Shown: positions 1-64,000 of the stretch, piece after piece | Numbering within the stretch: the first letter of the stretch is position 1 | How the letters are laid out: every line of letters starts with the position of its first letter | Assembly (NCBI GenBank): GCA_025056655.1 | Contig: JANWVL010000055.1 | Coordinates: forward strand, 62,001 to 126,000 | Direction of reading: 5' to 3' | Source of the DNA: Candidatus Methylacidiphilales bacterium | GTDB taxonomy: Bacteria > Verrucomicrobiota > Verrucomicrobiia > Methylacidiphilales > JANWVL01 | DNA length: 64,000 nucleotides | Notes under the pieces: generated by a model | Database searches by the model: none | What the model saw: the letters and a program-made list of their open reading frames with translations, nothing else | Told to the model about the DNA's origin: nothing | Made by a program: the position numbers and the translations under genes

Positions 1-1600
1 CTCCGACTTGGGCCTGGAGGGAGATGGGTTGTTGAGCCATTTTGAGGATGGCGCGGACTCGCTCGACGGGCATTTGGATTTCGTCCGCAATCTCCTCCGG
101 TGTGGCTTCACGCCCGAGCTCTTGGATAAGTTGTTTTTGGACACGCATCAATTTATTGATTGTTTCAATCATGTGAACGGGTATGCGGATGGTGCGTGCC
201 TGATCTGCGATAGAGCGGGTGATAGCTTGGCGTATCCACCAGGTGGCGTAGGTGGAGAATTTGTAGCCGCGGCGGTATTCGAATTTTTCGACAGCTTTCA
301 TCAGGCCCATGTTGCCTTCTTGGATGAGATCGAGGAAGGAGAGGCCACGATTGGTGTATTTTTTTGCAATGGAGATAACTAGGCGCAAGTTGGCTTCGAC
401 CATTTCTGTTTTGGCTTCCATTGCTGCTCGTAGTTGTTTGCGGAGTTCTAGGTATTGGTTGCAAAATTCGTCGACACGCATTCGGGCCTGTATTTCAAAT
501 TCAGCAAGGTTGTTTTGGTATTCGCTTAATCGAGCTTGTGCATCCTTGGATAGGTTTTTCTGTTTGGATAATTTTTGAATTTGAGAGAGGTATTCTTGAG
601 CCCGTTGATAGTGTATTTGATTGCCGAAGGCAAAGTCTTCGATGACTTTTTGTTTGTAGTAAAATTTGGCGAAGAGTTTTTCGATCTTGGCTTGATTGCG
701 GTCAAATTCCTTTTGTAAACGTTGCCGTGTGGCATCTTGTTTACATTCTTTTATTCGGACGTAGAGATCGGTGAGCTTTTCGTCGTAGGTTTCTACTTTT
801 TTGATGAGTTGTTTGAGACTCTTTTCGTATTTTTCGCGGCCTTCGATTTTTTTATCTTGGATGACGCGATCAAAGCGCTCGCGTTGCTGGAGTAGTTTGT
901 AGGCTAGAGATATGTATTCACGGGCAGTAAATCCGAATCGATGAAGAATCTTCATCACAGCCTGTTCAGCATTCTCAATTCGCTTTGAGATTTCGACTTC
1001 TTGCTCGCGTGTGAGGAGTGGCACTTGCCCCATTTGTTTCAGATACATCCTCACGGGATCATCGAGGATATCGAGCTTAGCTTCTTTTTCGGCTACAGCG
1101 TTGGCTTCTTCCTCTTGAGCAGCAGCTTGTTTGTATCGGTCGACTTCGGAGCTGTCTATGACAGCGATATCCATGCTGCTCAAGAGGGCTAGGATCATTT
1201 CAATAACTTCTGGGTTTGCCTCGTTTTCGGGTAGGGCTTCATTGATGTCGTCAAATGTCAGATAGGTCTGTTCCTTGGCGAGTTTGAGGAGTGAGCGGAT
1301 GCGTTCTTGGTATTGCGGGAGTTCGTTGAGTTTGGAGTAAATTTTGTGCGTGTCTCCGGACTCGATGATTTTATCTAAGTCTTTGATTTTTTTATCGGGT
1401 GAAGCGGTGGAGGGATCTTGCTGGGTGGTGTTGGCTTTGCGACGCCCACGACGATACGGCAAACTCTCCGTGTCTTTGGTCGAGGGAGTGGTTAGCTTTT
1501 GAGTGTTTTCGGGCTTATCGTGTGAGGATTTTTTTCTTGAGGAGCTTGTGGATGCGGTATCTCGGATCTTTTTGTTAGTGCTTTTTTTAGAAATGGGCAT
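1..1600 (-). CDS. rpoD: Primary RNA polymerase sigma factor RpoD (sigma-70), C-terminus off the window
   Basis: Housekeeping sigma factor that directs RNA polymerase to promoters. The gene begins at ATG 1600 and runs off the left edge, so about 533 codons are visible; the end of region 3 and region 4 (-35 recognition) are missing. In order one sees a Lys/Ser/Thr-rich head, an acidic region 1.1, region 1.2 with [13 protein letters not shown], a long charged coiled-coil non-conserved region, then region 2 with [29 protein letters not shown] and [15 protein letters not shown], and the start of region 3 ([12 protein letters not shown]). It starts 10 nt after the dnaG stop, the classic dnaG-rpoD macromolecular-synthesis arrangement, so co-transcription is likely. 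No convincing Shine-Dalgarno sequence precedes the ATG. Identification is secure. Confidence 0.97.
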
Positions 1601-1610
1601 ATTCGCTAGG

Positions 1611-3407
1611 TTAAGGTTTAGGACGGAGTAAGTTAGCAAGAGCTCTGCGTGAATCAAGTAGCTCTTTTGTTTTTTGTGATAAGGCCTGGGGTGAGAGGAG
1701 TTGGCTTTTGATCTCTTGCTCTAGGATACTGATTCGGTAGTGGAGGATTTGACGTTTGAGTTGAAGAATGAGATCGTGAAAGTAGGAGTCGTGAGCGTTG
1801 GGAGTAATGTCGGGGGGGCGCAATGCGAGGCGGGCTAGTGTGTTTTTTTCGGCTTCGTCAGTAAGGAGGTGCATCAGTGATTCAGGAGTATCCCATAGGT
1901 CTTGGGAGTGAAGCTCCAGAAGGCGACGTAGGAGATGGCCACCGGTTACAAAGTCGAAAGATTCTTGGGGTATAAGGCGTGCTAGGTGAGGACAGTATTC
2001 TGGATAAGCAAGCAAGAATGCAGTTAAGTGCTCCACGACGGGGTGTAGCGTTATTTCGTTAGCTTCAGAAAGATTTGAGGTGTGGGGAGGGGGAGTAGGT
2101 GAGGGGGGAAGAGCTTTAAGGCGCTCTAGGAGGATGTATTGGGGAATTTGCAGTCGTGCGGCTAGAGTGAGGGTGTAAGCCTCCCTTTTTACGGGGTGTG
2201 TGACATGGCGGAGTAGATTTAATAGAGCATCGGTGGCTTGCGCACGCCCTTGAGGCGTCTCTACGGGAAACGTGGTGAGTATTTTATTGGTGAAGTGATC
2301 GATGTAGTGAGGAGCGTTTGAGATGAGTTGTTGAAATGTGTCGGGGGGGTGTTCGGAAAGGAATGAGTCTGGGTCGTGTCCTTGTGGAAGGGTGACGATG
2401 CGGACATCGAAGTCTAGAGAGAGTAGAATCTCAAGGCTTCGGAGAGTGGCGCTTTCACCAGCACGATCTGAGTCGAAGCAGAGGACAATTTCTTGGGTGA
2501 ATCTGCGTAGGAGGCGAGCTTGGTTTTCTGAGAAGGCAGTGCCTTGAGTGGCGACTGAATTGGTAAAGCCGTATTGATGGCAGCGAATGAGGTCCAGGGG
2601 GCCTTCGCATAAAAGGGCGAAGCCTGTTTCGAGTATAGAACGTTTGGCTTTGTGCAACCCGAATAGCGTCTGTCCTTTTTGGAATAAAGGGGTGTCGGGT
2701 GAATTTAAGTATTTCGGTGCATTATCCTGCTGGGAGATCAGGCGAGCGCTGAAGGCAATCGGTTGTCCGCTTTCATTAAATATTGGGATCGTGAGGCGGT
2801 TTCGAAAACGGTCATAGAGCTGCTTGGACTGCTCATTTTCTGCGAAGAGTCCAGATAGGCGGAGGACAGAAATCGGATAACCTTTTTGTTTGGCCCACGT
2901 TAGAAGGTGGTCACGTAAGGGGAGAGAAAACCCAAGAGAAAATTCCCTCGCGAGTGACAGGGGAATCCGGCGCAGGGTGAGATAATCCCGAGCAGGTTTT
3001 GCTTCAGGAGCATTATGGAGGAGGTGAGACCAATATGCCGCGACGTCCGAGTGAAGGCGTAGGAGAGTGTCGCGAAGTTGTGTTTTTTCTTGTTCTTGTG
3101 GCGAAAGGGAGCTTTCCTCGACGGGAATGCCCAGCCGCTGAGCGAGAAGACGGACGGCAGCTGGAAAGTCTACGTTTTCGTAGAGCATGATGAATTTGAA
3201 GACGTCACCTCCGTGGCCACTACTAAAACATTTGAAGAGACCTTTTACGGGGTCGACGTAGAATGATGGAGTTTTCTCCTTATTAAATGGGCTTAGCGCA
3301 CGGTATTCTTTGCCGGCACGCTTGAGTGGAACGTAAGAGCCTATGATCTCGACGATATTAGCCGCGGCCCGGATGCGATCGATTGTTTCCTTTGAAATGC
3401 CTGGCAT
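1611..3407 (-). CDS. dnaG: DNA primase DnaG with degenerate zinc site
   Basis: Synthesises RNA primers at the replication fork together with the replicative helicase. The protein has 598 residues, a normal DnaG length. The N-terminal CHC2-type domain is recognisable (residues about 36-74: [15 protein letters not shown], then [10 protein letters not shown]). However, three of the four usual zinc ligands are replaced: Ser39, Asn42 and Ser63, with only Cys60 kept. The TOPRIM catalytic domain is intact, with Glu268 (CEGPLD), the acidic pair in FDSDRAGE (312/314) and GHDPDSFL (344-350). The C-terminal 200 residues correspond to the helicase-interaction region. It is divergent from yggS across a 60-nt gap and is followed by rpoD. 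Zinc-free DnaG proteins are known in Bacteroidota, so the enzyme is probably functional. Confidence 0.96.
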
Positions 3408-3447
3408 CTGAACAGAAGTTTGATGTTGGTGTGGTCTTTCTAGTGGA

Positions 3448-3464
3448 TATTATCGTTGATAATA
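3448..3464. promoter_or_regulatory. Perfect 7-3-7 palindrome between dnaG and yggS
   Basis: TATTATC-GTT-GATAATA is a perfect inverted repeat. It sits in the only gap (3408-3467) between the divergent dnaG and yggS genes and ends 3 nt before the yggS ATG at 3468. It could be an operator for a dimeric repressor or an RNA hairpin covering the yggS ribosome-binding region. AT-richness makes chance occurrence possible. No regulator is identified. Confidence 0.35.
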
Positions 3465-3467
3465 AAT

Positions 3468-4190
3468 ATGAGCGATGTATTCGAAAATGTTAATTTGGTG
3501 AGAAGGGAGATCGAGGCTGCATGTCAACGTTCCGGGCGGGAATTCGATGAGGTGAAAATTATTGCTGTGACGAAGGGACATAACCCCTCCCTCATCGATG
3601 AGGCTTGGCGTGCGGGATTAAGATCATTCGGGGAAAGTAAGATTCAGGAGGCAATCAGTAAAATTGAGAAGGTAGGCCGAGGGGAATGGCATTTTATTGG
3701 TCATTTGCAAACTAACAAGGTGAAATGGGTGCCTGAATATTTTTCATGGGTGCATTCTCTGGATAGTGAACACCTTGCATTGGAATTGAATCAACGCTGC
3801 GAAAGGAAAGGGAGGCAAGTTAAGGTGCTTGTGCAGGTAAATGTTGCAGCAGAGGCAACGAAATATGGAGTGAAAATAGAAGAGGCTGAAGAATTGGTTA
3901 AAAAAGTGGCTTCTTTGAGATACCTGGACTTAATGGGCTTGATGACGATAGCTCCGCTTTATAAAGACCCAGAAAAAACGCGACCAGTTTTTAGATGTTT
4001 AAGGGAATTAAAAGAGGATATTTCCAAGAAGGTCGGCATGCCACTCACTGAGTTATCTATGGGAATGAGTAATGATTATAAGGTAGCTATAGAAGAAGGC
4101 GCGACGATGGTGCGTTTGGGCACGGCTTTGTTCGGAGCTAGGAGTTCAGCTCATCTAGGCAATTCGAGTAAACACGGAGAAAAGGATTAA
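3468..4190 (+). CDS. yggS: YggS/PROSC-family pyridoxal-phosphate homeostasis protein
   Basis: PLP-binding TIM-barrel protein of the YggS/COG0325 family, which buffers free pyridoxal phosphate and affects amino-acid balance; no catalytic reaction is established. The 240 residues match the usual length. The PLP lysine is Lys36 in AVTKGH, followed by the family motifs FGESKIQEA, WHFIGHLQTNK, VNVAAEATKYG and LSMGMSNDYKVAIEEGAT. I chose ATG 3468; an in-frame TTG at 3456 would add four residues but lies inside the palindrome at 3448-3464. The gene is divergent from dnaG, and 73 nt separate it from the downstream kinase gene. Identification is firm; biological role is from family knowledge. Confidence 0.93.
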   Translation: MSDVFENVNLVRREIEAACQRSGREFDEVKIIAVTKGHNPSLIDEAWRAGLRSFGESKIQEAISKIEKVGRGEWHFIGHLQTNKVKWVPEYFSWVHSLDSEHLALELNQRCERKGRQVKVLVQVNVAAEATKYGVKIEEAEELVKKVASLRYLDLMGLMTIAPLYKDPEKTRPVFRCLRELKEDISKKVGMPLTELSMGMSNDYKVAIEEGATMVRLGTALFGARSSAHLGNSSKHGEKD

Positions 4191-4263
4191 AATAATTTTA
4201 GATAATCCAGTGTAATTAAAAACAACTTGCAAGAGATGAGGCCCTTACTTATTTTAGCCCTTT

Positions 4264-7200
4264 GTGAATGACGATCTATTGTATGGGCAGACAGTGGCGC
4301 AATTTAGGGCGAATCTTGTCCTTCTAGATCGTTTTCAATTGCATGGTATCCTAGGTAGGAGTCCGATTTCTCTGAATTGGCTTGCTACAGAAAAGAGGCC
4401 TCAACGTTTTGTTGCGCTGAAATTTATACCTGAACCTATCCGCCGATTTCCGGAACACCTGGAGGATCTGGATAAAGCCTGTCGGCTAGTGCGCCCCCTA
4501 AAACATGAGCACATTGCCTCCGTCTATGAATTTATAGTGACTCATGACTGGGCTGCATTTTCTGTGGAAGCTATTGATGGTGAGACATTAGCAGAGATCG
4601 TTGTCAAGGAGCCTTATGGGGTATTCGACATTGCAAAACTTTCATCATACATAACTGAAGTATGCTCGGCTCTTCACTACGCTCATAGTCAGAATGTCAT
4701 ACATGACGACATCAAGCCAAGCAATATCATGCGATCTGCGGCTGACGGTCACATCAAAGTTACTGACTTTCACATTAGCCGAGCTGTAAATAATGCTGCT
4801 GCTAATGTTGTTCGCAGACTCACTCCTCCGGAGAGTTTGCCCACAAACGACTTCATTTTGAGGCACGGCACTGCAGAGGCTCTTAAATTTATGAGTCCTC
4901 AGCGTGCCTATGGAATGGAGCCAACCCCGCAAGATGATATATATTCGCTTGGGGCGACGATTTATTATCTCCTCACAGGCTCATTGCCTTACCGACAGGA
5001 GCATATTCTAAATCCGATTGAAGCCACGACTCCGCCTAAGATGTCTTTGAAATTGAGAGAGAATGGTATACGAAACCGTTTCATCCCTCCTTCATGGGAT
5101 TCAACAATTGCTGCATGTCTCGATAGGCGGAGTCAAAATCGCCCCCAATCCATCCTTGAATTCGCTCACGCTCTCGATCTTGATATTGGTATTCCCTATT
5201 CACCGTTCGAACAAAAGAAATCTCAGGAACAAAAGCCCGTAGATGTTGCAGAAATCAAATCAGAAGCTCCTCATACTCATCCCTCCCCTCAAAGATTTCC
5301 TTCGCCTTCTTCTTCATCATCGCAACCTTTTTTTACTACGCCACCACCCGGTCCATCAAGCATTCCAAACATTCCAAACATTCCCCCTCCATCCCATGCC
5401 GTTCATAGCTCTGAAGCTACTCCTATTTACCCCACCTTTGCCGGCGGATCACATCCAACTGCAAAGGTAACCCCTCATCCAGATTCAGATTCAAATATAA
5501 AGCCTTCTCCCGACACTTCTCCTGATTTCCCCAAGCAAGCTACACAACAAGCCCCCACACCATCTCCTCCACCAGCCACGGCTTCATCGGTTACTTCAAC
5601 TACAACAGCCACCAAACCTACCTCCGCAGAGACATATTCATCCCCCAATTTTAGCCGTGGGCCGCGCACGACATCTACACCCTCCACACCTCAGAATTCT
5701 CCACCAATATATCCTACAAAAACGGACCCATTCGCCGCTACCCCGGAGGCCGCCCCTGCATACCAACAATCTTCAACTCAATCGGTTTCTTCCGCTCATG
5801 GGGCTGCTCCGTCTTCCCACACCCCCCCTCCTCGACCCGCTTCATACACTTCGCCATCTCACAATACCTCATCCTATCCCGAAACCGATACCGTCCACTC
5901 CGCGCCCTATTCAAGCCCTTTCAGAGATGATACGGAGGATCTAAAGACAAGCCCCTCTTCCACCTCTGCTCACACTGAGTATGCTGCCTGGGATTCCGCA
6001 GCCTCATCGCAAACCTCAACCGACCCGTTACCTTACGAAGAAATAGACGAAAAAGAATACCTTTCCTCCTCTGCGCAATCCCGCAAACACTCAACCCAAC
6101 GCTCCGATCCCACGCACCAACGCAGCCGCTTCGCGCAACGCAGCCGCACATACACCCAACAGCCTCCCCCAAATTTCAACCCCCCTCCACCATACGCATA
6201 TCAACAAAAAACCGAGCCTCCTCCACCACAGCCATCAAAAAAGAAAAGTAACTGGCAAAAAAACCTGATTACCATCTTGATCGCCGTCCTAGCCTTTTAT
6301 GCCAGTCTATTCGTTATAGGATTCATCCTAATCCAGCTTGACATATTGCCTAAAGCCTACCTCGAGAAATTTACCTTTTTATTTTCAAAAAACAAAGCCG
6401 CATCAGAGCTAGCCATCACTCCTCCAAGCAGCGCTCCAGAAACTCCATCCCCTACTCCAGAACCACCCCACACACCACCACCCCAATCCACACAATACAC
6501 ACCCACTGAGCTCCCACAACCTCCTGCGACCGATTTTCCCCACAGCGCGCCGCCAGCACCTCCTTCCTTACCCACGGCAAACGTCACCGACCAACCTGCG
6601 TCATCCCTCGAGACGCCTCAGATCCCCACCATACCGTCCCAGTCACAGACCGTTCCATCCCCCACACAGACTCCAGCTCCTGCCCCCGTCTCTTCCGCCT
6701 CCCCACCGGCGATTCACACTCCCGCCAAAACAGTCCCCGACGAATATATCCAAATACAAGCAGCCATCGATGCAGCCAGTCCCGGAGAGACCATACGAAT
6801 TAAACCAGGCACATACACCGAAAATCTAATTCTAAGAGAAGGCATTCGCATCATCGGCGACGGGATGGATGTAGTCACCATACAATGCCCACCCACCTCC
6901 CCTGTCCTAGACATCCGCAACATACAAACTGGCCATATCGAAGGCGTAACCCTCACACATACCGAAAGAATAAACCCCGAGAACTCCCCACCATTAGTCC
7001 ACATCTCTAACTCCAACGTTGAAATCACACGCTGTCGTATCATCAACTCAAGCGGTAGTGGCATCCAGATTTCAAATGGCAGCCGAGCCACCCTTCGACA
7101 AAACATCATCGAAAATAACAGCCTCTTTGGCATCTCAGTCATGGACTCCGGAACGGCCCCCATCATCGAACGCAACCAGATCAACAACAACCAACGAGTG

Positions 7201-7722
7201 GGTCTCGTATTTTCAAGCGGCGCCAGTGGCACTGCCACCGGCAATATTGTCAAAGGAAATCTCTGGGACGGAATTGCCGTCCTCAACCCAACCACCGCAC
7301 CGACAATTCAACAGAATATCTCCATCGAAAACCAACGCCGTGGTATCTTTTTCGCAAAAGGCGCTGGCGGCATTGCCGACGGAAATACATCCGAAAAAAA
7401 TAAAATGAACGGAATATCCATCCTCGATGAAGGCACAGCACCAACTATATCCAACAACAGAGTATCAAACAATGAACTGCGCGGCATCCACTTTGGCAAA
7501 GGAGCAAAAGGAGTAGCACGAGGAAACATATGCGAAAACAACGGAGATATCGGAATACTTATCGTGGATGAAGGCACTCGCCCCGAACTCCACAACAACA
7601 CCGCACGCAACAACGAAGGCTGGGGAATCGCAATCGCCCAAGGAGCAGAACCTCCTCCCTCATCAGGAAACATCGCACGAGATAACAAACAAGGGCAGAT
7701 TAACTTTGAACAAACACGGTGA
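4264..7722 (+). CDS. Membrane Ser/Thr protein kinase with Pro/Ser-rich linker and external parallel beta-helix
   Basis: An 1152-residue receptor-like kinase starting at GTG. Residues about 20-310 form a Hanks-type kinase domain with Lys53 in VALKF, catalytic loop HDDIKPSN (Asp149, Lys151, Asn154), metal-binding Asp168 in DFH, and DDIYSLGATIYYLLTG. The Gly-rich loop is poor, HRD reads HDD, DFG reads DFH and APE reads SPQ, so activity is plausible but atypical. A Pro/Ser/Thr-rich linker (about 330-655) is followed by one membrane helix (about 667-692) and a second Pro-rich stretch. The C-terminus (about 825-1152) is a pectate-lyase/NosD-like right-handed beta-helix containing four 47-residue repeats. 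By topology the helix should be periplasmic and may sense or bind polysaccharide. No phosphatase or substrate gene is adjacent. cysS follows after 34 nt. Confidence 0.85.
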   Translation: MNDDLLYGQTVAQFRANLVLLDRFQLHGILGRSPISLNWLATEKRPQRFVALKFIPEPIRRFPEHLEDLDKACRLVRPLKHEHIASVYEFIVTHDWAAFSVEAIDGETLAEIVVKEPYGVFDIAKLSSYITEVCSALHYAHSQNVIHDDIKPSNIMRSAADGHIKVTDFHISRAVNNAAANVVRRLTPPESLPTNDFILRHGTAEALKFMSPQRAYGMEPTPQDDIYSLGATIYYLLTGSLPYRQEHILNPIEATTPPKMSLKLRENGIRNRFIPPSWDSTIAACLDRRSQNRPQSILEFAHALDLDIGIPYSPFEQKKSQEQKPVDVAEIKSEAPHTHPSPQRFPSPSSSSSQPFFTTPPPGPSSIPNIPNIPPPSHAVHSSEATPIYPTFAGGSHPTAKVTPHPDSDSNIKPSPDTSPDFPKQATQQAPTPSPPPATASSVTSTTTATKPTSAETYSSPNFSRGPRTTSTPSTPQNSPPIYPTKTDPFAATPEAAPAYQQSSTQSVSSAHGAAPSSHTPPPRPASYTSPSHNTSSYPETDTVHSAPYSSPFRDDTEDLKTSPSSTSAHTEYAAWDSAASSQTSTDPLPYEEIDEKEYLSSSAQSRKHSTQRSDPTHQRSRFAQRSRTYTQQPPPNFNPPPPYAYQQKTEPPPPQPSKKKSNWQKNLITILIAVLAFYASLFVIGFILIQLDILPKAYLEKFTFLFSKNKAASELAITPPSSAPETPSPTPEPPHTPPPQSTQYTPTELPQPPATDFPHSAPPAPPSLPTANVTDQPASSLETPQIPTIPSQSQTVPSPTQTPAPAPVSSASPPAIHTPAKTVPDEYIQIQAAIDAASPGETIRIKPGTYTENLILREGIRIIGDGMDVVTIQCPPTSPVLDIRNIQTGHIEGVTLTHTERINPENSPPLVHISNSNVEITRCRIINSSGSGIQISNGSRATLRQNIIENNSLFGISVMDSGTAPIIERNQINNNQRVGLVFSSGASGTATGNIVKGNLWDGIAVLNPTTAPTIQQNISIENQRRGIFFAKGAGGIADGNTSEKNKMNGISILDEGTAPTISNNRVSNNELRGIHFGKGAKGVARGNICENNGDIGILIVDEGTRPELHNNTARNNEGWGIAIAQGAEPPPSSGNIARDNKQGQINFEQTR
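7117..7680 (+). repeat. Four tandem 141-bp coding repeats (beta-helix double rungs)
   Basis: Units begin at 7117, 7258, 7399 and 7540, each exactly 141 bp (47 codons). Each encodes two beta-helix rungs. The first has the pattern N-x3-GI-x-(V/I)-x-(D/N)-x-(G/T)T-x-P and the second N-x3-G(I/L)-x-F-x2-GA-x-G (looser in the last unit). The repeats are conserved at protein level but diverged in DNA, so they are old structural repeats and not a recent expansion. Confidence 0.85.
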
Positions 7723-7756
7723 TTCCCTCTAGCTCAACCGGCAAACCAATTTAAAC

Positions 7757-9151
7757 GTGGAGCTATACGACACACTCTCTCGAACAATCCGCACACTCCA
7801 ACCCCACGATGGCCACACTTTCAAGATGTATTGTTGTGGCCCCACGGTCTATGGCCGCGCCCACATTGGAAATTTCCGAACGTTCATCCTTCAAGATCTC
7901 CTACGTCGAGTCTTGACAACAAGCGGAATTCAAGTTCTACACCTACGCAACATCACAGACGTCGATGACAAAACCATCCGACAAGCTATAGAGACAGGTC
8001 AACCACTTAAAACCATCACAGACCACTGGACAAAACTCTTCCATGAAGACGCCCTTGCCCTAAACCTACTCCCCCCACACATTGAAGCCAGCGCCGTTGC
8101 CCATATTCCTCAGCAAATCGATTTCATCCGTAAACTCCTAGAAAAAAAGCACGCCTACATTACTCCAGATCACTCAGTTTATTTTCGCGTTGCCTCCTTC
8201 CCTCAATACGGTCGGCTATCACGCTTAGACCAAAGACAGATTCTTACTCAAACCCTCATCGAGTCCGACGAATATCAACGCGAGAATGCTGCTGATTTCG
8301 CTCTATGGAAAGCCAGAAAACCTGAAGACGGGCCATACTACTGGCCAAGCCCATGGGGCGAAGGACGACCAGGATGGCACATTGAGTGCAGTGCCATGGC
8401 CTGCTATCATTTAGGAGAGACGATAGACCTCCACGCAGGCGGAGAAGACCTCATATTCCCTCATCATGAAAATGAAATTGCCCAGTCGGAATGCTGCACG
8501 GGAAAAACCTTTGCCTTACACTGGTTTCACACCGCTCATCTACTAGTCGAAGGACAAAAAATGAGTAAGAGCCTCGGAAACCTCTATACCTTAGAAGATA
8601 TAAAAGCAAGAGGATACAGCCCAAATGAGACGCGGTATCTGCTACTTTCAGCACATTACCGACAACCCCTCAACTTCACTTGGGATGCGCTTCATGCTGC
8701 CCGATGTGCATTAGAGCGACTTGCAGAGTTTGCCGAGTCGATTCCAGCCCCTGACGATTTAGGTCCCCAAACGTGCTCTGAATTTGGCCGCTTCACTTCT
8801 GCCTGGCAAGCCTTGCAAAGTGATCTCAATACACCCTCTGCCTTAGGGCTCATCTTTACAACTCTCAAACAAATCCCCAAACCCATCTCCGCGCCAGATC
8901 AACAAGGCTTTGTAGCCTTATGCCGTTGTCTTGGAATTGATCCTTGGTCCCAAAAAAAATCTGACTCTAATGATAAGCTGACTATTCCCGATGAAGTTTG
9001 CGCCATAGCAGAAAAACGATGGCAGGCTCGACTCCAGAAAGATTGGGCAACCGCCGACAAGATGCGTCAACAGCTGTTAGACATGGGATGGAAAGTGCAA
9101 GACGACAAAGATCGTTACACCCTCATACCGATCACAAAACTGGTAAAATGA
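7757..9151 (+). CDS. cysS: Cysteinyl-tRNA synthetase
   Basis: Class I aminoacyl-tRNA synthetase that charges tRNA-Cys. It has 464 residues, the standard length, and starts at GTG 7757. The N-terminal CCGPTVYGRAHIGN carries a zinc-ligand cysteine and the HIGH-type signature HIGN. Further zinc-binding and active-site motifs are WHIECSAM and HAGGEDLIFPHHENE, and the KMSKS loop is at residues 268-272. A DALR-like helical anticodon region completes the C-terminus. It follows the kinase gene after 34 nt and precedes the small COX24-like gene after 62 nt. No T-box or other leader is visible. Secure. Confidence 0.97.
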   Translation: MELYDTLSRTIRTLQPHDGHTFKMYCCGPTVYGRAHIGNFRTFILQDLLRRVLTTSGIQVLHLRNITDVDDKTIRQAIETGQPLKTITDHWTKLFHEDALALNLLPPHIEASAVAHIPQQIDFIRKLLEKKHAYITPDHSVYFRVASFPQYGRLSRLDQRQILTQTLIESDEYQRENAADFALWKARKPEDGPYYWPSPWGEGRPGWHIECSAMACYHLGETIDLHAGGEDLIFPHHENEIAQSECCTGKTFALHWFHTAHLLVEGQKMSKSLGNLYTLEDIKARGYSPNETRYLLLSAHYRQPLNFTWDALHAARCALERLAEFAESIPAPDDLGPQTCSEFGRFTSAWQALQSDLNTPSALGLIFTTLKQIPKPISAPDQQGFVALCRCLGIDPWSQKKSDSNDKLTIPDEVCAIAEKRWQARLQKDWATADKMRQQLLDMGWKVQDDKDRYTLIPITKLVK

Positions 9152-9213
9152 ATTTTACTATTGTCACAACCCTTTGCATTTGCTAGCTCAACAGCCCGTT
9201 TCATTTAATAATC

Positions 9214-9318
9214 ATGGGATCCATCAAAAAACGTCGTAAAGCTAAAATAAACCGCCACAAGCGGCGCAAGCGCAGGCGTGCCAATCGTCACAAGAAGCGT
9301 TTGCGCTACAAGGCTTAG
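9214..9318 (+). CDS. Tiny basic COX24/AURKAIP1 (mS38-like) domain protein
   Basis: A 34-residue protein beginning MGSIKKRRKAKINRHKRR and ending KKRLRYKA; more than half its residues are Lys or Arg. The pattern of a short KKRR head, KxxRHKxRK core and a second RHKKR block matches the AURKAIP1/COX24 C-terminal family. That family includes the mitochondrial small-subunit protein mS38 and short bacterial proteins annotated as ribosome-associated. It lies between cysS and a TPR gene, 62 nt after cysS. Role on the small ribosomal subunit is inferred from the family. It is too short for usual gene-length cut-offs and easily missed. Confidence 0.75.
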   Translation: MGSIKKRRKAKINRHKRRKRRRANRHKKRLRYKA

Positions 9319-9334
9319 CCAATAAGTTATTACT

Positions 9335-11230
9335 GTGTTGACTATAGCAAGCGGCCTCACTAACGCAACGCGCCCTAGCTTTGCATACAAAAAAGCCATC
9401 TGGCGTGTGAGGGTGGTGGGGCTGTTCTGTCTATGTTGCGCATTGCAACACTGGCCAACGACTGTAGTGAAAGCCAAGCCAAGCCGCGAGGTCGTAGCCA
9501 TCGTTCCTGCTCAAGAAATTCTAAACCAAGCTCGAGCGGAAGCTTTAGCCTTATTGATACAAGGGTCTATTAAGCAGTTTCAAGGTGGGTTTCACCTAGC
9601 AGTAAAGGATTATTGCCACGTGGTTGAAAAGCGAGACGACGTCCCCTTGTTAGCCATTGATCTAATACACTACTACGCAACCCTAGGGCAACTTTTGCAA
9701 GCGAACCAGCTTGTCGCTGCACTCGCACACCACTCCACCTACCGTTTGATAGGCCGTGCATTGATAGCACACCATGAAAAAAAACCAGAGGAAACTTTGC
9801 AACTGCTAAACCCGATTCAAAAGGCTCCCCTTCACCTAGTCCAGCGACTGATCCTCCTTTCAAAAATCCGATTGCTCGATGAGGAAGGAGCTGCACGACT
9901 CCTCTCTGCAGCTGTTGAGAGGCACTCGGTAGATTGGTGCGTCCAAGCGACACAACTCATCATTCCACCACTGATAGAGGAGACGATACGACCATCTGCA
10001 CCACTAGTAGAAGCTATACGTCAACTATTTCGAAAAGCTTGTTTGAGTCAACATCCTACTGTGATCCAATCTGCCGCAGAGTTCGAGTTAAGCGTCGAGA
10101 ATCCTCAAGGCGCCATTGATATGCTGCGCGAAGCAATAGGGGCGACTCAGCGCCCTGACGTCTCTCTGCTCATTAAGCTCGCAGAGCTTGAATATGAGCA
10201 TGTCTCTCCACAAGCCGCCTTAACACATTACCTACACGCCTTGAGACGGTCCCCCGATACTCCCCGACTGCATGAAGCTCTCGCGAAGCTCTACATGCAA
10301 CTGCAGCAGCCAGAGCTCGCTCTTAAACATTGGAAAGCTTTAAGTGAAGCTCGACCGACTTTGATCGAGCCTCTTATCGAGATAGCGACTTTATTGGAAA
10401 ATCAAAAGGATTACAAAGAGGCGTTGAATTATTGGCAGCAAGCCGCGCTTTTGAATCCACATAATCCACGTTTGCAAATGGCGGTTGTTTTAACACGACT
10501 CAACCTTAACGATTATACGAGGGCATTGACTGATGCGCAGGAGCTAACTCGCCGTTTCCCCACTCTAGCTCGAGCTCATTACCTTGAAGCAGTCGTTCTA
10601 AAACAGCAAAAGAACTATCCAGCAGCCGAATTGTCTTTTACACAGGCAGAGATTCTGGCCTCTGGATCTGATCCAGAGATGCTCGATCCGCAGTTTTATA
10701 TTTTGCGTGCTAGCACACTTGAAGCTATGTCCAAAAAAGAAGAAGCGCTGCAGACGCTTCTTAGGGCACATAACAAATTCCCAGATCATCATGTTATCAT
10801 GAATAATCTTGCCTATACATGGGCGGAGCTCGATCGGGAGTTGGATAAAGCTTTAGCATTGAGCTTGAAAACTGTAGAAGCAGATCCCGATAACGCCTCA
10901 TATCTAGACACGCTTGGGTGGATATACTACCGCCTGGGGCGTTACGATGAAGCCGTGAAGTGGCTTAAAAAAGCAAAAGAGAAAGATCCTCAAAATGCCA
11001 TCATTCTGGATCATCTTGCTGAGGCTTATGCACGAATCAACGAGCTCCCGTTAGCCATTCAACTATGGACTGAGGCAATGCCTCTTCATCAAAATCCGTC
11101 AGTCATCGATCAGAAAATCAAGCAAGCCCAAAAGGCCTCCCCTAAGCCCACCTACGTGACAACAAAGGCTGAAGTCACACAACTATCCCGTCCTTCTGTG
11201 GATGTGCTTAAGGAAAATTCTCCAGAATGA
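9335..11230 (+). CDS. Secreted tetratricopeptide-repeat protein
   Basis: A 631-residue protein starting at GTG 9335, 16 nt after the COX24-like stop. An N-terminal hydrophobic stretch (VVGLFCLCCAL, residues about 28-38), preceded by Lys/Arg, looks like a signal peptide or anchor. The rest is alpha-helical with many TPR units; the clearest lie near residues 320-420 and 495-575 (for example YLDTLGWIYYRLGRYDEAV). It is likely exported and acts as a protein-interaction scaffold, as similar TPR lipoproteins do in envelope assembly. No catalytic motif is seen and the specific role is unknown. Confidence 0.8.
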   Translation: MLTIASGLTNATRPSFAYKKAIWRVRVVGLFCLCCALQHWPTTVVKAKPSREVVAIVPAQEILNQARAEALALLIQGSIKQFQGGFHLAVKDYCHVVEKRDDVPLLAIDLIHYYATLGQLLQANQLVAALAHHSTYRLIGRALIAHHEKKPEETLQLLNPIQKAPLHLVQRLILLSKIRLLDEEGAARLLSAAVERHSVDWCVQATQLIIPPLIEETIRPSAPLVEAIRQLFRKACLSQHPTVIQSAAEFELSVENPQGAIDMLREAIGATQRPDVSLLIKLAELEYEHVSPQAALTHYLHALRRSPDTPRLHEALAKLYMQLQQPELALKHWKALSEARPTLIEPLIEIATLLENQKDYKEALNYWQQAALLNPHNPRLQMAVVLTRLNLNDYTRALTDAQELTRRFPTLARAHYLEAVVLKQQKNYPAAELSFTQAEILASGSDPEMLDPQFYILRASTLEAMSKKEEALQTLLRAHNKFPDHHVIMNNLAYTWAELDRELDKALALSLKTVEADPDNASYLDTLGWIYYRLGRYDEAVKWLKKAKEKDPQNAIILDHLAEAYARINELPLAIQLWTEAMPLHQNPSVIDQKIKQAQKASPKPTYVTTKAEVTQLSRPSVDVLKENSPE

Positions 11231-11246
11231 AATTTCCTTTAAGCAA

Positions 11247-11795
11247 TTAGCTCTGTTTTGGGATCATCCCGGTTTGGCGAGCATATTCAAATATCCCTCC
11301 TGCATCTATAACGGCTCGAACGTCTCCTAAAGGCTTTAATTCATACGTCTTGCCACAGTGGGTGAGGGTGTCTGAATCAAAATTCACCTCTACCTCATCC
11401 CCGGTCTGGATGATGGAAGAGAGATCTTGAGTGGATTCATATGGGTAAAGTTCTCCTGTGGCTATGCAGTTTCGGAAGAAGATACGGGCGTAAGATGCTG
11501 CTACAATTACTTCACAGCCGGCTGCTCCAAGTGCAATTGGAGCATGTTCTCGCGAAGAGCCACAGCCAAGATTACGGCCGGCAATAAGTATTTTGTAAGG
11601 AGTTTTAGTTTGCCCTGGTGGGATAAAAGGGATGGGGTAAAGTGTTTCAGGTAATCCGCTGAGGGCATAGGAGCCTAGTTTTTCGTATTCTTCCGGCACC
11701 GTGGGGACAAGCATTAAATATTGAGCGGGGATGATTTGGTCGGTATCGATATTATCCCGAACGACAAAAGCTTTTCCTTTTACAACTTTACTCAT
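11247..11795 (-). CDS. leuD: 3-isopropylmalate dehydratase small subunit
   Basis: Small (swivelling) subunit of isopropylmalate isomerase in leucine biosynthesis; it pairs with the iron-sulfur LeuC subunit. The 182 residues are typical of LeuD. Diagnostic motifs are NIDTDQIIPAQYL near the start and GCGSSREHAP in the middle. leuC is not in this window, so the subunits are encoded apart or beyond it. The 5' side carries a 7-bp hairpin (11803-11821) ending 7 nt before the ATG at 11795. The gene is convergent with the TPR gene (16 nt apart). A homoaconitase-type small subunit is the main alternative. Confidence 0.9.
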   Translation of the reverse strand: MSKVVKGKAFVVRDNIDTDQIIPAQYLMLVPTVPEEYEKLGSYALSGLPETLYPIPFIPPGQTKTPYKILIAGRNLGCGSSREHAPIALGAAGCEVIVAASYARIFFRNCIATGELYPYESTQDLSSIIQTGDEVEVNFDSDTLTHCGKTYELKPLGDVRAVIDAGGIFEYARQTGMIPKQS

Positions 11796-11802
11796 ATTTG
11801 AA

Positions 11803-11821
11803 GCCTAATGGTAAATTAGGC
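11803..11821 (-). promoter_or_regulatory. Hairpin in the leuD leader
   Basis: GCCTAAT-GGTAA-ATTAGGC (plus-strand reading) is a perfect 7-bp inverted repeat with a 5-nt loop, ending 7 nt upstream of the leuD ATG. No U-run follows on the leuD strand, so it is not a standard terminator. It could modulate leuD translation or RNA stability. Function is conjecture. Confidence 0.35.
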
Positions 11822-11896
11822 GATGACAAGTGTAGGTTAAGCCACAGGAAAGGCACCTGGGATTTTTCTCGAAGTAGTGCGCAAAGAGGGAGAGTT

Positions 11897-12616
11897 TTAG
11901 GGCCGTAGCCGATTATAAGACACAATTGAGGGAGGTTCCGAAATTAAACTTAGAGATGGAGCTTCGGCTTCTGGATTGGAGAGTTTTGAATAATGATGTT
12001 GGGAGTATAGAGGGGTCTCATTCGAGATGAAATGCGTTGTGTAGTTATAGGAATCAGTCCAGTCATCCGATAAAATCATAAGTAAGAGGACTTGTGAGGA
12101 CCTTCTCTGATCAAGGGGTAATACTTCTGTCCGGGATGGAAGAGGCTCTTCATCTCCATATGGCATAGTTGAGAAGTGGGGTTGGCGCAGGGGATATCTT
12201 TTGTGTGCAGACTTTCTGTGGTTAGATGTTTTTTGCTTTATACTTGGATTTTCAAACTGTGTATTGTCTGATCTGATTGTAGGGAAGAAAAATTCCTCAG
12301 GCAGACTATCCCGCAGTGCCTCAATTTGACTTTGTGTATCTGATTCTTTTGTGGGAAGTTGACGATAACGGTTGAATGGGACTCGATCGGCTTTGCGTTG
12401 ATAAAATTCGCCATATCGCACGATTTGAGCCTCTTGCTTATAAGGGATCGAAGGGGAAGGGCTTATCAAATAAGTCTCTGAGGCGTATCCTGCTAAAGAT
12501 GAGCAGATGATGGTGAAAAAAATAGCCCAGACTTTTAGATAGCCTGGTGCTGAATGAGCAAGCAATTCTAGGATTAGATATTTAGCCTTTGAATAAAGTT
12601 TGTATAAAATATTCAT
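11897..12616 (-). CDS. Unknown secreted or membrane-anchored protein
   Basis: I do not recognise this protein. From ATG 12616 it has 239 residues; an upstream in-frame ATG at 12640 would add eight. A hydrophobic segment (KVWAIFFTIICSSLAGYA, about residues 28-45) looks like a late signal peptide or single membrane helix. The remainder is polar, rich in Ser, Pro, Arg and Gln, and low in predicted structure. It lies 101 nt upstream of leuD on the same strand, with an AT-rich divergent region behind it. No catalytic motif or repeat is apparent. It is probably real because the frame is open over 740 nt and has an export signal. Confidence 0.55.
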   Translation of the reverse strand: MNILYKLYSKAKYLILELLAHSAPGYLKVWAIFFTIICSSLAGYASETYLISPSPSIPYKQEAQIVRYGEFYQRKADRVPFNRYRQLPTKESDTQSQIEALRDSLPEEFFFPTIRSDNTQFENPSIKQKTSNHRKSAHKRYPLRQPHFSTMPYGDEEPLPSRTEVLPLDQRRSSQVLLLMILSDDWTDSYNYTTHFISNETPLYSQHHYSKLSNPEAEAPSLSLISEPPSIVSYNRLRP

Positions 12617-12640
12617 TATTGGTCTGTAATTTATATGCAA

Positions 12641-12907
12641 AATTTGTCTTAAATTTAATATTTGTCAATCATAAAATTGATTTTTTTATTTCAATTAAAG
12701 AGCTTTTTCAATTTATTCATGAATTATTTTTTAATTACTTCAATTAAACCAAGCAATGGAGATGTAGGGCGACGCTTAAAAAGTAATCTTTTTTTAATCG
12801 GAGTGTAATAAGGTCAGGTAACCGCGGCGCGCTTGGGCATGTTGTTGTGTTGATTTTATTGTGTGGTTTATGTAAAGAGATAGCCATCAAGCTTTATTTG
12901 AAAAATT
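12641..12907. other. AT-rich divergent intergenic region
   Basis: This stretch separates two divergent genes and should hold both promoters. It is strikingly AT-rich. The decamer TTCAATTAAA occurs twice, and a weak A/T hairpin (AAAAAG-TAAT-CTTTTT) lies near 12778-12793. For the prenyl synthase a possible promoter is TTGATT, 17 nt, TAAAGA. A 29-codon ORF at 12719-12808 lacks a ribosome-binding site and is not called. Confidence 0.4.
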
Positions 12908-13789
12908 ATGTCAATTAAGGATTATTGGCAGTCGAGGCAAAAATTAGTGGATGAGGCGCTGGATCGATATTTGCCTAAGGAGAATGAGAAGCCGGAGACG
13001 TTACATCGGGCGATGCGTTACAGTTTGTTTGCTGGGGGGAAACGGCTTAGGCCTGTGTTGACTCTGGCGGCGTGTGAGGCTGTGGGAGGAGATTATCGTA
13101 GAGCGATGCCTCTTGCTTGCGCAGTGGAGTGTATTCATACTTATTCTTTGATCCATGATGATTTGCCTTGTATGGATGATGACGATTTTCGCCGTGGGAA
13201 ACCCACTAACCACAGAGTTTTCGGGGAAGGCGTGGCTGTGCTGGCTGGTGATGCGCTGCAGGCTTTGGCGTTTTACTTAATTAGTCAATCCAAAGCAGGA
13301 CGACGTTATGAACATCGAGCATATTTAGCTGAATTGGCATGGGCTGCGGGGAGTCATGCTCTGGTCGGTGGGCAGGTGGCAGACATGGAGGGAGAGAGGA
13401 AAAAGCTAAGTCTTGAGGAGCTGGAATTCATCCACCGGGGGAAAACGGCAGCCTTGATCTGTAGTAGCCTGAGACTAGGGGCGATGGCGGGTGACGCTGG
13501 GGAGGCTGAGTTAAGAGCAATCACTCGTTTCGGTCAAGCTGTGGGCTTAGCCTTTCAAGTAGTGGATGATATTCTGGACGTCACTCAGACGTCTGAAAAA
13601 CTCGGGAAGAGTGCTGGGAAAGATATTGCCGCTGAAAAATCGACTTATCCCGCCTTGCTCGGCTTAGAGGAGGCCAAGAAAGTTGCCGAACGCCTTACAA
13701 AAAAAGCCATCGATGCACTTAAGGTGCTTGGTCAGAAGGGTGAGAGGTTGAAAGAACTTGCAAATTTAATGTTGAAAAGGGAGAACTGA
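12908..13789 (+). CDS. ispA: Geranyl/farnesyl diphosphate synthase (IspA-type polyprenyl synthetase)
   Basis: Head-to-tail prenyl transferase that condenses isopentenyl diphosphate with allylic diphosphates. The 293 residues are normal for bacterial FPP synthase. The first aspartate-rich motif is DDLPCMDDDDFRRG (from residue 84) and the second is VVDDILD. GGKRLRPVL and the lysine-containing SAGKDIAAEKSTYP are also present. The two residues inserted in the first motif (DDxxxxD) are the bacterial type II FPP synthase pattern, so C15 product is likely; longer chain length cannot be excluded. No isoprenoid neighbours are present; a long non-coding stretch follows. Confidence 0.93.
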   Translation: MSIKDYWQSRQKLVDEALDRYLPKENEKPETLHRAMRYSLFAGGKRLRPVLTLAACEAVGGDYRRAMPLACAVECIHTYSLIHDDLPCMDDDDFRRGKPTNHRVFGEGVAVLAGDALQALAFYLISQSKAGRRYEHRAYLAELAWAAGSHALVGGQVADMEGERKKLSLEELEFIHRGKTAALICSSLRLGAMAGDAGEAELRAITRFGQAVGLAFQVVDDILDVTQTSEKLGKSAGKDIAAEKSTYPALLGLEEAKKVAERLTKKAIDALKVLGQKGERLKELANLMLKREN

Positions 13790-14253
13790 ATTGAGGGATT
13801 TATCGATGGATGTTATTAAAATTTTCCCATCAACGAGGAAATAATTTTACCGTTTAGGTTGGATAACTTGTAAAATCCTTTAAGAGAGGAGGGTAGATCG
13901 AAGAAAAAAAGCGATTTTGGGTTTTTGGCATGTTAAATGCTGCATTTTAGGGGAGGATGAGAGCAACTGAACTTCGCTCTGTAATCGATAGTCGTTAAGG
14001 TATGGTTTTGATAGTTCAGAAATTGGCTGGTGCGATTGTCCTCTTGGAATCATTTCGAGGGTGCTCGAAATTGGTATGGAGAAAAAATTGGTTTTGGGGT
14101 GGTTTTAGTCCTTCTCAAATTGGCTTTCTTGGACGCTCTGGAAATCTCCTCTGCTAGGCTCGCCCGCTGTCTGGTTCACCGGTAGTGGATCAGATGGCGG
14201 GCGTCAGTAAAATTGGTTGTGATTGGGGCAAGGTATGGGGTATATCGGCGGTT
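13790..14253 (+). other. 464-nt gene-free region with several strong hairpins; candidate structured RNA
   Basis: No credible ORF lies here. Plus-strand hairpins include AAATG-CTG-CATTT (near 13934), AGAGC/GCTCT around an 11-nt loop (near 13971-13991), ATTTCGAG-GGTG-CTCGAAAT (14052-14071) and a very strong 43-nt hairpin at 14161-14203. I find no tmRNA or RNase P RNA signature. It may be an uncharacterised small RNA or a long acpS leader. Confidence 0.4.
14161..14203 (+). ncRNA. 43-nt hairpin with a 19-bp stem upstream of acpS
   Basis: From CGCCCGCTGTCTG at 14161 to CAGATGGCGGGCG ending at 14203, all 19 positions pair around the loop CGGTA if G-U pairs are allowed (four of them). On the minus strand those four pairs become A-C mismatches, so the fold favours a plus-strand RNA. 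No U-run follows, so it is not a simple terminator. It overlaps an upstream GTG that could otherwise start acpS (14185). Confidence 0.5.
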
Positions 14254-14649
14254 ATGGATCAAATAGGAGTTCATCTTCGACATGGAATCGATATGGTGGA
14301 TATATCGCGTTTTAAAGCTTTGCTGTCGCGACATGGAGAAAAAGCCGTGAATCGTCTTTTTACCGATGGGGAGCGAGATTATTGTAAGCGTTTTTCTGGT
14401 CAGATGGCACAGCATTTTGCGGTGCGATTTGCAGCTAAAGAAGCCGTGTTGAAGGCTCTGGGCACGGGTTTGGGATTAGGTATGCGGTGGAGGGATGTTG
14501 AAATTCAGAGAGGAGAATCCGGTGAGCCAAGCGTGGTGCTTCATGGGCGGGTTAGAGAGGTGTTTGAGGGTTTGGGTTTATCTCGGGTGGTTGTATCGCT
14601 GACGCACACTGAGCATTCGGCTGTGGCTTCCGTGTTGTTGATGGGTTGA
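14254..14649 (+). CDS. acpS: Holo-[acyl-carrier-protein] synthase
   Basis: Transfers 4'-phosphopantetheine from CoA to the serine of acyl carrier protein. From ATG 14254 the protein has 131 residues, close to the usual 120-130. An in-frame GTG at 14185 would give 154, but it falls inside the strong hairpin at 14161-14203. Key motifs are HGIDMVDISRF (metal-binding Asp13) and FAAKEAVLKALGTG (metal-binding Glu), with the C-terminal VSLTHTEHSAVASV. The gene is convergent with sppA, 12 nt apart. No fatty-acid genes are adjacent. Function is secure from the two conserved motifs. Confidence 0.92.
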   Translation: MDQIGVHLRHGIDMVDISRFKALLSRHGEKAVNRLFTDGERDYCKRFSGQMAQHFAVRFAAKEAVLKALGTGLGLGMRWRDVEIQRGESGEPSVVLHGRVREVFEGLGLSRVVVSLTHTEHSAVASVLLMG

Positions 14650-14661
14650 TCTGGGAGGCTT

Positions 14662-15672
14662 TTATGGAGTGAGTAGGAGATGAGGAGGGAGATAGTATAA
14701 TGCGCCTGGGCGTAAGGGTGGGAGGAGTGGTTGGGCTTGGGGAAGGCGCAAGGATAGGCCTTGTGAGATGACTTGGGACAAAGAGCGCAGTAAGCGACGA
14801 AGGTCGTAAGGAGCGGTGTATCGGATGACGCGGGGTTCTTTAATTTGCGCGAGATTTTCGGCAGCGGTGATGGCATCTTCGAAATAGCCGATGGCATCTA
14901 TTAGTTTGTTTTCTACTGCTTGTTTACCGCTGTAGATTCGGCCATCGGCGAGTGTGCGTGCATTTTGGGGATCGAGTTTTCGCTCTGAGGTGACAACGGA
15001 GAGGAATTTTTCGTAGGTTTCATTGATCATGGCTTGCAGAAAGGCTTCTTCTTCGGGTTGGGGATCTCGGAAGGGATTTAATAGGTCTTTCATTTTCCCT
15101 GATTTAATGGTAAGGGCGCGGATACCGATTTTATCGAAGAGTTCCCTTATTGTGAGAGATTGTAGGATGACTCCGATGGAGCCTGTAACGGATAATTCAT
15201 GAGCGATAATTTGAGTTGCGCCTACGGCAGCGTAGTAAGCGCCAGAGGCAGCGATAGAATCGAGGTAGGCGACGACAGGCTTTGCATCACGTGTTTGTTT
15301 GATGTGATGATAAAGTGTATCGGACGCTGTGACTTCGCCGCCGGGGGAGTTGATGCGAAGGATGATGGCTTTGACGTTTTTATCTTCTCGTGCTTGTCGT
15401 AGCTGTGCGATGTAGTCGTCTAGGGCGGTGGGCTCGACGGCACCTTCTAAGTCAGAGGTGATGATTCCAGTGAGGTCTATGACTGCGATGGTGTTGTGAA
15501 TGTTGTTGCTTTTTCCGGTGATGAATTCTTCTTCAAATAATGCGGTTTTAGTTGACGAATAGTCTGAGTTTTTGCCTGCTAGAAGAGCGAAGAGGATGAT
15601 GTTTAGGATTACGGAGGCAATGAGGATCAGGATTAGGAAGACAACCCCGCAGCCGGAGAGGAATTTATTCAT
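14662..15672 (-). CDS. sppA: Signal peptide peptidase SppA (36K type)
   Basis: Membrane-bound serine protease that degrades cleaved signal peptides. The 336 residues fit the short Bacillus-like form. An N-terminal membrane helix (about residues 9-32) is followed by a ClpP-like crotonase-fold domain. The catalytic Ser143 lies in SIAASGAYYA and the general-base Lys193 in IKSGKMKDLLNPF, a spacing matching the known Ser/Lys dyad. GSIGVI and INSPGGEVTASD are further family motifs. It is convergent with acpS and downstream of the HNH gene by 77 nt. Confident. Confidence 0.93.
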   Translation of the reverse strand: MNKFLSGCGVVFLILILIASVILNIILFALLAGKNSDYSSTKTALFEEEFITGKSNNIHNTIAVIDLTGIITSDLEGAVEPTALDDYIAQLRQAREDKNVKAIILRINSPGGEVTASDTLYHHIKQTRDAKPVVAYLDSIAASGAYYAAVGATQIIAHELSVTGSIGVILQSLTIRELFDKIGIRALTIKSGKMKDLLNPFRDPQPEEEAFLQAMINETYEKFLSVVTSERKLDPQNARTLADGRIYSGKQAVENKLIDAIGYFEDAITAAENLAQIKEPRVIRYTAPYDLRRLLRSLSQVISQGLSLRLPQAQPLLPPLRPGALYYLPPHLLLTP

Positions 15673-15749
15673 AGGGCAAATTAACTACTAGGGATAAAAA
15701 AAGTAACGTCAATGTCTCCGGTAGAGTGCAGAGGTGTGTGGGGGAGCAA

Positions 15750-16358
15750 CTAATCGCAGAGTTCGACTTTCCAGCTATCTACGTTTAGAAAGCGATGCCA
15801 GGAGTCGTGAGTGGAACGCATGTGTTGGATGTGAACAAAGGGTCGCCATCTTGGGGCGGTGGGTTTTTTGAGGAGCCGCATGTGCGCCTGGGATGGGGTG
15901 CGGTTGCCTTTGAGGGAATTGCAGCGGATACAGGAGCAGACGATGTTGTCCCAGGTGGTTTTTCCGCCTTGGTCACGGGGTATGACGTGATCGAGGTTGA
16001 GTTCGTTGGGATGGAACTTTTGCCCACAATATTGGCATGTGTAATTGTCGCGCTCAAATAAGTTTTGGCGGGTAAACTTGATTTCTTTTCGTGGTAGTCG
16101 GTCGTATATGAGGAGGAGGATTATTTTAGGGATACGCAATCTGAAGTGAATGGTGTGGACGACGTCATGCCCGTCGTAATTACGGGAGATTTCCTTCCAT
16201 TGGTGAAAGTTGTGTAATGCGAAGTCATCTTCCTTATGATGGGGGTGAACGACGTGGGCGTGGTCGAGATAGAGGAGCGAAAAGGCTCTGCGAGCGGAGC
16301 AGATATTGACAGCTTGCCAGAGGCGATTGAGGACAAGGACTTGGGAGTTGAGTGCCAT
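15750..16358 (-). CDS. HNH endonuclease family protein
   Basis: A 202-residue protein from ATG 16358 (MALNSQVLVLNR, the typical family start); an upstream ATG at 16388 would add 10 residues. The HNH domain is in the C-terminal half: zinc pairs in YTCQYCG and CSCIRCNSLKGNR flank LDHVIPRDQGGKTTWDN, which contains the catalytic His-Asn arrangement. The N-terminal half (residues about 1-90) is the conserved extension of the stand-alone chromosomal HNH proteins common in many phyla, whose role in DNA metabolism is not established. No phage or restriction genes are nearby, so it is unlikely to be a selfish element. Confidence 0.85.
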   Translation of the reverse strand: MALNSQVLVLNRLWQAVNICSARRAFSLLYLDHAHVVHPHHKEDDFALHNFHQWKEISRNYDGHDVVHTIHFRLRIPKIILLLIYDRLPRKEIKFTRQNLFERDNYTCQYCGQKFHPNELNLDHVIPRDQGGKTTWDNIVCSCIRCNSLKGNRTPSQAHMRLLKKPTAPRWRPFVHIQHMRSTHDSWHRFLNVDSWKVELCD

Positions 16359-16403
16359 AGAGTGTCCTTGGCTACTGTTAATTAGCACTTGGCTGCGATG
16401 GGG

Positions 16404-18458
16404 TCAAGGGGGGCAAGGAGAGCTCAAGGGCGCGGTTGGGGATCGATCGTCAGGGCGCATGGGAAGGGCAAAGCGTGATAATGAGAGAAGTTGGCTCGAT
16501 GGGTAGACTAAGGGATGCAGTGGAGGGGCTTTTGTCTGGGCATTGTTGAGGGGACAACCTAGGGCGAGTTGTTGGGTAAATTTGAGATGGAAATCGGGCT
16601 CGAGCCATGACGAGAGTAACTGCGATTGGTCTTCATCTGATGTTGAGGAGTTGGGAAGGGCGAGATGATACAGGCGTGTGATAGTGCCCGATGATGGAAA
16701 GGTGATGAGCCAATTATCTTTTGAAAGAGAAAGGATCAGGTGGTGCGATTCGTCGATGATGAGGTCTGTGTTTTGTGTTGCGTCTGAGGTTGGTGCTGTG
16801 GATTTGGGCCACCACTGGGGCGGGGTAGGAGCTTTTCGCTGAGGGCGATTTTGGATTTTTGCCCAAATTGCAGGGTGTAGAGAATGATTAGCGGGAAGCG
16901 CGATTGAGAAAGGGGGTGGAGGTGGGGCAGGTGTTTGTGGGGAATTAGGGCTGGGTGAGGGGGAAATCTCGTTAGAGTCAGGATGGTGTGGGGGGGGGCT
17001 TGTTGAGCCGTTGGCTTGTTTTTTTAGGTTAGGATTATCTCCGTTGAGGTATGTGATCAACTCTGGCCAATCTTTAATCGGGCGTAATGGAGATTGGCTT
17101 CTTTGTGCAAGGAGAACGTGGGTGAAGGCGTATGGGATGGTGTATTCGTTTTTAGGATCGAAGTAGTGTCCTGTGAAGAGGGGAGGGATTTTTTCTATTG
17201 TGGCACGATTTGCGATTGGGATGGGGCGGAGAAGTTGCGAGGATATGGCGTAGGCAAGGATTGTATCCGGAAGGATTGTCAGTGCAGGACGGATAGAGAT
17301 GAGTTTGTGTAGAGCTTCGTGGTCGGTGGTGTAAGTAAGTATTTCACAATTAGGTTTGGTGCATCTGTCGCTGAGTAGCTCTGGTTTGTAAAAGGAGTGA
17401 GGTATAAGGATGTATGTCGTTGAAGATGAGGTAGTGGAATCGGTAAAAGGTGAAAAAGAGCTAGAAGTGCTTTGATGTGCCCTTTGAGGATATATATCAT
17501 ATTCGTCAGCTATGATATCGTAAGGGGATGAGGGGGATGGAGGGATTATGGACGGACGAGGGGTGAAAAAGGAGATTGCCTGTTGGCTACTGTTTTGAGA
17601 TGAGGAAGCCGAACTTTCTGCTGGTGATGAGCATGCTGATGATTTTGAGTGATTGTGGGAAGAGGTATAAAGGGGTCGTTGAGTCGCGTGTGGAAGAGAC
17701 GAAGACGAGGACGACTGTTGATGGGTCGATCTAGGTGGAGTTGATTGAGAGAAAGAAGCTGTATGATGAGCTAGCGATGATGATAAATAGGAGGATTCTG
17801 AGGATGTGTGTGCTGAGGATAGAGAAGCTTGTCGTTGAGCTAACTCTCTGTAAGCGTTTTCGGCCGACTTTAAAATAAAGCCAACTGAGCTGCTAGAGAA
17901 GCCTTGGCTGCTAGCATATGAGGAATACCTTAAGGATGAGTGGCTTGATGCGCTGTATTGCGAAGAGGATTGGGAGTAAGAGGCTGACTGATCGGGAAGG
18001 GGTGCTTGCCCTGCATTGTGTATCGAATCTAGGAAAGACACGTTGGAGGGAGTAGTGAATAAGAGCTCAGAATTGTTGTCTTCTTTAGGTTTGCCGCTCC
18101 AGTGATTATCGGTTATAGGCGAATGTTCTGGAGGGCGTTCTAGAGCGAGACTTTTTATTTTGAAAATGTCGGGGGGTAAGACTGGTGTGGGTAGGGGATG
18201 TGGGTCGCTAATCGACTCATCCAAGGGATCTACTTCCGATGTGAGTTCATTTTGATTTGGCTCTGGTGACTTATTTTCGTTCGACGGTTCAGAAGTCTGA
18301 GGAGAAGGCTCATTAAAAAGAGGGGGCGTATTTTGAATCCAATCGGGAGGGGGTTGGCATCCCTGAAATGCGCTAAATAGCGCTATAGAGGTTAGCGCCA
18401 GCCGAGAAATAAAAGTAAGTGTTGTTAGCCGGCTTTCTTTTCGGTAGTAAAATCGCAT
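16404..18458 (-). CDS. Ser/Pro-rich lipoprotein with a PotD-like periplasmic-binding domain
   Basis: A 684-residue predicted lipoprotein: a hydrophobic leader ends at LFSAFQGC, a relaxed lipobox. Residues about 30-330 are low-complexity and very rich in Ser, Pro and His, with runs such as YSSYASSQGFSSSS. The C-terminal part aligns in my reading with polyamine-binding PotD/SBP proteins. It shows YILIPHSFYKPELLSD at the start, LTILPDTILAYAISSQLLRPI (a 'possible-position' helix), DPKNEYTIPYAFTH and a late ITRLYHLALPN segment. It is interrupted by Pro-rich insertions. No permease or ATPase of a PotABC system is nearby, so it may have left transport for surface binding or scaffolding. Assignment is remote homology. 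Confidence 0.6.
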   Translation of the reverse strand: MRFYYRKESRLTTLTFISRLALTSIALFSAFQGCQPPPDWIQNTPPLFNEPSPQTSEPSNENKSPEPNQNELTSEVDPLDESISDPHPLPTPVLPPDIFKIKSLALERPPEHSPITDNHWSGKPKEDNNSELLFTTPSNVSFLDSIHNAGQAPLPDQSASYSQSSSQYSASSHSSLRYSSYASSQGFSSSSVGFILKSAENAYRELAQRQASLSSAHTSSESSYLSSSLAHHTASFSQSTPPRSTHQQSSSSSSLPHATQRPLYTSSHNHSKSSACSSPAESSASSSQNSSQQAISFFTPRPSIIPPSPSSPYDIIADEYDIYPQRAHQSTSSSFSPFTDSTTSSSTTYILIPHSFYKPELLSDRCTKPNCEILTYTTDHEALHKLISIRPALTILPDTILAYAISSQLLRPIPIANRATIEKIPPLFTGHYFDPKNEYTIPYAFTHVLLAQRSQSPLRPIKDWPELITYLNGDNPNLKKQANGSTSPPPHHPDSNEISPSPSPNSPQTPAPPPPPFSIALPANHSLHPAIWAKIQNRPQRKAPTPPQWWPKSTAPTSDATQNTDLIIDESHHLILSLSKDNWLITFPSSGTITRLYHLALPNSSTSDEDQSQLLSSWLEPDFHLKFTQQLALGCPLNNAQTKAPPLHPLVYPSSQLLSLSRFALPMRPDDRSPTAPLSSPCPP

Positions 18459-18503
18459 TTGGAATCTTGTGGTTGAAGAGCAAGCTTACACACTTGCACT
18501 GTC

Positions 18504-19121
18504 TTAGACGCCTCTGTTATTCCAAGACGAAATGGTTTTTTTTAATTTTTCAAGTTTGGGCTTTATTATGCTTTGGCAGTACGGTTTTTGAGGATTGCGG
18601 CGATAATAGTCCTGATGATAGGCTTCAGCTGGATAAAATTTTTTAAGCGGAACTATCTCGGTGACGATAGGAGAGTCGAATTTAGACTGTGCTTCTTTAA
18701 GGGATTGTGTAGCGGCTTGGAGTTGTTCGGAATTTTGGTAGAGGATGATTGACCGATATTGAGTTCCAACGTCGTGTCCTTGTCGGTTAGGAGTGGTAGG
18801 ATCATGGGCTTCCCAAAAAACTTCGAGGAGTGTTTTTAGGGAGATTTTGTTAGGATTGTAACGAATTTCGATAACTTCAGCGTGTCCTGTTTCTCCTGTG
18901 CAGACTTGTTCATATGTGGGGTTGTCTAAATGCCCACCAGCGTAGCCGCTGGTGACTTCTGTTACACCAGGTAGAAGCTCATAAACGGCCTCAAGGCACC
19001 AAAAACATCCGCCTCCCAAGACTAAGGTGGATTCAGCTGACATAGAAAAGCGAAGAGATAAGAGGAATGTTATAGCTAAGGTTACAAAAAAATTTGCACG
19101 CTGAATATTCAATTCTCTCAA
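18504..19121 (-). CDS. msrA: Peptide methionine-S-sulfoxide reductase MsrA, probably exported
   Basis: Reduces the S-epimer of methionine sulfoxide in proteins. The catalytic cysteine is Cys39 in GGGCFWCLEAV. GYAGGHLDNPTYEQVCTG, GHAEVIEI and HDVGTQYRS are also conserved, and the resolving region is near the C-terminus (YYRRNPQKPYC). The frame opens at TTG 19121 and encodes a hydrophobic leader (FFVTLAITFLLSL) before the enzyme; this signal-like segment is why I keep the long form (205 residues). The alternative ATG 19043 would give a 179-residue cytosolic enzyme. It is divergent from tilS by 92 nt. MsrB is not adjacent. Confidence 0.92.
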   Translation of the reverse strand: MRELNIQRANFFVTLAITFLLSLRFSMSAESTLVLGGGCFWCLEAVYELLPGVTEVTSGYAGGHLDNPTYEQVCTGETGHAEVIEIRYNPNKISLKTLLEVFWEAHDPTTPNRQGHDVGTQYRSIILYQNSEQLQAATQSLKEAQSKFDSPIVTEIVPLKKFYPAEAYHQDYYRRNPQKPYCQSIIKPKLEKLKKTISSWNNRGV

Positions 19122-19213
19122 CTGAGAAACATGCTAGAGTAACTGTAGGTGAAGGCAACCTGAGATGTTGAGGGAGTTACTTAAGAAAGTTTTTTAGCTC
19201 ATAAACGAACGCT

Positions 19214-20203
19214 GTGAGGACAGGAAGTAAAAGAAATTGGTTTGAGCATTTTGACGAAGCTTTATGCAAACTGCCCCTGCGTTTTATATATGGACTTTCG
19301 GGTGGTGTGGACTCGGTTGCATTATTGCACAAGCTGGTCGGAGCAGGTTATAAGCCTGTGGTTTGCCATTTTAATCATCGTTGGAGGTCTCAAGCCGACT
19401 CGGATGCGAAATTTTGCAACGAACTTGCAAAAAAATATCAACTGGATTTCTTTATTGGTTGCGCTTCGGACGCTGAGTTAGAGACTAAGGAGGAGGTCGC
19501 ACGCCGTGCGAGATTGTCTTTTTTTGAACGAGTCTCACGTGCTATCGGCATATACGATGTCGTATTAGCTCATCACGCGGATGATGTAGTCGAGACGTAT
19601 TTATTACAACTATTTCGAGGCGGAAATTCTGCTGCATTTGGGATTAAGTCTCCGGCAAGGTGGGGTGATTTAACGATATGGCGTCCATGGCTTTCGGTCT
19701 GGCGGTCGGAAATCAAGGCCTATGCTGAAAAAGAGCAACTGAAGTGGGTGGAAGACTGCACGAATAAGAACACTCAGTTTCATAGAAACTGGATACGACA
19801 TGAGCTTTTGCCGTTGCTTGAAAAACAATTCCATAATCGGATACGCGAAGCCATCTGGCGACGAGCCATGGTCTCTGCAGCCAGAGCAGAATGGATTAGT
19901 GATTTGGTTCATGATGAAAGTGCTACGGATAAGCTCTCTGTGCATGCGCTTCGGGCATGGCCAGTGGGAAAACAAAGAGAGGTAATCTACTATTGGTTGC
20001 GTCATAAGAAGGTTAGCGACATTGACTACGACGACGTTGAAAATATAAGGTTACTAGCCGTTCAGGAAAAACCTGCCCGTATCAATCTCAGTCAATGTCA
20101 GCAGGCCTATCGGAAGAATGGTTGGATACAGATTAGGAGCTTGCCCGGAACCTCTAAAGTAGGCAGTCTATCGCGGATTGATTCCCAGGATGTTAAGGGA
20201 TAA
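19214..20203 (+). CDS. tilS: tRNA(Ile)-lysidine synthase
   Basis: Converts C34 of the tRNA-Ile CAU anticodon to lysidine so that it reads AUA. The PP-loop ATPase motif SGGVDS is at residues 29-34, followed by CHFNHRWR and LAHHADDVVETYLLQLFRGG, all characteristic. At 329 residues it lacks most of the long C-terminal extension seen in E. coli TilS, like the shorter Aquifex-type enzymes. Translation begins at GTG 19214. Its 3' end overlaps the next gene, so the two are probably translationally coupled although no functional link is known. Confidence 0.93.
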   Translation: MRTGSKRNWFEHFDEALCKLPLRFIYGLSGGVDSVALLHKLVGAGYKPVVCHFNHRWRSQADSDAKFCNELAKKYQLDFFIGCASDAELETKEEVARRARLSFFERVSRAIGIYDVVLAHHADDVVETYLLQLFRGGNSAAFGIKSPARWGDLTIWRPWLSVWRSEIKAYAEKEQLKWVEDCTNKNTQFHRNWIRHELLPLLEKQFHNRIREAIWRRAMVSAARAEWISDLVHDESATDKLSVHALRAWPVGKQREVIYYWLRHKKVSDIDYDDVENIRLLAVQEKPARINLSQCQQAYRKNGWIQIRSLPGTSKVGSLSRIDSQDVKG

Positions 20204-20999
20204 CTTACATACGGTGATTCGAGCAAAAGCGTCAGGGATTGTCTCAGTCTGGGCAGTCATAGCGATACTTGTGACGGGAAAGCTTAATTTATTAGCATGG
20301 GAAATACGGCAAGTCCGCTCAATTGACACAGGGGTGATAGGCTTGGAGCATGTGTTTGTTTTGTGCGTAAACCAGGATGCAGAGGTTCAGCTTCGTGCTG
20401 CAGTTTTTGATGAGCGGAGATTTACTATTAAAGTCGTCGATAATCCTCCAGGAAGGGGTATGAATCTGGTATCTGCAGCCATGCAAGTGGAGGCAGTAGC
20501 AGGTGTGAACGGGGGTTTCTTTAGCAAGGAGAATGAACCGCTTGGTTGGTACGTCGTCGATGGCCGGGTGATTCAGAGGGGTAGGGCTAATCGTTTATTA
20601 ACAGGGATGGTAGGATTGCGTGGACAAAGTTTATTCATCGAGAGATTTCATCGGTTTCGCTATGGACGAGATGTGCGAGCGTTGATTCAAACGGGGCCAT
20701 TCCTTGTCGAGAACGGGCAATCGGTGATTGGTTTAAACACAGAACATAGAGCGAGACGCACGGCGGTGGCCAGCGATGGAAATGGATTATGGGCATTGAT
20801 TTCTGTTGATAACGTCACGCTTTATGAAGCCGCTGAATTATTAACTCAAAAAATTTTTGGTGATGATTTTCGTGTGGACGTGGCAATCAATCTTGATGGC
20901 GGCTCATCAGCGGGGTTTTGGATACGAGGAGCCAATCAGCCTTTTTATTGGCCAGAGTGGGCAAGAGTAAGGAATTTTTTAGTGGTTATTTCGCGTTAA
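20190..20999 (+). CDS. Exported phosphodiester glycosidase (NAGPA/DUF2233-like) protein
   Basis: Belongs by motif to the NAGPA family (uncovering-enzyme fold), whose members hydrolyse sugar phosphodiesters. The C-terminus has the signature NLDGGSSAGFW followed by RVRNFLVV, and the middle has AGVNGGFFSKENEPLG and RRTAVASDGNGLWAL, all typical. A hydrophobic N-terminal helix (IVSVWAVIAILVTG) suggests export or anchoring. I chose ATG 20190, giving 269 residues and a 14-nt overlap with tilS; TTG 20178 would add four residues. Its 3' end also overlaps the convergent ABC gene by 14 nt. Substrate is unknown; an envelope glycan is plausible. Confidence 0.82.
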   Translation: MLRDNLHTVIRAKASGIVSVWAVIAILVTGKLNLLAWEIRQVRSIDTGVIGLEHVFVLCVNQDAEVQLRAAVFDERRFTIKVVDNPPGRGMNLVSAAMQVEAVAGVNGGFFSKENEPLGWYVVDGRVIQRGRANRLLTGMVGLRGQSLFIERFHRFRYGRDVRALIQTGPFLVENGQSVIGLNTEHRARRTAVASDGNGLWALISVDNVTLYEAAELLTQKIFGDDFRVDVAINLDGGSSAGFWIRGANQPFYWPEWARVRNFLVVISR

Positions 21000-21705
21000 T
21001 CCTTCTGTTGTCTCGGCGAGAACAGGTGTGCACGATGGCTCCGTCACACATAGTGAAAGTTACGTCACATTCTTCGGCTACAGTTGGATTGTGAGTAACG
21101 ACTAGGGAGGTAAGGGCGCGTTCACGAGTAAGTTTTAGTAATAGATCGAAGACTCGTTCTGAGTTCGAGGAATCAAGATTCCCAGTAGGCTCGTCGGCTA
21201 ACAGGATGGATGGTGAGTTAGCTAGAGCACGTGCTATGGCGACACGTTGCTGTTCACCGCCGGAGAGTTGATGGGCGCGGCGATGGGCTTTATGGGCGAG
21301 CCCAACAGCATCTAAGAGTTCTAGTGCGCGTTTTTCTAAATCTGGACGTGGCCCACTTTCTTCTAATCTCAACATTGGAAGCATGACGTTTTCCAAAGCA
21401 GAAAATTCCCTAAGCAAGTAATGAAACTGATAGACGAAGCCGATATGTCTATTTCTTAATGCTGTGCGCCGATCATCGTCGTCAGGGGTGATCACCTGGT
21501 CTAAGATTATGATTTTGCCAGAGTCTGCTTTATCTAAGAGTCCGAGGAGATAAAGTAAGGTGCTTTTACCGCTTCCCGACGCTCCGACGATAGAATACAT
21601 TGTGCCGGGAAAAAGTTCTAATGAGATTGAACGAAGGACATGAACTCGCTGATCGCCTTCACCTAGGTAGCGATTTAAGTTTTCACAGGCTAAAGAGGGG
21701 GACAT
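20986..21705 (-). CDS. lolD: LolD-type ABC transporter ATP-binding protein
   Basis: ATPase of the MacB/LolD/FtsE class. Walker A GASGSGKST is at residues 41-49 from ATG 21705. The Q-loop region is FVYQFHYLLREFSALENVMLPM, with the conserved ENVMLP motif of LolD proteins. The signature is LSGGEQQRVAIARAL, Walker B is ILLADEPTGNLD, and the H-loop is VVTHN. Longer starts (ATG 21735; a further one at 21783) are open, but the latter would collide with the divergent histidine kinase. No LolC/E permease lies beside it. Lipoprotein release from the inner membrane is the likely role; a MacB-like exporter ATPase is the alternative. Confidence 0.85.
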   Translation of the reverse strand: MSPSLACENLNRYLGEGDQRVHVLRSISLELFPGTMYSIVGASGSGKSTLLYLLGLLDKADSGKIIILDQVITPDDDDRRTALRNRHIGFVYQFHYLLREFSALENVMLPMLRLEESGPRPDLEKRALELLDAVGLAHKAHRRAHQLSGGEQQRVAIARALANSPSILLADEPTGNLDSSNSERVFDLLLKLTRERALTSLVVTHNPTVAEECDVTFTMCDGAIVHTCSRRDNRRINAK

Positions 21706-21762
21706 ATTTTCCAAATTTGTGCTTCTAGTTGCCATAATAGGACATGGTATTAAGCAAAAAAT

Positions 21763-23400
21763 ATGGATTTCACAGACTGGCATTCAGTTAATCAACTTGT
21801 CACGCCCCAGAATGCGCTTCAGACCTTTATCAAGGAAATCAAGGCAGAATATAATTTTAGCGAGTGTGGGTTATACAGCGTAAATATCAATGACGATACG
21901 CTTGAACTCGAGATCGACTCTGGAGAAGGCTCCATATCACTTGAGAGAAAAATAAAAATCAATCATGGATGGATTGGGAAAGCAGCTGCCAATGCTCGGA
22001 TTATTCATGGAGAGGCGCGTGCAGAGAATGAACGTTATGGTCTTGCTCTACCGCTAGAAATTAATGAAAAACTGGTGGGCGTCTTTTATGCAAGAGGAGA
22101 TAAGAAGCTTTCAGATCAAGAGATCAAAAAGCTGCAAAACAAAGCCCAGGAATTTTGGAAGTGGCTCGAGTATTTATGGGAAAGGGATGGGCTTCGGCGT
22201 CGGGAGAATTCCCTCCTTGGTCTATTGCGCACGGTGAGGGAACTTGTATCCCATGATGATTTGGGAAGAGTCCTAAACCTTGTGGTGAGACAGGCAGCGG
22301 AGTCTTTGAGAGCTAAAGTTTCTACTCTACTTCTTTTGGATGAAGATCGGGATGAGCTTTATATCCGATCCGCCTACGGTGACACTGATTCGAAAATTTT
22401 ACCCGCGCAGCCCATCCACTTATCTAGCGCTGTGGTAAGTGTAGTTGTGAAACGAGGACGTCCTTTGGCTATTCATAATCTGAATGCCGAATTTGCTTAT
22501 CCATATACTGAATTGTCTCGTGAAGCGCGGTTGGCCTCTCTGCTTTCGGTGCCGTTAAGTTTCGGCGAAGAAGTTTTAGGAGTATTAAATTTATTCACCG
22601 GGGAATCTCGACGTTTCGCTAATCATGAAATTAACTGGCTTCAAGGTCTTGCGGATATGGCCGCCGTAGCTGTAGAGAAGATAAAACTCTTTTCTCGCCT
22701 CATAGAATTTGAAAATCAACTTCGTCAAAGCGAACGGCTCTCCACGATCGGCCTTCTTGCTGCAGAAGTTGCTCATGAAATTCGAAATCCTCTAATGGTG
22801 ATGCAAATGTTACTCCATGGGTTAGAAGAAGATTTTCCTAAAGATAGTCCGAGACGCAAAGATATTGAGGTCGTTCAAGAGAAAGCTCAACAGATGAACG
22901 AAATAGTAAAACAAATTCTTGGCTTAGCCAAGAGATCTGAGCCGCGACGAGAGCCAGTGCTGATACAGGAAATCATCGAGCGGCTTGTTCACTTCTTGAG
23001 GCCGAAATTAGAAGAACAAAGAATCGAAACCGACATTAACATCGCTACAAATCACCAAAAGGTAGCACTTGATCGCACACAGATCGAGCAGGCACTGCTT
23101 AATCTTTCGCTTAACGCCATACAAGCTATGCCACAAGGGGGGCGTCTGTCTATACGAGCATCGATTGAGGAAAGTGAGCTCCCTTATCTCCATATAGTAA
23201 TTGAGGACACTGGCCATGGGATGAGCGAAGATATAAAAGAAAAAATCTTCGATTCATTTTTGACTACTAAAGCTGATGGGAGTGGTCTCGGTATGGCAAT
23301 CGTCAGGCGGATAGTTGAAAATCATAGAGGAAAAATTGAGGTCGAAAGTCAGCTTGGGAAAGGGACCCGTGTGCGCCTTATTTTGCCTGTTGAGAATTAG
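21763..23400 (+). CDS. Cytosolic GAF-domain sensor histidine kinase
   Basis: A 545-residue protein without membrane segments. Residues about 10-135 are a degenerate GAF-like domain and about 160-305 a clear GAF domain ([38 protein letters not shown]). HisKA has the phospho-acceptor His338 in [12 protein letters not shown]. The HATPase_c domain has the N-box around Asn451 ([14 protein letters not shown]), G1 DTGHGMS, F-box IFDSFLTTK and G2 GSGLGMAI. All catalytic elements are intact. No response regulator is encoded nearby, so it is an orphan kinase responding to a soluble ligand. Its 3' end overlaps the convergent MBL-like gene by 23 nt. Confidence 0.9.
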
Positions 23401-24001
23401 ATAAAATCAAATTCTTCAGACGATCAGCAGCTTTTTGCACAATCGGCATTCCGTGAGCGAAGCAGATTATGCTTACGTCTAGTTCAAGCAGGGCGCGGGA
23501 GGATTCTTTGAGTTGATGTGAGTCTCTACAGTATTTGTCGGGCAAGTAAGTAAAGCCGGTCTGGGGAAGATGGACGAGCGCATCACCTAAGATCAGAGAT
23601 TGGCTAGCTGGGATATAGTAGGCTGTTTCTCCCAAACCTCCCCCAGTCAAGGGAATTGATAGAAGTTCAGGTGACAAAGGATGAATATCCAAAGTTCCAT
23701 CGGGTTTTATTTCTAGTTCTGCCAGGGATTCACTCGGAGCGAAGATAGGGATTGAAAATTTACTTCGATACCACTCGGCAGAGCGTGCATGATTTGCGTT
23801 AGTCAAGTAAATCGCGTGAGGGCGAACACTCTGTGTTAGCTCCACTAGTGCATCTTCAGCAAGTGGCACGGGATCAAAAAAAACTAGGCCCTTAGGTGAG
23901 TTCCAAGCGTGTGAGGATAGATCACATTTCACGCCTGGATCAAATATACTCCAGTAAAAGAGGCATTCGGTGACTTTTTGGTATTCTTGAGCAGCAGGCA
24001 T
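23378..24001 (-). CDS. Metallo-beta-lactamase-fold-like protein with degenerate metal motif
   Basis: A 207-residue protein resembling short MBL-fold hydrolases: strand-rich start, LVFFDPVPL, then IYLTNANHARSAEW where the canonical T-H-x-H-x-D-H motif would be, later LILGDALVHL and CFAHGMP. Most canonical metal ligands of the first motif are replaced, though one His and the later Asp and His remain. It may bind one metal or be non-catalytic. Its ATG lies only 7 nt after the 3' end of the SRP RNA on the same strand, leaving little room for a conventional ribosome-binding site. The 3' end overlaps the histidine kinase gene. Confidence 0.65.
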   Translation of the reverse strand: MPAAQEYQKVTECLFYWSIFDPGVKCDLSSHAWNSPKGLVFFDPVPLAEDALVELTQSVRPHAIYLTNANHARSAEWYRSKFSIPIFAPSESLAELEIKPDGTLDIHPLSPELLSIPLTGGGLGETAYYIPASQSLILGDALVHLPQTGFTYLPDKYCRDSHQLKESSRALLELDVSIICFAHGMPIVQKAADRLKNLILSNSQQAK

Positions 24002-24008
24002 GTGGAGA

Positions 24009-24099
24009 TGCCAGAGGCCGTAACAACTCAGAGCAAGTTACCGTTGCTTCCTTTCGGACCTGGCGGGGTTACCCTGTCTGGGTTCTACAACCTCTGGCA
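24009..24099 (-). ncRNA. ffs: Signal recognition particle RNA (small bacterial type)
   Basis: The minus strand carries the Ffh-binding core CCAGGTCCGAAAGGAAGCA, the hallmark of bacterial SRP RNA (E. coli has CAGGUCCGGAAGGAAGCAG). The ends form a perfect 9-bp stem, TGCCAGAGG at 24099-24091 with CCTCTGGCA at 24017-24009. The 91-nt length fits the 4.5S class without an Alu domain. A strong promoter precedes it with the correct spacing (24106-24134). Confidence 0.93.
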
Positions 24100-24105
24100 G
24101 ATTTA

Positions 24106-24134
24106 TTTATAATACGAAATTAATCTTTTGCCAA
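24106..24134 (-). promoter_or_regulatory. Sigma-70 promoter of the SRP RNA gene
   Basis: On the minus strand TTGGCA (24134-24129), a 17-nt spacer and TATAAA (24111-24106) precede the RNA 5' end by 6 nt. Both hexamers and the spacing are close to consensus. The promoter lies just beyond the stop codon of the vWA gene. Confidence 0.75.
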
Positions 24135-24138
24135 AGAT

Positions 24139-25224
24139 TTATTCTTGACGCATCTCCTCGCGCATGAGCTTTACAGCCTCAAGCTTGATAAAGCGGCCGT
24201 TGCCAGTGCTGGCTATAGCTTTGACAAACTCTTCCTCTCTTGGCTTAGCTTTTGCTGTGATATAGTAGACTGCGTGGATGCGAGGAGGGGTCTCAACTGT
24301 TTCGTTGAGCTGTTTTATAACGTCCTTTATTTCATCTGCTGTGATGGGAATCGTGTTGCCTTTCTTGTTTGCTTCACCATCAGTAAGGATGTAGATCACC
24401 TCGGGGCGCATGGTGTAAGCTAACTTCAAACCTAGATCGGGTCTTGTTTCGCGAGGAGCTTCACGAATCGGATCTTTCCAGTCTCGCATGATTCGCATGA
24501 TGGTATCACGATCGATTTTGCGGATGGCTTCTGCAGCGGCTTGTTTATTGGCGTCTGTAGCTGGGACAAGTTCGCTTTGCCACTTACCGGCAGCGCCGCT
24601 GAAAATAACAAGGCCGAATCGTGTATTGATGCTGACGTTGTTGATTAGATTTATGCATTCCTCTTGGACAAATTTGTAGGCTCCGGGTAATCGATCAAAC
24701 ATGGTGCTGGATACATCAAGGACAAAGACGACAGATCGGCCCTTGTCTTGAATTCCAAAGAATGACATTGTGTCTCCTTCAAACCCTAAATCATCCGGTG
24801 TAGAGCGCTCAGCTGTGCCTATCATTTGATTTGGATCTGTAAGCAGTTTGGTAGGATCGATTGGCGTGATTTCATCAATTGGGATTGGTGGAATTTCTGG
24901 CAAGGCAAAGTCAGTTGGGCGTAGGCTGGCCAAGCGATCGTCAAACACGGGTTTTTCAATGAAAGAATCCACTTCTGCTGAAATCATTCGTTGCTCGATA
25001 ATTTTGGGAGGAATAGCGACTGGTTTTTTAGCCACGAAGGTTGCCTCGGGTTGGGCAAAATAACGCGCAACAATGATCACCGTTGCAATGATACCTCCTG
25101 CAATATGGATAGCGATACTTACCAGAATTACCGTCGCTAATAGGCTGCGCTTAACGACTTTAAGATTTCCGCTGTTTGTTTGATCTGTGTAGGTGGGTGG
25201 AGGAGAAGAAAGGGTGTCGGGCAT
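24139..25224 (-). CDS. Membrane-anchored von Willebrand factor A domain protein of the ExbBD cluster
   Basis: A 361-residue protein with an N-terminal cytoplasmic tail, one membrane helix (about residues 29-53), a Pro/Ile-rich periplasmic linker and a C-terminal vWA domain from about residue 160. The MIDAS metal site is visible as FVLDVSSTM (Asp170, Ser172, Thr174), with a later ILTDGEANKKG acidic motif. The topology resembles TonB (short tail, one anchor, Pro-rich periplasmic arm), but the tip is a metal-dependent adhesion fold. It follows exbD2 by 6 nt. I infer that ExbB-ExbD drive this protein in place of TonB. Confidence 0.82.
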   Translation of the reverse strand: MPDTLSSPPPTYTDQTNSGNLKVVKRSLLATVILVSIAIHIAGGIIATVIIVARYFAQPEATFVAKKPVAIPPKIIEQRMISAEVDSFIEKPVFDDRLASLRPTDFALPEIPPIPIDEITPIDPTKLLTDPNQMIGTAERSTPDDLGFEGDTMSFFGIQDKGRSVVFVLDVSSTMFDRLPGAYKFVQEECINLINNVSINTRFGLVIFSGAAGKWQSELVPATDANKQAAAEAIRKIDRDTIMRIMRDWKDPIREAPRETRPDLGLKLAYTMRPEVIYILTDGEANKKGNTIPITADEIKDVIKQLNETVETPPRIHAVYYITAKAKPREEEFVKAIASTGNGRFIKLEAVKLMREEMRQE

Positions 25225-25230
25225 GTGAGC

Positions 25231-25680
25231 TTATTCCTCCATGGTTTTACCGGCAAAGGTGACGCCGTCGATGTCGGCTTTAGCACAGACATTCATTACA
25301 TCGGCGATGCGTTGATGTTTGACGTCATCTTCCGGATCTAGGGTGACGAGAGCTTCGGATCTATTTGCTTTGCAGGCTTGCTTGAATCGTGTGAGTGTAA
25401 ATAGGAGTTGGGGGAGCTCCTTGCTATCGGGCGTATCAATGGGCATGTCATTGAGTAAGACTTGGCCTGATGCCAAAATTTTAATCCGCTGTTCGTCGGG
25501 AATATCTATTGCTTCCTCTTGGGCGACAGTGCCGGGCAACTTCATTCCTAGATCAGCCTCGGGCTTCAGGGGTTTGGAGGATACAAGGAAGAAGATCAAC
25601 AATAGAAAGACCATGTCGATCATTGGACTCATCGAGATCTCGACATCTTCAGGGCTGCGGCGGGGAAGTCGGACGGCCAT
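25231..25680 (-). CDS. exbD2: ExbD/TolR-family biopolymer transport protein (second copy)
   Basis: A 149-residue single-pass protein. The membrane helix contains the proton-channel aspartate in MSPMIDMVFLLLIFFLVSS (about residues 17-35). The periplasmic part resembles ExbD peptidoglycan/partner-binding domains. It differs from the adjacent ExbD in sequence and in a longer periplasmic insert, so the two probably form a heteromeric pair around the ExbB pentamer. Gaps are 10 nt to exbD1 and 6 nt to the vWA gene, indicating one operon. Confidence 0.9.
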   Translation of the reverse strand: MAVRLPRRSPEDVEISMSPMIDMVFLLLIFFLVSSKPLKPEADLGMKLPGTVAQEEAIDIPDEQRIKILASGQVLLNDMPIDTPDSKELPQLLFTLTRFKQACKANRSEALVTLDPEDDVKHQRIADVMNVCAKADIDGVTFAGKTMEE

Positions 25681-25690
25681 AGGGGAAAGA

Positions 25691-26098
25691 TTACTGTTTG
25701 TAGGTAGCGAAGATCACCTCGATTGCTCCAGCTTCAGCGGCAGCTTCCATGACTTCTTTAATCCGTCTTGCTGTGGTGCGGGCGTCGGCGCGCACGGAGA
25801 TTTGTAATGGGGGATGTTCAATAAGACGTTTCTTGAGATAAGCTTTAAAGCCTTTCATATCTACCTCTTTGTCTCCTGTGAAAATGCGGCCTTCTGCGTC
25901 GATGTTGATGATCTCACGCCCCTTTTGGTTTTCGACATATTTTGCTGCAGTTGCGATGGGGAGGCGGATTTCAAGTTTCTTTTGTTCAGTGGTGATTTTG
26001 CTGGTGACCATGAAGAAAACCAAAAGCAGAAAGACCATATCAATCATCGGCGTGATGTTGACCTTCACGTTTTCTGGTGGTCTTCTTCGGGCGATCAT
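25691..26098 (-). CDS. exbD1: ExbD/TolR-family biopolymer transport protein (first copy)
   Basis: A 135-residue ExbD/TolR homologue with N-terminal basic tail (IARRRPPENVKVN), a membrane helix carrying the conserved aspartate in ITPMIDMVFLLLVFFMVTS, and a periplasmic domain ending VIFATYKQ. It forms a proton-conducting stator with ExbB. It follows exbB by 21 nt and precedes exbD2 by 10 nt. A duplicated ExbD after one ExbB is a known arrangement in TonB systems of several Gram-negative phyla. Confidence 0.92.
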   Translation of the reverse strand: MIARRRPPENVKVNITPMIDMVFLLLVFFMVTSKITTEQKKLEIRLPIATAAKYVENQKGREIINIDAEGRIFTGDKEVDMKGFKAYLKKRLIEHPPLQISVRADARTTARRIKEVMEAAAEAGAIEVIFATYKQ

Positions 26099-26119
26099 GG
26101 TCTAGCTATAGTGGGTCTT

Positions 26120-26911
26120 TTAGGTGTTGGGCGTTTGAGACGTATCAACGTAGACTGGCGCACGCTGGCCGTCGGGCTGGATTTCTCCTGTGAAAAGGTC
26201 GAGCATGTGAGCGAAGGATTTTTGCATGTCTGTGATGATGTTAGTGAGTTGGCTGCGGAAGAAGAAATAGAGAGCGATTGCAGGAATAGCTACGATTAAG
26301 CCTCCGGCTGTAGTTAACATGGCTACACCGATGCCTCCGGCGAGATCTTGGGGTTCGGAGCGTCCCATGGAGAGTTTGTCGAAGGCTTCGATCATTCCGA
26401 CCACGGTGCCGAAGAGGCCGAGCATGGGTGCAAGTTGTGCGCAGACGTTGAGATAATTCACCCAAATGCCGAGTTTAGTTTCTTCGGCGGCGATCGCTTC
26501 ACCAGCAGCAGATTCCATAGCCGGTTTGTTGAACATATCGCGTCCAAAATTAGCTTTGGCGAGCATAGCTGTTGCGGCGCGACCGAGAGGGGTTGCGCTT
26601 GCACGAGCTAGATCGTATGCGGTTTGGACGTCACGCTGGGACATTGCGTCTGTAAGGCTTTTGAGTAAGTGAGGGGGCATGATTGCAGAGCGCCGTATTT
26701 GAATCGAGCATAAGACTGTGAAGGCAATCGTGGCGATAGAGGTGAGGAGAATAGCGTGCATCCATGGGCCGCCCTCTTGGTATTTTTGCAGGAGATTTTT
26801 TTCGATTACAGGGGGTGGAACTTGCGGTGGTGGATTCTCCTGCGAATGAAGGGTAAGAGGAGATAAGGTGCAGCTTGCGAGGAGGATGGGGATGAGGAGG
26901 TGTTTTTTCAT
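26120..26911 (-). CDS. exbB: ExbB/TolQ/MotA-family proton channel protein
   Basis: A 263-residue protein with an N-terminal signal peptide (LLIPILLASCTLSPLTLHS) and three membrane helices. The channel helices carry the family motifs APMLGLFGTVVGMIEAF and LTTAGGLIVAIPAIALY. The cytoplasmic loop between helices 1 and 2 is rich in charged residues. The extra signal sequence plus Pro-rich periplasmic segment is seen in ExbB proteins of TonB-type systems. It uses the proton gradient to move a periplasmic partner. It follows the second TPR-like gene by 18 nt and precedes exbD1 by 21 nt. Confidence 0.93.
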   Translation of the reverse strand: MKKHLLIPILLASCTLSPLTLHSQENPPPQVPPPVIEKNLLQKYQEGGPWMHAILLTSIATIAFTVLCSIQIRRSAIMPPHLLKSLTDAMSQRDVQTAYDLARASATPLGRAATAMLAKANFGRDMFNKPAMESAAGEAIAAEETKLGIWVNYLNVCAQLAPMLGLFGTVVGMIEAFDKLSMGRSEPQDLAGGIGVAMLTTAGGLIVAIPAIALYFFFRSQLTNIITDMQKSFAHMLDLFTGEIQPDGQRAPVYVDTSQTPNT

Positions 26912-26929
26912 AATGGTGTTGTTGTGGGG

Positions 26930-28075
26930 TTAGTTTTTAGGTTGTTTGGGTTTTTTCTTTTCTTCTTGGAGTTTTTCTCTGTCTTTTTTGGAGAGAAAAG
27001 CGGGTCTTTGGCGAGGCGACTCTTGATTTTCGGCAGTCTGGGTTTCGCCTTGAGATAGGGGAGGGGCGGCTTTGTTTTTTTCTGTTTGGTCAGGCATGGG
27101 GGATGATTTATCCTGCGTGGTGGGGTCTTCATTATCTTGAGGGGGAGGGTTTTTTATCAAGAAATCCTTTGCTGCAGGTAAGTAGGTGGGGTGAGGGTAG
27201 TAGTTAACGATTTCTTGTGCGGCTTTGATTGCTGATTCACGGTCATTCAGGACCATATATATTGAGATGAGCTTGTGGAATGAGCGGGCGACAAGCTCTT
27301 GGTGGTCAGGGATGAATACGACAGGGAAGAGTATATTATCAATCGCAGCATCAATCAAAGCGCGTCGTTCGCGCGTTTTTTCGGGCATAATTGACCAACG
27401 GGGAAATTCAGTTTCTAGTTCTTTAACTTTTTGAAGTTGGGAAAGGGCGAGAACCCACTTTGATTCTGCGATGAGGTTGAGGTTGTCGGGGGCGGTTTCT
27501 GAGAGTTCTTGAGCCAAGTTTAATGCTTTTTCCGTCTCTCCGCGGAGCAGTGCGAGCTGAAGGAGCAGAGGCGCTGTTTTTTCTTTGATGTTTGGTAGCC
27601 ACGTTTTTTCGGCAACGGTTTGGATAATATTCTCAATGGGGTCAGCTTTTGTGGGATCTTGAAGTTCAAGCATGAGGCGGGCGAGCTGAAGTCCCCACTG
27701 CCATGCGTCGGATTCTGGGATGGGGAGGAATGGGCGGCGTTGTTGCCATATTGTTTCTACTGCAGTGATGTTTTGGGGATCTTGTGATAGTAGAAGTTTA
27801 CGTTCGTCCTCTGATGGGGTGAATGTGAGTTTTTCGATGAGATTTAGGTCGTAGGTAAGGATGGCAGAGCCTGCACCGATTTGTTTTTCAAAGTGGACTT
27901 GATTTTTATCAAGCTTAAGGATTCGCCCTGTTTCTTCTTGGCCTGATTTTAGAAGAATTTTGTCGTTTTGGGAGTGGAGATAGATGGGGCAAAATGATAA
28001 TAGGGCAAGGAATAGGGAAGCGCGGGAAGCTTGGAGTAGTGGGGGTTGAGAGCGGTAGGGGAAGAAGTGGGGCAT
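26930..28075 (-). CDS. Exported helical-repeat protein of the ExbBD cluster
   Basis: A 381-residue secreted protein; the signal peptide is around ASLFLALLSFCPIYLHSQ. Residues about 38-85 form a beta-rich module (LLKSGQEETGRILKLDKN...) resembling small SHD1/Sm-like barrels. Residues about 95-310 are alpha-helical repeats of TPR type (ALNLAQELSETAPDN, AIKAAQEIVNYYPHPTYL). The final 70 residues are Pro-, Lys-, Gln- and Glu-rich and probably disordered. It is tightly placed between the giant TPR gene (5 nt) and exbB (18 nt). It is likely a periplasmic adaptor of the energised complex. The exact function is unknown. Confidence 0.75.
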   Translation of the reverse strand: MPHFFPYRSQPPLLQASRASLFLALLSFCPIYLHSQNDKILLKSGQEETGRILKLDKNQVHFEKQIGAGSAILTYDLNLIEKLTFTPSEDERKLLLSQDPQNITAVETIWQQRRPFLPIPESDAWQWGLQLARLMLELQDPTKADPIENIIQTVAEKTWLPNIKEKTAPLLLQLALLRGETEKALNLAQELSETAPDNLNLIAESKWVLALSQLQKVKELETEFPRWSIMPEKTRERRALIDAAIDNILFPVVFIPDHQELVARSFHKLISIYMVLNDRESAIKAAQEIVNYYPHPTYLPAAKDFLIKNPPPQDNEDPTTQDKSSPMPDQTEKNKAAPPLSQGETQTAENQESPRQRPAFLSKKDREKLQEEKKKPKQPKN

Positions 28076-28080
28076 AACGG

Positions 28081-30912
28081 TTATCCCTCGAGTTCGCGCA
28101 AGCGGTTTTGGGCTAAGATATAGGTCTCTTGATCTTTGAGATGCTCTTGCTCGATGAATTCTTGGTAGGTCTGGCGAGCCTCTTGTATCATTTTGAGTTG
28201 TTCAAAGGCTTGACCACTTTGCCAATAGGCGTGAGCAACTGCTTGTGTGTAGCGGCCATACATAATGTAGATGCGTTGGTAATAAGGGATTGCTTTGTCA
28301 GGTTTATTGAGGGTCATGTAGGCATCACCGATACCTTTCAGGGCGATCACAGAGGGTAATCCTCGAGCGTTGGGCGCTTTGAGTAGAGCTTCATAGGTAG
28401 CAATGGCTTCTGGGTATTGTTTTTTTTCGATTAAGATTTCTGCTTTGGCTTGGAGGACTTGCGGGAGTAGAGCGGACTGGATGGATTCTTTTTCAAATCG
28501 AGCAAACCATGTCAAAGCTTCTTGGTTGCGACTTTGTGCGCGGGCGATTAAGCCGAGCCCTGCAAAGGCGCGATCGCGGTGGCGGGAGAGGGGGTGCCAT
28601 TTGAGTAAATCATTGTAGACCGCAGCTGCTCGATCCAGGCGTTTATCTTCTCGGAGTCGATCTGCATAATCGGCAAGGAGTAGTGGGTTGGCGAGGTCGG
28701 GGGGGATGATTTCGCCGGCTTTTAAGAGCAGAAGGCGGGCTCGCTCAGGTTCACGGCGGTTGATGATTTTACTGTGTGCCCAGAGGAGGCGTGCGGCAAA
28801 GACGTTTTGTTTTTCTTCGATTGCTTTCTGGGTAAGGGATGAGAGTTCTTCATCTAGTTTTTTACGGTCTTCGTCGCTGCGATATAGGCGGGCGAGGCTG
28901 GTGAGGAGCTCTTCTACGCCGGAGTTGTTGGGATCGTTGCCGTGCTTGAGGATACCTTGCCAGTAGATTTTTCTGGCTTCTTGGATCTGATCGCGAGCTT
29001 GATAGATTTTGGCGACTTGAAGTAAGGCTTCTGGCACGCGTGGGCTGTCGGGGAAAATTTCGGGGAATTTTTTGAAATGCTCTAGGAAGGCGTCTTCGAG
29101 TTCGAGGGCTTTGAGGCCTTTTCCTATTTGGAAGTAGGCTTGTTCGGCTAGACGGCGGTTTGTGTTGGAGATTTTTCTGAAGCGATTTAGGCCTGCTTCA
29201 ATATTTGCGATGGCAAAATAAGATTCTCCGAGGGTGTAAAGGGCTTGGTCTACGCGGGAGCCACGGGGGAATTTTTGGAGAAAAGCTTCGAGCTCGGTGA
29301 TGGCTTTTTCAAAGTTGAGTTCAGCAAAGTATGAGTAAGCTTGGAGGAAAGCGATGTCGGATTGAAAAGCTCCGTTTGGGAAGGTTTTGAAATAGAGTGC
29401 GCAGGCGGCACGTGTGGCGGGATAGTCTTTGTTGTAGTTGTGGGATTGGGCGAGCCAGAAGATTGCATTCTCGAGCAGAGGTGATTTGGGGTAGAGTGTG
29501 GGGAACGGCTCAAAATGGGCAACTGCTTCAGCATATTTTTCTTGGAGCAGTTTTGAATAACCAAGGAGGAAATAGACGCGATCTGATTGAGGGAAGTCTT
29601 TGTATTGGTTGTGTATGGTTTCGAATGTTTTTTCAGCATCATTATAGAGCTTGGCTTGGAGCTGGGCTTCTCCTTTTGCAAAGAGGATTGAGGGGAGGTA
29701 TTTGCTTTTAGGGAAGCGGGTGATGAATTGATCCGCTGCGATGATTGCGCGGTCTGTTCGGCCGATGTTGCTGTAGCAAGCTGTAAGGCGAAAGAGGGTC
29801 TCTTCGAGTAAGGGGCCGTCAGGAAGGTTGCGAGCCATGGTTTCGATCCAGAGGGCGGCTTCGCGGAAACGTTCTAGCTTGAAGTAGGCTTGCATGACGC
29901 GAAGGCTGAGGGCTGAGTCGTATTCTTGGATTTTGGAGAAGGATTCGAGGTCGCGATTAATTTGGTTTAGGGCATTTTCTATTTCTAGGACTTGAGAGGC
30001 AGCAGATGGGTTTCCACGGAGGCGGGTGAGTTGATTTTCCAGGGATTGTTTGTGTTCTTCTTGTCGGGTGAGGATTCTTTTTTTAGGCCATATTTTTTGT
30101 AGGACTAGAAGGGCTTCTCTATTGCGGTTGAGTGAGAGTAGGCGATCGCTGAGCTTGAGGCCTAGCATGTGAAAGGTAGCGAGAGTATCAAGCTGGGGGA
30201 GTCGTTGGTGGGTTTCAAGGAAGGCTTGGATGGCGGCGTTGTCGTTTTCGAGTTGAATTTGGCAGTATAGGCGGATCAGCGCAGCGCGGTGGTGGATGGC
30301 TGTTGTGCCGGCGTCTTTTAATTCTGTGAGGATAGGGATGGCGGATTGATATTGTTCCTCAGCTATGAAGCTTGTGGCTTTGAGGAAGTAAAGGAACAGC
30401 GCTTTGGGACTTTGCGGAAACTTTTTTAGAAAAGCATCAATATCATCGCGAGCGTGTTTGTATTGTTCCTCCTGAAGGTGTGCAATTGTGCGCCAGAAGC
30501 GAATGTCCTCAAGGAATTTGCTTTCTGGATATTTCTCGAGAAAAGATTCAGAGCCTTCGATTACCTCATTCCATTTTTTGTTGTAACCTTGGGCTTGAAT
30601 GAGGAATGCGGAGATGGTCTCTAGGTGAGGTTGGGCTTCTTTGCTTTTGCCGAAGTCTTGAAGGAAGCGTTGAAGTAAGCTTTCGGCTTCAACGAAGTTG
30701 CCAGCTCGGAAGGCGTCGAAGCCTTTTTTGATCATTTCGTCGGCGACTAAGGAGGAAGGGTTGGTTTGGGAGAGGATTGAAGATTCGGAAAGTGTTAGCA
30801 GGAAGCAGAGCAGTAAAGTGCGGGCAGAGTTCGCTAGGAACTGGTGCATTGAGAAGATTAATAACTGAATGGATGCGTTTGGGAATAGGCTTTTGTGTAA
30901 AAATTTTGTCAT
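28081..30912 (-). CDS. Giant secreted TPR protein of the ExbBD cluster
   Basis: A 943-residue protein built almost entirely of tetratricopeptide repeats (for example FEAGNF-like FRAGNFVEAESLLQRFL near residue 73 and PGYYQR-like AIPYYQRIYIMYGRY near the C-terminus). A signal peptide is visible (TLLLCFLLTLSESSILSQ); translation may start at ATG 30912 or at the in-frame ATG 30849. TPR folds of this YbgF/BamD style bind other envelope proteins; in Tol-Pal systems CpoB/YbgF plays this role next to TolQR. It is the first gene of the cluster, divergent from the NPCBM lipoprotein gene by 86 nt. I infer that it is the periplasmic scaffold of the machine. Confidence 0.85.
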   Translation of the reverse strand: MTKFLHKSLFPNASIQLLIFSMHQFLANSARTLLLCFLLTLSESSILSQTNPSSLVADEMIKKGFDAFRAGNFVEAESLLQRFLQDFGKSKEAQPHLETISAFLIQAQGYNKKWNEVIEGSESFLEKYPESKFLEDIRFWRTIAHLQEEQYKHARDDIDAFLKKFPQSPKALFLYFLKATSFIAEEQYQSAIPILTELKDAGTTAIHHRAALIRLYCQIQLENDNAAIQAFLETHQRLPQLDTLATFHMLGLKLSDRLLSLNRNREALLVLQKIWPKKRILTRQEEHKQSLENQLTRLRGNPSAASQVLEIENALNQINRDLESFSKIQEYDSALSLRVMQAYFKLERFREAALWIETMARNLPDGPLLEETLFRLTACYSNIGRTDRAIIAADQFITRFPKSKYLPSILFAKGEAQLQAKLYNDAEKTFETIHNQYKDFPQSDRVYFLLGYSKLLQEKYAEAVAHFEPFPTLYPKSPLLENAIFWLAQSHNYNKDYPATRAACALYFKTFPNGAFQSDIAFLQAYSYFAELNFEKAITELEAFLQKFPRGSRVDQALYTLGESYFAIANIEAGLNRFRKISNTNRRLAEQAYFQIGKGLKALELEDAFLEHFKKFPEIFPDSPRVPEALLQVAKIYQARDQIQEARKIYWQGILKHGNDPNNSGVEELLTSLARLYRSDEDRKKLDEELSSLTQKAIEEKQNVFAARLLWAHSKIINRREPERARLLLLKAGEIIPPDLANPLLLADYADRLREDKRLDRAAAVYNDLLKWHPLSRHRDRAFAGLGLIARAQSRNQEALTWFARFEKESIQSALLPQVLQAKAEILIEKKQYPEAIATYEALLKAPNARGLPSVIALKGIGDAYMTLNKPDKAIPYYQRIYIMYGRYTQAVAHAYWQSGQAFEQLKMIQEARQTYQEFIEQEHLKDQETYILAQNRLRELEG

Positions 30913-30948
30913 GGAATTGATCTTCCAAGCGGTTGAGAAAGCTGAGTG

Positions 30949-30976
30949 TTGACAAGGGGTAGAAAAGTCCTAGCAA
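30949..30976 (+). promoter_or_regulatory. Candidate promoter of the NPCBM-like lipoprotein gene
   Basis: A perfect -35 TTGACA (30949-30954), a 16-nt spacer and TAGCAA (30971-30976) lie 22 nt before the ATG at 30999. The -10 is weak. The spacer starts AGGGGTA, and a CAAGGGGTA segment also occurs in the hppA promoter region. Confidence 0.45.
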
Positions 30977-30998
30977 TCGTGTTGGTTTTTTGTCAATT

Positions 30999-31670
30999 AT
31001 GCGTAAATGCGTAAAATTCATTAGTGCTCGCCCTGTGTTGATAGCTGCACTGATAGGGTTAGGATTGATCAGTTGTGGGGAGCCATCGTCATCCCAGCAG
31101 AAAAAGCAAGCGACGACACCGATTGTTGTCGCTGGGCCTCCTCCTGAGGGGACGCCGATTGATTGGTCAGTTTTTGCGCCGATAGGTAATCCTGACGCTA
31201 TATATGCCGGAGATGTTACTCCGATGCTTGCGGAGGTGGGAGCGGATTTTTGCCGGGTTTTTACAAATGGGGCAGAGAGGATCATAGGTAACGCTCCACC
31301 TAATCCACCGCCGGCTTTAGGAGGGAGGCGGATTATAATAAAGGTGCAAGGTAGGGAGTGTCAGAGTTTCTTTTTTACGCACGCACCGAGTCGGATTGTT
31401 TATAAGGTTCCAGAGGGGGTAAAGCGCTTCACTGCTATTGGCACTATGCCCGAAGAAATTCATGAATCGGAGGGGACGTGGTCTTATATTGTCAAGATTA
31501 ACGATCAGAAGGTATTTGAGACACCGTGGTTAGTGCATGCCAAGCAGAAATATTGGCTTATTGATGTGCCTATCCCAAGTCATGCCAAGACAATTCAGCT
31601 CATTGTGCATGAGGGGAATAATAAGTTTTGCGATAACGCCGTTTGGGCTTGGCCTTATTTTCACAAATAA
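30999..31670 (+). CDS. Lipoprotein with NPCBM-like carbohydrate-binding domain
   Basis: A 223-residue lipoprotein: basic start, hydrophobic core and the lipobox LISC give lipidation at about residue 26. The C-terminal 110 residues have the NPCBM pattern, starting RIVYKVPEGVKRFTAIG, continuing with SYIVKINDQKVFETPW, then LIDVPIP, and ending HEGNNKFCDNAVWAWPYF. In that family the last motif reads D-x-A-x-W. It probably binds envelope or environmental glycans at the outer membrane. I chose ATG 30999; TTG 30990 would add three residues. The gene is convergent with hemB, 12 nt apart. No glycosidase is fused to it. Confidence 0.75.
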   Translation: MRKCVKFISARPVLIAALIGLGLISCGEPSSSQQKKQATTPIVVAGPPPEGTPIDWSVFAPIGNPDAIYAGDVTPMLAEVGADFCRVFTNGAERIIGNAPPNPPPALGGRRIIIKVQGRECQSFFFTHAPSRIVYKVPEGVKRFTAIGTMPEEIHESEGTWSYIVKINDQKVFETPWLVHAKQKYWLIDVPIPSHAKTIQLIVHEGNNKFCDNAVWAWPYFHK

Positions 31671-31682
31671 TCTGTGTGGGAT

Positions 31683-32678
31683 TTATTCCTTGAGAAGGGC
31701 TGCTGCTTCTAGGGCAAAATAGGTGAGGATAAATTGCGCTCCTGCTCTTCGGATGGCATAGAGGGATTCGAGGATGGCTTGGGAGCGGTCTATCCAGCCG
31801 GCTTGAGCGGTGGCGCAGATTTGAAGATATTCGCCTGAGACTTGATAAGCCGCAACGGGGAGGTGTGTGAGTTGTCGGAGTCGGAAGATGATGTCGAGGT
31901 AGTGGCCGGCGGGTTTAACTAAGAGTGCATCAGCTCCTTCTTCGACGTCAAGGAGAGCATCGCGCAGAGCTTCAGTAGGGTTGGTGTAGGGAAGTTGGTA
32001 GGTTTTCTTATCCAGTGCAAGGGTGCCGGCGGCTGTATCGCTGCCGATGGCGTTTCTGAATGGTCCATAGAAAGCAGAGGCGAATTTAGCACTATAGGAT
32101 AGGATGCAGGTCTGTGTGTAGCCGGCTTGGTCGAGGGTGTCTCGGATGAATTTTACTCTGCCATCCATCATATCTGATGGGGCGACCCAGGTCGCGCCGG
32201 CTTGAGCTTGAAGGAGGGCCTGTTGGGCTAGTATTTCAAGCGTGGCATCGTTGTCTACTTGGCCTTTGGAGTCGAGGAGTCCGTCGTGTCCGTGAGAGGT
32301 GTAGGGGTCAAGGGCGACATCTGTGATGATGATGAGTTCGGGGAAACGTTGACGGAGGAAACGTGTGGCTCGCAATATCAAGGTGTCTGGATCTAGGGCG
32401 TGAGCGGCGTCTGGTGTTTTTTTGTCGGCGAGTAAACAAGGGAAGAGCGCTACAGCGACAATTCCTTTTGAAAGGGCTTGTGTGATGATAGGGGGAAGTT
32501 CTTCGATGAGGTAACGTTGTTGATCTGGCAAGGCGTCGATCGCAGGGCTTTGGCCTGGGGATTCTCGGATGAAAAGGGGGAGAACGAGTTGACTGGGGTG
32601 GAGTCGGGTTTCTTGGAGTAAAGCGCGTTGAGAGGCATTTAGTCTTGCGCGTCGTGGGCGAATGGGGAGTGGGAACAT
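31683..32678 (-). CDS. hemB: Porphobilinogen synthase (delta-aminolevulinic acid dehydratase)
   Basis: Condenses two 5-aminolevulinate molecules to porphobilinogen in haem biosynthesis. The 331 residues match the family. The two Schiff-base lysines are in SYSAKFASAFYGPFR and LLVKPAGHYLD. At the position of the cysteine-rich zinc site this enzyme reads DVALDPYTSHGHDG, the Asp/Ala form typical of zinc-independent, magnesium- or potassium-activated enzymes. No other haem genes are adjacent. It lies 26 nt downstream of the nrnA-like gene on the same strand. Confidence 0.96.
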   Translation of the reverse strand: MFPLPIRPRRARLNASQRALLQETRLHPSQLVLPLFIRESPGQSPAIDALPDQQRYLIEELPPIITQALSKGIVAVALFPCLLADKKTPDAAHALDPDTLILRATRFLRQRFPELIIITDVALDPYTSHGHDGLLDSKGQVDNDATLEILAQQALLQAQAGATWVAPSDMMDGRVKFIRDTLDQAGYTQTCILSYSAKFASAFYGPFRNAIGSDTAAGTLALDKKTYQLPYTNPTEALRDALLDVEEGADALLVKPAGHYLDIIFRLRQLTHLPVAAYQVSGEYLQICATAQAGWIDRSQAILESLYAIRRAGAQFILTYFALEAAALLKE

Positions 32679-32704
32679 AGAATGGGGGTTGCGTGAAAAT
32701 TTTT

Positions 32705-33715
32705 TTATTTGAGGTGGTGGTTTGAGGTGTGTGGAGGATTTATCTTTGTAGTGAAGTATGGGCTGAGAGTGGTTAGAAGGCTGGTTGTAAGATTATTAAA
32801 CGTCATGTTGACTCTCAAGCCTGCAGCTTCTGGGTGACCACCGCCGCCGAGTGAAGCGGCGACGAGTGAGACATCAATTTTGCCTCGTGATCGGAGGCTA
32901 GCTCGCTGAGTGTTGGTATCTATGGTCTCAATTAAAATGGCTATTTCGATGTCGCGTATGGCTTGTAGTGGCTCGAGGATATTTTCTGTATCTTCTGGGC
33001 GGGCACCGTGGCGTGTGAGGAGCTCGGGTGTGATGTGGCAGACCACGACCTGGTTATCGAAGTAGTAGCGAGCTTGGGAGAAGATTTCCTGCTGGAGTTT
33101 GAATCGGGTTAGTGGGTGATTGAGGAAGCATTGAGTGGCAAGGAAGGAGGGATTGGCGCCAGCTGCAGTAAGGGCTGCTGCAGCGGAGAGTGTGCGGGGT
33201 GAGGTCTGACGATAGCGGAAGGAGCCTGTATCGGTCATGATACCGACGTAGAGGTTAGTGGCGACGGGCTCCGTTAGGGGTAGGGATAGTGGATGCAAGA
33301 GTTCGTATATGATCTCTGATGTTGCGGCTGCGTGCGGGGATATCAGGTTTATCTCTGCGAATTGTGTATTGCTGATGTGGTGGTCAATGTTGAGATCCAC
33401 TTTTCGTCCCCAGGTCTGAAAGGTGTCTCCGAGTCGAGGGAGTGTGGAGGTATCGACGGCAATGATAGCGGCATCGGTGTCGGGAGGTTGGAGAGGGGAG
33501 GGGATGAGTATTTTTCTACTACCTGGAAGGAATTGGTATGATTGATGAAGGCCATCTTGAAAATAGACTTGGGTGGTCTTGCCAATCTCTTCGAGCGCTA
33601 GAGCTAGTCCTAATGCGCTTCCGTAGGCATCGCCATCGGGTCTGACGTGACTGAATACGATGAAGGTGTGATGTTTTTCAATGAGACTTTGGATTTGGGG
33701 TAGAGGTGGGCTCAT
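32705..33715 (-). CDS. nrnA: DHH-family phosphoesterase (NrnA-like oligoribonuclease/pAp phosphatase)
   Basis: A 336-residue DHH-DHHA1 protein. The DHH domain shows HVRPDGDAYGSALGLALAL (metal-binding Asp residues), AVDTS, and LNIDHHISNTQFA. The DHHA1 domain ends with the substrate-binding GGGHPEAAGLRV. This matches NrnA, which degrades 2-5-nt RNAs and dephosphorylates pAp. In many bacteria nrnA lies beside rbfA-truB; here it precedes hemB by 26 nt. A different DHH specificity such as c-di-AMP hydrolysis is possible but such enzymes are usually membrane-bound GdpP proteins. Confidence 0.9.
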   Translation of the reverse strand: MSPPLPQIQSLIEKHHTFIVFSHVRPDGDAYGSALGLALALEEIGKTTQVYFQDGLHQSYQFLPGSRKILIPSPLQPPDTDAAIIAVDTSTLPRLGDTFQTWGRKVDLNIDHHISNTQFAEINLISPHAAATSEIIYELLHPLSLPLTEPVATNLYVGIMTDTGSFRYRQTSPRTLSAAAALTAAGANPSFLATQCFLNHPLTRFKLQQEIFSQARYYFDNQVVVCHITPELLTRHGARPEDTENILEPLQAIRDIEIAILIETIDTNTQRASLRSRGKIDVSLVAASLGGGGHPEAAGLRVNMTFNNLTTSLLTTLSPYFTTKINPPHTSNHHLK

Positions 33716-33800
33716 GCGATGTCGTCATGTTTATTTATGAAGGAGTGCAGGCTGAATGTCGACACATGTGTGTAGTGAGTGGACGGTTAGTAGTGGCGGC

Positions 33801-33829
33801 TTGTCAACAAGGGGTATATCAGGCATAGA
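33801..33829 (+). promoter_or_regulatory. Candidate promoter of hppA
   Basis: TTGTCA (33801-33806), 17 nt and CATAGA (33824-33829) precede the hppA ATG (33851) by 21 nt. Spacing is ideal and the -35 is one base from consensus. The -10 is moderate. Confidence 0.4.
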
Positions 33830-33850
33830 GACAAGCTCAAAACGTTTATT

Positions 33851-35899
33851 ATGGAATCTTTGTTGTTGAACTATGGGATAGACTTATCTGTGGTCTGCGC
33901 GATAGGTGCGATCTTAGTGGCTCTTGTTCTCTCTTGGGAAATTTATCGTATGGATCGAGGTAGCCAACTTATGCAAGAAATTGCTCAATCGATCGAAGAG
34001 GGGGCTAGGGCTTACTTAAACAGGCAGTTTAAGACGATCGCGATTATTTCAGCCTGTCTTTTTGTTGTAATTGTGCTTGTGCGGTCATGGGCGGCAGGGG
34101 TGGGGTTTTTAATTGGTGCAGGGTGTTCGCTCGCTGCAGGCTTTATCGGGATGCGAGTGGCTGTGCTTTCGAACGTGCGGACGGCACAAGGTGCTGCGTC
34201 GGGGCTCTCTCGTGCTCTTAGGGTGGCCTTTAGTGGGGGTGCGGTTACGGGCTTGCTCGTTGTTGGGTTGGCTCTATTGGCGGTCGGTGTGTTCTACAAA
34301 ATATGCGAGGAGAATCTAGGTAAGGTAGAGTTGATAACGTCGTTGATCGGATTAGCATTGGGGAGCAGTTTGATTAGTGTATTTGCGCGTCTAGGCGGCG
34401 GCATATATACGAAGGCTGCAGATGTGGGGGCCGATTTGGTTGGAAAGATTGAACAAAACTTGCATGAGGATGATCCGAGGAATCCTGCGACGATCGCTGA
34501 CAATGTCGGGGATAATGTGGGAGATTGTGCGGGGATGGCGGCAGATGTGTTTGAAACTTATGTGGTGAGCTTGATAGGTGCGATAGTAATTGCTCATTTG
34601 ACGCTTTCGGCTGACATTCCTTCGATTGTCTTTCCTTTTTTGATGTGTGCGGCATCGGTAATCGGGGCATTGTCTGGTATCCTTTTTGTGAGGAAAGCAA
34701 AGGGGGGGGTGACGCAGGTGTTGATAAATAGTGTGGTGATCAGTGGGGTAGTTTCTGGGCTTCTTATTTTACCTATGGCTGTGGTGATCTTTCCTGGGAA
34801 GTGGCTTGGGATATATGGTTGCGCGTTAATAGGACTAGTGATGACGGCGATCGTTGTATGGCTTACGAATTACTACACATCGACCCATCATCGGCCGGTA
34901 AGGCGCGTTGCGGAGTCTAGCGAGACTGGACATGCTACTAATATTATTGCTGGACTTTCGTTAGGAATGCGAGCGACGGCGTTGCCGGTGCTCTGTGTAT
35001 GTGGGGCGATAGCAGCGACGCATCAATTAGCAGGGCTTTATGGGATCGCCATTGCCGTAATGAGTATGCTGAGTATGGCGGGGATTATTATTTCCTTAGA
35101 TGCATATGGACCGATTACAGATAACGCAGGGGGATTAGCCGTAATGAGTGGGATGAAGGCTGAAGTTCGCAAAATCACTGATGAACTCGATGCGGTAGGG
35201 AATACTATGAAAGCTGTAACGAAAGGCTACGCCATCGCTTCCGCAGGTCTAGCGGCATTGGTGCTTTTCGGCTCCTATGTGCAAGAGCTTATTTTTTATC
35301 TCGAGACCAGCCGGGGAGTAATCATCGGGCAAATGCAGTTCTCCTTGATGGACCCTAAAATCATTATTGGTCTTTTTATCGGGGGGATGATTCCCTATCT
35401 ATTTACTGCTATGAGTATGGAAGCTGTGGGGAAAGCGGCTGGAGCAATTGTTAAAGAGGTCCGACGTCAAATCGCGGATCGCCCTGGGATTCTTAAGGCT
35501 GAGGATAGGCCTGACTATGGGCGGTGTGTGGATATTGTGACGCGCGCAGCGCTGTGGGAGATGGTGACGCCTGCGTTGTTGCCAGTGGCTGCTGTGGTCT
35601 TAGTGGCAGCCGTTCCTTGGCTTGGTGCCCAAGCTTTGGGTGCGGTGTTGGTTGGCACGATAGTGACTGGTTTATTTTTGGGACTTTCAATGACTTCCAG
35701 CGGTGGAGCGTGGGATAACGCTAAAAAGTTCATTGAAGAGGGACAATTCGGCGGTAAAGGCTCAGCAGCGCATGCAGCAGCGGTGACCGGGGATACCGTC
35801 GGCGATCCCTATAAGGACACCGCAGGCCCTGCCGTAAATCCGATGATCAAGGTGGTGAATGTTGTTGCTATTTTTATCATCCCGATTTTCTTTAAGTAA
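33851..35899 (+). CDS. hppA: Membrane-bound proton-translocating pyrophosphatase
   Basis: Integral membrane enzyme that couples pyrophosphate hydrolysis to proton pumping. It has 682 residues and about 16 membrane helices. Signature motifs are [42 protein letters not shown] and [18 protein letters not shown], with the C-terminal [14 protein letters not shown]. The residue that sets potassium dependence is lysine in [13 protein letters not shown], the K+-independent type. It may save ATP by using biosynthetic pyrophosphate. A candidate promoter lies at 33801-33829, and the GH3 gene follows after 15 nt. Confidence 0.97.
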
Positions 35900-35914
35900 T
35901 CAGCCCAAACTACC

Positions 35915-37027
35915 ATGCATAGAGAATTGCGAAGGGGGGGACAATTTTTAATCATCGGTATTCCAGGCCCTAATTTAGACGACGAGACGCGCCGCATCAT
36001 AGACCAGGTGCAACCTTCAGGTTTTATTCTCTTTGGAAGGAATATCAAAAACCCTGAGCAATTGCATAAGCTTATCCTTGATTTACGAGACTCCGTTGAG
36101 CATGAACCCATCATCACTATCGATCAAGAAGGTGGACGGGTCTCTAGATTAAAAGAAATCGGGCAGGAGCCACCCAGCGTAAAACAACTCCGTGATAAGG
36201 GCGATATGCACCTGTTTGAACGTCATGGACACCTTACAGGACGTATTTTGAGGCTTTTTGGATTTAACTTAAATCTCTGTCCGGTCTTAGACGTCTCTTT
36301 CGATGACGAAGCTGACAATTCCCTTCGCAACCGCACTTTCGGCCGCAATGCTGTAGAGGTTCTTGCGCGCGCCCGCGTTTTTACTGAAGCTATGCGGGGT
36401 GAGGGGATCCTAAGTTGCGGCAAACATTTTCCTAGCTACGCCAGTGCACAGGTGGATCCTCATCATCATTTACCAGAGATTCACCGAACGGAGATGGAAT
36501 TGGAGTCATGTGAATGGATTCCGTTCAGAGAATTAGCTGCAGATGGGCAGCTCGATAGCATTATGATCGGGCACATTCGAAATCGTAACTTAGATCCTTC
36601 TGGAATGGTCTCTACATTATCTAAGAGAGTAGTGCAAGGTATCTTGAGAGATAAGTGGGGATATGACGGTTGTGTCATCACTGATGATATGGATATGGGA
36701 GCTATTCTAAATGAGTATCCCTTTGAAGATTCTATAAAATTAGCTATCGCTGCTGGTAATGACCTAATTCTAATATGTCATAGAACCAGCTTGGCTGTTA
36801 ACGCTGCGAAATGCCTTTCTGCCCTATCTGAGGAAGAGACACAACATTCTATTCGTAGAATCGCTAAAATGCGCAAAAAACTCGCCCCGCCTTATCCTTT
36901 CAGTTTAGAGTGCTTTCACGAAATTGATCAGCAAATCTGGCAGCTGCGAGTCGATACACTAGGCGAAGCTCAAGCCGCTTTGCGATCGCCTGATGACGGT
37001 AAACGTTCTCCAGTGGAAATTTATTGA
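35915..37027 (+). CDS. nagZ: Glycoside hydrolase family 3, NagZ-like
   Basis: Probable beta-N-acetylhexosaminidase that removes N-acetylglucosamine during peptidoglycan recycling. The 370-residue single TIM-barrel fits NagZ. It has IDQEGGRVSRL near residue 70 and the nucleophile region GCVITDDMDMGAI. The flexible catalytic loop usually reads KHFPGHGxxxxDSH; here it is KHFPSYASAQVDPHHH, keeping the Asp-x-His dyad but losing the Gly-His-Gly. No signal peptide is present, so it is cytosolic. It follows hppA by 15 nt and precedes the FecR-like gene by 37 nt. Together with the NamZ-type gene at 50897 it suggests muropeptide salvage. Confidence 0.85.
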   Translation: MHRELRRGGQFLIIGIPGPNLDDETRRIIDQVQPSGFILFGRNIKNPEQLHKLILDLRDSVEHEPIITIDQEGGRVSRLKEIGQEPPSVKQLRDKGDMHLFERHGHLTGRILRLFGFNLNLCPVLDVSFDDEADNSLRNRTFGRNAVEVLARARVFTEAMRGEGILSCGKHFPSYASAQVDPHHHLPEIHRTEMELESCEWIPFRELAADGQLDSIMIGHIRNRNLDPSGMVSTLSKRVVQGILRDKWGYDGCVITDDMDMGAILNEYPFEDSIKLAIAAGNDLILICHRTSLAVNAAKCLSALSEEETQHSIRRIAKMRKKLAPPYPFSLECFHEIDQQIWQLRVDTLGEAQAALRSPDDGKRSPVEIY

Positions 37028-37064
37028 GTTGAATTTGTTACTTTTGAGGTATAGCTTGTAGATT

Positions 37065-37583
37065 ATGCGTAGATCTATTCATTTTGCATTTTTAGCAATG
37101 ATAATTTTACTGCAAAGCTCCTCTTTGAATGCTCAGTATGAGGCAAAGGTCAGTAGTGTGAATGGAGCCGTCCAATATCAAGCACCCGGTTCTAAGATAT
37201 TTCAGCCACTCAAGGTCAATCAGAAACTAATGCCCGGCACAACTATCAAGACTGGAGCCTCTTCAAATGCGATAATTTTGACAGTCCCAGGAGCAGGCAT
37301 GCACATCGCTGAAAATACGACTATTGTGCTTACGGAATACAGCTTTAACCCTAATGCGAAAGAAGGTCCGCAGCGGAAAACCCTTGTAGATCTCAGATCT
37401 GGCACAGTTAGTGCCCTTATTAATAAAGATATATCATCTCAAACTGACTTTAAGATCAAAACCCCACAAGGGACAGCATCGGCACGAGGCACATTCTATG
37501 GTGTAACATACGACGGAAAGAAAACTTACGTCGCTGTGAAGGAAGGTAAAGTAGGCGTTTCTCAAATCAGTAAAAAACGATAA
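37065..37583 (+). CDS. Secreted FecR-domain protein
   Basis: A 172-residue protein with a signal peptide (FAFLAMIILLQSSSLNAQ) and one FecR domain. The start AKVSSVNGAVQYQAPGS, the KTGASSNAIILTVPGAG turn and FKIKTPQGTASARGTFYGV are the typical beta-rich FecR motifs. It lacks the N-terminal cytoplasmic and membrane portions of true FecR sigma regulators, so it is a free periplasmic domain, of the kind common in Verrucomicrobiota and Planctomycetota. No sigma factor or TonB receptor is nearby. Role is unknown. A hairpin overlaps its stop codon. Confidence 0.8.
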   Translation: MRRSIHFAFLAMIILLQSSSLNAQYEAKVSSVNGAVQYQAPGSKIFQPLKVNQKLMPGTTIKTGASSNAIILTVPGAGMHIAENTTIVLTEYSFNPNAKEGPQRKTLVDLRSGTVSALINKDISSQTDFKIKTPQGTASARGTFYGVTYDGKKTYVAVKEGKVGVSQISKKR

Positions 37584-37602
37584 GCTAGTAAAGTGCTAGC
37601 TT
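37582..37602. terminator. Hairpin over the facing stop codons of the FecR-like gene and manA
   Basis: AAGCTAG-TAAAGTG-CTAGCTT is a perfect 7-bp inverted repeat covering both convergent stop codons. On the minus strand it is followed after 3 nt by a run of six Ts, so it probably terminates the manA operon. On the plus strand there is no U-run. Confidence 0.45.
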
Positions 37603-38579
37603 CCCCAGCTGACGGTTATCAACTCAACCGAATCGGTCAAAGCCTCACATAAAAGCCCTTGAGCACTTGCTGAAAGTAGCCAAGCATCGCCCGATGAGGA
37701 CCCAAAACGGAGTTCAGAGTCTCCTTCTAGAATGCAATCCGCCTGACCACGTGTGATAAACTGGTAATAAAAGCTTCGTCCGCGAGGAGAAAAACACATT
37801 CGTTCACCTTTCAGAAGCCAAAAGCGTTCGACTTTAAAATAAGGACAGTTTAAAAGTGTGCTGCCGTGCGGTTGAACGAAGGTCGGCTCGTAATCATCAA
37901 AGTGTATAGATTTCAAGGCTTGCTCAACGTGGAGCTCGCGTAAGTTACCATTAGAATCTCTCCGCTGCCAATCGTCCACTCGATACGTCGTATCAGAGTT
38001 TTGTTGAATTTCTAAAATAAAGTTCCCAGCGCCGATCGCATGCACACGTCCTGAGGGTAAAAACATTGCTTCTCCCGTTGAGGTCTTCAGAGAATGCAGT
38101 AGGTGGGGGAGGTTAGGGGTGCCAACTGCTTGTTGAAATTGAGCACGCGTCACCCCCTTTTTGAGTCCTACATAGATTTTAGCGTCCTGTTGTGTCTCCA
38201 AAAAATACCAAAGTTCAGTTTTAGGCTCCCCGCCCAAAGCATTCGCTACATTTTCTGGCGGATGCACTTGAACGCTAAGGGTATCTGCACAATCCAATAA
38301 CTTAATCAGAATAGGAAACCTTTGAGAATTAGGCGCATCAGTGCCAAAAAATGTTGTGCGTTGCGTTTCCCATAGCTCGTGGAGTGTGGTAGTCAAATTG
38401 CTTCTTCGATCATATAATTCACTGCAGTCCTCTGAACGATCCACTAGTTCCCATGACTCTCCATAACGATGCTGATCCGGCAAACTGCGCCCCCAATCAG
38501 CCAATTTTCGACCTCCCCAGATTCTTGTCTTAAGAATTGGCTTGATGGTATAGATAATCGGTTGGGTTTTGCACAACAT
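37596..38579 (-). CDS. manA: Mannose-6-phosphate isomerase, type I
   Basis: Zinc-dependent isomerase of mannose-6-phosphate and fructose-6-phosphate. The 327 residues match the short class I form. Zinc and active-site motifs are LSVQVHPPENVA, PKTELWYFL and LPSGRVHAIGAGNFILEIQQ, followed by NSDTTYRVDDW. It lies last in a run of minus-strand genes with lysC and two AsmA-like genes; the gap to the preceding gene is 13 nt. It feeds GDP-mannose and glycan synthesis and may support the sugar cluster at 43338-46565. Confidence 0.93.
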   Translation of the reverse strand: MLCKTQPIIYTIKPILKTRIWGGRKLADWGRSLPDQHRYGESWELVDRSEDCSELYDRRSNLTTTLHELWETQRTTFFGTDAPNSQRFPILIKLLDCADTLSVQVHPPENVANALGGEPKTELWYFLETQQDAKIYVGLKKGVTRAQFQQAVGTPNLPHLLHSLKTSTGEAMFLPSGRVHAIGAGNFILEIQQNSDTTYRVDDWQRRDSNGNLRELHVEQALKSIHFDDYEPTFVQPHGSTLLNCPYFKVERFWLLKGERMCFSPRGRSFYYQFITRGQADCILEGDSELRFGSSSGDAWLLSASAQGLLCEALTDSVELITVSWGS

Positions 38580-38592
38580 ATATTGTGCGAAG

Positions 38593-39276
38593 TTAATCAG
38601 TTAACGGCTGTGATGGTCGCTCTGTATACAGTCGGACGTACGGCGTTCGTGTTGCTTGATGTTTGAGCAACGGCTTAGCCTTGGATAGTTTTTCAATACT
38701 GAATGGCACTTCAAACAAAATCTTATTCAGTGCCCAGCTCAATAGAGTTAAAGGATCTCCTTCAACCGAATCCAAACTTACTGATTGAACATTTTCAGAA
38801 GGCTGTCGTCGACATAATCCAGCCTCAGAAAAAACATAATCTAAAAAACTTACATTACGCACAGTAATTTTAAGCGATTTAATGGATAAATCAAACGGAC
38901 AATTCTCAGCCCAATCGCTTAGGACATCTATATTACTGCGTCCGCTTGACTCTCTTACTATCTGCCATTTTCTGATTATTCCTGATATTTCATTGATGTA
39001 AATGATGTTATTTTGAGAAAATGGCCAGCCCATCGCTATTTTCGCATTTTCAACTTGAAAAATAATTTCATTGTTATGAATAATATCTATCCTTTTTACC
39101 TCTACTTCAGGTGGATAGAGATTAATATACGGGGAATCTATACGAATATAGGAGTGCTCTTTGGATTGTCGAGTAAGATAGTTGATTGCAAGCTCTACAA
39201 TTTCGTTTCTAAAAATATATATTCCAAATACAATAGCAGATAAATATGTAAAGAAGCGATAGATTAGCTTTAGCAT
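38593..39276 (-). CDS. Membrane-anchored AsmA/DUF748-like protein (second of pair)
   Basis: A 227-residue protein with one N-terminal membrane helix (FFTYLSAIVFGIYIF) and a large periplasmic part with the alternating beta pattern of AsmA/TamB-like proteins (SYIRIDSPYINLYPPEVEVKR is typical: a long amphipathic strand). It resembles the neighbouring 254-residue protein in layout: anchor, 'INLYPPEVEV' segment, a 'SLKITVRNVSFLDY' segment, and a helical tail. The pair probably arose by duplication. Such proteins are implicated in lipid transport or envelope assembly. It is 4 nt downstream of its partner. Function is not established. Confidence 0.6.
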   Translation of the reverse strand: MLKLIYRFFTYLSAIVFGIYIFRNEIVELAINYLTRQSKEHSYIRIDSPYINLYPPEVEVKRIDIIHNNEIIFQVENAKIAMGWPFSQNNIIYINEISGIIRKWQIVRESSGRSNIDVLSDWAENCPFDLSIKSLKITVRNVSFLDYVFSEAGLCRRQPSENVQSVSLDSVEGDPLTLLSWALNKILFEVPFSIEKLSKAKPLLKHQATRTPYVRLYTERPSQPLTD

Positions 39277-39280
39277 TCAC

Positions 39281-40045
39281 TTAGAATAGGCTCTTGATCT
39301 TATCGGTCAGCTTCTCTTTTATTCTTTCTTTTTGTTCCATAATAAAGCCATCACCACCAATTAAATCCTTAATTTTAAGCGGCGTTTTGCTCAGCACCCG
39401 TTGTAAGATTCTATCCCTGATCTGTGATATGCTGTGGCTATCCCGTAACGTTTCGTTAATATTGACGTTGTAGGCTATCCTCGGTGGATCGTCCATTATG
39501 CTATAGTCGTAGTAACTGACATTATTTACTCGTAACATTAGAGTGGCTATCTTGAATTTAAAATCCTCCTGCGACTTTTTATCAGATTTTTTGTTAGATG
39601 ATTCATTTCTGCCTTTAGGTTTATCTTCTAATCCTGATTTGGGAAGCATCGTTAAGTTATATTTTTTTTGCTTGTTTCGCTCTATTAATATCTCATTGAT
39701 ATCAATTAAAAGTTCCGAAATCATCCATACCTCTTTCTCTTTCATGGGTGAGCCCAGTCTAATCTTAAACTCGGGGATCCTTATAGAAAACAATTGTTGA
39801 AATCCCGGAGGATTTCCAATTTCTATACCTGTAACTCTCAAACTGCGATTGAATAGGTCGAGCTGCGTCTGAGCTATACTTATATCGGCATTCAGGTGCT
39901 TTTTTAGTTGTCCCTTAATGAGCGCTAAAGCTAGTTGATTTCTAAATGCATACAACAGTGAGAGAGACAAAATTAAGAAAAACAAAATGCCTAATACAAT
40001 TAATAAAGGCCAACTTATATGGCCACGATTAATCAAACGAATCAT
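39281..40045 (-). CDS. Membrane-anchored AsmA/DUF748-like protein (first of pair)
   Basis: A 254-residue protein with an N-terminal membrane helix (WPLLIVLGILFFLILSLSLL) and a periplasmic beta-rich domain. The segment DISIAQTQLDLFNRSLRVTG followed by IGNPPGF is typical of AsmA-like domains. A Lys/Ser-rich disordered insert (about residues 135-165) separates the halves; the second half has LMLRVNNVSYYDYS, matching SLKITVRNVSFLDY in the partner. The start ATG overlaps the lysC stop by 4 nt, so the gene is translationally coupled to lysC. Lipid or glycan trafficking is a family-based guess. Confidence 0.6.
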   Translation of the reverse strand: MIRLINRGHISWPLLIVLGILFFLILSLSLLYAFRNQLALALIKGQLKKHLNADISIAQTQLDLFNRSLRVTGIEIGNPPGFQQLFSIRIPEFKIRLGSPMKEKEVWMISELLIDINEILIERNKQKKYNLTMLPKSGLEDKPKGRNESSNKKSDKKSQEDFKFKIATLMLRVNNVSYYDYSIMDDPPRIAYNVNINETLRDSHSISQIRDRILQRVLSKTPLKIKDLIGGDGFIMEQKERIKEKLTDKIKSLF

Positions 40046-41259
40046 ACTCGCGCCAATCCAAAAGCTTGGTGAACCACTTCCAGGGCTTTGGGCCCTGATT
40101 CTGCATCAATTATAACGGAAATCTTGATCTCGCTTGTCGAAATCATCTGCACATTCACTTGCGCTTCTGAAAGCGCTTTAAACATCGTTGCTGCAACTCC
40201 GCAATGGGATTTCATCCCAATCCCTACTACGGACAACTTGCACACACCATCTTTGGCTATGACCTCACTGGCTCCGATTTGTTTAGACAAGGGCTCAATT
40301 ACTTTCTGAGCCCGTCCAAGGTCGTCCTTACTTACAGTAAAAGTTATATCCGTGGCCCCCGCTGCAGAGACATTCTGCACAATCATGTCTACGTTTATTT
40401 GTGCCTCAGCCAAGGCGGAGAAAATTTTTGCTGCGATTCCTGGCCTATCAGGCACAGCTAAAAGTGTTACCTTAGCTTGGTTTTTATCCAAACTGACGCC
40501 ACGCACAACGACGTTTTCCATATCCTTTGTCTCACTTCTGACAATTGTTCCCTCCTCTTCACTAAAACTAGATCGCACCTCAAAGACAACACCAAATTTT
40601 TTAGCAAATTCTACAGAGCGCGCTTGCATTACTTTGGCTCCAAGCGCAGCCAGCTCAAGCATTTCATCATAACTAATCACCGGAATTTTCCTTGCGTTCG
40701 GAACCAGCCGTGGATCCGCCGTGTAAACCCCATCCACGTCAGTGTAAATTTGACAACAATCTGCTTTTAACACGGCTGCGAGAGCAATCGCCGTCAAATC
40801 TGAGCCCCCCCGCCCTAGCGTGGTGATATGCCCCTGTTCATCCTGCCCTTGAAATCCTGCTACGATTACCACTTGACCTTGCTCGAGATATTCGTGAACC
40901 CTTCTCGGAGTTATATTCAATATTTTTGCGCGTGTGTAACCGCGATCTGTTATAATTCCAGCCTGTGCGCCTGTCAATGAGACCGCCGGCACCCCTAGCG
41001 CATGCAGCGCCATTGCCGTCAGAGCAATAGTTGTCTGCTCACCAGTCGCTAGCAACATATCCAACTCCCGCTCAGAAGGCTCAGGCAGAATTTCCTTCGC
41101 AAGCTTGATCAATCCATCCGTCACGCCAGACATCGCTGAGACCACGACCACAATCTGATGCCCTTTATCACGCCACTGTTTTATGCGTCGTGCTACGTTC
41201 TTGATTCGATCTGGATTCCCTACCGAAGTCCCGCCGTATTTTTGAACAATTAAAGCCAT
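40042..41259 (-). CDS. lysC: Aspartate kinase with two ACT domains
   Basis: First enzyme of the aspartate pathway to lysine, threonine, methionine and diaminopimelate. The 405 residues match the single-function class. The kinase begins IVQKYGGTSVGN, with VVVVSAMSGVTD, LGRGGSDLTA and the YTDVDGVYTADPR motif. Two ACT regulatory domains follow (about residues 265-405), so lysine/threonine feedback is expected. The downstream AsmA-like gene overlaps by 4 nt. dapL lies close by on the other strand, so two steps of the diaminopimelate route are within 2.1 kb. An internal start could produce the small beta subunit, but I see no clear evidence. Confidence 0.96.
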   Translation of the reverse strand: MALIVQKYGGTSVGNPDRIKNVARRIKQWRDKGHQIVVVVSAMSGVTDGLIKLAKEILPEPSERELDMLLATGEQTTIALTAMALHALGVPAVSLTGAQAGIITDRGYTRAKILNITPRRVHEYLEQGQVVIVAGFQGQDEQGHITTLGRGGSDLTAIALAAVLKADCCQIYTDVDGVYTADPRLVPNARKIPVISYDEMLELAALGAKVMQARSVEFAKKFGVVFEVRSSFSEEEGTIVRSETKDMENVVVRGVSLDKNQAKVTLLAVPDRPGIAAKIFSALAEAQINVDMIVQNVSAAGATDITFTVSKDDLGRAQKVIEPLSKQIGASEVIAKDGVCKLSVVGIGMKSHCGVAATMFKALSEAQVNVQMISTSEIKISVIIDAESGPKALEVVHQAFGLARV

Positions 41260-41378
41260 AATCCAGCACTATCCGCACGGTTGCTACATGAAATCTTCAA
41301 CATGCATTTCAAGCATAGGGTTGCCAACGCAAATCGGATACGCATAGGCTATTATGGTTATACGCAAAATCTCCTACA

Positions 41379-42032
41379 ATGAAAATTCTAATCACGACTG
41401 GCCCCTCTGCTGTTCCCATCGATGAAATGCGCGTCCTGACAAATATCTCCTCTGGTCAGACAGGCACCGCTCTATCTCATTACTTCAGCCAACGAGGCCA
41501 TGAAGTCATCTGCCTCCGTGGAAAAGGAGCGCGGGCAGAATTGCCTCCAAAAGGGGTGCTTACGCAGGAATTTAAAGACAACGACCACTTGCTTGAGCTG
41601 CTTAAAGACCTATCCATGCGTTTCAGCGCAGATGCAATTCTACACTCAGCGGCCTTAAGCGACTTTGTCTTAGATTACATAACAGACGCAGAAGGCCGTC
41701 GAATCGTGGCTAAAAAAATTCCCAGTCGCATAAATGGCATAAGACTAGTCCTCAAGCCTGCTCCTAAAATCCTTCCCCAGCTCCCTCACCTCTGGCCTAG
41801 TGCACGAATTGTTGGATGGAAATACGAACTCGATGGCGATCATGACTCAGCAGTGGCTGCCGCAATCCAGCAAGTGCGCGACTCCCAGACGCATTTTGTC
41901 GTCGTCAACGGCACGGCATACGGACGGGGATTCGGAATCTGCAATGCCGAGCGACAACTCGATCATGCACCTGACTTACTTGTCCTTGCTCAACGCCTTG
42001 AAAATCACCTCTCTACCCCACTAAAAAAATAA
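41379..42032 (+). CDS. Stand-alone CoaB-like phosphopantothenate-cysteine ligase domain protein
   Basis: A 217-residue protein equivalent to the C-terminal half of bacterial Dfp (CoaBC). Motifs are TTGPSAVPIDEMRVLTNISS (nucleotide-binding start), SGQTGTALS, LHSAALSDFVLD and IVAKKIPSR (catalytic lysine region), and VVNGTAYGRGFG. The CoaC flavoprotein half is absent. It may ligate cysteine to phosphopantothenate as a separate polypeptide, as in some Gram-positive bacteria, or have a diverged role. It is divergent from lysC by 119 nt and precedes dapL by 58 nt. Confidence 0.78.
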   Translation: MKILITTGPSAVPIDEMRVLTNISSGQTGTALSHYFSQRGHEVICLRGKGARAELPPKGVLTQEFKDNDHLLELLKDLSMRFSADAILHSAALSDFVLDYITDAEGRRIVAKKIPSRINGIRLVLKPAPKILPQLPHLWPSARIVGWKYELDGDHDSAVAAAIQQVRDSQTHFVVVNGTAYGRGFGICNAERQLDHAPDLLVLAQRLENHLSTPLKK

Positions 42033-42090
42033 ATCCCTTGCGCATCCCCTTCCCTCGCGGCTAAAGAGCCCACTGATTTCATTTAATGCT

Positions 42091-43341
42091 ATGCAAGCCG
42101 AATCCTTTATACAAAGACGTTTCGCAGATCGAATCGGAGGTGAACGTTTCGGAAAAGATACAGCCATCTACAAATTCGAAAAAATCAAGCGAGCCAAACG
42201 CGCCGCCCAACAAGCCCATCCCGATGTGCCTTTATTAGATTTGGGGGTCGGGGAACCAGATGACATGGCCTTTCCGGAAGTCGTTCAAAAACTATGCGAA
42301 GAAGCTGCCAAACCCGAGAATCGCGGCTATGCCGACAACGGTGGTCCAGTTTTGAAAGAAGCAGCAGCCCGTTACATGCAACGTGTCTGTGGAGTCAAGC
42401 TCGACCCTGAAACCCAAATCTTGCACTCCATCGGCTCAAAGGCTGCTCTTTCTATTCTTCCCGCAGCGTTAATCAATCCCGGCGATGTCACCCTGATGAC
42501 CGTCCCGGGCTACCCAGTTTTTGGCACCCATGCGAAATACTATGGTGGGGAAGTTTATAATCTTCCCCTTCTAAAACAAAACGCCTTCTTGCCCGATCTC
42601 AAGAGCATTCCGCCCGAGATTCTGAAACGCGCCAAAGTTCTCGTTCTCAATTATCCCAATAACCCCACAGGCGCATCTGCCACAGAGGCCTTTTTCAAAG
42701 AAGTCGTCGAATGGGCGCTCCAAAATGAAATCATTGTCATTCATGACTTCGCTTATGCAGCTTTAGTTTATGAAGGAAAACCACTCAGTTTTCTCTCTAT
42801 CCCGGGCGCCATGGAAGTAGGCATTGAGTTGCACTCTGCATCAAAAAACTTCAATATGACTGGCTGGCGGTGCGGCTTCGTAGCTGGCAATCCCCTTTTG
42901 ATCAAGGCCTACGGAGCAGTCAAAGATAACACGGACTCAGGCCAGTTTCTTGCCATTCAGCATGCCGTTGCTTATTGCTTCGATCACCCTGAGATCACGC
43001 AAGCGATTGCTGCAAAGTATTCTCGGCGGATGGATTTGCTAGTCCCAGCGCTGAAGAGGTTAGGTTTCGATGTTGAGAAACCCAAAGGCTCTTTCTTTCT
43101 ATATGCCCCCTCCCCTCGTGCAGCGATCCGCTGTGATGGCTCAAAAATAGAGTTCCCTAATGCGGAGGCCTTTTCTCAATGGATGATCACTGAACACCTG
43201 ATCTCGACAGTGCCGTGGGATGACGCAGGTAGCTATATACGCTTCAGTGTCACATTCAGTGCGCCTGGCGGCTTGGAGAAAGAAAAAGAGGTAATAGCCG
43301 AGCTCGAGCGACGCTTAAGCTCGTATCAGCTTATATTTTAG
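42091..43341 (+). CDS. dapL: LL-diaminopimelate aminotransferase
   Basis: PLP enzyme that converts tetrahydrodipicolinate directly to LL-diaminopimelate, bypassing DapC/D/E; a route found in plants, Chlamydiae, Verrucomicrobia and others. The 416 residues are typical. Motifs are LDLGVGEPDDMAFP, GYADNGGPVLKEA, LNYPNNPTGA, IHDFAYAALVYEG and the PLP-lysine motif SASKNFNMTGWRCG. The C-terminal DDAGSYIRFSVTF carries the carboxylate-binding arginine. It overlaps the convergent cupin gene by 4 nt. Supports peptidoglycan and lysine synthesis together with lysC. Confidence 0.93.
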   Translation: MQAESFIQRRFADRIGGERFGKDTAIYKFEKIKRAKRAAQQAHPDVPLLDLGVGEPDDMAFPEVVQKLCEEAAKPENRGYADNGGPVLKEAAARYMQRVCGVKLDPETQILHSIGSKAALSILPAALINPGDVTLMTVPGYPVFGTHAKYYGGEVYNLPLLKQNAFLPDLKSIPPEILKRAKVLVLNYPNNPTGASATEAFFKEVVEWALQNEIIVIHDFAYAALVYEGKPLSFLSIPGAMEVGIELHSASKNFNMTGWRCGFVAGNPLLIKAYGAVKDNTDSGQFLAIQHAVAYCFDHPEITQAIAAKYSRRMDLLVPALKRLGFDVEKPKGSFFLYAPSPRAAIRCDGSKIEFPNAEAFSQWMITEHLISTVPWDDAGSYIRFSVTFSAPGGLEKEKEVIAELERRLSSYQLIF

Positions 43342-44117
43342 TTAGTAGCTCCATCAGCCTGCAGAGAGAGGTCAGTGATCACTAAGACGCGGATTGTCTC
43401 GGCCATGCTTTCCACTGTTGAACGGTCCCAATCAAAGATAGAAGGATTGAAGGCCTCCCCGATAGCAATCTTTCTTTCAGGATGAATGCTTAAGGATCGG
43501 TTGAGAGGCACAATCAGCTCAGCTGATTGAATTTTGGAGGAAAGCAACTCTGCGGAATGAAGTTCAACCACATCGAGAAACAAAGTGCCAAGCGCAATCG
43601 GAGCTCCACCCGACCTGCGATAAAACGGAACGTATAAGTATTGAGAAAAATCCTGAGAATACTGGCGGCTCGACTCATATCCTGCCCCTTGTCGCCCGAA
43701 GGCATCCTTTAGCCGCACCAGATCGCCCTTCATGGGCGGTGTCTCGACTTCCAAGACGTATATCCCGCCCTCTGATATTGCCGTAGTGGAATGAAAGACG
43801 CATGCCTCGAGCACGACTGCATCGCCGGGAGAGAGTTTGTAGCGATTCTCAAGCGTCGAGGAGACAGCCTTCCCTTGTAGCAAGAGAAGGGATGTGCGTT
43901 TCTTTACGTGGCAATGTAGCGAGGTGCTTTTGAGATAATCAATGTGAAGAAACCAGATCGCAACGTGTGCATCTTGATACCAGAGATATTCGTAGCCCCA
44001 AGGCTTATTGACGACACATTGGGTGTAGTCGTAGATGTTAGCCTCAGCATTCACCTGCGTCTTTACGCGCGAGAGATTTTCGTAATCTGCTGAGCTAGGA
44101 AAAATCTTGGCGACCAT
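43338..44117 (-). CDS. Cupin-domain protein of the nucleotide-sugar cluster
   Basis: A 259-residue protein whose first half is a cupin: NKPWGYEYLWYQD (the KPWG motif of sugar-phosphate cupins), LHCHVKKRTSLLLLQG (metal histidines), LSPGDAVVLEACVFHST and YVLEVETPP. The second half shows no motif I recognise. It may isomerise or epimerise a sugar or nucleotide sugar. It is the last gene of a four-gene minus-strand cluster, 25 nt after the DJ-1-like gene. Relationship to phosphomannose isomerase C-terminal cupins is likely; reaction is unknown. Confidence 0.7.
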   Translation of the reverse strand: MVAKIFPSSADYENLSRVKTQVNAEANIYDYTQCVVNKPWGYEYLWYQDAHVAIWFLHIDYLKSTSLHCHVKKRTSLLLLQGKAVSSTLENRYKLSPGDAVVLEACVFHSTTAISEGGIYVLEVETPPMKGDLVRLKDAFGRQGAGYESSRQYSQDFSQYLYVPFYRRSGGAPIALGTLFLDVVELHSAELLSSKIQSAELIVPLNRSLSIHPERKIAIGEAFNPSIFDWDRSTVESMAETIRVLVITDLSLQADGATN

Positions 44118-44142
44118 GAAAAGAAAGGGATGAGAGGAATGC

Positions 44143-44673
44143 TTATTTCGGGAACAACATCTGATAAACTCTTAAGGTCTCTCTCATCCACTCCGGATTG
44201 TTGCGAAAGTGAGGAGCTGTGATGACGTTTCGATCCACTACAACAGGCGCATCTTGATAAAGTGCGCCTGCGTTGATCAGATCATCTTTGCATCCTACAT
44301 AACACGTCATCTGGCGCCCACGAACGATCTTAGCGGAAATGAGGACCCACGGGCCATGACAAATGCTGGCTATAATTTTTCCAGCAGCATCAGCTTCACG
44401 TAAACACTCAAGGACATTGGGAATTTGTCGAACTCGGTCCGGTGACTCATAACCACCGGGAATAACAAACACGTCGTAATCTGCTGCCTTGATAAGATTG
44501 GCGTCCACAGTCGCTTTGATGGGCAACCCCCACTTGCCTTGCACATCTATTTTCCCACGTGTGGCAACATCCACATGGAGACCTGCTTCCTGCAATCGAT
44601 AATAGGGATAAGCGAATTCTGTGTCCTCAACTGCGTGAGAAATGATGATAACAGCTTTGTTGTTACGTTTCAT
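44143..44673 (-). CDS. DJ-1/PfpI-family protein in the sugar cluster
   Basis: A 176-residue flavodoxin-like protein with the nucleophile cysteine in ASICHGPWVLISA and the acidic partner Glu18 (DTEFAYPYYRLQEAG). VFVIPGGYESPD is the second family motif. PfpI/DJ-1 members act as deglycases, chaperones or proteases. Lying between a cupin and a sugar nucleotidyltransferase it may repair glycated intermediates or act on a reactive sugar. Gaps are 25 and 9 nt, so it is clearly part of the same operon. Confidence 0.82.
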   Translation of the reverse strand: MKRNNKAVIIISHAVEDTEFAYPYYRLQEAGLHVDVATRGKIDVQGKWGLPIKATVDANLIKAADYDVFVIPGGYESPDRVRQIPNVLECLREADAAGKIIASICHGPWVLISAKIVRGRQMTCYVGCKDDLINAGALYQDAPVVVDRNVITAPHFRNNPEWMRETLRVYQMLFPK

Positions 44674-44682
44674 AGTCTGAGC

Positions 44683-45468
44683 TTAGGTTAAATCAGCCAA
44701 CCATAAACGACGGTTTTGGGCGTAGAGTTCGTTAAGATAAAGAATGTCTCGCTCGGTATCTACGGCATACCAAAAATCAGTGTGGGGGAAGACAGCAACT
44801 TCTTGTTCTTCAGCAAGTCTTTTGAAGACTTCACGCTCGATGCTGGACTCACTGAAGACTTCTACGTAGTTGAAGATCTCAGGTTGGCAAATCATGAATC
44901 CACCATTGATGAAGCCCCCCTGCCCTGTCAACCGAGCGTGGGGATCATAACGCGTGACACGCCCCGCTTCTGTATAAAATGTGCCAAAACGCGTATGGGG
45001 TTGCACACCTGTCACAGTGAGAATGACACCGGAGCTCTCATGAAAAGTTAACAATTTATCGATACGAACATTACACAGACAGTCGCAATACGTGAGAAAA
45101 AAAGGCTCAGAGCCGAGGTATCGTTGACAACGAGAGAGACGTGATCCGGTGTGTGCATCATGACCTGTGTCCACCAGTGTAATTTTCCAATCTTCCTCTT
45201 GGATGGTGTTGAGATGTTCTATGGTGCCGCTAGCAGCATCGATGCGGATGTCATGCGTCATGTCTTTATATTTAATAAAGTAACTCCGGATGGCATCCCC
45301 ACCCTCACCCAAAGCGAGAACAAAATCGTTATACCCAAAGATCGAAAAAGATTTCATCACGTGCCAGACCAACGGCTTACCACCGATACTAATCATGGCC
45401 TTAGAAATGCGGTTGTGTGTATGCGGGTCTATGATACCACGACCTCCGCATAAAATGAGGACTTTCAT
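44683..45468 (-). CDS. Sugar-phosphate nucleotidyltransferase (RfbF-like cytidylyltransferase)
   Basis: A 261-residue nucleotidyltransferase. The start VLILCGGRGIIDPHTHNRI, ISIGGKPLVWHVMKSFSIFG, FVLALGEGGDAIRSYF, WKITLVDTGHDAHTGSRLSR, FLTYCD and TGQGGFINGGFMI parallel glucose-1-phosphate cytidylyltransferase RfbF. The canonical GGxGTR signature reads GGRGIID here, so nucleotide or sugar specificity may differ. It should activate a hexose phosphate as an NDP-sugar for the SDR encoded 8 nt upstream. Cytidyl specificity is inferred, not proven. Confidence 0.82.
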   Translation of the reverse strand: MKVLILCGGRGIIDPHTHNRISKAMISIGGKPLVWHVMKSFSIFGYNDFVLALGEGGDAIRSYFIKYKDMTHDIRIDAASGTIEHLNTIQEEDWKITLVDTGHDAHTGSRLSRCQRYLGSEPFFLTYCDCLCNVRIDKLLTFHESSGVILTVTGVQPHTRFGTFYTEAGRVTRYDPHARLTGQGGFINGGFMICQPEIFNYVEVFSESSIEREVFKRLAEEQEVAVFPHTDFWYAVDTERDILYLNELYAQNRRLWLADLT

Positions 45469-45476
45469 AGCCTGGC

Positions 45477-46565
45477 TTATTCAATAAGAGAATAGCTCCG
45501 ATGCCAAGAGATAGTTTGCTCAAGCGCCTCTTTGATAGAAAGCCAGCTGGTATAGCCACAGAGACCGTGAGTCAAAGTCATCGAAGGAAGGTATGTCTGG
45601 CCGGCTAAACTGGGCGTTGCGAGATTAGCATCCAACCTGACAGGTAGCCCACACAGATCGGCAATTTGTTTTGCGAGGGTAAGCACGTCCAGAGCAGTGT
45701 CGGAGCCGATGTTATAAATCTCGCGAGGTTTTCCACGAGCTGCCAGACTCCAGAGCATCGCTGCCATCTCAAAGCCATGTTGATAGCTTCGAATAGCGCT
45801 GGGATTCCTCACGATGAGAGGTTCACGACGCAGAGCGCTTCGCAAAAAATAAGAGACAGCATAGTGCGAATCGAGCGAAAGATATGGGCCTACGAAGGCA
45901 AAAAGTCGAGCGATTATCGGCTCGAAGGAGGGGTTTTCAGCCGCCCAACATGCCAGCATCATTTCGGCGCAACGTTTCGCTTCGCCGTAAGCTTCTTGGG
46001 AGCAACGTGTATCTGGGGCTGTCAAGCTAGTTTCTTCAAGAGGTGCAGAGTGGCTTCGAACACCGTATACAGCGCCGGAGCTTGTAAAAAGAAATTTCTG
46101 CGATCCAAGCGCATTCGCCACGGTGAGCATATGACGCATAACAGTAACCGTTTCTGGAATTACTCTCGTAGGGCGGCTCATTAGCTCTTGCGCTGATACT
46201 TCAGCAGCACCATGAATGATAAGACTCACACGTCGCGGACAGGCTTGAGCTTTTGCCACAATGGTGCTCACACATTGCGGCTGGGTGAGATCTGCGGATA
46301 TGAGTTGGAGGCGTTGTGAAAAAACCTCAAAAAGATGCGGCATCTCCAGTTGCAATCTTTCGGGCCTGCGCGATACGACGAATAAGCATTCAGGAATAAT
46401 ACCAAACGTCACCTTACCCCATGCGGCAACCTCGAGGAGCCATTTGCCGACGAAACCGCTTCCGCCGGAGATGAGGATAGCTTGCTGATGCAGGAGTCCA
46501 TTGAGATCTTGACGCAAGATTTTACTGACATCAGGCGGAATGTATGGAACAGCCCTAGATTGCAT
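45477..46565 (-). CDS. NAD-dependent nucleotide-sugar epimerase/dehydratase (SDR)
   Basis: A 362-residue extended SDR. The Rossmann motif is GGSGFVG (residues 34-40). The active site has Ser162/Ser163 and the pair Tyr193/Lys197 in YGEAK. It is the first gene of the cluster (46565 down to 43338) and precedes the nucleotidyltransferase by 8 nt. By context it probably acts on the CDP- or related sugar made by that enzyme. Exact reaction (4,6-dehydration, epimerisation or reduction) cannot be read from the sequence. It faces away from the Gre-fusion gene, about 100 nt distant. Confidence 0.85.
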   Translation of the reverse strand: MQSRAVPYIPPDVSKILRQDLNGLLHQQAILISGGSGFVGKWLLEVAAWGKVTFGIIPECLFVVSRRPERLQLEMPHLFEVFSQRLQLISADLTQPQCVSTIVAKAQACPRRVSLIIHGAAEVSAQELMSRPTRVIPETVTVMRHMLTVANALGSQKFLFTSSGAVYGVRSHSAPLEETSLTAPDTRCSQEAYGEAKRCAEMMLACWAAENPSFEPIIARLFAFVGPYLSLDSHYAVSYFLRSALRREPLIVRNPSAIRSYQHGFEMAAMLWSLAARGKPREIYNIGSDTALDVLTLAKQIADLCGLPVRLDANLATPSLAGQTYLPSMTLTHGLCGYTSWLSIKEALEQTISWHRSYSLIE

Positions 46566-46667
46566 CGTCTACTAATACTACTCTTCTACTGAAATGGGGA
46601 ACGATTTTTGCCGAGTCGAGGTTTTTCCGATTGCCTTAAGTGCCCGATTTAGGCAATTTTTCTCGCC

Positions 46668-49807
<3,140 letters not shown>

Positions 49808-49851
49808 TTCCGCCTTCACAAACATAAGGCATTGATTTATAGCTGGACGTA

Positions 49852-50175
49852 ATGAGCGCTTCGCCTGTCATCAGGTTTGTTTCACAAACGCTCAAGATAT
49901 TATTGCTGATCATTAGTATCGTCATCATCATCTTGCTCTTCATCCCTCAAATAAAGCAGATGAACGAATTCCAGGCTAAACGTGACCGAATTGCCGAACT
50001 CATTCGACAAGAGCGGCAAAAACAATTAGATTTACAAAACGAAATTTATCTCATCCAACACTCTCCGCATTATTTTGAACGGTTAGTCCGAGACCGCTTA
50101 AACTTGGCTAAACCAGGGGAAGTGATATTCAGATTTGATCCGTATCCGACACCACAGACTTCTCGAACGCCATAA
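49852..50175 (+). CDS. ftsB: FtsB/DivIC-family septum formation protein
   Basis: A 107-residue bitopic protein with an N-terminal membrane helix (LKILLLIISIVIIILLFI), a coiled-coil segment (residues about 38-66) and a C-terminal region ending LNLAKPGEVIFRF, the signature of FtsB/DivIC proteins. It joins the FtsQ-FtsL complex at the septum. It directly follows eno, a conserved neighbourhood. A 6-bp hairpin without U-run (50187-50203) lies between it and the convergent gene. Confidence 0.85.
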   Translation: MSASPVIRFVSQTLKILLLIISIVIIILLFIPQIKQMNEFQAKRDRIAELIRQERQKQLDLQNEIYLIQHSPHYFERLVRDRLNLAKPGEVIFRFDPYPTPQTSRTP

Positions 50176-50218
50176 ACGATCAGGCGGTGAAATAGTGTTT
50201 CACGAGTGGGCTAACCCC

Positions 50219-50845
50219 TTACACAAGCACAAGAAATAGTGCTTTGGATAGGCCGTATATAACAAACAGCAAGGGTGTAAAATTCATCACGATGATGAAA
50301 ACAATAAAAATCCAAGGGGCATACATCCTCTCAAAATCACGATGCCATCCCATCAGAACCCGCAACCACGTCCAGCCTTCTAATGGAGGAAGCGGCACGA
50401 GATTAAGGACTGCCAGAAAAACAGCAACGAAGACTGTCTGACCCATTAAAGGGTAGAAGAGACTGTTTGAATCAATAAATAACTTGCCGAGTATTGCAAC
50501 TAATGCTGCAACGAATACCAATGAAACTATACCAACAGCCCCGAGAACTACTTCACTTTTTGCCCCGTTGCGCAATACTCGACTATCATATTCCAAACGC
50601 TTCCCCCAGCCAAAGAGCGGCACAAGTTCAAACGTCACGTCCCCAATCATCAAAATCCCTATTAATGGGATAATTATGGTGCCAAAGAGGTCGATGTGCT
50701 TCATTGGATTCAGAGATTCGCGCCCCTCACTTCTCGGGCTAAGATCCCCAAGCCACCGTGCTGTAAGAGCCTGACAATATCGCTGCCACGTCACAACAAT
50801 CCATAGAATGAAAATTAAATACAGAGATCCAAACGGCGCGCTCAT
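50219..50845 (-). CDS. Site-2-protease-fold (M50) membrane protein lacking catalytic residues
   Basis: A 208-residue polytopic protein with the layout of short bacterial site-2 proteases. The metal motif HExxH should lie in the first helix; here the aligned stretch reads QRYCQALTARWLGD (residues 21-34), so both histidines and the glutamate are gone. The third ligand motif LPPLDG reads LPPLEG (Glu156). Structural motifs SLNPMKHIDLFGTIIIP and NLVPLPPL are retained. It is therefore probably a pseudo-protease, perhaps binding or shielding membrane proteins. It is convergent with ftsB and divergent from the NamZ-like gene. Confidence 0.75.
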   Translation of the reverse strand: MSAPFGSLYLIFILWIVVTWQRYCQALTARWLGDLSPRSEGRESLNPMKHIDLFGTIIIPLIGILMIGDVTFELVPLFGWGKRLEYDSRVLRNGAKSEVVLGAVGIVSLVFVAALVAILGKLFIDSNSLFYPLMGQTVFVAVFLAVLNLVPLPPLEGWTWLRVLMGWHRDFERMYAPWIFIVFIIVMNFTPLLFVIYGLSKALFLVLV

Positions 50846-50896
50846 GTTTTGACTTTTCCATTATATCATCACATTCTGCAAGCCTTACTCCTGCCC

Positions 50897-52162
50897 ATGA
50901 ATCTTCATCTCGCATCGTTCTTTAAGATAATCATGCGCAGTTTCTTGTTATTCACCCTTATTCTGACTGAGAATTTCTCATCTGCGCACAGTAACTCAAA
51001 TCGCGTCGTGCTCGGTATAGACGTCCTAGCCAGTAATCAATTTAGGGGTCTGGAGGGTAAAAAAGTCGGACTGATTACCAACCAAAGCGGAGTTAACGAA
51101 CTCGGCATATCTACAGTTGATATCCTCAGACAGGCCCCACAAGTAAATTTAGTCGCCCTATTTGCGCCTGAGCACGGGATCTACGGTGCTGAGCCGGCCG
51201 GTGAATATGTTCCGACCCTTAAGGATGAATATACAGGTCTAACTGTTTACTCACTTTATGGGCCGACGAGAAAACCCACTCCAGAGATGTTACGCGGCAT
51301 CGATGTGCTAGTTTTCGACATTCAGGACATCGGGAGCAGGAGTTACACATACATCAGCACACTTGGACTTGCTATGGAGGCGGCAGGTGAAGCGGGCATT
51401 GAGTTTTATGTTTTGGATCGTCCTAATCCATTGGGTGGTAATCGCATCGAAGGGCCGTTGCTGGATCCGCAATTTCGATCTTTTGTTGGCCAATGGGAGA
51501 TTCCCTATGTTCACGGGCTTACTATCGGTGAGCTAGCAAAGATGATTATCGGGGAAAAATGGATCGAGGCATCTCCCTCACTTACTGTGGTGCCAATGCA
51601 TAATTGGAAACGAGAAATGATTTGGCACGATACGGGACTGGTGTGGGTTCCGACATCGCCTCACATTCCATCCCCAGAGAGCGCTTTTTTCTATGCCATG
51701 ACCGGTCTCGTAGGTGAGCACGGTCGTATTAGTCATGGAATCGGATACACGTTACCATTTCAAATTCTAGGCCTGCCGCGGCTAGACGCATATCGATTCG
51801 CAAGGAATTTAAACGATCGTCAGCTTCCCGGTGTTCGTTTCAGGCCTGCTTTTTTCAGGCCATTTTATGGCGCCCTGCGCGGTCAACTCTGCAGCGGCGC
51901 TCAGCCTCACATAGTTGATTTCAGAAAAGTGAATTGCTTCGATACAGGCATCCATATTCTCGATGCTATCGCTCAAACATTTGGAGCCAAAAGTTTCGAG
52001 AAGCGCAACCCCAAGCACCTGCAAATGTTCGACTTAATCTGTGGGACAGATCGAATCCGAATCCATTTTGCCTCAGGCAAGGGAGCAAAAGAGCTAATCG
52101 AGAGCTACACTCCAGATATTGAAAAATTCAGACGCCAACGCGCTCCCTATCTCATATATTGA
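50897..52162 (+). CDS. Exported DUF1343 protein, NamZ-type exo-beta-N-acetylmuramidase
   Basis: Family DUF1343 includes NamZ, which releases terminal N-acetylmuramic acid from peptidoglycan fragments. Motifs are GLITNQSGV, LFAPEHGIYGAEPAGE, VFDIQDIGSRSYTYISTL, VLDRPNPLGG and VPTSPHIPSPESAFFY, all characteristic. A signal peptide is visible (IMRSFLLFTLILTENFSSAHS). I chose ATG 50897 (421 residues); ATG 50933 or TTG 50849 are alternatives. It works logically with the NagZ-like enzyme for muropeptide recycling. The start lies 52 nt from the divergent S2P-like gene. Confidence 0.85.
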   Translation: MNLHLASFFKIIMRSFLLFTLILTENFSSAHSNSNRVVLGIDVLASNQFRGLEGKKVGLITNQSGVNELGISTVDILRQAPQVNLVALFAPEHGIYGAEPAGEYVPTLKDEYTGLTVYSLYGPTRKPTPEMLRGIDVLVFDIQDIGSRSYTYISTLGLAMEAAGEAGIEFYVLDRPNPLGGNRIEGPLLDPQFRSFVGQWEIPYVHGLTIGELAKMIIGEKWIEASPSLTVVPMHNWKREMIWHDTGLVWVPTSPHIPSPESAFFYAMTGLVGEHGRISHGIGYTLPFQILGLPRLDAYRFARNLNDRQLPGVRFRPAFFRPFYGALRGQLCSGAQPHIVDFRKVNCFDTGIHILDAIAQTFGAKSFEKRNPKHLQMFDLICGTDRIRIHFASGKGAKELIESYTPDIEKFRRQRAPYLIY

Positions 52163-52209
52163 CCTTTTAGCTCTTGTATTTATCCTCAAATTAACTCAAT
52201 TCTCCCCCC

Positions 52210-52596
52210 ATGGCTCCTTTCCAAGTGATTATCCAAAAGCAATGCGCGCAAGAGCTCTCAGCCCTTCCTAAATCGCTGCAACTCTCGATCCTTTCTGATT
52301 TTTATTCTCTTCCCTGTGATTTAAGCAAGCTAGACCCCGAAAAATTTGGAAAATTACAACGCAACGACCGCACTCTATACCGCTATCGCACAAAAGACTA
52401 CCGTATCTATTTCGAAAAAACTGATCGTGGCATACTCGTCCATCGCATCCTTCACAAAAACACGCTAAAGGACTTTATTTTTCGGTCTAACTTGGTTCAA
52501 ACTGAAGAGACCGCCTTACAGAGTAACCCCGAGTTCTGGAAACTTTTCGATCTTTCTTCGGATACAAACTCATCTTCTAAGGTCAGTTCTAAATGA
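52210..52596 (+). CDS. Solitary RelE/ParE-superfamily-like protein
   Basis: A 128-residue protein. Residues 1-95 have the RelE-fold pattern: FQVIIQKQCAQELSALPKSL, LDPEKFGKLQ, LYRYRTKDYRIYFEK and LVHRILHK. RelE toxins cleave mRNA on the ribosome. No antitoxin-sized gene lies upstream (47-nt gap) or downstream, and the stop overlaps the next gene (ATGA). The C-terminal 30 residues are Ser/Thr-rich and unusual. It may be a domesticated, non-toxic RelE homologue. Confidence 0.65.
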   Translation: MAPFQVIIQKQCAQELSALPKSLQLSILSDFYSLPCDLSKLDPEKFGKLQRNDRTLYRYRTKDYRIYFEKTDRGILVHRILHKNTLKDFIFRSNLVQTEETALQSNPEFWKLFDLSSDTNSSSKVSSK

Positions 52597-53075
52597 ACCT
52601 CAGAGCATATCTCATATGCCTTGTGTTAATTTTCCTCTATCACAACTATGGCTTACAAACTAGCGAAGGAGCTTCCCCCAAATCCAAGCACACTTTTCGT
52701 GCTCACATCGAGACGGGCTACGCTGCAGGTTTAGCTCCTACACAGGTGCAGGAAGTTTATCTGACCGATCCAGAACAAAAAATTTACGTTCGCGTAATCC
52801 CAGAAATCAGCGAGAACGACATCCAAGCAATCGAAGCACGCATCACCAATCAAGGGCTTGGCGCCTTAATCACCCTAAACCGCCGTGGCAGAATTTCACT
52901 AGCCACTTGCACAAGTGAGAATCTAGGGCGCATCTTAGTCTTCATGCTAAACGGCCGTGTTATCTACGCTCCAGTGCTCGACGTCCCTATAACCAATGGC
53001 CAAATTCTCATCCCAAGAGGCTTTTTGCCCGAAGAGATAGAAGCATTGAAAAAACAATCCAAAAAAAATCGTTGA
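52593..53075 (+). CDS. Secreted stand-alone SecD P1-head-like domain protein
   Basis: A 160-residue protein with a signal peptide (AYLICLVLIFLYHNYGLQ). Its C-terminal 80 residues resemble the periplasmic head of SecD: LITLNRRGRISLATCTSENL, GRILVFMLNGRVIYAPVLDVP, ITNGQILIPRGFLPEEIEAL. This matches the SecD pattern of an 'N-x-G-R-x2-A-x2-L-D-G' segment, then 'I-S-A-P', then 'G-x-F'. None of the SecDF membrane helices are present. It overlaps the RelE-like gene by 4 nt. I know of no function for isolated head domains; an accessory to protein export or an unrelated binding role are both possible. Confidence 0.65.
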   Translation: MNLRAYLICLVLIFLYHNYGLQTSEGASPKSKHTFRAHIETGYAAGLAPTQVQEVYLTDPEQKIYVRVIPEISENDIQAIEARITNQGLGALITLNRRGRISLATCTSENLGRILVFMLNGRVIYAPVLDVPITNGQILIPRGFLPEEIEALKKQSKKNR

Positions 53076-53113
53076 TGCCATCGTAAAAATCAGCACTATC
53101 AGTTAACCTCAAC

Positions 53114-54241
53114 ATGAGCTCAAGAATTCCTCGCTTTTCCTCCTCTTCTTCAACTTTCCGTTCTAAAAAAGAAACTTCAAAGGATGAGAGCACAACTGAA
53201 TTAAAAAAAACCTCTCTCTTTGATTTCTACGACGCGCTTGAGGAGACTGCCAAACTCACCGTCAACGTTAATCCTTGTGAAAATTCCCCACACCCTTCTG
53301 ATGCCACATCAGAGACCAATCATTCATCTCCCACAAACGCACCGCCGACTAATCAGCAAACGTCATCCCCTCCGAACACTACTTCCCCCGATCCTTTACC
53401 CATACCGACCTCCCGATCCTATCTACAAAACAGGATTAATAAAGCTCGATACAGCGCTTTCAAATACCAATCCCGCTCAAACATTACCCCGCCTTCCTCT
53501 TCATCACCGGCGCCCGCTACCTCTACCAATCCTGCAACAGAGAATCAATCTACAGCCCACAATCCACTTAATTGCCCGTCAACAGCAGAAAAATCAGAAT
53601 TTCCGTCCCAAAACTCATCCACTCCCCCCTCTCAACCTTCAGAAAACCCACAACCCAACACCCAATACAACTCATCAACAAACACCACCTCTATGAACCC
53701 CTCTCTTCACTCCACACCCACTCAATCAAGCAAACTGCGGAACATTGACTTTCGCGAAAACGTCCAGCGTCAAGCCGCTGAGCAAAAATCCATAGGTCGG
53801 ATTCTTACTGTCATCAGTCTGAGCTTTCTGGTCCTAATCATTGGAGCCTTTGCCCTAGCAACATACGGAGGATATGTTATCTGGAATCGCCTAAACGATC
53901 AAAGCGCAACAATTGCCGAAGTCGAAAGCAAATTCACCTCCAGAATTTCTACGCTACAGGCAAGTATAGACCGTTTACAAATTGAACTCAACAAAGCTCA
54001 AAAACAAATCGATGAACTCAATCGTCAAAACTTAGAACTAGCACGATCACATCGCGAGCTCCGCGAGCTTACAACCCGCACCAAAGGACAAGTAGACACA
54101 TTAGCTACACAAATACGCCAAGAAAAAAACTTACGTGACCAACAATATCGCGAGCTAAGTCGCCTCATCACTCGACTCTCCCCCTCCAGCACCCTTTCCC
54201 AATCCCCGTCGGCTGCTACTGCCCTACCCACACGAAGATAA
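53114..54241 (+). CDS. Ser/Pro-rich single-pass membrane protein with periplasmic coiled coil
   Basis: A 375-residue protein of unknown function. Residues about 1-215 are rich in Ser, Pro, Thr and Asn and probably disordered. A membrane helix spans about 230-255 (ILTVISLSFLVLIIGAFALATY). Residues about 265-350 form a strong coiled coil (RLQIELNKAQKQIDELNRQN). With the N-terminal part in the cytoplasm the coiled coil would be periplasmic. The layout recalls the linker and membrane segment of the kinase at 4264. It lies between the SecD-head-like gene (38 nt) and another unknown gene (20 nt). Confidence 0.65.
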   Translation: MSSRIPRFSSSSSTFRSKKETSKDESTTELKKTSLFDFYDALEETAKLTVNVNPCENSPHPSDATSETNHSSPTNAPPTNQQTSSPPNTTSPDPLPIPTSRSYLQNRINKARYSAFKYQSRSNITPPSSSSPAPATSTNPATENQSTAHNPLNCPSTAEKSEFPSQNSSTPPSQPSENPQPNTQYNSSTNTTSMNPSLHSTPTQSSKLRNIDFRENVQRQAAEQKSIGRILTVISLSFLVLIIGAFALATYGGYVIWNRLNDQSATIAEVESKFTSRISTLQASIDRLQIELNKAQKQIDELNRQNLELARSHRELRELTTRTKGQVDTLATQIRQEKNLRDQQYRELSRLITRLSPSSTLSQSPSAATALPTRR

Positions 54242-54261
54242 TTTCCTCCCTCTGTTTTAAG

Positions 54262-54849
54262 ATGACCAGTCTTGTCGAATTCCGTCGACTCATCGAGGAA
54301 TGGAAAACACGCATACAGCGCGCCAAAAACATCTTGAATCCCACCCCATGGCATGAGGAAGACTGGAGACGCTTTTCCCAAGCCCTTATCCTCTTAGTGA
54401 TGAAAAATGGAGAGACTTGGCCTAGTGATCATCGCACAAAATATTGGGATCTACGCTGGAAAACCAAAGACGGCGGAGAGCTCGTCTGCCAAGTCGAAGT
54501 CTTCGAAGATAACAGCCGCAGCTTGATCGTTGCCCAAGTTGGCGGCTTCGCAGCCTCAGTCGGAAGCTACACTTGGCTATGGGTTGAAATGGATAACGAA
54601 GGGCACTTCCGTCGAGATCCCTACTTTGTAGATGGAAGTTGGAAAGAAGCCCTAATGACACTACTTATCCCCCTCAAATATCAGGCGAGTTTCTATCTCG
54701 AAAACATGATCCCCCGCAATAGCGCACTCCTGCAGCAACACTCCAATTCATACGATATCAACTCAGACCCCACTCCCCTTACTGCGTCACCACAACCCAA
54801 TTGCACGACTCCACAAAAGACAAAACAACAAGCTATTGAAGTCGTCTAA
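54262..54849 (+). CDS. Unknown conserved-looking cytosolic protein
   Basis: I do not recognise this 195-residue protein. No signal peptide or membrane helix is seen. Residues 1-150 look like a compact alpha/beta domain rich in Trp (about nine Trp residues, e.g. PTPWHEEDWRRF, YTWLWVEMDN). The last 40 residues are polar and low-complexity. It lies 20 nt after the coiled-coil gene and 18 nt before the amylase-like gene, so the group is probably one transcription unit. Confidence 0.6.
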   Translation: MTSLVEFRRLIEEWKTRIQRAKNILNPTPWHEEDWRRFSQALILLVMKNGETWPSDHRTKYWDLRWKTKDGGELVCQVEVFEDNSRSLIVAQVGGFAASVGSYTWLWVEMDNEGHFRRDPYFVDGSWKEALMTLLIPLKYQASFYLENMIPRNSALLQQHSNSYDINSDPTPLTASPQPNCTTPQKTKQQAIEVV

Positions 54850-54867
54850 AACACTTCCAACCTCATT

Positions 54868-57441
54868 ATGAATCTCATATACGGATCACTCCCACGTCTT
54901 TTTCAAATTTTCAGCCCAGTCAACTCTATAATCACTGCGTTTATCATTCTAACAGAAAACCCTCCCATCCACGCAGCCTCCTCCTCCCAAAAACCATCGC
55001 CCACATGGCAACAACAACTCACGCGCGATATCCAACTTTCAATCTACCCTGATCAAACCTCTCTCCACGTCCAACTCCAGGGCGATCTACTCGACACCTC
55101 CCGTCCCCTTTCCATTCAAATCGCCATCGGCCACAAACAAGAAGGATCCGCAATCATAACTTATGCAAAAGATATCGAAGGTTCTACAACTTTTCTCTCA
55201 TTCCGCGCCATCCGGCATTACAACGTTGTCGGCACTCCCCTCACCTTTCACCGCTACGTTAGAAGCTGGGAAAAGACACTATGGAGCGAACGTCAGCAGG
55301 CAGATGACATCTTTACCGCAAAATGGAATAACAACACCCTTCACATCCAAATCCCTCGCACCGACATCCCCGATCCACAAGCCATCCCCTTCGCACTTTG
55401 GATCAAAGACATGAGCGAAAACAATGGCTGGGGACGCCTCATCGCCTCCAGCGTTCCCCACACCCTTCCCACCAGTGGAGACGCCTATTTACCCCAACAT
55501 CATCTCCTCAACCTATCAGCAAATTCCACCGATACCTTCGCCACCCTTCATCGCCGACACAATGCAAAAGAAGACCGCTTGCGCATCTACCAACTCCTCG
55601 TCCGCACCTTCAGCAACATCAACGAAACCCGCAAACCCAATGGCACCCTCAAAGAAAATGGCGTAGGAAAATTTAATGAAATAAACGACGCAGCCATCCA
55701 ATCCCTGAAGCAAATGGGCTTCAACACCATCTGGCTCACCGGCGTCATCCAACAAGCCACCGCCACAGACTACTCCGAAATTGGGCAACCCGCAGACGAT
55801 GTCGATCTCCTCAAAGGACTAGCAGGCAGCCCCTACGCAATCCGAGATTATTTCGATGTCTGCCCCGACTATGCACAGAACCCCAAGAACCGCCTAGAAG
55901 AATTCAAAGCCCTCGTGAACCGACTCCATCAACATGACATGAAAGCACTCATAGATTTCGTGCCCAACCACGTCGCACGCAGTTACTACTCAGACGTAGC
56001 ACCCGAACACAACTTCGGCACCAAAGGCCGTGGCGGACAAGGCGATGACCGTTCAGTTTTTTTTGACCCCAACAACAACTTCTTCTACCTCGAACCCAAT
56101 CAAGACGGTCCCCCTCTAAAACTACCCACTTGCGATCCCCCAAACGGAAACCCCATTTCACCCACCTGCAAAATTCCTGGCATAAAATGCGACGGTCTCT
56201 TTGAGGGAGAGATGGACCACGGCAAGGTCACCGGAAACAATCAAGCCACATGGCGTCCCGACCTCGGCTCATGGTATGAGACCATAAAACTCAACTACGG
56301 CTTTCACTTCCTCAAAACTGACATCCGCGAATATCCCCATGGCCAGCATCCCGACCGTCCTATCCCTGACACATGGCGTAAAATGGACGCCGTCATCGCG
56401 CATTGGCAAAAACTCGGTGTGGATGGTTTTCGCTGCGACATGGCACACATGGTCCCACCCGAATTCTGGCGTTGGCTCATCGATCGAGCAAGAGAGCGAA
56501 ATCCTCACGTGATCTTCATTGCCGAAGCATACAACGATGACCCCGCCAAGGTTCCCTCCGGCAACCCCCTCGTAGCTTCTATGGGAAATGTTATGATCGA
56601 CCTCCTCGAAGCCGGTTTCGACTCAGTCTATGACGATCCCACCTATGACAAAATCAAAGACATTTACGACCACGGCGCCTCCGCAAACGAGATCGAGCAA
56701 GCCATGAAACTCTCACAGCCCTATATCTTCCACAACTCACTCCGCTATGGTGAAAACCACGACGAGATCCGAATTGCTTCCCCAAAAGAGTGGGGAGGAG
56801 GCGGAATGAATGTTGGACGTTCAGCCTGTGGCATTCTCTATGGTCTTTCTTCAGCGCCACTAATGCTTTACCACGGCCAAGAGGTCGGTGAACCCGCCAT
56901 CGGAGCCGAAGGATTTGGAGGTGACGATGGTCGCACAACGATATTCGACTATTGGTCAGTGCCTGAACTCGTAAAATGGGTCAATAACCACTCCTACGAT
57001 GGAGGACTACTTTCACCCGAGCAAAAAGAATTACGCGCTTTTTATTCGCGTCTCATCACAATCGTAGCCCAAGCACCCTTCAAATCCGGCCATTATGTTT
57101 CCTTGCAAAACGCAAACCGTGAAAATCTCAAAGTCCACGGAAGTCAAGATATGGGCCGCTGGCTTTTCACCTATGCTCGCACCGATGGCCCACAAGGCAA
57201 GACGGTCATAGTCATCGCCAACCTCCACAAAGAAAATCCCTCCCAAGAAATCCCGCTCACCATCCCCCAAGAAGCCGCAGCAATCATGGGATTAAAAGAA
57301 ACGACCATCGCGAAAGAAATTCTATCTACAAGCAGCGAAGATCCATTAACCCTAGAAATCAAAAAAGAAGGCGATCAATTCACACTTCTCATTCCACCAA
57401 TCCCTCCCCTCACCCCTTACTTTATCGAGTTTAAACCCTAA
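54868..57441 (+). CDS. Exported alpha-amylase-family (GH13) enzyme
   Basis: An 857-residue enzyme with a hydrophobic N-terminal leader. Residues about 45-210 form a beta-rich region, and the catalytic (beta/alpha)8 barrel spans about 230-740. The four GH13 regions are visible: I DFVPNHVAR, II GVDGFRCDMAHM (nucleophile Asp), III VIFIAEAYND (acid/base Glu) and IV ENHDE (transition-state Asp). A beta-sandwich C-terminal domain follows. It should act on alpha-glucans such as starch or glycogen; subfamily specificity is not readable by eye. It ends 69 nt before the tRNA gene. Confidence 0.9.
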   Translation: MNLIYGSLPRLFQIFSPVNSIITAFIILTENPPIHAASSSQKPSPTWQQQLTRDIQLSIYPDQTSLHVQLQGDLLDTSRPLSIQIAIGHKQEGSAIITYAKDIEGSTTFLSFRAIRHYNVVGTPLTFHRYVRSWEKTLWSERQQADDIFTAKWNNNTLHIQIPRTDIPDPQAIPFALWIKDMSENNGWGRLIASSVPHTLPTSGDAYLPQHHLLNLSANSTDTFATLHRRHNAKEDRLRIYQLLVRTFSNINETRKPNGTLKENGVGKFNEINDAAIQSLKQMGFNTIWLTGVIQQATATDYSEIGQPADDVDLLKGLAGSPYAIRDYFDVCPDYAQNPKNRLEEFKALVNRLHQHDMKALIDFVPNHVARSYYSDVAPEHNFGTKGRGGQGDDRSVFFDPNNNFFYLEPNQDGPPLKLPTCDPPNGNPISPTCKIPGIKCDGLFEGEMDHGKVTGNNQATWRPDLGSWYETIKLNYGFHFLKTDIREYPHGQHPDRPIPDTWRKMDAVIAHWQKLGVDGFRCDMAHMVPPEFWRWLIDRARERNPHVIFIAEAYNDDPAKVPSGNPLVASMGNVMIDLLEAGFDSVYDDPTYDKIKDIYDHGASANEIEQAMKLSQPYIFHNSLRYGENHDEIRIASPKEWGGGGMNVGRSACGILYGLSSAPLMLYHGQEVGEPAIGAEGFGGDDGRTTIFDYWSVPELVKWVNNHSYDGGLLSPEQKELRAFYSRLITIVAQAPFKSGHYVSLQNANRENLKVHGSQDMGRWLFTYARTDGPQGKTVIVIANLHKENPSQEIPLTIPQEAAAIMGLKETTIAKEILSTSSEDPLTLEIKKEGDQFTLLIPPIPPLTPYFIEFKP

Positions 57442-57469
57442 ACAAAGCAGCGCACATCGCAAATTCCTG

Positions 57470-57498
57470 TTGCTAGCTTCAATCTAGGATTTTATTAT
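57470..57498 (+). promoter_or_regulatory. Sigma-70 promoter upstream of tRNA-Lys
   Basis: TTGCTA (57470-57475), 17 nt, TATTAT (57493-57498) precede the tRNA 5' end by 12 nt. Spacing is ideal and the -10 is near consensus. It probably drives the tRNA and at least some of the seven-gene operon behind it. Confidence 0.6.
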
Positions 57499-57510
57499 AT
57501 ATCATCGCCC

Positions 57511-57582
57511 GCCTCGGTAGCTCAACGGTAGAGCAGATGACTCTTAATCATTAGGTTCTAGGTTCGAATCCTAGCCGGGGCA
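57511..57582 (+). tRNA. tRNA-Lys (anticodon CUU)
   Basis: A complete 72-nt cloverleaf. The acceptor stem is GCCTCGG/CCGGGGC and the D-arm GCTC-AACGGTA-GAGC. The anticodon arm is GATGA-CTCTTAA-TCATT, giving anticodon CTT. The T-arm is CTAGG-TTCGAAT-CCTAG. The 3' CCA is not encoded; after A57582 comes TTTTGTTTTT and then the hisH ATG. Confidence 0.96.
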
Positions 57583-57592
57583 TTTTGTTTTT

Positions 57593-58219
57593 ATGATAGG
57601 CGTGATCGATTATGGCATGGGCAATCTTCGCAGCGTAGAACAAGCCCTAGAATATCTCAAAACCCCACACAAAAAAATTTTAACTCCTGACGATCTCAAC
57701 GATTGCCTAGGCCTCATTCTACCAGGAGTCGGAGCTTTCGGAGATTGCATGAATAATTTACAAAAAGCTGGCCTCATCTCAGCCATACACGAATGGGTCA
57801 CCGCCGATCGGCCCTTTTTAGGAATCTGTCTAGGCTACCAAGCCCTATTCGAATCCAGCGAAGAATCCCCAGGTATTCCAGGATTAAAGCTCCTGCAGGG
57901 ACGTGTTGTGCGATTCAAACTCTCCACTCTTAAAGTCCCTCACATGGGATGGAACACCATCACCATCACTAACCCTCACTCACCCATAGTCTATGGACTC
58001 AGAGAACAAGACTCCGTCTATTTCGTCCACAGCTACTACCCTGAAGGCCTTCTCGATGAGACGGTAATTCTTCATTGCACCTATGGTGTCACATTTGCAG
58101 CAGCTGCAGGCCACAAAAACTTGTTCGGCACCCAATTTCATCCTGAAAAAAGCCAACGAGTCGGCCTTAAAATCCTCGAAAACTTCATCCATCTTTCACA
58201 TACTGCGCTTCACTCATGA
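57593..58219 (+). CDS. hisH: Imidazole glycerol phosphate synthase, glutamine amidotransferase subunit
   Basis: Releases ammonia from glutamine for HisF in histidine biosynthesis. The 208 residues are typical. The triad is visible: the nucleophile cysteine in LGICLGYQALF and His-Glu in GTQFHPEKSQ. It starts with the conserved IGVIDYGMGNLRSVE. The ATG is only 10 nt after the tRNA-Lys 3' end, so its leader is very short if the tRNA is excised. It overlaps hisA by 4 nt. hisF is not in the window. Confidence 0.96.
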   Translation: MIGVIDYGMGNLRSVEQALEYLKTPHKKILTPDDLNDCLGLILPGVGAFGDCMNNLQKAGLISAIHEWVTADRPFLGICLGYQALFESSEESPGIPGLKLLQGRVVRFKLSTLKVPHMGWNTITITNPHSPIVYGLREQDSVYFVHSYYPEGLLDETVILHCTYGVTFAAAAGHKNLFGTQFHPEKSQRVGLKILENFIHLSHTALHS

Positions 58220-58962
58220 TTCTTTTCCCAGCTATAGATCTTCTCGGAGGTCGAGTCGTGCGGCTACAGCAAGGGAAACGCGACCGATGCACCGTTTATA
58301 ACCAAGACCCTACCGATCAAGCGCTACGGTGGAAAAAAGCAGGAGCAAATTGGCTCCATATCGTCGACCTCGATGGTGCATTTACTGGTCAACTCTGCAA
58401 TCTCCAGCACGTCCAAGCCATTGTCACCACCACAGGACTATCGGTGCAGCTCGGCGGAGGAATCAGATGCATGGAAGCTCTGGATCAAGTATTTGAAACT
58501 GGTGTTAAGCGCGCGATTCTTGGCACACGAGCAACAGAATCGTTGGACTTCGTTCAATCAGCAATCAAACGACACGGAGCTGAAAAAATCGTTGTCGGCA
58601 TAGACGCTCGAGATGGATATGTCGCAATACAAGGATGGACCCAGATGAGCCGTTGGGATGCTATTGAATTCGCAAAAACACTAGCCCAAATTGGAGTTCA
58701 GACAATTATCTACACAGACATTTCAACAGATGGAATGTTCACAGGCCCCAACCTTTCAGCACTTAAAAAGTTAATAGATCAGACTCCACTCCAAATTATC
58801 GCCTCAGGCGGTATCGCCTCAATAGAAGACCTAAAGCGTCTACAGGGGCTTCAAGCTCTATATGGTGCAATTATCGGCAAAGCCCTCTACGAGCATAAAA
58901 TCAATCTTTCTGAAGCTTTAGCATTAATCGCCTCTCCAGCATCTTTGGATGATCAAAATTAA
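58216..58962 (+). CDS. hisA: ProFAR isomerase (HisA)
   Basis: Phosphoribosylformimino-AICAR-phosphate isomerase of histidine biosynthesis, a TIM barrel of 248 residues. It starts MILFPAIDLLGGRVVRLQQG with the catalytic Asp8. VQLGGGIRC, YTDISTDGMFTGPN and IASGGIAS are the phosphate-binding and active-site motifs (second catalytic Asp in TDIS). It overlaps hisH by 4 nt and the helicase gene by 14 nt. Confidence 0.96.
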   Translation: MILFPAIDLLGGRVVRLQQGKRDRCTVYNQDPTDQALRWKKAGANWLHIVDLDGAFTGQLCNLQHVQAIVTTTGLSVQLGGGIRCMEALDQVFETGVKRAILGTRATESLDFVQSAIKRHGAEKIVVGIDARDGYVAIQGWTQMSRWDAIEFAKTLAQIGVQTIIYTDISTDGMFTGPNLSALKKLIDQTPLQIIASGGIASIEDLKRLQGLQALYGAIIGKALYEHKINLSEALALIASPASLDDQN

Positions 58963-60865
58963 TTACGCTTCATTTCTGAACCCTGAACAACTCGAAGCTG
59001 TCTTTTCTCCTCCCTCCCCAGTGCTTGTAATTGCAGGTGCCGGAAGTGGAAAAACTCGGACATTAACTTATCGCGTAGCGTATCTGATCGAAAACGGAGT
59101 AGCCCCGCAAAATATCTTACTCATGACCTTCACCAACAAAGCTGCGCGTGAAATGCTCGAGCGCGTCGCAAACCTACTACCTCATGATATTACAGGCCTC
59201 TGGGGCGGCACATTTCACCATATCGCCAACCGGCTCCTTCGCCGTCACGCATCAATTCTGGGTTTGGACACACAATTCACAATACTCGACCGTGAAGATT
59301 GTAAGCAACTTATCCAGGCGACTCTCAAAGAATTAGGATGGGATAAAAAAGATACCCCCAAACCTGAACTGCTATTAGAACTACAAAGCCTGTCTCTCAA
59401 TAAGTGCCTATCACTAGATCAACTGTTCCAGCGCGATTTCCCTCACCTAGAAAAGTTTTCAGGTGAAATCCAATCCATCCTCCGCGCCTATCAAAATAAA
59501 AAAAGAAAGCTTAATGCTGTAGACTATGATGACCTCCTCGTCTTAGCGCTCCAGTTGCTTCGGGAAAACTCAAAGATATGTGAACATTACCAGCTGGAGT
59601 TTCAGCATATCCTCGTAGATGAATATCAAGACACAAACAAGATCCAATCTGATTTCATTGACACTCTGGCTTCGGCTCACAAACAGCTGATGGTGGTCGG
59701 CGATGACGCTCAATCCATCTATTCATGGCGAGGGGCAAACTTCAAAAATATCCTGACTTTTCTCGAACGCTACCCGAATGCACGAAAAATAACCATTCAC
59801 ACGAATTACCGCAGCACACCACAAATACTAGCCGTAGCCAACGCTTCGATTGCCCACAATCGCTATCAATTCAAAAAAGAACTGCATTCTCATATACGCG
59901 ATGGAGCCAAGCCCGTTCAAGTCGTAGCTCGTGATGGACGTGAGCAAGCCCTTTTTATTGCTCAGGCTCTACAGCATGCCCATGAACGAGGTCAACCATG
60001 GAGCGAAATGGCCGTTCTCTATCGATCTCACTTCCATGCAATGGAACTTCAGCTTGAGCTGACCCGAGCTCGAATCCCCTTTCAAATCACTAGCGGCCTA
60101 CGTTTTTTTGAGCAGATGCACATCAAAGATGTAGCTGCTTTCCTGAAACTCGCTGTTAATCGCTCAGACGAGTTATCATTTCATCGCGTAGCTAAAATGA
60201 TGCCAGGCATTGGTGAAAAGTCTGCTCGACGGATGTGGAAAAGCTTCGTAGAGGGTAAACCTCTTAATCAAATGCCCGCCACAGCGCGGTCAGCCACATC
60301 TCTTCAGCTCTGGCATGAATTGGACCTCGCTCTACAAAGCCCAGAGCTGAGGGATAAGCCCGCTGAGCAAATCAAATTGATTGTTGAGCGCTTTTACCGC
60401 GATTATATTCAATTACGGGAGGCCGATTACATGACGCGCCTCGAGGATCTCGTCCAGCTTCAATCTTTTGCTGAACAGTTCCAAAGCACAACAGAATTTC
60501 TAGCCCAGATGGCACTTCTTACGAACGGTGACGAAAATGCTGCGGGTTATAGTGATGACGGCCGTCGCGTTCGCCTCAGCACGATTCATCAAGCAAAAGG
60601 GCTTGAGTGGAACACAGTGTTTATCATCATGCTTTGTGACGGACTTTTCCCCTCCGCTAAAAGCCTTGAACAGCCGGAAACCCTCGAGGAGGAAAGAAGG
60701 CTCTTCTATGTTGCTATCACTCGCGCCCGTCGTGAGCTTTATTTAATTTACCCTATGATGAGAAGCATGGGCAGTAATCATTTTGAACTTTGGCAAAAAC
60801 CATCCCGTTTTCTTGAAGAGATCCCTCCTCACTTGATTGAAACTATCACCTTGCGTCGCGCATGA
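58949..60865 (+). CDS. UvrD/Rep/PcrA-type superfamily 1A DNA helicase
   Basis: A 638-residue 3'-5' helicase. Motifs in order are FLNPEQLEAV (Q motif), AGAGSGKTRTL (Walker A), MTFTNKAAREML (Ia), GTFHHIANRLLRRH (Ib), ILVDEYQDTNKIQ (II), VVGDDAQSIYSWRGA (III), TNYRSTPQIL (IV), RLSTIHQAKGLEW (V) and EERRLFYVAITRARRELYL (VI). The tail after motif VI is short. The roles are likely DNA repair or displacement of proteins at forks. It is inserted in the hisH-lpxA operon with 14-nt and 4-nt overlaps. Confidence 0.93.
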   Translation: MIKINYASFLNPEQLEAVFSPPSPVLVIAGAGSGKTRTLTYRVAYLIENGVAPQNILLMTFTNKAAREMLERVANLLPHDITGLWGGTFHHIANRLLRRHASILGLDTQFTILDREDCKQLIQATLKELGWDKKDTPKPELLLELQSLSLNKCLSLDQLFQRDFPHLEKFSGEIQSILRAYQNKKRKLNAVDYDDLLVLALQLLRENSKICEHYQLEFQHILVDEYQDTNKIQSDFIDTLASAHKQLMVVGDDAQSIYSWRGANFKNILTFLERYPNARKITIHTNYRSTPQILAVANASIAHNRYQFKKELHSHIRDGAKPVQVVARDGREQALFIAQALQHAHERGQPWSEMAVLYRSHFHAMELQLELTRARIPFQITSGLRFFEQMHIKDVAAFLKLAVNRSDELSFHRVAKMMPGIGEKSARRMWKSFVEGKPLNQMPATARSATSLQLWHELDLALQSPELRDKPAEQIKLIVERFYRDYIQLREADYMTRLEDLVQLQSFAEQFQSTTEFLAQMALLTNGDENAAGYSDDGRRVRLSTIHQAKGLEWNTVFIIMLCDGLFPSAKSLEQPETLEEERRLFYVAITRARRELYLIYPMMRSMGSNHFELWQKPSRFLEEIPPHLIETITLRRA

Positions 60866-61782
60866 TCATCGTATTAGCAGGTGCTACTGCTGTCGGCAAA
60901 AGCGAGTTAGCCCTTGCTCTAGCACGGCGACTGGGGGCAACAATCCTTGTTGCTGACTCGATGCAGGTTTACAAGGACATGGACATAGGCACGGCAAAAC
61001 CCACTCGTGAAGAGCAGGCTGAGATCCTACACGGTGGGCTTAATCTAGCTACACCCGAACAGCGCTTTTCAGTTGCCGATTACCTCAAGGCTGCAGCCGA
61101 GCATTTTAGGCATTTTTCGCATCGTGCACTGATCATCTGTGGAGGTAGCGGCCTTTATTTAAGAGCTCTAAGAGAAGGTATCGCCGAAGTCCCGCCCATC
61201 CCTTGCGAGATACTGAATAAGCTGCAAACCCTATCTCTTCAAGAATTGCAAGCCCTAATTCAAACTACAGATTCTAAAGTTGCAAAAAAAATTGACATAA
61301 AAAATCCACGCCGACTGATTCGTGCTTTAGCTGTAAAAATGGCGACTGGGCGTTCAATCCTCGAATGGCAAATGCAGCAACATAGTTCTCTGCTCAGTGA
61401 TAAAAAAGCGCATTATTTTTGGATCCGCCGAAACGAAAAGGAAGAAATAGAGCGAATCCAAAATCGGATCGAGGAAATGTTTAAAAAAGGCTGGCTGGAA
61501 GAAGTCCGCCAACTACTTAAAAAATACGCACCAGAGAAAATTCTAAACCATGCAGCGATTGGCTACGGCCAGATAGCCAACTTTCTCCAAGATGAGTCAA
61601 GCCAGAAGCCTGATTTACAGAAGCTCAAAGAGAACATTTTCACTGAGACTCGGCAGTATCGTAAACGACAATACACTTGGTTTAAAAAAGAATTGTGTTG
61701 GCAAATCCTAAATGTATCGGGCTTAACAACAGACACTTTGGCCGATAAAATACTGCAAATGACCACAAGATCAGCTGACTGA
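60862..61782 (+). CDS. miaA: tRNA dimethylallyltransferase
   Basis: Adds a dimethylallyl group to A37 of tRNAs that read codons starting with U. The 306 residues match MiaA. The P-loop is AGATAVGKSELALALA, followed by ADSMQVYKDMDIGTAKP, the DSxQ(V/I)Y signature. VGGSGLYLRAL-like ICGGSGLYLRAL and the C-terminal RQYRKRQYTWFKKE are also typical. It is positioned between the helicase (4-nt overlap) and hflX (1-nt overlap). Confidence 0.96.
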   Translation: MIIVLAGATAVGKSELALALARRLGATILVADSMQVYKDMDIGTAKPTREEQAEILHGGLNLATPEQRFSVADYLKAAAEHFRHFSHRALIICGGSGLYLRALREGIAEVPPIPCEILNKLQTLSLQELQALIQTTDSKVAKKIDIKNPRRLIRALAVKMATGRSILEWQMQQHSSLLSDKKAHYFWIRRNEKEEIERIQNRIEEMFKKGWLEEVRQLLKKYAPEKILNHAAIGYGQIANFLQDESSQKPDLQKLKENIFTETRQYRKRQYTWFKKELCWQILNVSGLTTDTLADKILQMTTRSAD

Positions 61783-63086
61783 TGAAACTACATTCGACTA
61801 TCCGTAAAACTGAAGTCGAGCGAGCTGTCTTAGTCGGCGTGCAACGAGATAAAGAGGCTTCATGGATTGAACGAGAATCGATGAAGGAGCTTGCTGCGCT
61901 GGTAAAAACAGCGGGAGGCGAAGTCATCGGTGAAGTCTTACAGCGTCTGCCTAATCCCACAGCACCCTACTACATTGGCAAGGGAAAAGTCGAGGAGGTT
62001 CGTGAACGTTGTATCCAGGGCCGTGCACACTCTGTAATTTTTGATGATGAGTTGACACCGGCTCAGGGAAGAAATCTTGAAAAGGCTCTTTCGAGGAAAG
62101 TTATTGATCGCACTCAGCTCATTCTAGATATCTTTGCTCAACGCGCACGAACGCGAGAAGGAAAGCTTCAGATTGAATTGGCTCAACTTAATTATCTCCT
62201 ACCCCGTCTCACAAGGATGTGGACTCACTTATCACGCCAAAGCGGTGGAATTGGAACACGTGGCCCCGGCGAAACCCAATTAGAGGTTGATCGGCGTCGA
62301 GTGCAGGAACGAATCACTCGGCTTAAAGAGGATCTAGAAGAAGTTCGGCGCGTTCGAAATGTGCAACGTTCCGGACGGCTTCGCAGAAATGTTCCGATGG
62401 TAGCCCTAGTAGGCTACACCAATGCCGGAAAGTCCACGCTATTTAATTGGCTCGCTCAAGCCAATGTCTATGCTGCAGATCAACTCTTTGCGACATTGGA
62501 TCCTACTACGCGTTTAGTTCAGCTTCCTAATAAACATAAGCTACTTTTATCAGACACTGTTGGCTTCATTCGCAAGTTGCCACACAAGTTGATCGAATCT
62601 TTCAAAGCAACTTTGGAAGAGGTCGTGAACGCAGATTTACTGCTGCATGTAGTCGATCTAAGCCATTCACATTTTGAGGAACAAATAGCCTCTGTAAAAG
62701 AAGTGCTCTGCGAAATCGGCGCGCATGATAAGACTCAGATTTTGGTTTTCAATAAGACCGATTGCGTAATGACAGCAGGGCTCATCGAGCGCGTGCTCAT
62801 GGAGTATCCCAACAGCGTAGCCGTCTCAGCAATAAAACAGGAAGGACTAAACGCCTTGACAAATTGTCTAGCTCAACATCTAGTAAAATGGCGGCAACAC
62901 GGATACTGGTTGATTCCGCAGAGCGAAGGCACAAGAATTGCAGAAATCTACGATCATGGCGAAGTCGTGCGTGTGGAATACATCGATGCGTCGGTTAAAA
63001 TCGAGGGATACGTCCCTTGGTATCTCCATGGGAAATTGAAGCAGTGGAGCTTAAAGATAAACGAGTTGAATGAGAACAACTCATGA
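61782..63086 (+). CDS. hflX: Ribosome-associated GTPase HflX
   Basis: GTPase that binds the 50S subunit and splits or rescues stalled ribosomes. The 434 residues fit. The N-terminal HflX domain has YYIGKGKVEEVRE and the conserved GPGETQLEVDRRRV motif. The G-domain shows GYTNAGKSTLFN (G1), DTVGFIRKLPH (G3), and NKTD (G4). The miaA-hflX pairing is common in bacteria (also miaA-hfq-hflX). It overlaps radC by 4 nt. Confidence 0.95.
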   Translation: MKLHSTIRKTEVERAVLVGVQRDKEASWIERESMKELAALVKTAGGEVIGEVLQRLPNPTAPYYIGKGKVEEVRERCIQGRAHSVIFDDELTPAQGRNLEKALSRKVIDRTQLILDIFAQRARTREGKLQIELAQLNYLLPRLTRMWTHLSRQSGGIGTRGPGETQLEVDRRRVQERITRLKEDLEEVRRVRNVQRSGRLRRNVPMVALVGYTNAGKSTLFNWLAQANVYAADQLFATLDPTTRLVQLPNKHKLLLSDTVGFIRKLPHKLIESFKATLEEVVNADLLLHVVDLSHSHFEEQIASVKEVLCEIGAHDKTQILVFNKTDCVMTAGLIERVLMEYPNSVAVSAIKQEGLNALTNCLAQHLVKWRQHGYWLIPQSEGTRIAEIYDHGEVVRVEYIDASVKIEGYVPWYLHGKLKQWSLKINELNENNS

Positions 63087-63784
63087 GTGAGAACCTGAAA
63101 ATCGCTGAGATGGCCGTTGAAGAACGCCCGAGAGAACGACTCGCATCTCGAGGCCCTTCTGCCTTAAGTATTTCGGAACTTCTCGCTATTCTTCTACGCA
63201 CCGGAGTGAAAGGAAAATCAGCCGTAAACGTCGGCGCACAATTATTAAGACAATACGGTAGTCTCGAACAGCTGAGTCGCGCCCCATGGCAAGAGCTCGC
63301 CGCTATTCGAGGCGTTGGCAAAACTAAGGCTATAACGTTGAAAGCTGCTTTCGAGCTAGCCGTGCGCCTTCGCCAAGATCGAAGCGAACCAATAATTTTA
63401 GATAATCCACAGAAAGTTTATGATTTTTTGAGCGATGAAATGCGCATGCTCGGTCGAGAAGAAGTTAAGGTCATTTTACTGAATACACGCCTTGCTTTCA
63501 TGGGGATGGAACGAATCAACAATGGGACAGAGAACTCTTCGATAGTCGACTTGCGACATTTGCTCCGGGTAGTGCTTCTTCACGGCTACAAGAATTTCAT
63601 GCTTGTGCACAATCATCCTTCAGGAGATCCACAGCCTTCATCTGCAGATATCAAGATTACAGGAGAACTTAAACGTTGTGCGGAAATTCTAAACCTAGCT
63701 TTTTTAGATCACATCATTATTGGCTCTACACACTCCCCAAGTGGGCTACCGTATTATAGTTTTCGAGAGGCGGGGAGATTATGA
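63083..63784 (+). CDS. radC: RadC/JAMM-domain protein
   Basis: A 233-residue protein with an N-terminal helix-hairpin-helix (LLAILLRTGVKGKSA, IRGVGKTKAITLKA) and a C-terminal JAMM (MPN+) domain with HNHPSGDPQPSSADI, containing the metal-binding H-x-H and Asp. The role is unsettled; it is linked to DNA repair by name only. It overlaps hflX and lpxA by 4 nt each. Confidence 0.93.
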   Translation: MSENLKIAEMAVEERPRERLASRGPSALSISELLAILLRTGVKGKSAVNVGAQLLRQYGSLEQLSRAPWQELAAIRGVGKTKAITLKAAFELAVRLRQDRSEPIILDNPQKVYDFLSDEMRMLGREEVKVILLNTRLAFMGMERINNGTENSSIVDLRHLLRVVLLHGYKNFMLVHNHPSGDPQPSSADIKITGELKRCAEILNLAFLDHIIIGSTHSPSGLPYYSFREAGRL

Positions 63785-64000
63785 CGCATATTGATTCGCA
63801 AGCCATCGTTTCTGAAAAGGCGATCCTAGGTCAAGATGTAAGGATCGAAGCAGGAGCTGTCGTAGAGGCAGGCGCTATCATCGGCGATCGATGCATTATC
63901 CGAAGCCATGCAGTGGTGACAGGTTCAGTGCAGATGGGCGAGGGTAATTTAATCGGATATGGGGCAATTATTGGAGCTGATCCACAGGATGTAAATTACC
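63781..64000 (+). CDS. lpxA: UDP-N-acetylglucosamine acyltransferase, N-terminal part
   Basis: First step of lipid A synthesis. About 73 codons are visible before the window ends. The left-handed beta-helix hexapeptide pattern ([LIV]GxxxxI) is clear: IDSQAIVSEKAILGQDVRIE, AGAIIGDRCIIRSHAVV, NLIGYGAIIGADPQDVNY. The GADPQD motif is specific to LpxA. It overlaps the radC stop by 4 nt (ATGA). Confidence 0.9.
   Translation, partial: MTHIDSQAIVSEKAILGQDVRIEAGAVVEAGAIIGDRCIIRSHAVVTGSVQMGEGNLIGYGAIIGADPQDVNY

Follow-up and report, generated by a model that had tools for sequence, protein, structure and literature searches.

The ispA-acpS spacer

The window analysed here is a 64-kb stretch (G000:C55:62001-126000) of a draft genome of 2.44 Mb, which is divided into 178 contigs and is 96% complete. 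The region of interest is framed by two genes on the plus strand. The upstream neighbour, ispA, encodes a protein of the polyprenyl synthetase family (12908..13789; PF00348, E 1.2e-61), and the downstream neighbour, acpS, encodes a 4'-phosphopantetheinyl transferase (14254..14649; PF01648, E 5.7e-21). The 464 nt that separate them (13790..14253) contain no gene supported by ORF, Pfam or genome searches and are assigned to neither strand. An earlier note on this DNA had singled out the gap as long and gene-free. This holds true, as the median gap in the window is 20 nt in a mechanical gene layout, and the sole gap longer than 464 nt, at 383-1610, belongs to a sigma-70 gene extending past the window edge.

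The gap consists of 29% G, 33% T, 25% A and 14% C. Its 51- and 57-aa ORFs, including a second 51-aa ORF at 14030-14182, have zero Pfam matches. When 61 genomes were searched, the 57-aa ORF matched itself alone. The 51-aa ORF at 14002-14154 gave one weak match in these genomes (G015, E 0.006), which carries two internal stops and was rejected. On the far side of ispA, a 247-aa ORF on the minus strand (11897-12640) without a Pfam match is followed by ispA and flanked on its other side by an ORF that we take, by eye from its translation, to be leuD-like.

For acpS, the best start is ATG 14254, and the alignment with homologues begins only near residue 9 of this short form. Two alternative in-frame starts, GTG 14185 and ATG 14194, are located inside a hairpin of the gap.

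The heptamer AAATTGG occurs five times in the gap (14020, 14068, 14085, 14117 and 14210), out of nine plus-strand copies in the entire window. In a 254-kb sample, which comprises the window and a further 190 kb from ten stretches of the same genome, every other 464-nt stretch has at most two copies on one strand. Five copies of any non-overlapping 7-mer were seen in 4 of 5000 Markov shuffles, versus 24 of 1081 real 464-nt tiles. When the gap was aligned with itself, it did not clearly outscore shuffles: under two scorings, its score was reached by 14 of 60 and by 3 of 60 of them.

Folding of the spacer

The most prominent feature of the gap is a hairpin on the plus strand at 14161-14203, which begins 371 nt past the end of ispA and ends 50 nt before the acpS ATG. 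All 19 of its 19 consecutive pairs form without interruption, four of them being G-U, around a 5-nt loop, with a folding energy of -33.3 kcal/mol (z -7.9). None of 200 shuffles equals this value, and the 43-nt hairpin described in the earlier note is real. The minus strand reaches -21.6 kcal/mol (z -5.0), so the hairpin folds better on the strand of ispA and acpS. Within the 254-kb sample, it ranks first among the 12 rows of uninterrupted hairpins at -18 kcal/mol or lower on both strands. The second-strongest hairpin has -29.1 kcal/mol, and the best one in 12 Markov shuffles of the 254 kb (one strand) has -25.5 kcal/mol. The hairpin is single copy, as the genome contains no further copies at up to 3 mismatches. 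It is a real feature beyond chance, of an ordinary kind.

The earlier note had also envisaged nested structure across the whole gap, and here the folding results point elsewhere. The z-score of the whole gap is -3.7 to -3.8 on the plus strand and -3.0 to -3.3 on the minus strand, while a z of -3 or lower was seen in one of 70 genome segments of 464 nt drawn at random. Most of this signal stems from the one hairpin, because its removal leaves a plus-strand z of -1.4, and nesting throughout the gap, or an RNA folded over several hundred nt, is thus unsupported. Taken by itself, the segment 13790-14140 (351 nt) has a z of -2.3, a little stronger than the joined remainder, and 2 of 70 random pieces are at this value or lower. 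The perfect 8-bp hairpin at 14052-14071 on the plus strand, which the earlier note had likewise listed, is present, with a 4-nt loop. It is unremarkable: its z of -3.3 within its own 26 nt is one that hairpins picked from a long sequence often attain. Outside the 19-pair hairpin, the gap is probably ordinary spacer.

The four G-U pairs, which can form in plus-strand RNA only, had been interpreted as a sign of selection on a transcript. This argument is weak, because the gap is rich in G and T and poor in C. With its composition, a wobble-type mismatch would be G-U and not A-C at a probability of 0.73, and four of four at 0.29. In addition, both strands of the gap beat shuffles.

The hairpin could also be a palindrome at the DNA level without RNA function, for example the relic of a mobile element or the outcome of a chance local duplication and inversion. 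The expected frequency of four G-U pairs fits such an origin, as do the minus strand, which folds far better than its shuffles, the single copy and the absence of a detected homologue. We nevertheless consider it possible but somewhat unlikely, given that no second copy within 3 mismatches exists in the genome, a Y1 transposase is missing (PF01797 absent at E 0.001 from a 96% complete genome), no target-site duplication is visible in the flanks and the hairpin is well above shuffled sequence in strength.

REP elements are repetitive, and the single-copy hairpin differs in this respect from REP-type stabilisers. With one copy, and no PF01797 transposase in the genome, its assignment as a REP/RAYT element was rejected.

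The gap was further compared with known RNA families by the Rfam covariance search that the earlier note had proposed. At gathering score, Rfam 15 identified just a tRNA (57511-57582) and a small SRP RNA (24006-24099, minus strand) in the whole window, and no family in the gap. At E values up to 10, the region 13700-14350 yielded nothing credible. The best match at the hairpin, with 16.1 bits, is to a miRNA family whose cut-off is 110, a score for which any long stem would do. 6S RNA (RF00013), which the earlier note had named as an identity that would overturn its own proposal, is encoded on another contig (G000:C110:129849-130027, 52.2 bits). The gap was rejected as a 6S RNA, as 13700-14350 has no match to this covariance model at E up to 10.

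The length of the gap and its whole-gap z of -3.7 would suit a free-standing small RNA on the plus strand that ends at or after the hairpin, as the earlier note had suggested. We regard this as improbable. The folding signal comes mainly from one hairpin, whose stem is not followed by a U-tract, promoter-like and terminator-like matches in the gap are no higher than shuffle level, Rfam provides no match and the 97 relatives searched hold no convincing homologue. Our literature searches brought up no study of an acpS leader RNA, nor any of small RNAs in Methylacidiphilum.

Related genomes and the acpS start

The genomes returned by our searches include no other member of the same genus or family. 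In a DNA search of 60 genomes, our own included, the best outside match has an E value of 0.004 over 32 bases, which is chance level with this number of genomes. A covariance model of the hairpin (R1) scores 88.3 bits against itself and 24.9 bits against its own reverse strand, and in its own genome it finds this place only. Among 98 genomes, again with our own, nine others match at 15.7 to 22.4 bits. These matches, assessed as a set, were rejected as homologues, since the best E value of 0.004 per genome amounts to about 0.4 expected over all. In the 97 relatives, no convincing homologue was thus detected, nothing scoring above 22.4 bits. The exact hairpin pattern was not found in viral contigs, nor did a distant blastn search of plasmids give a match.

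The gene arrangement is equally restricted. The acpS loci compared are the best 30 of 44 matches, own included. Each has as much as 1.5 kb of upstream sequence if its contig reaches that far; in L040 and L046 this stretch is much shorter. By tblastn, ispA was not detected in the 29 relatives' acpS loci. Conversely, acpS was not detected in 37 ispA loci of other genomes (L061 and L168 are apparently from the same genome, judging by identical identity and flank figures) or in 80 ispA loci from genome contigs, eight of which are shared with the 37. Among the loci examined, the ispA-acpS pair therefore occurs in this genome only.

These comparisons weigh on the idea, also raised in the earlier note, that the hairpin belongs to a structured leader of acpS. 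Transcription would then start within the gap, and the stem would affect translation or stability of the acpS message; it might do so by covering two alternative in-frame starts, GTG 14185 and ATG 14194. The stem does contain both of these starts and ends 50 nt before ATG 14254. Shine-Dalgarno-like motifs (GGAG, GAGG, AGGA or longer) precede just 3 of 33 mechanically chosen starts within 20 nt, a count that is lowered by the starts being uncurated, and with such scarcity a leader structure could matter. However, the likely start ATG 14254 is located outside the stem. In the relatives' 29 acpS loci, viewed up to 300 nt upstream, the best hairpins have -13.9 kcal/mol or are weaker, with one exception (L049, -26.4 kcal/mol), which is positioned 241-281 nt upstream, and three loci have no hairpin at all. 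A conserved acpS leader is thus not seen, because the upstream hairpins of the relatives are weak, distant or absent. Of the earlier proposal, the strong hairpin is borne out, and we judge a leader role to be possible but somewhat unlikely. A narrower version appears highly unlikely: in this case, the stem would be a lineage-specific regulatory element of the acpS message in a barely sampled family of the Methylacidiphilales, where it would hide GTG 14185 and ATG 14194 and select between two AcpS forms.

Scarcity of Shine-Dalgarno motifs has precedent among Verrucomicrobia, for example in Akkermansia (PMC10783764). In the present genome, the full-length 16S rRNA (L197) retains CCTCC at its 3' end despite the few motifs. 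A second, partial 16S rRNA gene (G000:C23:61-816; L198, L199) has a 3' tail that differs from that of the full-length copy on contig 67, and contig 23 may be contamination.

A possible transcript boundary

The explanation that we tentatively favour, and which we hold to be plausible but short of probable, is that the hairpin forms a boundary element at the transcript level in the ispA-acpS spacer, acting either as an exonuclease block or as an RNase cut site. In this model, RNA transcribed through the spacer on the strand of the two genes would carry one strong stem-loop as a boundary. The stem-loop may block 3'-to-5' exonucleases once Rho has terminated transcription or the RNA has been cut. 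Alternatively, a double-strand-specific RNase may cut the stem-loop. Either way, the ispA transcript would be separated at its end from the message of acpS, which has its start codon 50 nt downstream of the stem.

The rank of the hairpin as the strongest uninterrupted one in the 254-kb sample favours this model, as does its better folding on the strand of both genes. Rho is encoded in the genome (PF07497, E 7.2e-29), and the stem lacks a U-tract: in the tail after it (TCAGTAAAATTG), 2 of the next 8 bases are T. A parallel exists in E. coli, where GC-rich hairpins without a U-tract are reported to mark 3' ends that are trimmed after Rho-dependent termination, with a C-rich and G-poor sequence downstream (PMC13289151). 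The present hairpin resembles these 3'-end stabilising hairpins in being strong, GC-rich and noncoding, in having no U-tract and in occurring alongside Rho. It differs from them in what follows the stem, which is G-rich and not C-rich. The 50 nt after the stem contain 19 G and 4 C, and hence are not rut-like. This argues against a Rho-trimmed route exactly as in E. coli, whereas cleavage of the stem by an RNase would still fit. Two further points speak against the boundary model in general. A position 371 nt past ispA and just 50 nt before acpS is an odd place for an ispA 3' end, and no relative examined shows the two genes in this arrangement.

Bacterial spacers are already known to contain single strong hairpins, and as matters stand the hairpin has little significance. 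It would gain weight only if close relatives proved to maintain the stem through compensatory substitutions, or if transcript mapping revealed control of acpS by it.

The hairpin might instead be an intrinsic terminator of atypical form, that is, one without a U-tract. Like intrinsic (Rho-independent) terminators in general, it has a GC-rich stem and a short loop and is located downstream of a gene, here ispA, but it differs from them in its missing U-tract. Among the 12 strong hairpin rows of the 254-kb sample, five have at least 4 T in the next 8 bases, compared with 2 here, which sets the hairpin apart from terminators with a U-tract in this genome. The stem went unreported in the terminator scan, and several other strong hairpins of the genome do carry U-rich tails. 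We therefore consider termination by this stem quite improbable. Three strong hairpins with U-tails, at L180:5449-5480 (minus strand), L176:18552-18583 (plus strand) and L179:7833-7862 (minus strand), are probably ordinary intrinsic terminators.

Follow-up and report, generated by a model that had tools for sequence, protein, structure and literature searches.

The six-gene cluster described here belongs to a published class of vWA force transducers (PMC12204202; Mol Biol Evol 2025, section 8 and Fig. 4a,b, on the Tichowtungia family). The set presented there for the PVC group, with its function given as not known, comprises a TPR gene, a tolQ-like gene, a heterologous tolR-like pair and a vWA "force transducer" with TonB topology. 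Our cluster lies in the window, by which we mean the whole 64,000-nucleotide stretch of DNA that was analysed, and resembles that set in gene content, gene order, the layout of the arm and its docking histidine. The initial annotation had put the system forward as its best candidate for an undescribed one, a suggestion overturned by the earlier publication of this arrangement. To the account in that section we add a second conserved TPR gene, the age of the split between the two ExbD proteins, and the swapping of heads among relatives. Taken as a whole, the observations are best explained by a member of this class in which a motor drives the vWA arm and the TPR proteins are fixed partners, a reading to which we assign a probability of roughly 0.75.

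Gene content of the cluster

Re-derived from the ORFs, the six genes lie on the minus strand with intergenic gaps of 5, 18, 21, 10 and 6 nt (Table 1), exactly as initially annotated. Pfam and hydropathy agree with the content proposed for them: two TPR proteins, ExbB, two different ExbDs and a single-pass vWA protein. As in the published class, a tolQ-type motor gene is accompanied by two different tolR-type genes and an adjoining TPR gene, here two. Promoter and terminator scans of the cluster gave results close to the shuffle background, and none of the cluster genes is mentioned in the text of the essential-genome paper on Verrucomicrobium spinosum.

Table 1 Genes and features of the cluster, with positions in the window
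Feature	Position	Strand	Evidence
Giant TPR protein, 943 aa	28081..30912	minus	ORF; Pfam YfiO/TPR; NCBIfam tol_pal_ybgF repeats 9e-51
Barrel-TPR protein, 381 aa	26930..28075	minus	ORF; weak Pfam TPR; AlphaFold2 pLDDT 87.3
Five-strand small barrel, residues 38-84 of 381-aa protein	27824..27964	minus	AlphaFold2 model
Helical (TPR-like) solenoid, residues 89-308 of 381-aa protein	27152..27811	minus	AlphaFold2; PDB fold search
ExbB/TolQ-type proton channel subunit, 263 aa	26120..26911	minus	Pfam MotA_ExbB 5.6e-26
ExbD1, 135 aa	25691..26098	minus	Pfam ExbD 3.1e-27; D1 lineage (tree)
Asp20 of ExbD1, in PMIDMVFLLL; position of proton-carrying Asp	26039..26041	minus	sequence
ExbD2, 149 aa	25231..25680	minus	Pfam ExbD 1.2e-19; D2 lineage (tree)
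Asp22 of ExbD2	25615..25617	minus	invariant in 7 orthologues (alignment A1)
TonB-topology transducer with vWA head, 361 aa	24139..25224	minus	ORF; Pfam VWA; AlphaFold2
Membrane helix, residues 21-56	25057..25164	minus	AlphaFold2 model; hydropathy
S36-x3-H40 motor-docking motif	25105..25119	minus	both residues invariant in alignment A2
Disordered Pro/acid-rich linker, residues 57-150 (~94 residues)	24775..25056	minus	low pLDDT; composition
vWA head, residues 152-360	24145..24771	minus	Pfam VWA; AlphaFold2; Foldseek
D170-x-S172-x-T174 metal-site (MIDAS) motif	24703..24717	minus	sequence

The vWA protein has a single hydrophobic helix, with a hydropathy peak at residue 33, and AlphaFold2 modelled this TM helix followed by a disordered linker and a confident vWA fold, the layout of the published arms with their linker of ~100 residues. 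Pfam matched only VWA in the arm (5e-7, residues 165-350) and thus found no TonB C-terminal domain; with the head as query, Foldseek returned ITIH4 (1e-10) and BatB (4.8e-9). The S36-x3-H40 motif of the membrane helix matches the motor-docking signature of TonB and TolA. It also supplies the conserved His of the SHLS-type motif of the class, whose later Leu and Ser correspond, by sight, to Ala47 and Ile51 of the 361-aa protein. An AF3 complex of homologues presented in PMC12204202 places the transducer helix on the motor via this His. S36, H40, D170, S172 and D282 are invariant in seven orthologues (alignment A2). The D-x-S-x-T motif that the initial annotation placed at residues 170-174 is indeed there, and points to a head that may bind metal.

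Within the motor, hydropathy revealed an N-terminal hydrophobic leader in ExbB. The role given to Asp20 of ExbD1 in Table 1 is the one established for ExbD and TolR. In the ExbD tree, D1 and D2 form two lineages of 82 rows each (supports 99/85 and 99/98), and TonB-type ExbDs fall outside both; ExbD1 and ExbD2 represent two ancient lineages.

The giant TPR protein contains many TPR families by Pfam, and profile searches matched it to YbgF/CpoB and BamD-type models. It probably carries a signal peptide, with a start that may lie later, at Met22; both TPR proteins are predicted to be secreted on the strength of their N-terminal hydrophobic stretches. The two had been annotated as helical-repeat proteins, and TPR is present in each, but the 381-aa protein is not made solely of repeats, since its AlphaFold2 model begins with a five-strand barrel. 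Foldseek with this model found generic TPR folds only, none at E < 0.001.

A conserved chassis with exchangeable heads

We compared 80 loci from Verrucomicrobiota. As a related-locus search with the vWA protein retrieved two loci only, relatives were gathered by searching whole genomes; the same query in a plain protein search pulled in unrelated vWA proteins, and ExbD2 proved the better one. Motors of the ExbD2 type occurred in 220/388 Verrucomicrobiota genomes. The gene order of the cluster recurs in families far apart within the phylum, so the six-gene layout is not due to chance. Among the ExbB-ExbD1-ExbD2 loci, 54 had over 5.3 kb of upstream sequence, and 53 of these carried both TPR genes, while 14 orphan ExbD pairs with equal upstream sequence, taken as a control, had neither TPR genes nor a head nearby. 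The conserved chassis is therefore the two TPR genes together with ExbB, ExbD1 and ExbD2. The section cited above describes its class with one TPR gene and vWA heads only, whereas here there is a second conserved TPR gene, whose product has an N-terminal barrel.

Most relatives, though not all, have a vWA head. It was found at 44 of the 57 motor loci with more than 1.5 kb downstream, a count that favours vWA motors because relatives were selected for resembling the ExbD2 proteins at vWA-type loci; the remainder had a squalene-cyclase-like toroid (4), a PA14-like head (2) or no normal head gene (7), and a DUF4159 head was also found among relatives. Six motors had no adjoining head gene (L164, L166, L169, L170, L176 and L185); their heads may be encoded elsewhere or be dispensable. 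With such alternatives in its place, the vWA head does not define the system. The anchor, by contrast with the heads, is kept: the central TM His is present in 51/53 heads of all kinds (it is absent from L127 and L159), the Ser four residues earlier is present in 44, and one locus encodes two tandem arms whose anchor and linker are 78% identical and whose heads are unrelated. Many genomes hold at least two clusters bearing different heads (L111/L186, L172/L184, L215/L216). A search of the literature for ExbD motors carrying DUF4159 or PA14 heads yielded nothing relevant except PMC12204202.

On balance we favour a phylum-wide modular machine, in which a constant chassis (ExbB, ExbD1 and ExbD2 as an obligate pair, and the giant and barrel-TPR proteins) would drive interchangeable arms that keep anchor and linker and exchange vWA, PA14-like, toroid or DUF4159 heads. 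The head would set the target, and Verrucomicrobiota would run several dedicated force-transducing systems of neither TonB nor Tol type side by side. To our knowledge, the proton-driven transducers acting across the periplasm are well understood only in the case of the Ton and Tol arms; the cluster belongs to a third kind, found in a phylum where TolB is scarcely detectable.

Mechanism and alternative explanations

Gene content, co-conservation, the two ExbD lineages, the docking histidine and head swapping are directly shown. Very probably, a proton-powered inner-membrane motor pulls a vWA arm that reaches into the envelope. ExbB would form a pentameric proton channel, with one ExbD1 and one ExbD2 as a two-part shaft within it, and the membrane helix of the vWA protein would dock outside ExbB via S36 and H40, like TonB and TolA. 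Driven by proton flow, the motor would exert a pull or a twist on the arm, and the disordered linker of the arm would carry the head across the periplasm to its partner. Almost all such motors come with genes for both TPR proteins, which are likely the fixed partners: a giant scaffold that may be periplasmic or face the outer membrane, and a barrel-TPR adaptor. The head would choose what is pulled, in keeping with the other heads that other members carry. Our guess is that the target is an outer-membrane-associated assembly and the machine one of several dedicated Ton/Tol-like systems per cell; with heads swapped and the two TPR genes almost always present, the question of the target becomes open to a direct test. 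The initial annotation envisaged a proton-driven machine whose moving arm ends in an adhesion-type fold. The motor and its TonB-like vWA arm stand, with the docking motif and the conservation of the vWA gene beside the motor, but integrin-like adhesion is not a general mechanism because the MIDAS motif is degenerate in several vWA heads of relatives.

Two other functions are conceivable, though we hold each to be unlikely. The cluster resembles Tol-Pal (TolQRA, TolB, Pal, CpoB) in its motor, arm and TPR protein related to YbgF/CpoB models, and could substitute for it in Verrucomicrobiota: the machine would keep the outer membrane tethered and drawing inward as cells divide, and the giant TPR protein would stand in for CpoB/TolB. 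TolB_N is indeed rarely detected (13/388 genomes) where the ExbD2-type motor is common, and a profile search found no match in this genome, which has four OmpA-domain proteins as Pal candidates, none within the cluster. However, 10 of those 13 genomes also list an ExbD2-type match, so the two are not mutually exclusive, and a divergent TolB may escape the TolB_N model. Unlike Tol-Pal, the cluster lacks a TolA C-terminal domain, has two ExbDs and encodes a giant rather than small TPR protein, and several clusters with different heads in one genome fit dedicated tasks better than housekeeping. The diversity of heads and the multiplicity of clusters would suit an import or export machine, whose arm opens or drives a polymer-handling assembly in the outer membrane, as in Ton, with the head fixing the target. 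At loci L212 and L214 (genus f11/g17), in genomes that we take to be Akkermansia, an ExbB-ExbD-ExbD set precedes a giant TPR protein and a protein of 347 aa; PDB sequence searches with the TPR proteins and the 347-aa protein found no solved relative beyond generic TPR and CpoB. L212 may be linked with Akkermansia mucin genes. Against this reading, the cluster has no constant neighbour that encodes an outer-membrane receptor or channel.

It is quite improbable that the vWA protein is a docked regulator or anchor and that the motor works on the TPR proteins by way of the periplasmic parts of the ExbDs. In its favour, the head varies more than the TPR genes do, some motors have no head beside them, and BatA/BatB aerotolerance proteins, likewise membrane-anchored vWA proteins often found with TPR proteins, include one of the closest solved folds. 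They are not known to have an ExbB/ExbD partner, though, and differ in membrane topology; and the docking His and TonB-like topology kept across unrelated heads are expected of an arm, not a regulator. We consider a gliding or surface-adhesion machine very unlikely, although PMC12204202 raises gliding as a possible role and Myxococcus Agl-Glt, as described in PMC4488436, also has a pair of TolR homologues (AglQ, AglS) beside a single TolQ homologue (AglR) and involves vWA proteins (CglB/CglD). Those, according to the latter source, are outer-membrane lipoproteins rather than inner-membrane arms, and the degenerate metal sites noted above also speak against it. Agl-Glt further differs in having many more components. 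That the cluster's ExbBD merely serves a TonB encoded elsewhere is hardly credible. The motor proteins, arm topology and S-x3-H motif are those of Ton (ExbB-ExbD-TonB), but the arm has no TonB_C, two ExbDs are present and no TonB-dependent receptor adjoins; moreover, the cluster has a TonB-topology protein of its own, and nearly all relatives share its docking motif. The genome does encode three TonB_C proteins, but each adjoins its own ExbB and ExbD away from the cluster, which bears out the placing of the vWA protein in TonB's position. A fourth other ExbBD motor in this genome likewise has a TonB-topology protein beside it.

The cluster and the vWA force-transducer class

The initial annotation described six closely spaced minus-strand genes, and its positions and gaps (5, 18, 21, 10 and 6 nt) all proved exact. 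By Pfam and NCBIfam, the six products are a TPR protein of 943 aa, a second protein of 381 aa whose TPR signal is weak, ExbB, two ExbDs (ExbD1 and ExbD2) and a vWA protein. The two ExbDs share just 39% identity over 76 aligned residues, and a PMIDMVFLLL helix is common to both; the Asp of such a helix is the proton carrier in ExbD/TolR. The predicted structure of the 381-aa protein (pLDDT 87.3, high confidence) has a five-strand barrel at residues 38-84 and, after it, a helical solenoid spanning residues 89-308; with this model Foldseek returned generic TPR folds only. The vWA protein consists of a single membrane helix, a Pro/acidic-rich linker of ~94 residues and a terminal domain, or head, with D170-x-S-x-T174. 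In its model (pLDDT 77.3) the TM helix and the vWA fold are confident and the linker is disordered; among solved structures, inter-alpha-inhibitor heavy chains and BatB come closest in fold.

Proteins of this kind are described in section 8 of a recent paper (PMC12204202; Mol Biol Evol, June 2025) as vWA force transducers: an SHLS-bearing TM helix is joined by a disordered linker to a vWA domain, which replaces the TonB/TolA domain. In the AF3 models reported there, a conserved His mediates docking of the arm on the motor; the function is given as unknown. Every testable feature of the class, as that section presents it, is found in the window. The cluster, initially proposed as an undescribed system, is therefore a new member of this already described class, as far as that section defines it.

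Conservation across Verrucomicrobiota

An ExbD2 profile matched 220 of 388 Verrucomicrobiota genomes (E <= 1e-12). Eighty of these places were retrieved with their flanks and searched for each of the six proteins by profile; the sample is biased toward vWA motors because it was selected by ExbD2 similarity. ExbB, ExbD1 and ExbD2 occurred together in 62 of the 80 loci. The giant TPR gene was present in 53 of the 54 motor loci with >5.3 kb upstream, as was the smaller TPR gene (53/54). Among the 57 motor loci with >1.5 kb downstream, 44 had a vWA head, four a toroid head resembling squalene cyclases and prenyltransferases (L175, L179, L181, L186) and two a PA14-like head (assigned by Pfam in L172 and, in L174, from 37% identity to L172); the normal head gene was absent from seven. 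The automated count of vWA heads was 45, including L174 through its shared anchor and linker, and L172 had been grouped with the toroid heads; both were reassigned. The head counts agree with a profile made from the vWA region alone. The gene order of the window recurs in L001, L002, L043 and L044; L046 shows it too, but with frame breaks.

A tree of 169 ExbD sequences, whose inner branching is unsure given a short alignment (148 columns) with some long rows, placed all ExbD1 in one set of 82 and all ExbD2 in another of 82 (supports 99/85 and 99/98). The ExbD1 set holds 63 cluster, 17 orphan and 2 DUF4159-type sequences, and TonB-type ExbDs from the same genome as the window fall outside both. 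In each set the toroid motors fall with those of PA14 and DUF4159 type, a grouping subject to the same uncertainty in inner branching. Judged from these sequences, ExbD1 and ExbD2 are two old ExbD lineages. As a control, we noted 16 ExbD1-ExbD2 pairs without an adjoining ExbB, TPR or arm/head gene; complete clusters lie elsewhere in two of the three orphan-pair genomes examined, one carrying L215 and L216 and the other L217. In L158, broken vWA pieces lie between ExbB and ExbD1, and its ExbD pair clusters with the orphan pairs.

Motors, arms and heads

The window's own genome has seven ExbB motors. It had been considered that a TonB encoded elsewhere might use the motor in the window. TonB_C genes adjoin three other motors, and the motor on contig C64 adjoins a protein of TonB topology, so this arrangement is not favoured. 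Contig C32 carries an ExbB-ExbD-ExbD motor whose downstream arm carries a DUF4159 domain on a Pro/Thr linker, and a central His in its TM helix. On contig C132, the gene after ExbB and ExbD encodes a TPR protein of 795 aa, and no TonB-like arm is present there.

Coordinates of the clusters, motors and arms discussed
Feature	Location	Remark
Six-gene cluster	window, 24139-30912	minus strand
Second ExbB-ExbD-ExbD motor and downstream arm	L056:4385-7594 (contig C32)	DUF4159 = PF13709, 5e-27
ExbB-ExbD motor with TPR protein	L059:8042-11737 (contig C132)	
Two tandem arms	L216:9553-11854	
Orphan ExbD1-ExbD2 pairs	L118, L123, L125, L128, L130-L132, L145, L150, L155-L157, L160, L161, L163, L171	

Of 53 heads, 51 carry a histidine midway along the TM helix, and 44 a Ser four positions ahead of it; the DUF4159 arm and the extra PA14-like arms have the histidine as well. 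Two vWA arms (L127, L159) are without this near-universal residue. A single motor, in L175, has two arms, one toroid and an additional PA14. The tandem arms of L216 are 78% identical across their first 137 residues (anchor and linker) and unrelated beyond; one head resembles PA14 at E 0.0012, short of Pfam's cut-off, and the other, by sight only, is perhaps a degenerate vWA. Being alike in anchor and linker with unrelated heads, they are the clearest sign of head exchange with the docking part kept. Several vWA heads have a degenerate metal-site motif, e.g. DAGAS (L154, L165) and DTNRQ (L180), so metal-dependent adhesion, to judge by these motifs, cannot be the general principle.

Proposed working and role

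Most likely, the arm would dock on the motor and be moved by proton flow through ExbB and the ExbD1-ExbD2 pair, the head would pull a periplasmic or outer-membrane partner, and the two TPR proteins would be the constant partners. The docking motif, the conservation of the genes and the topology are observed; arm motion, stoichiometry and partners would follow the Ton and Tol systems by analogy.

A Tol-like role is worth testing, given that TolB_N matched in just 13 of 388 Verrucomicrobiota genomes, which suggests that the phylum has few classical Tol-Pal systems, or strongly diverged ones. Most of these 13 genomes, however, have a match of ExbD2 type as well, and in many genomes there are several clusters that differ in their heads, a pattern better suited to dedicated tasks.

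In two loci (L212, L214) from a genus that may be Akkermansia, ExbB-ExbD-ExbD is accompanied by a TPR protein of 1100 aa and another protein of 347 aa, with no adjoining arm/head gene. Clusters of this type are possibly tied to Akkermansia mucin uptake. According to reviews, a periplasmic protein complex is required for that uptake.
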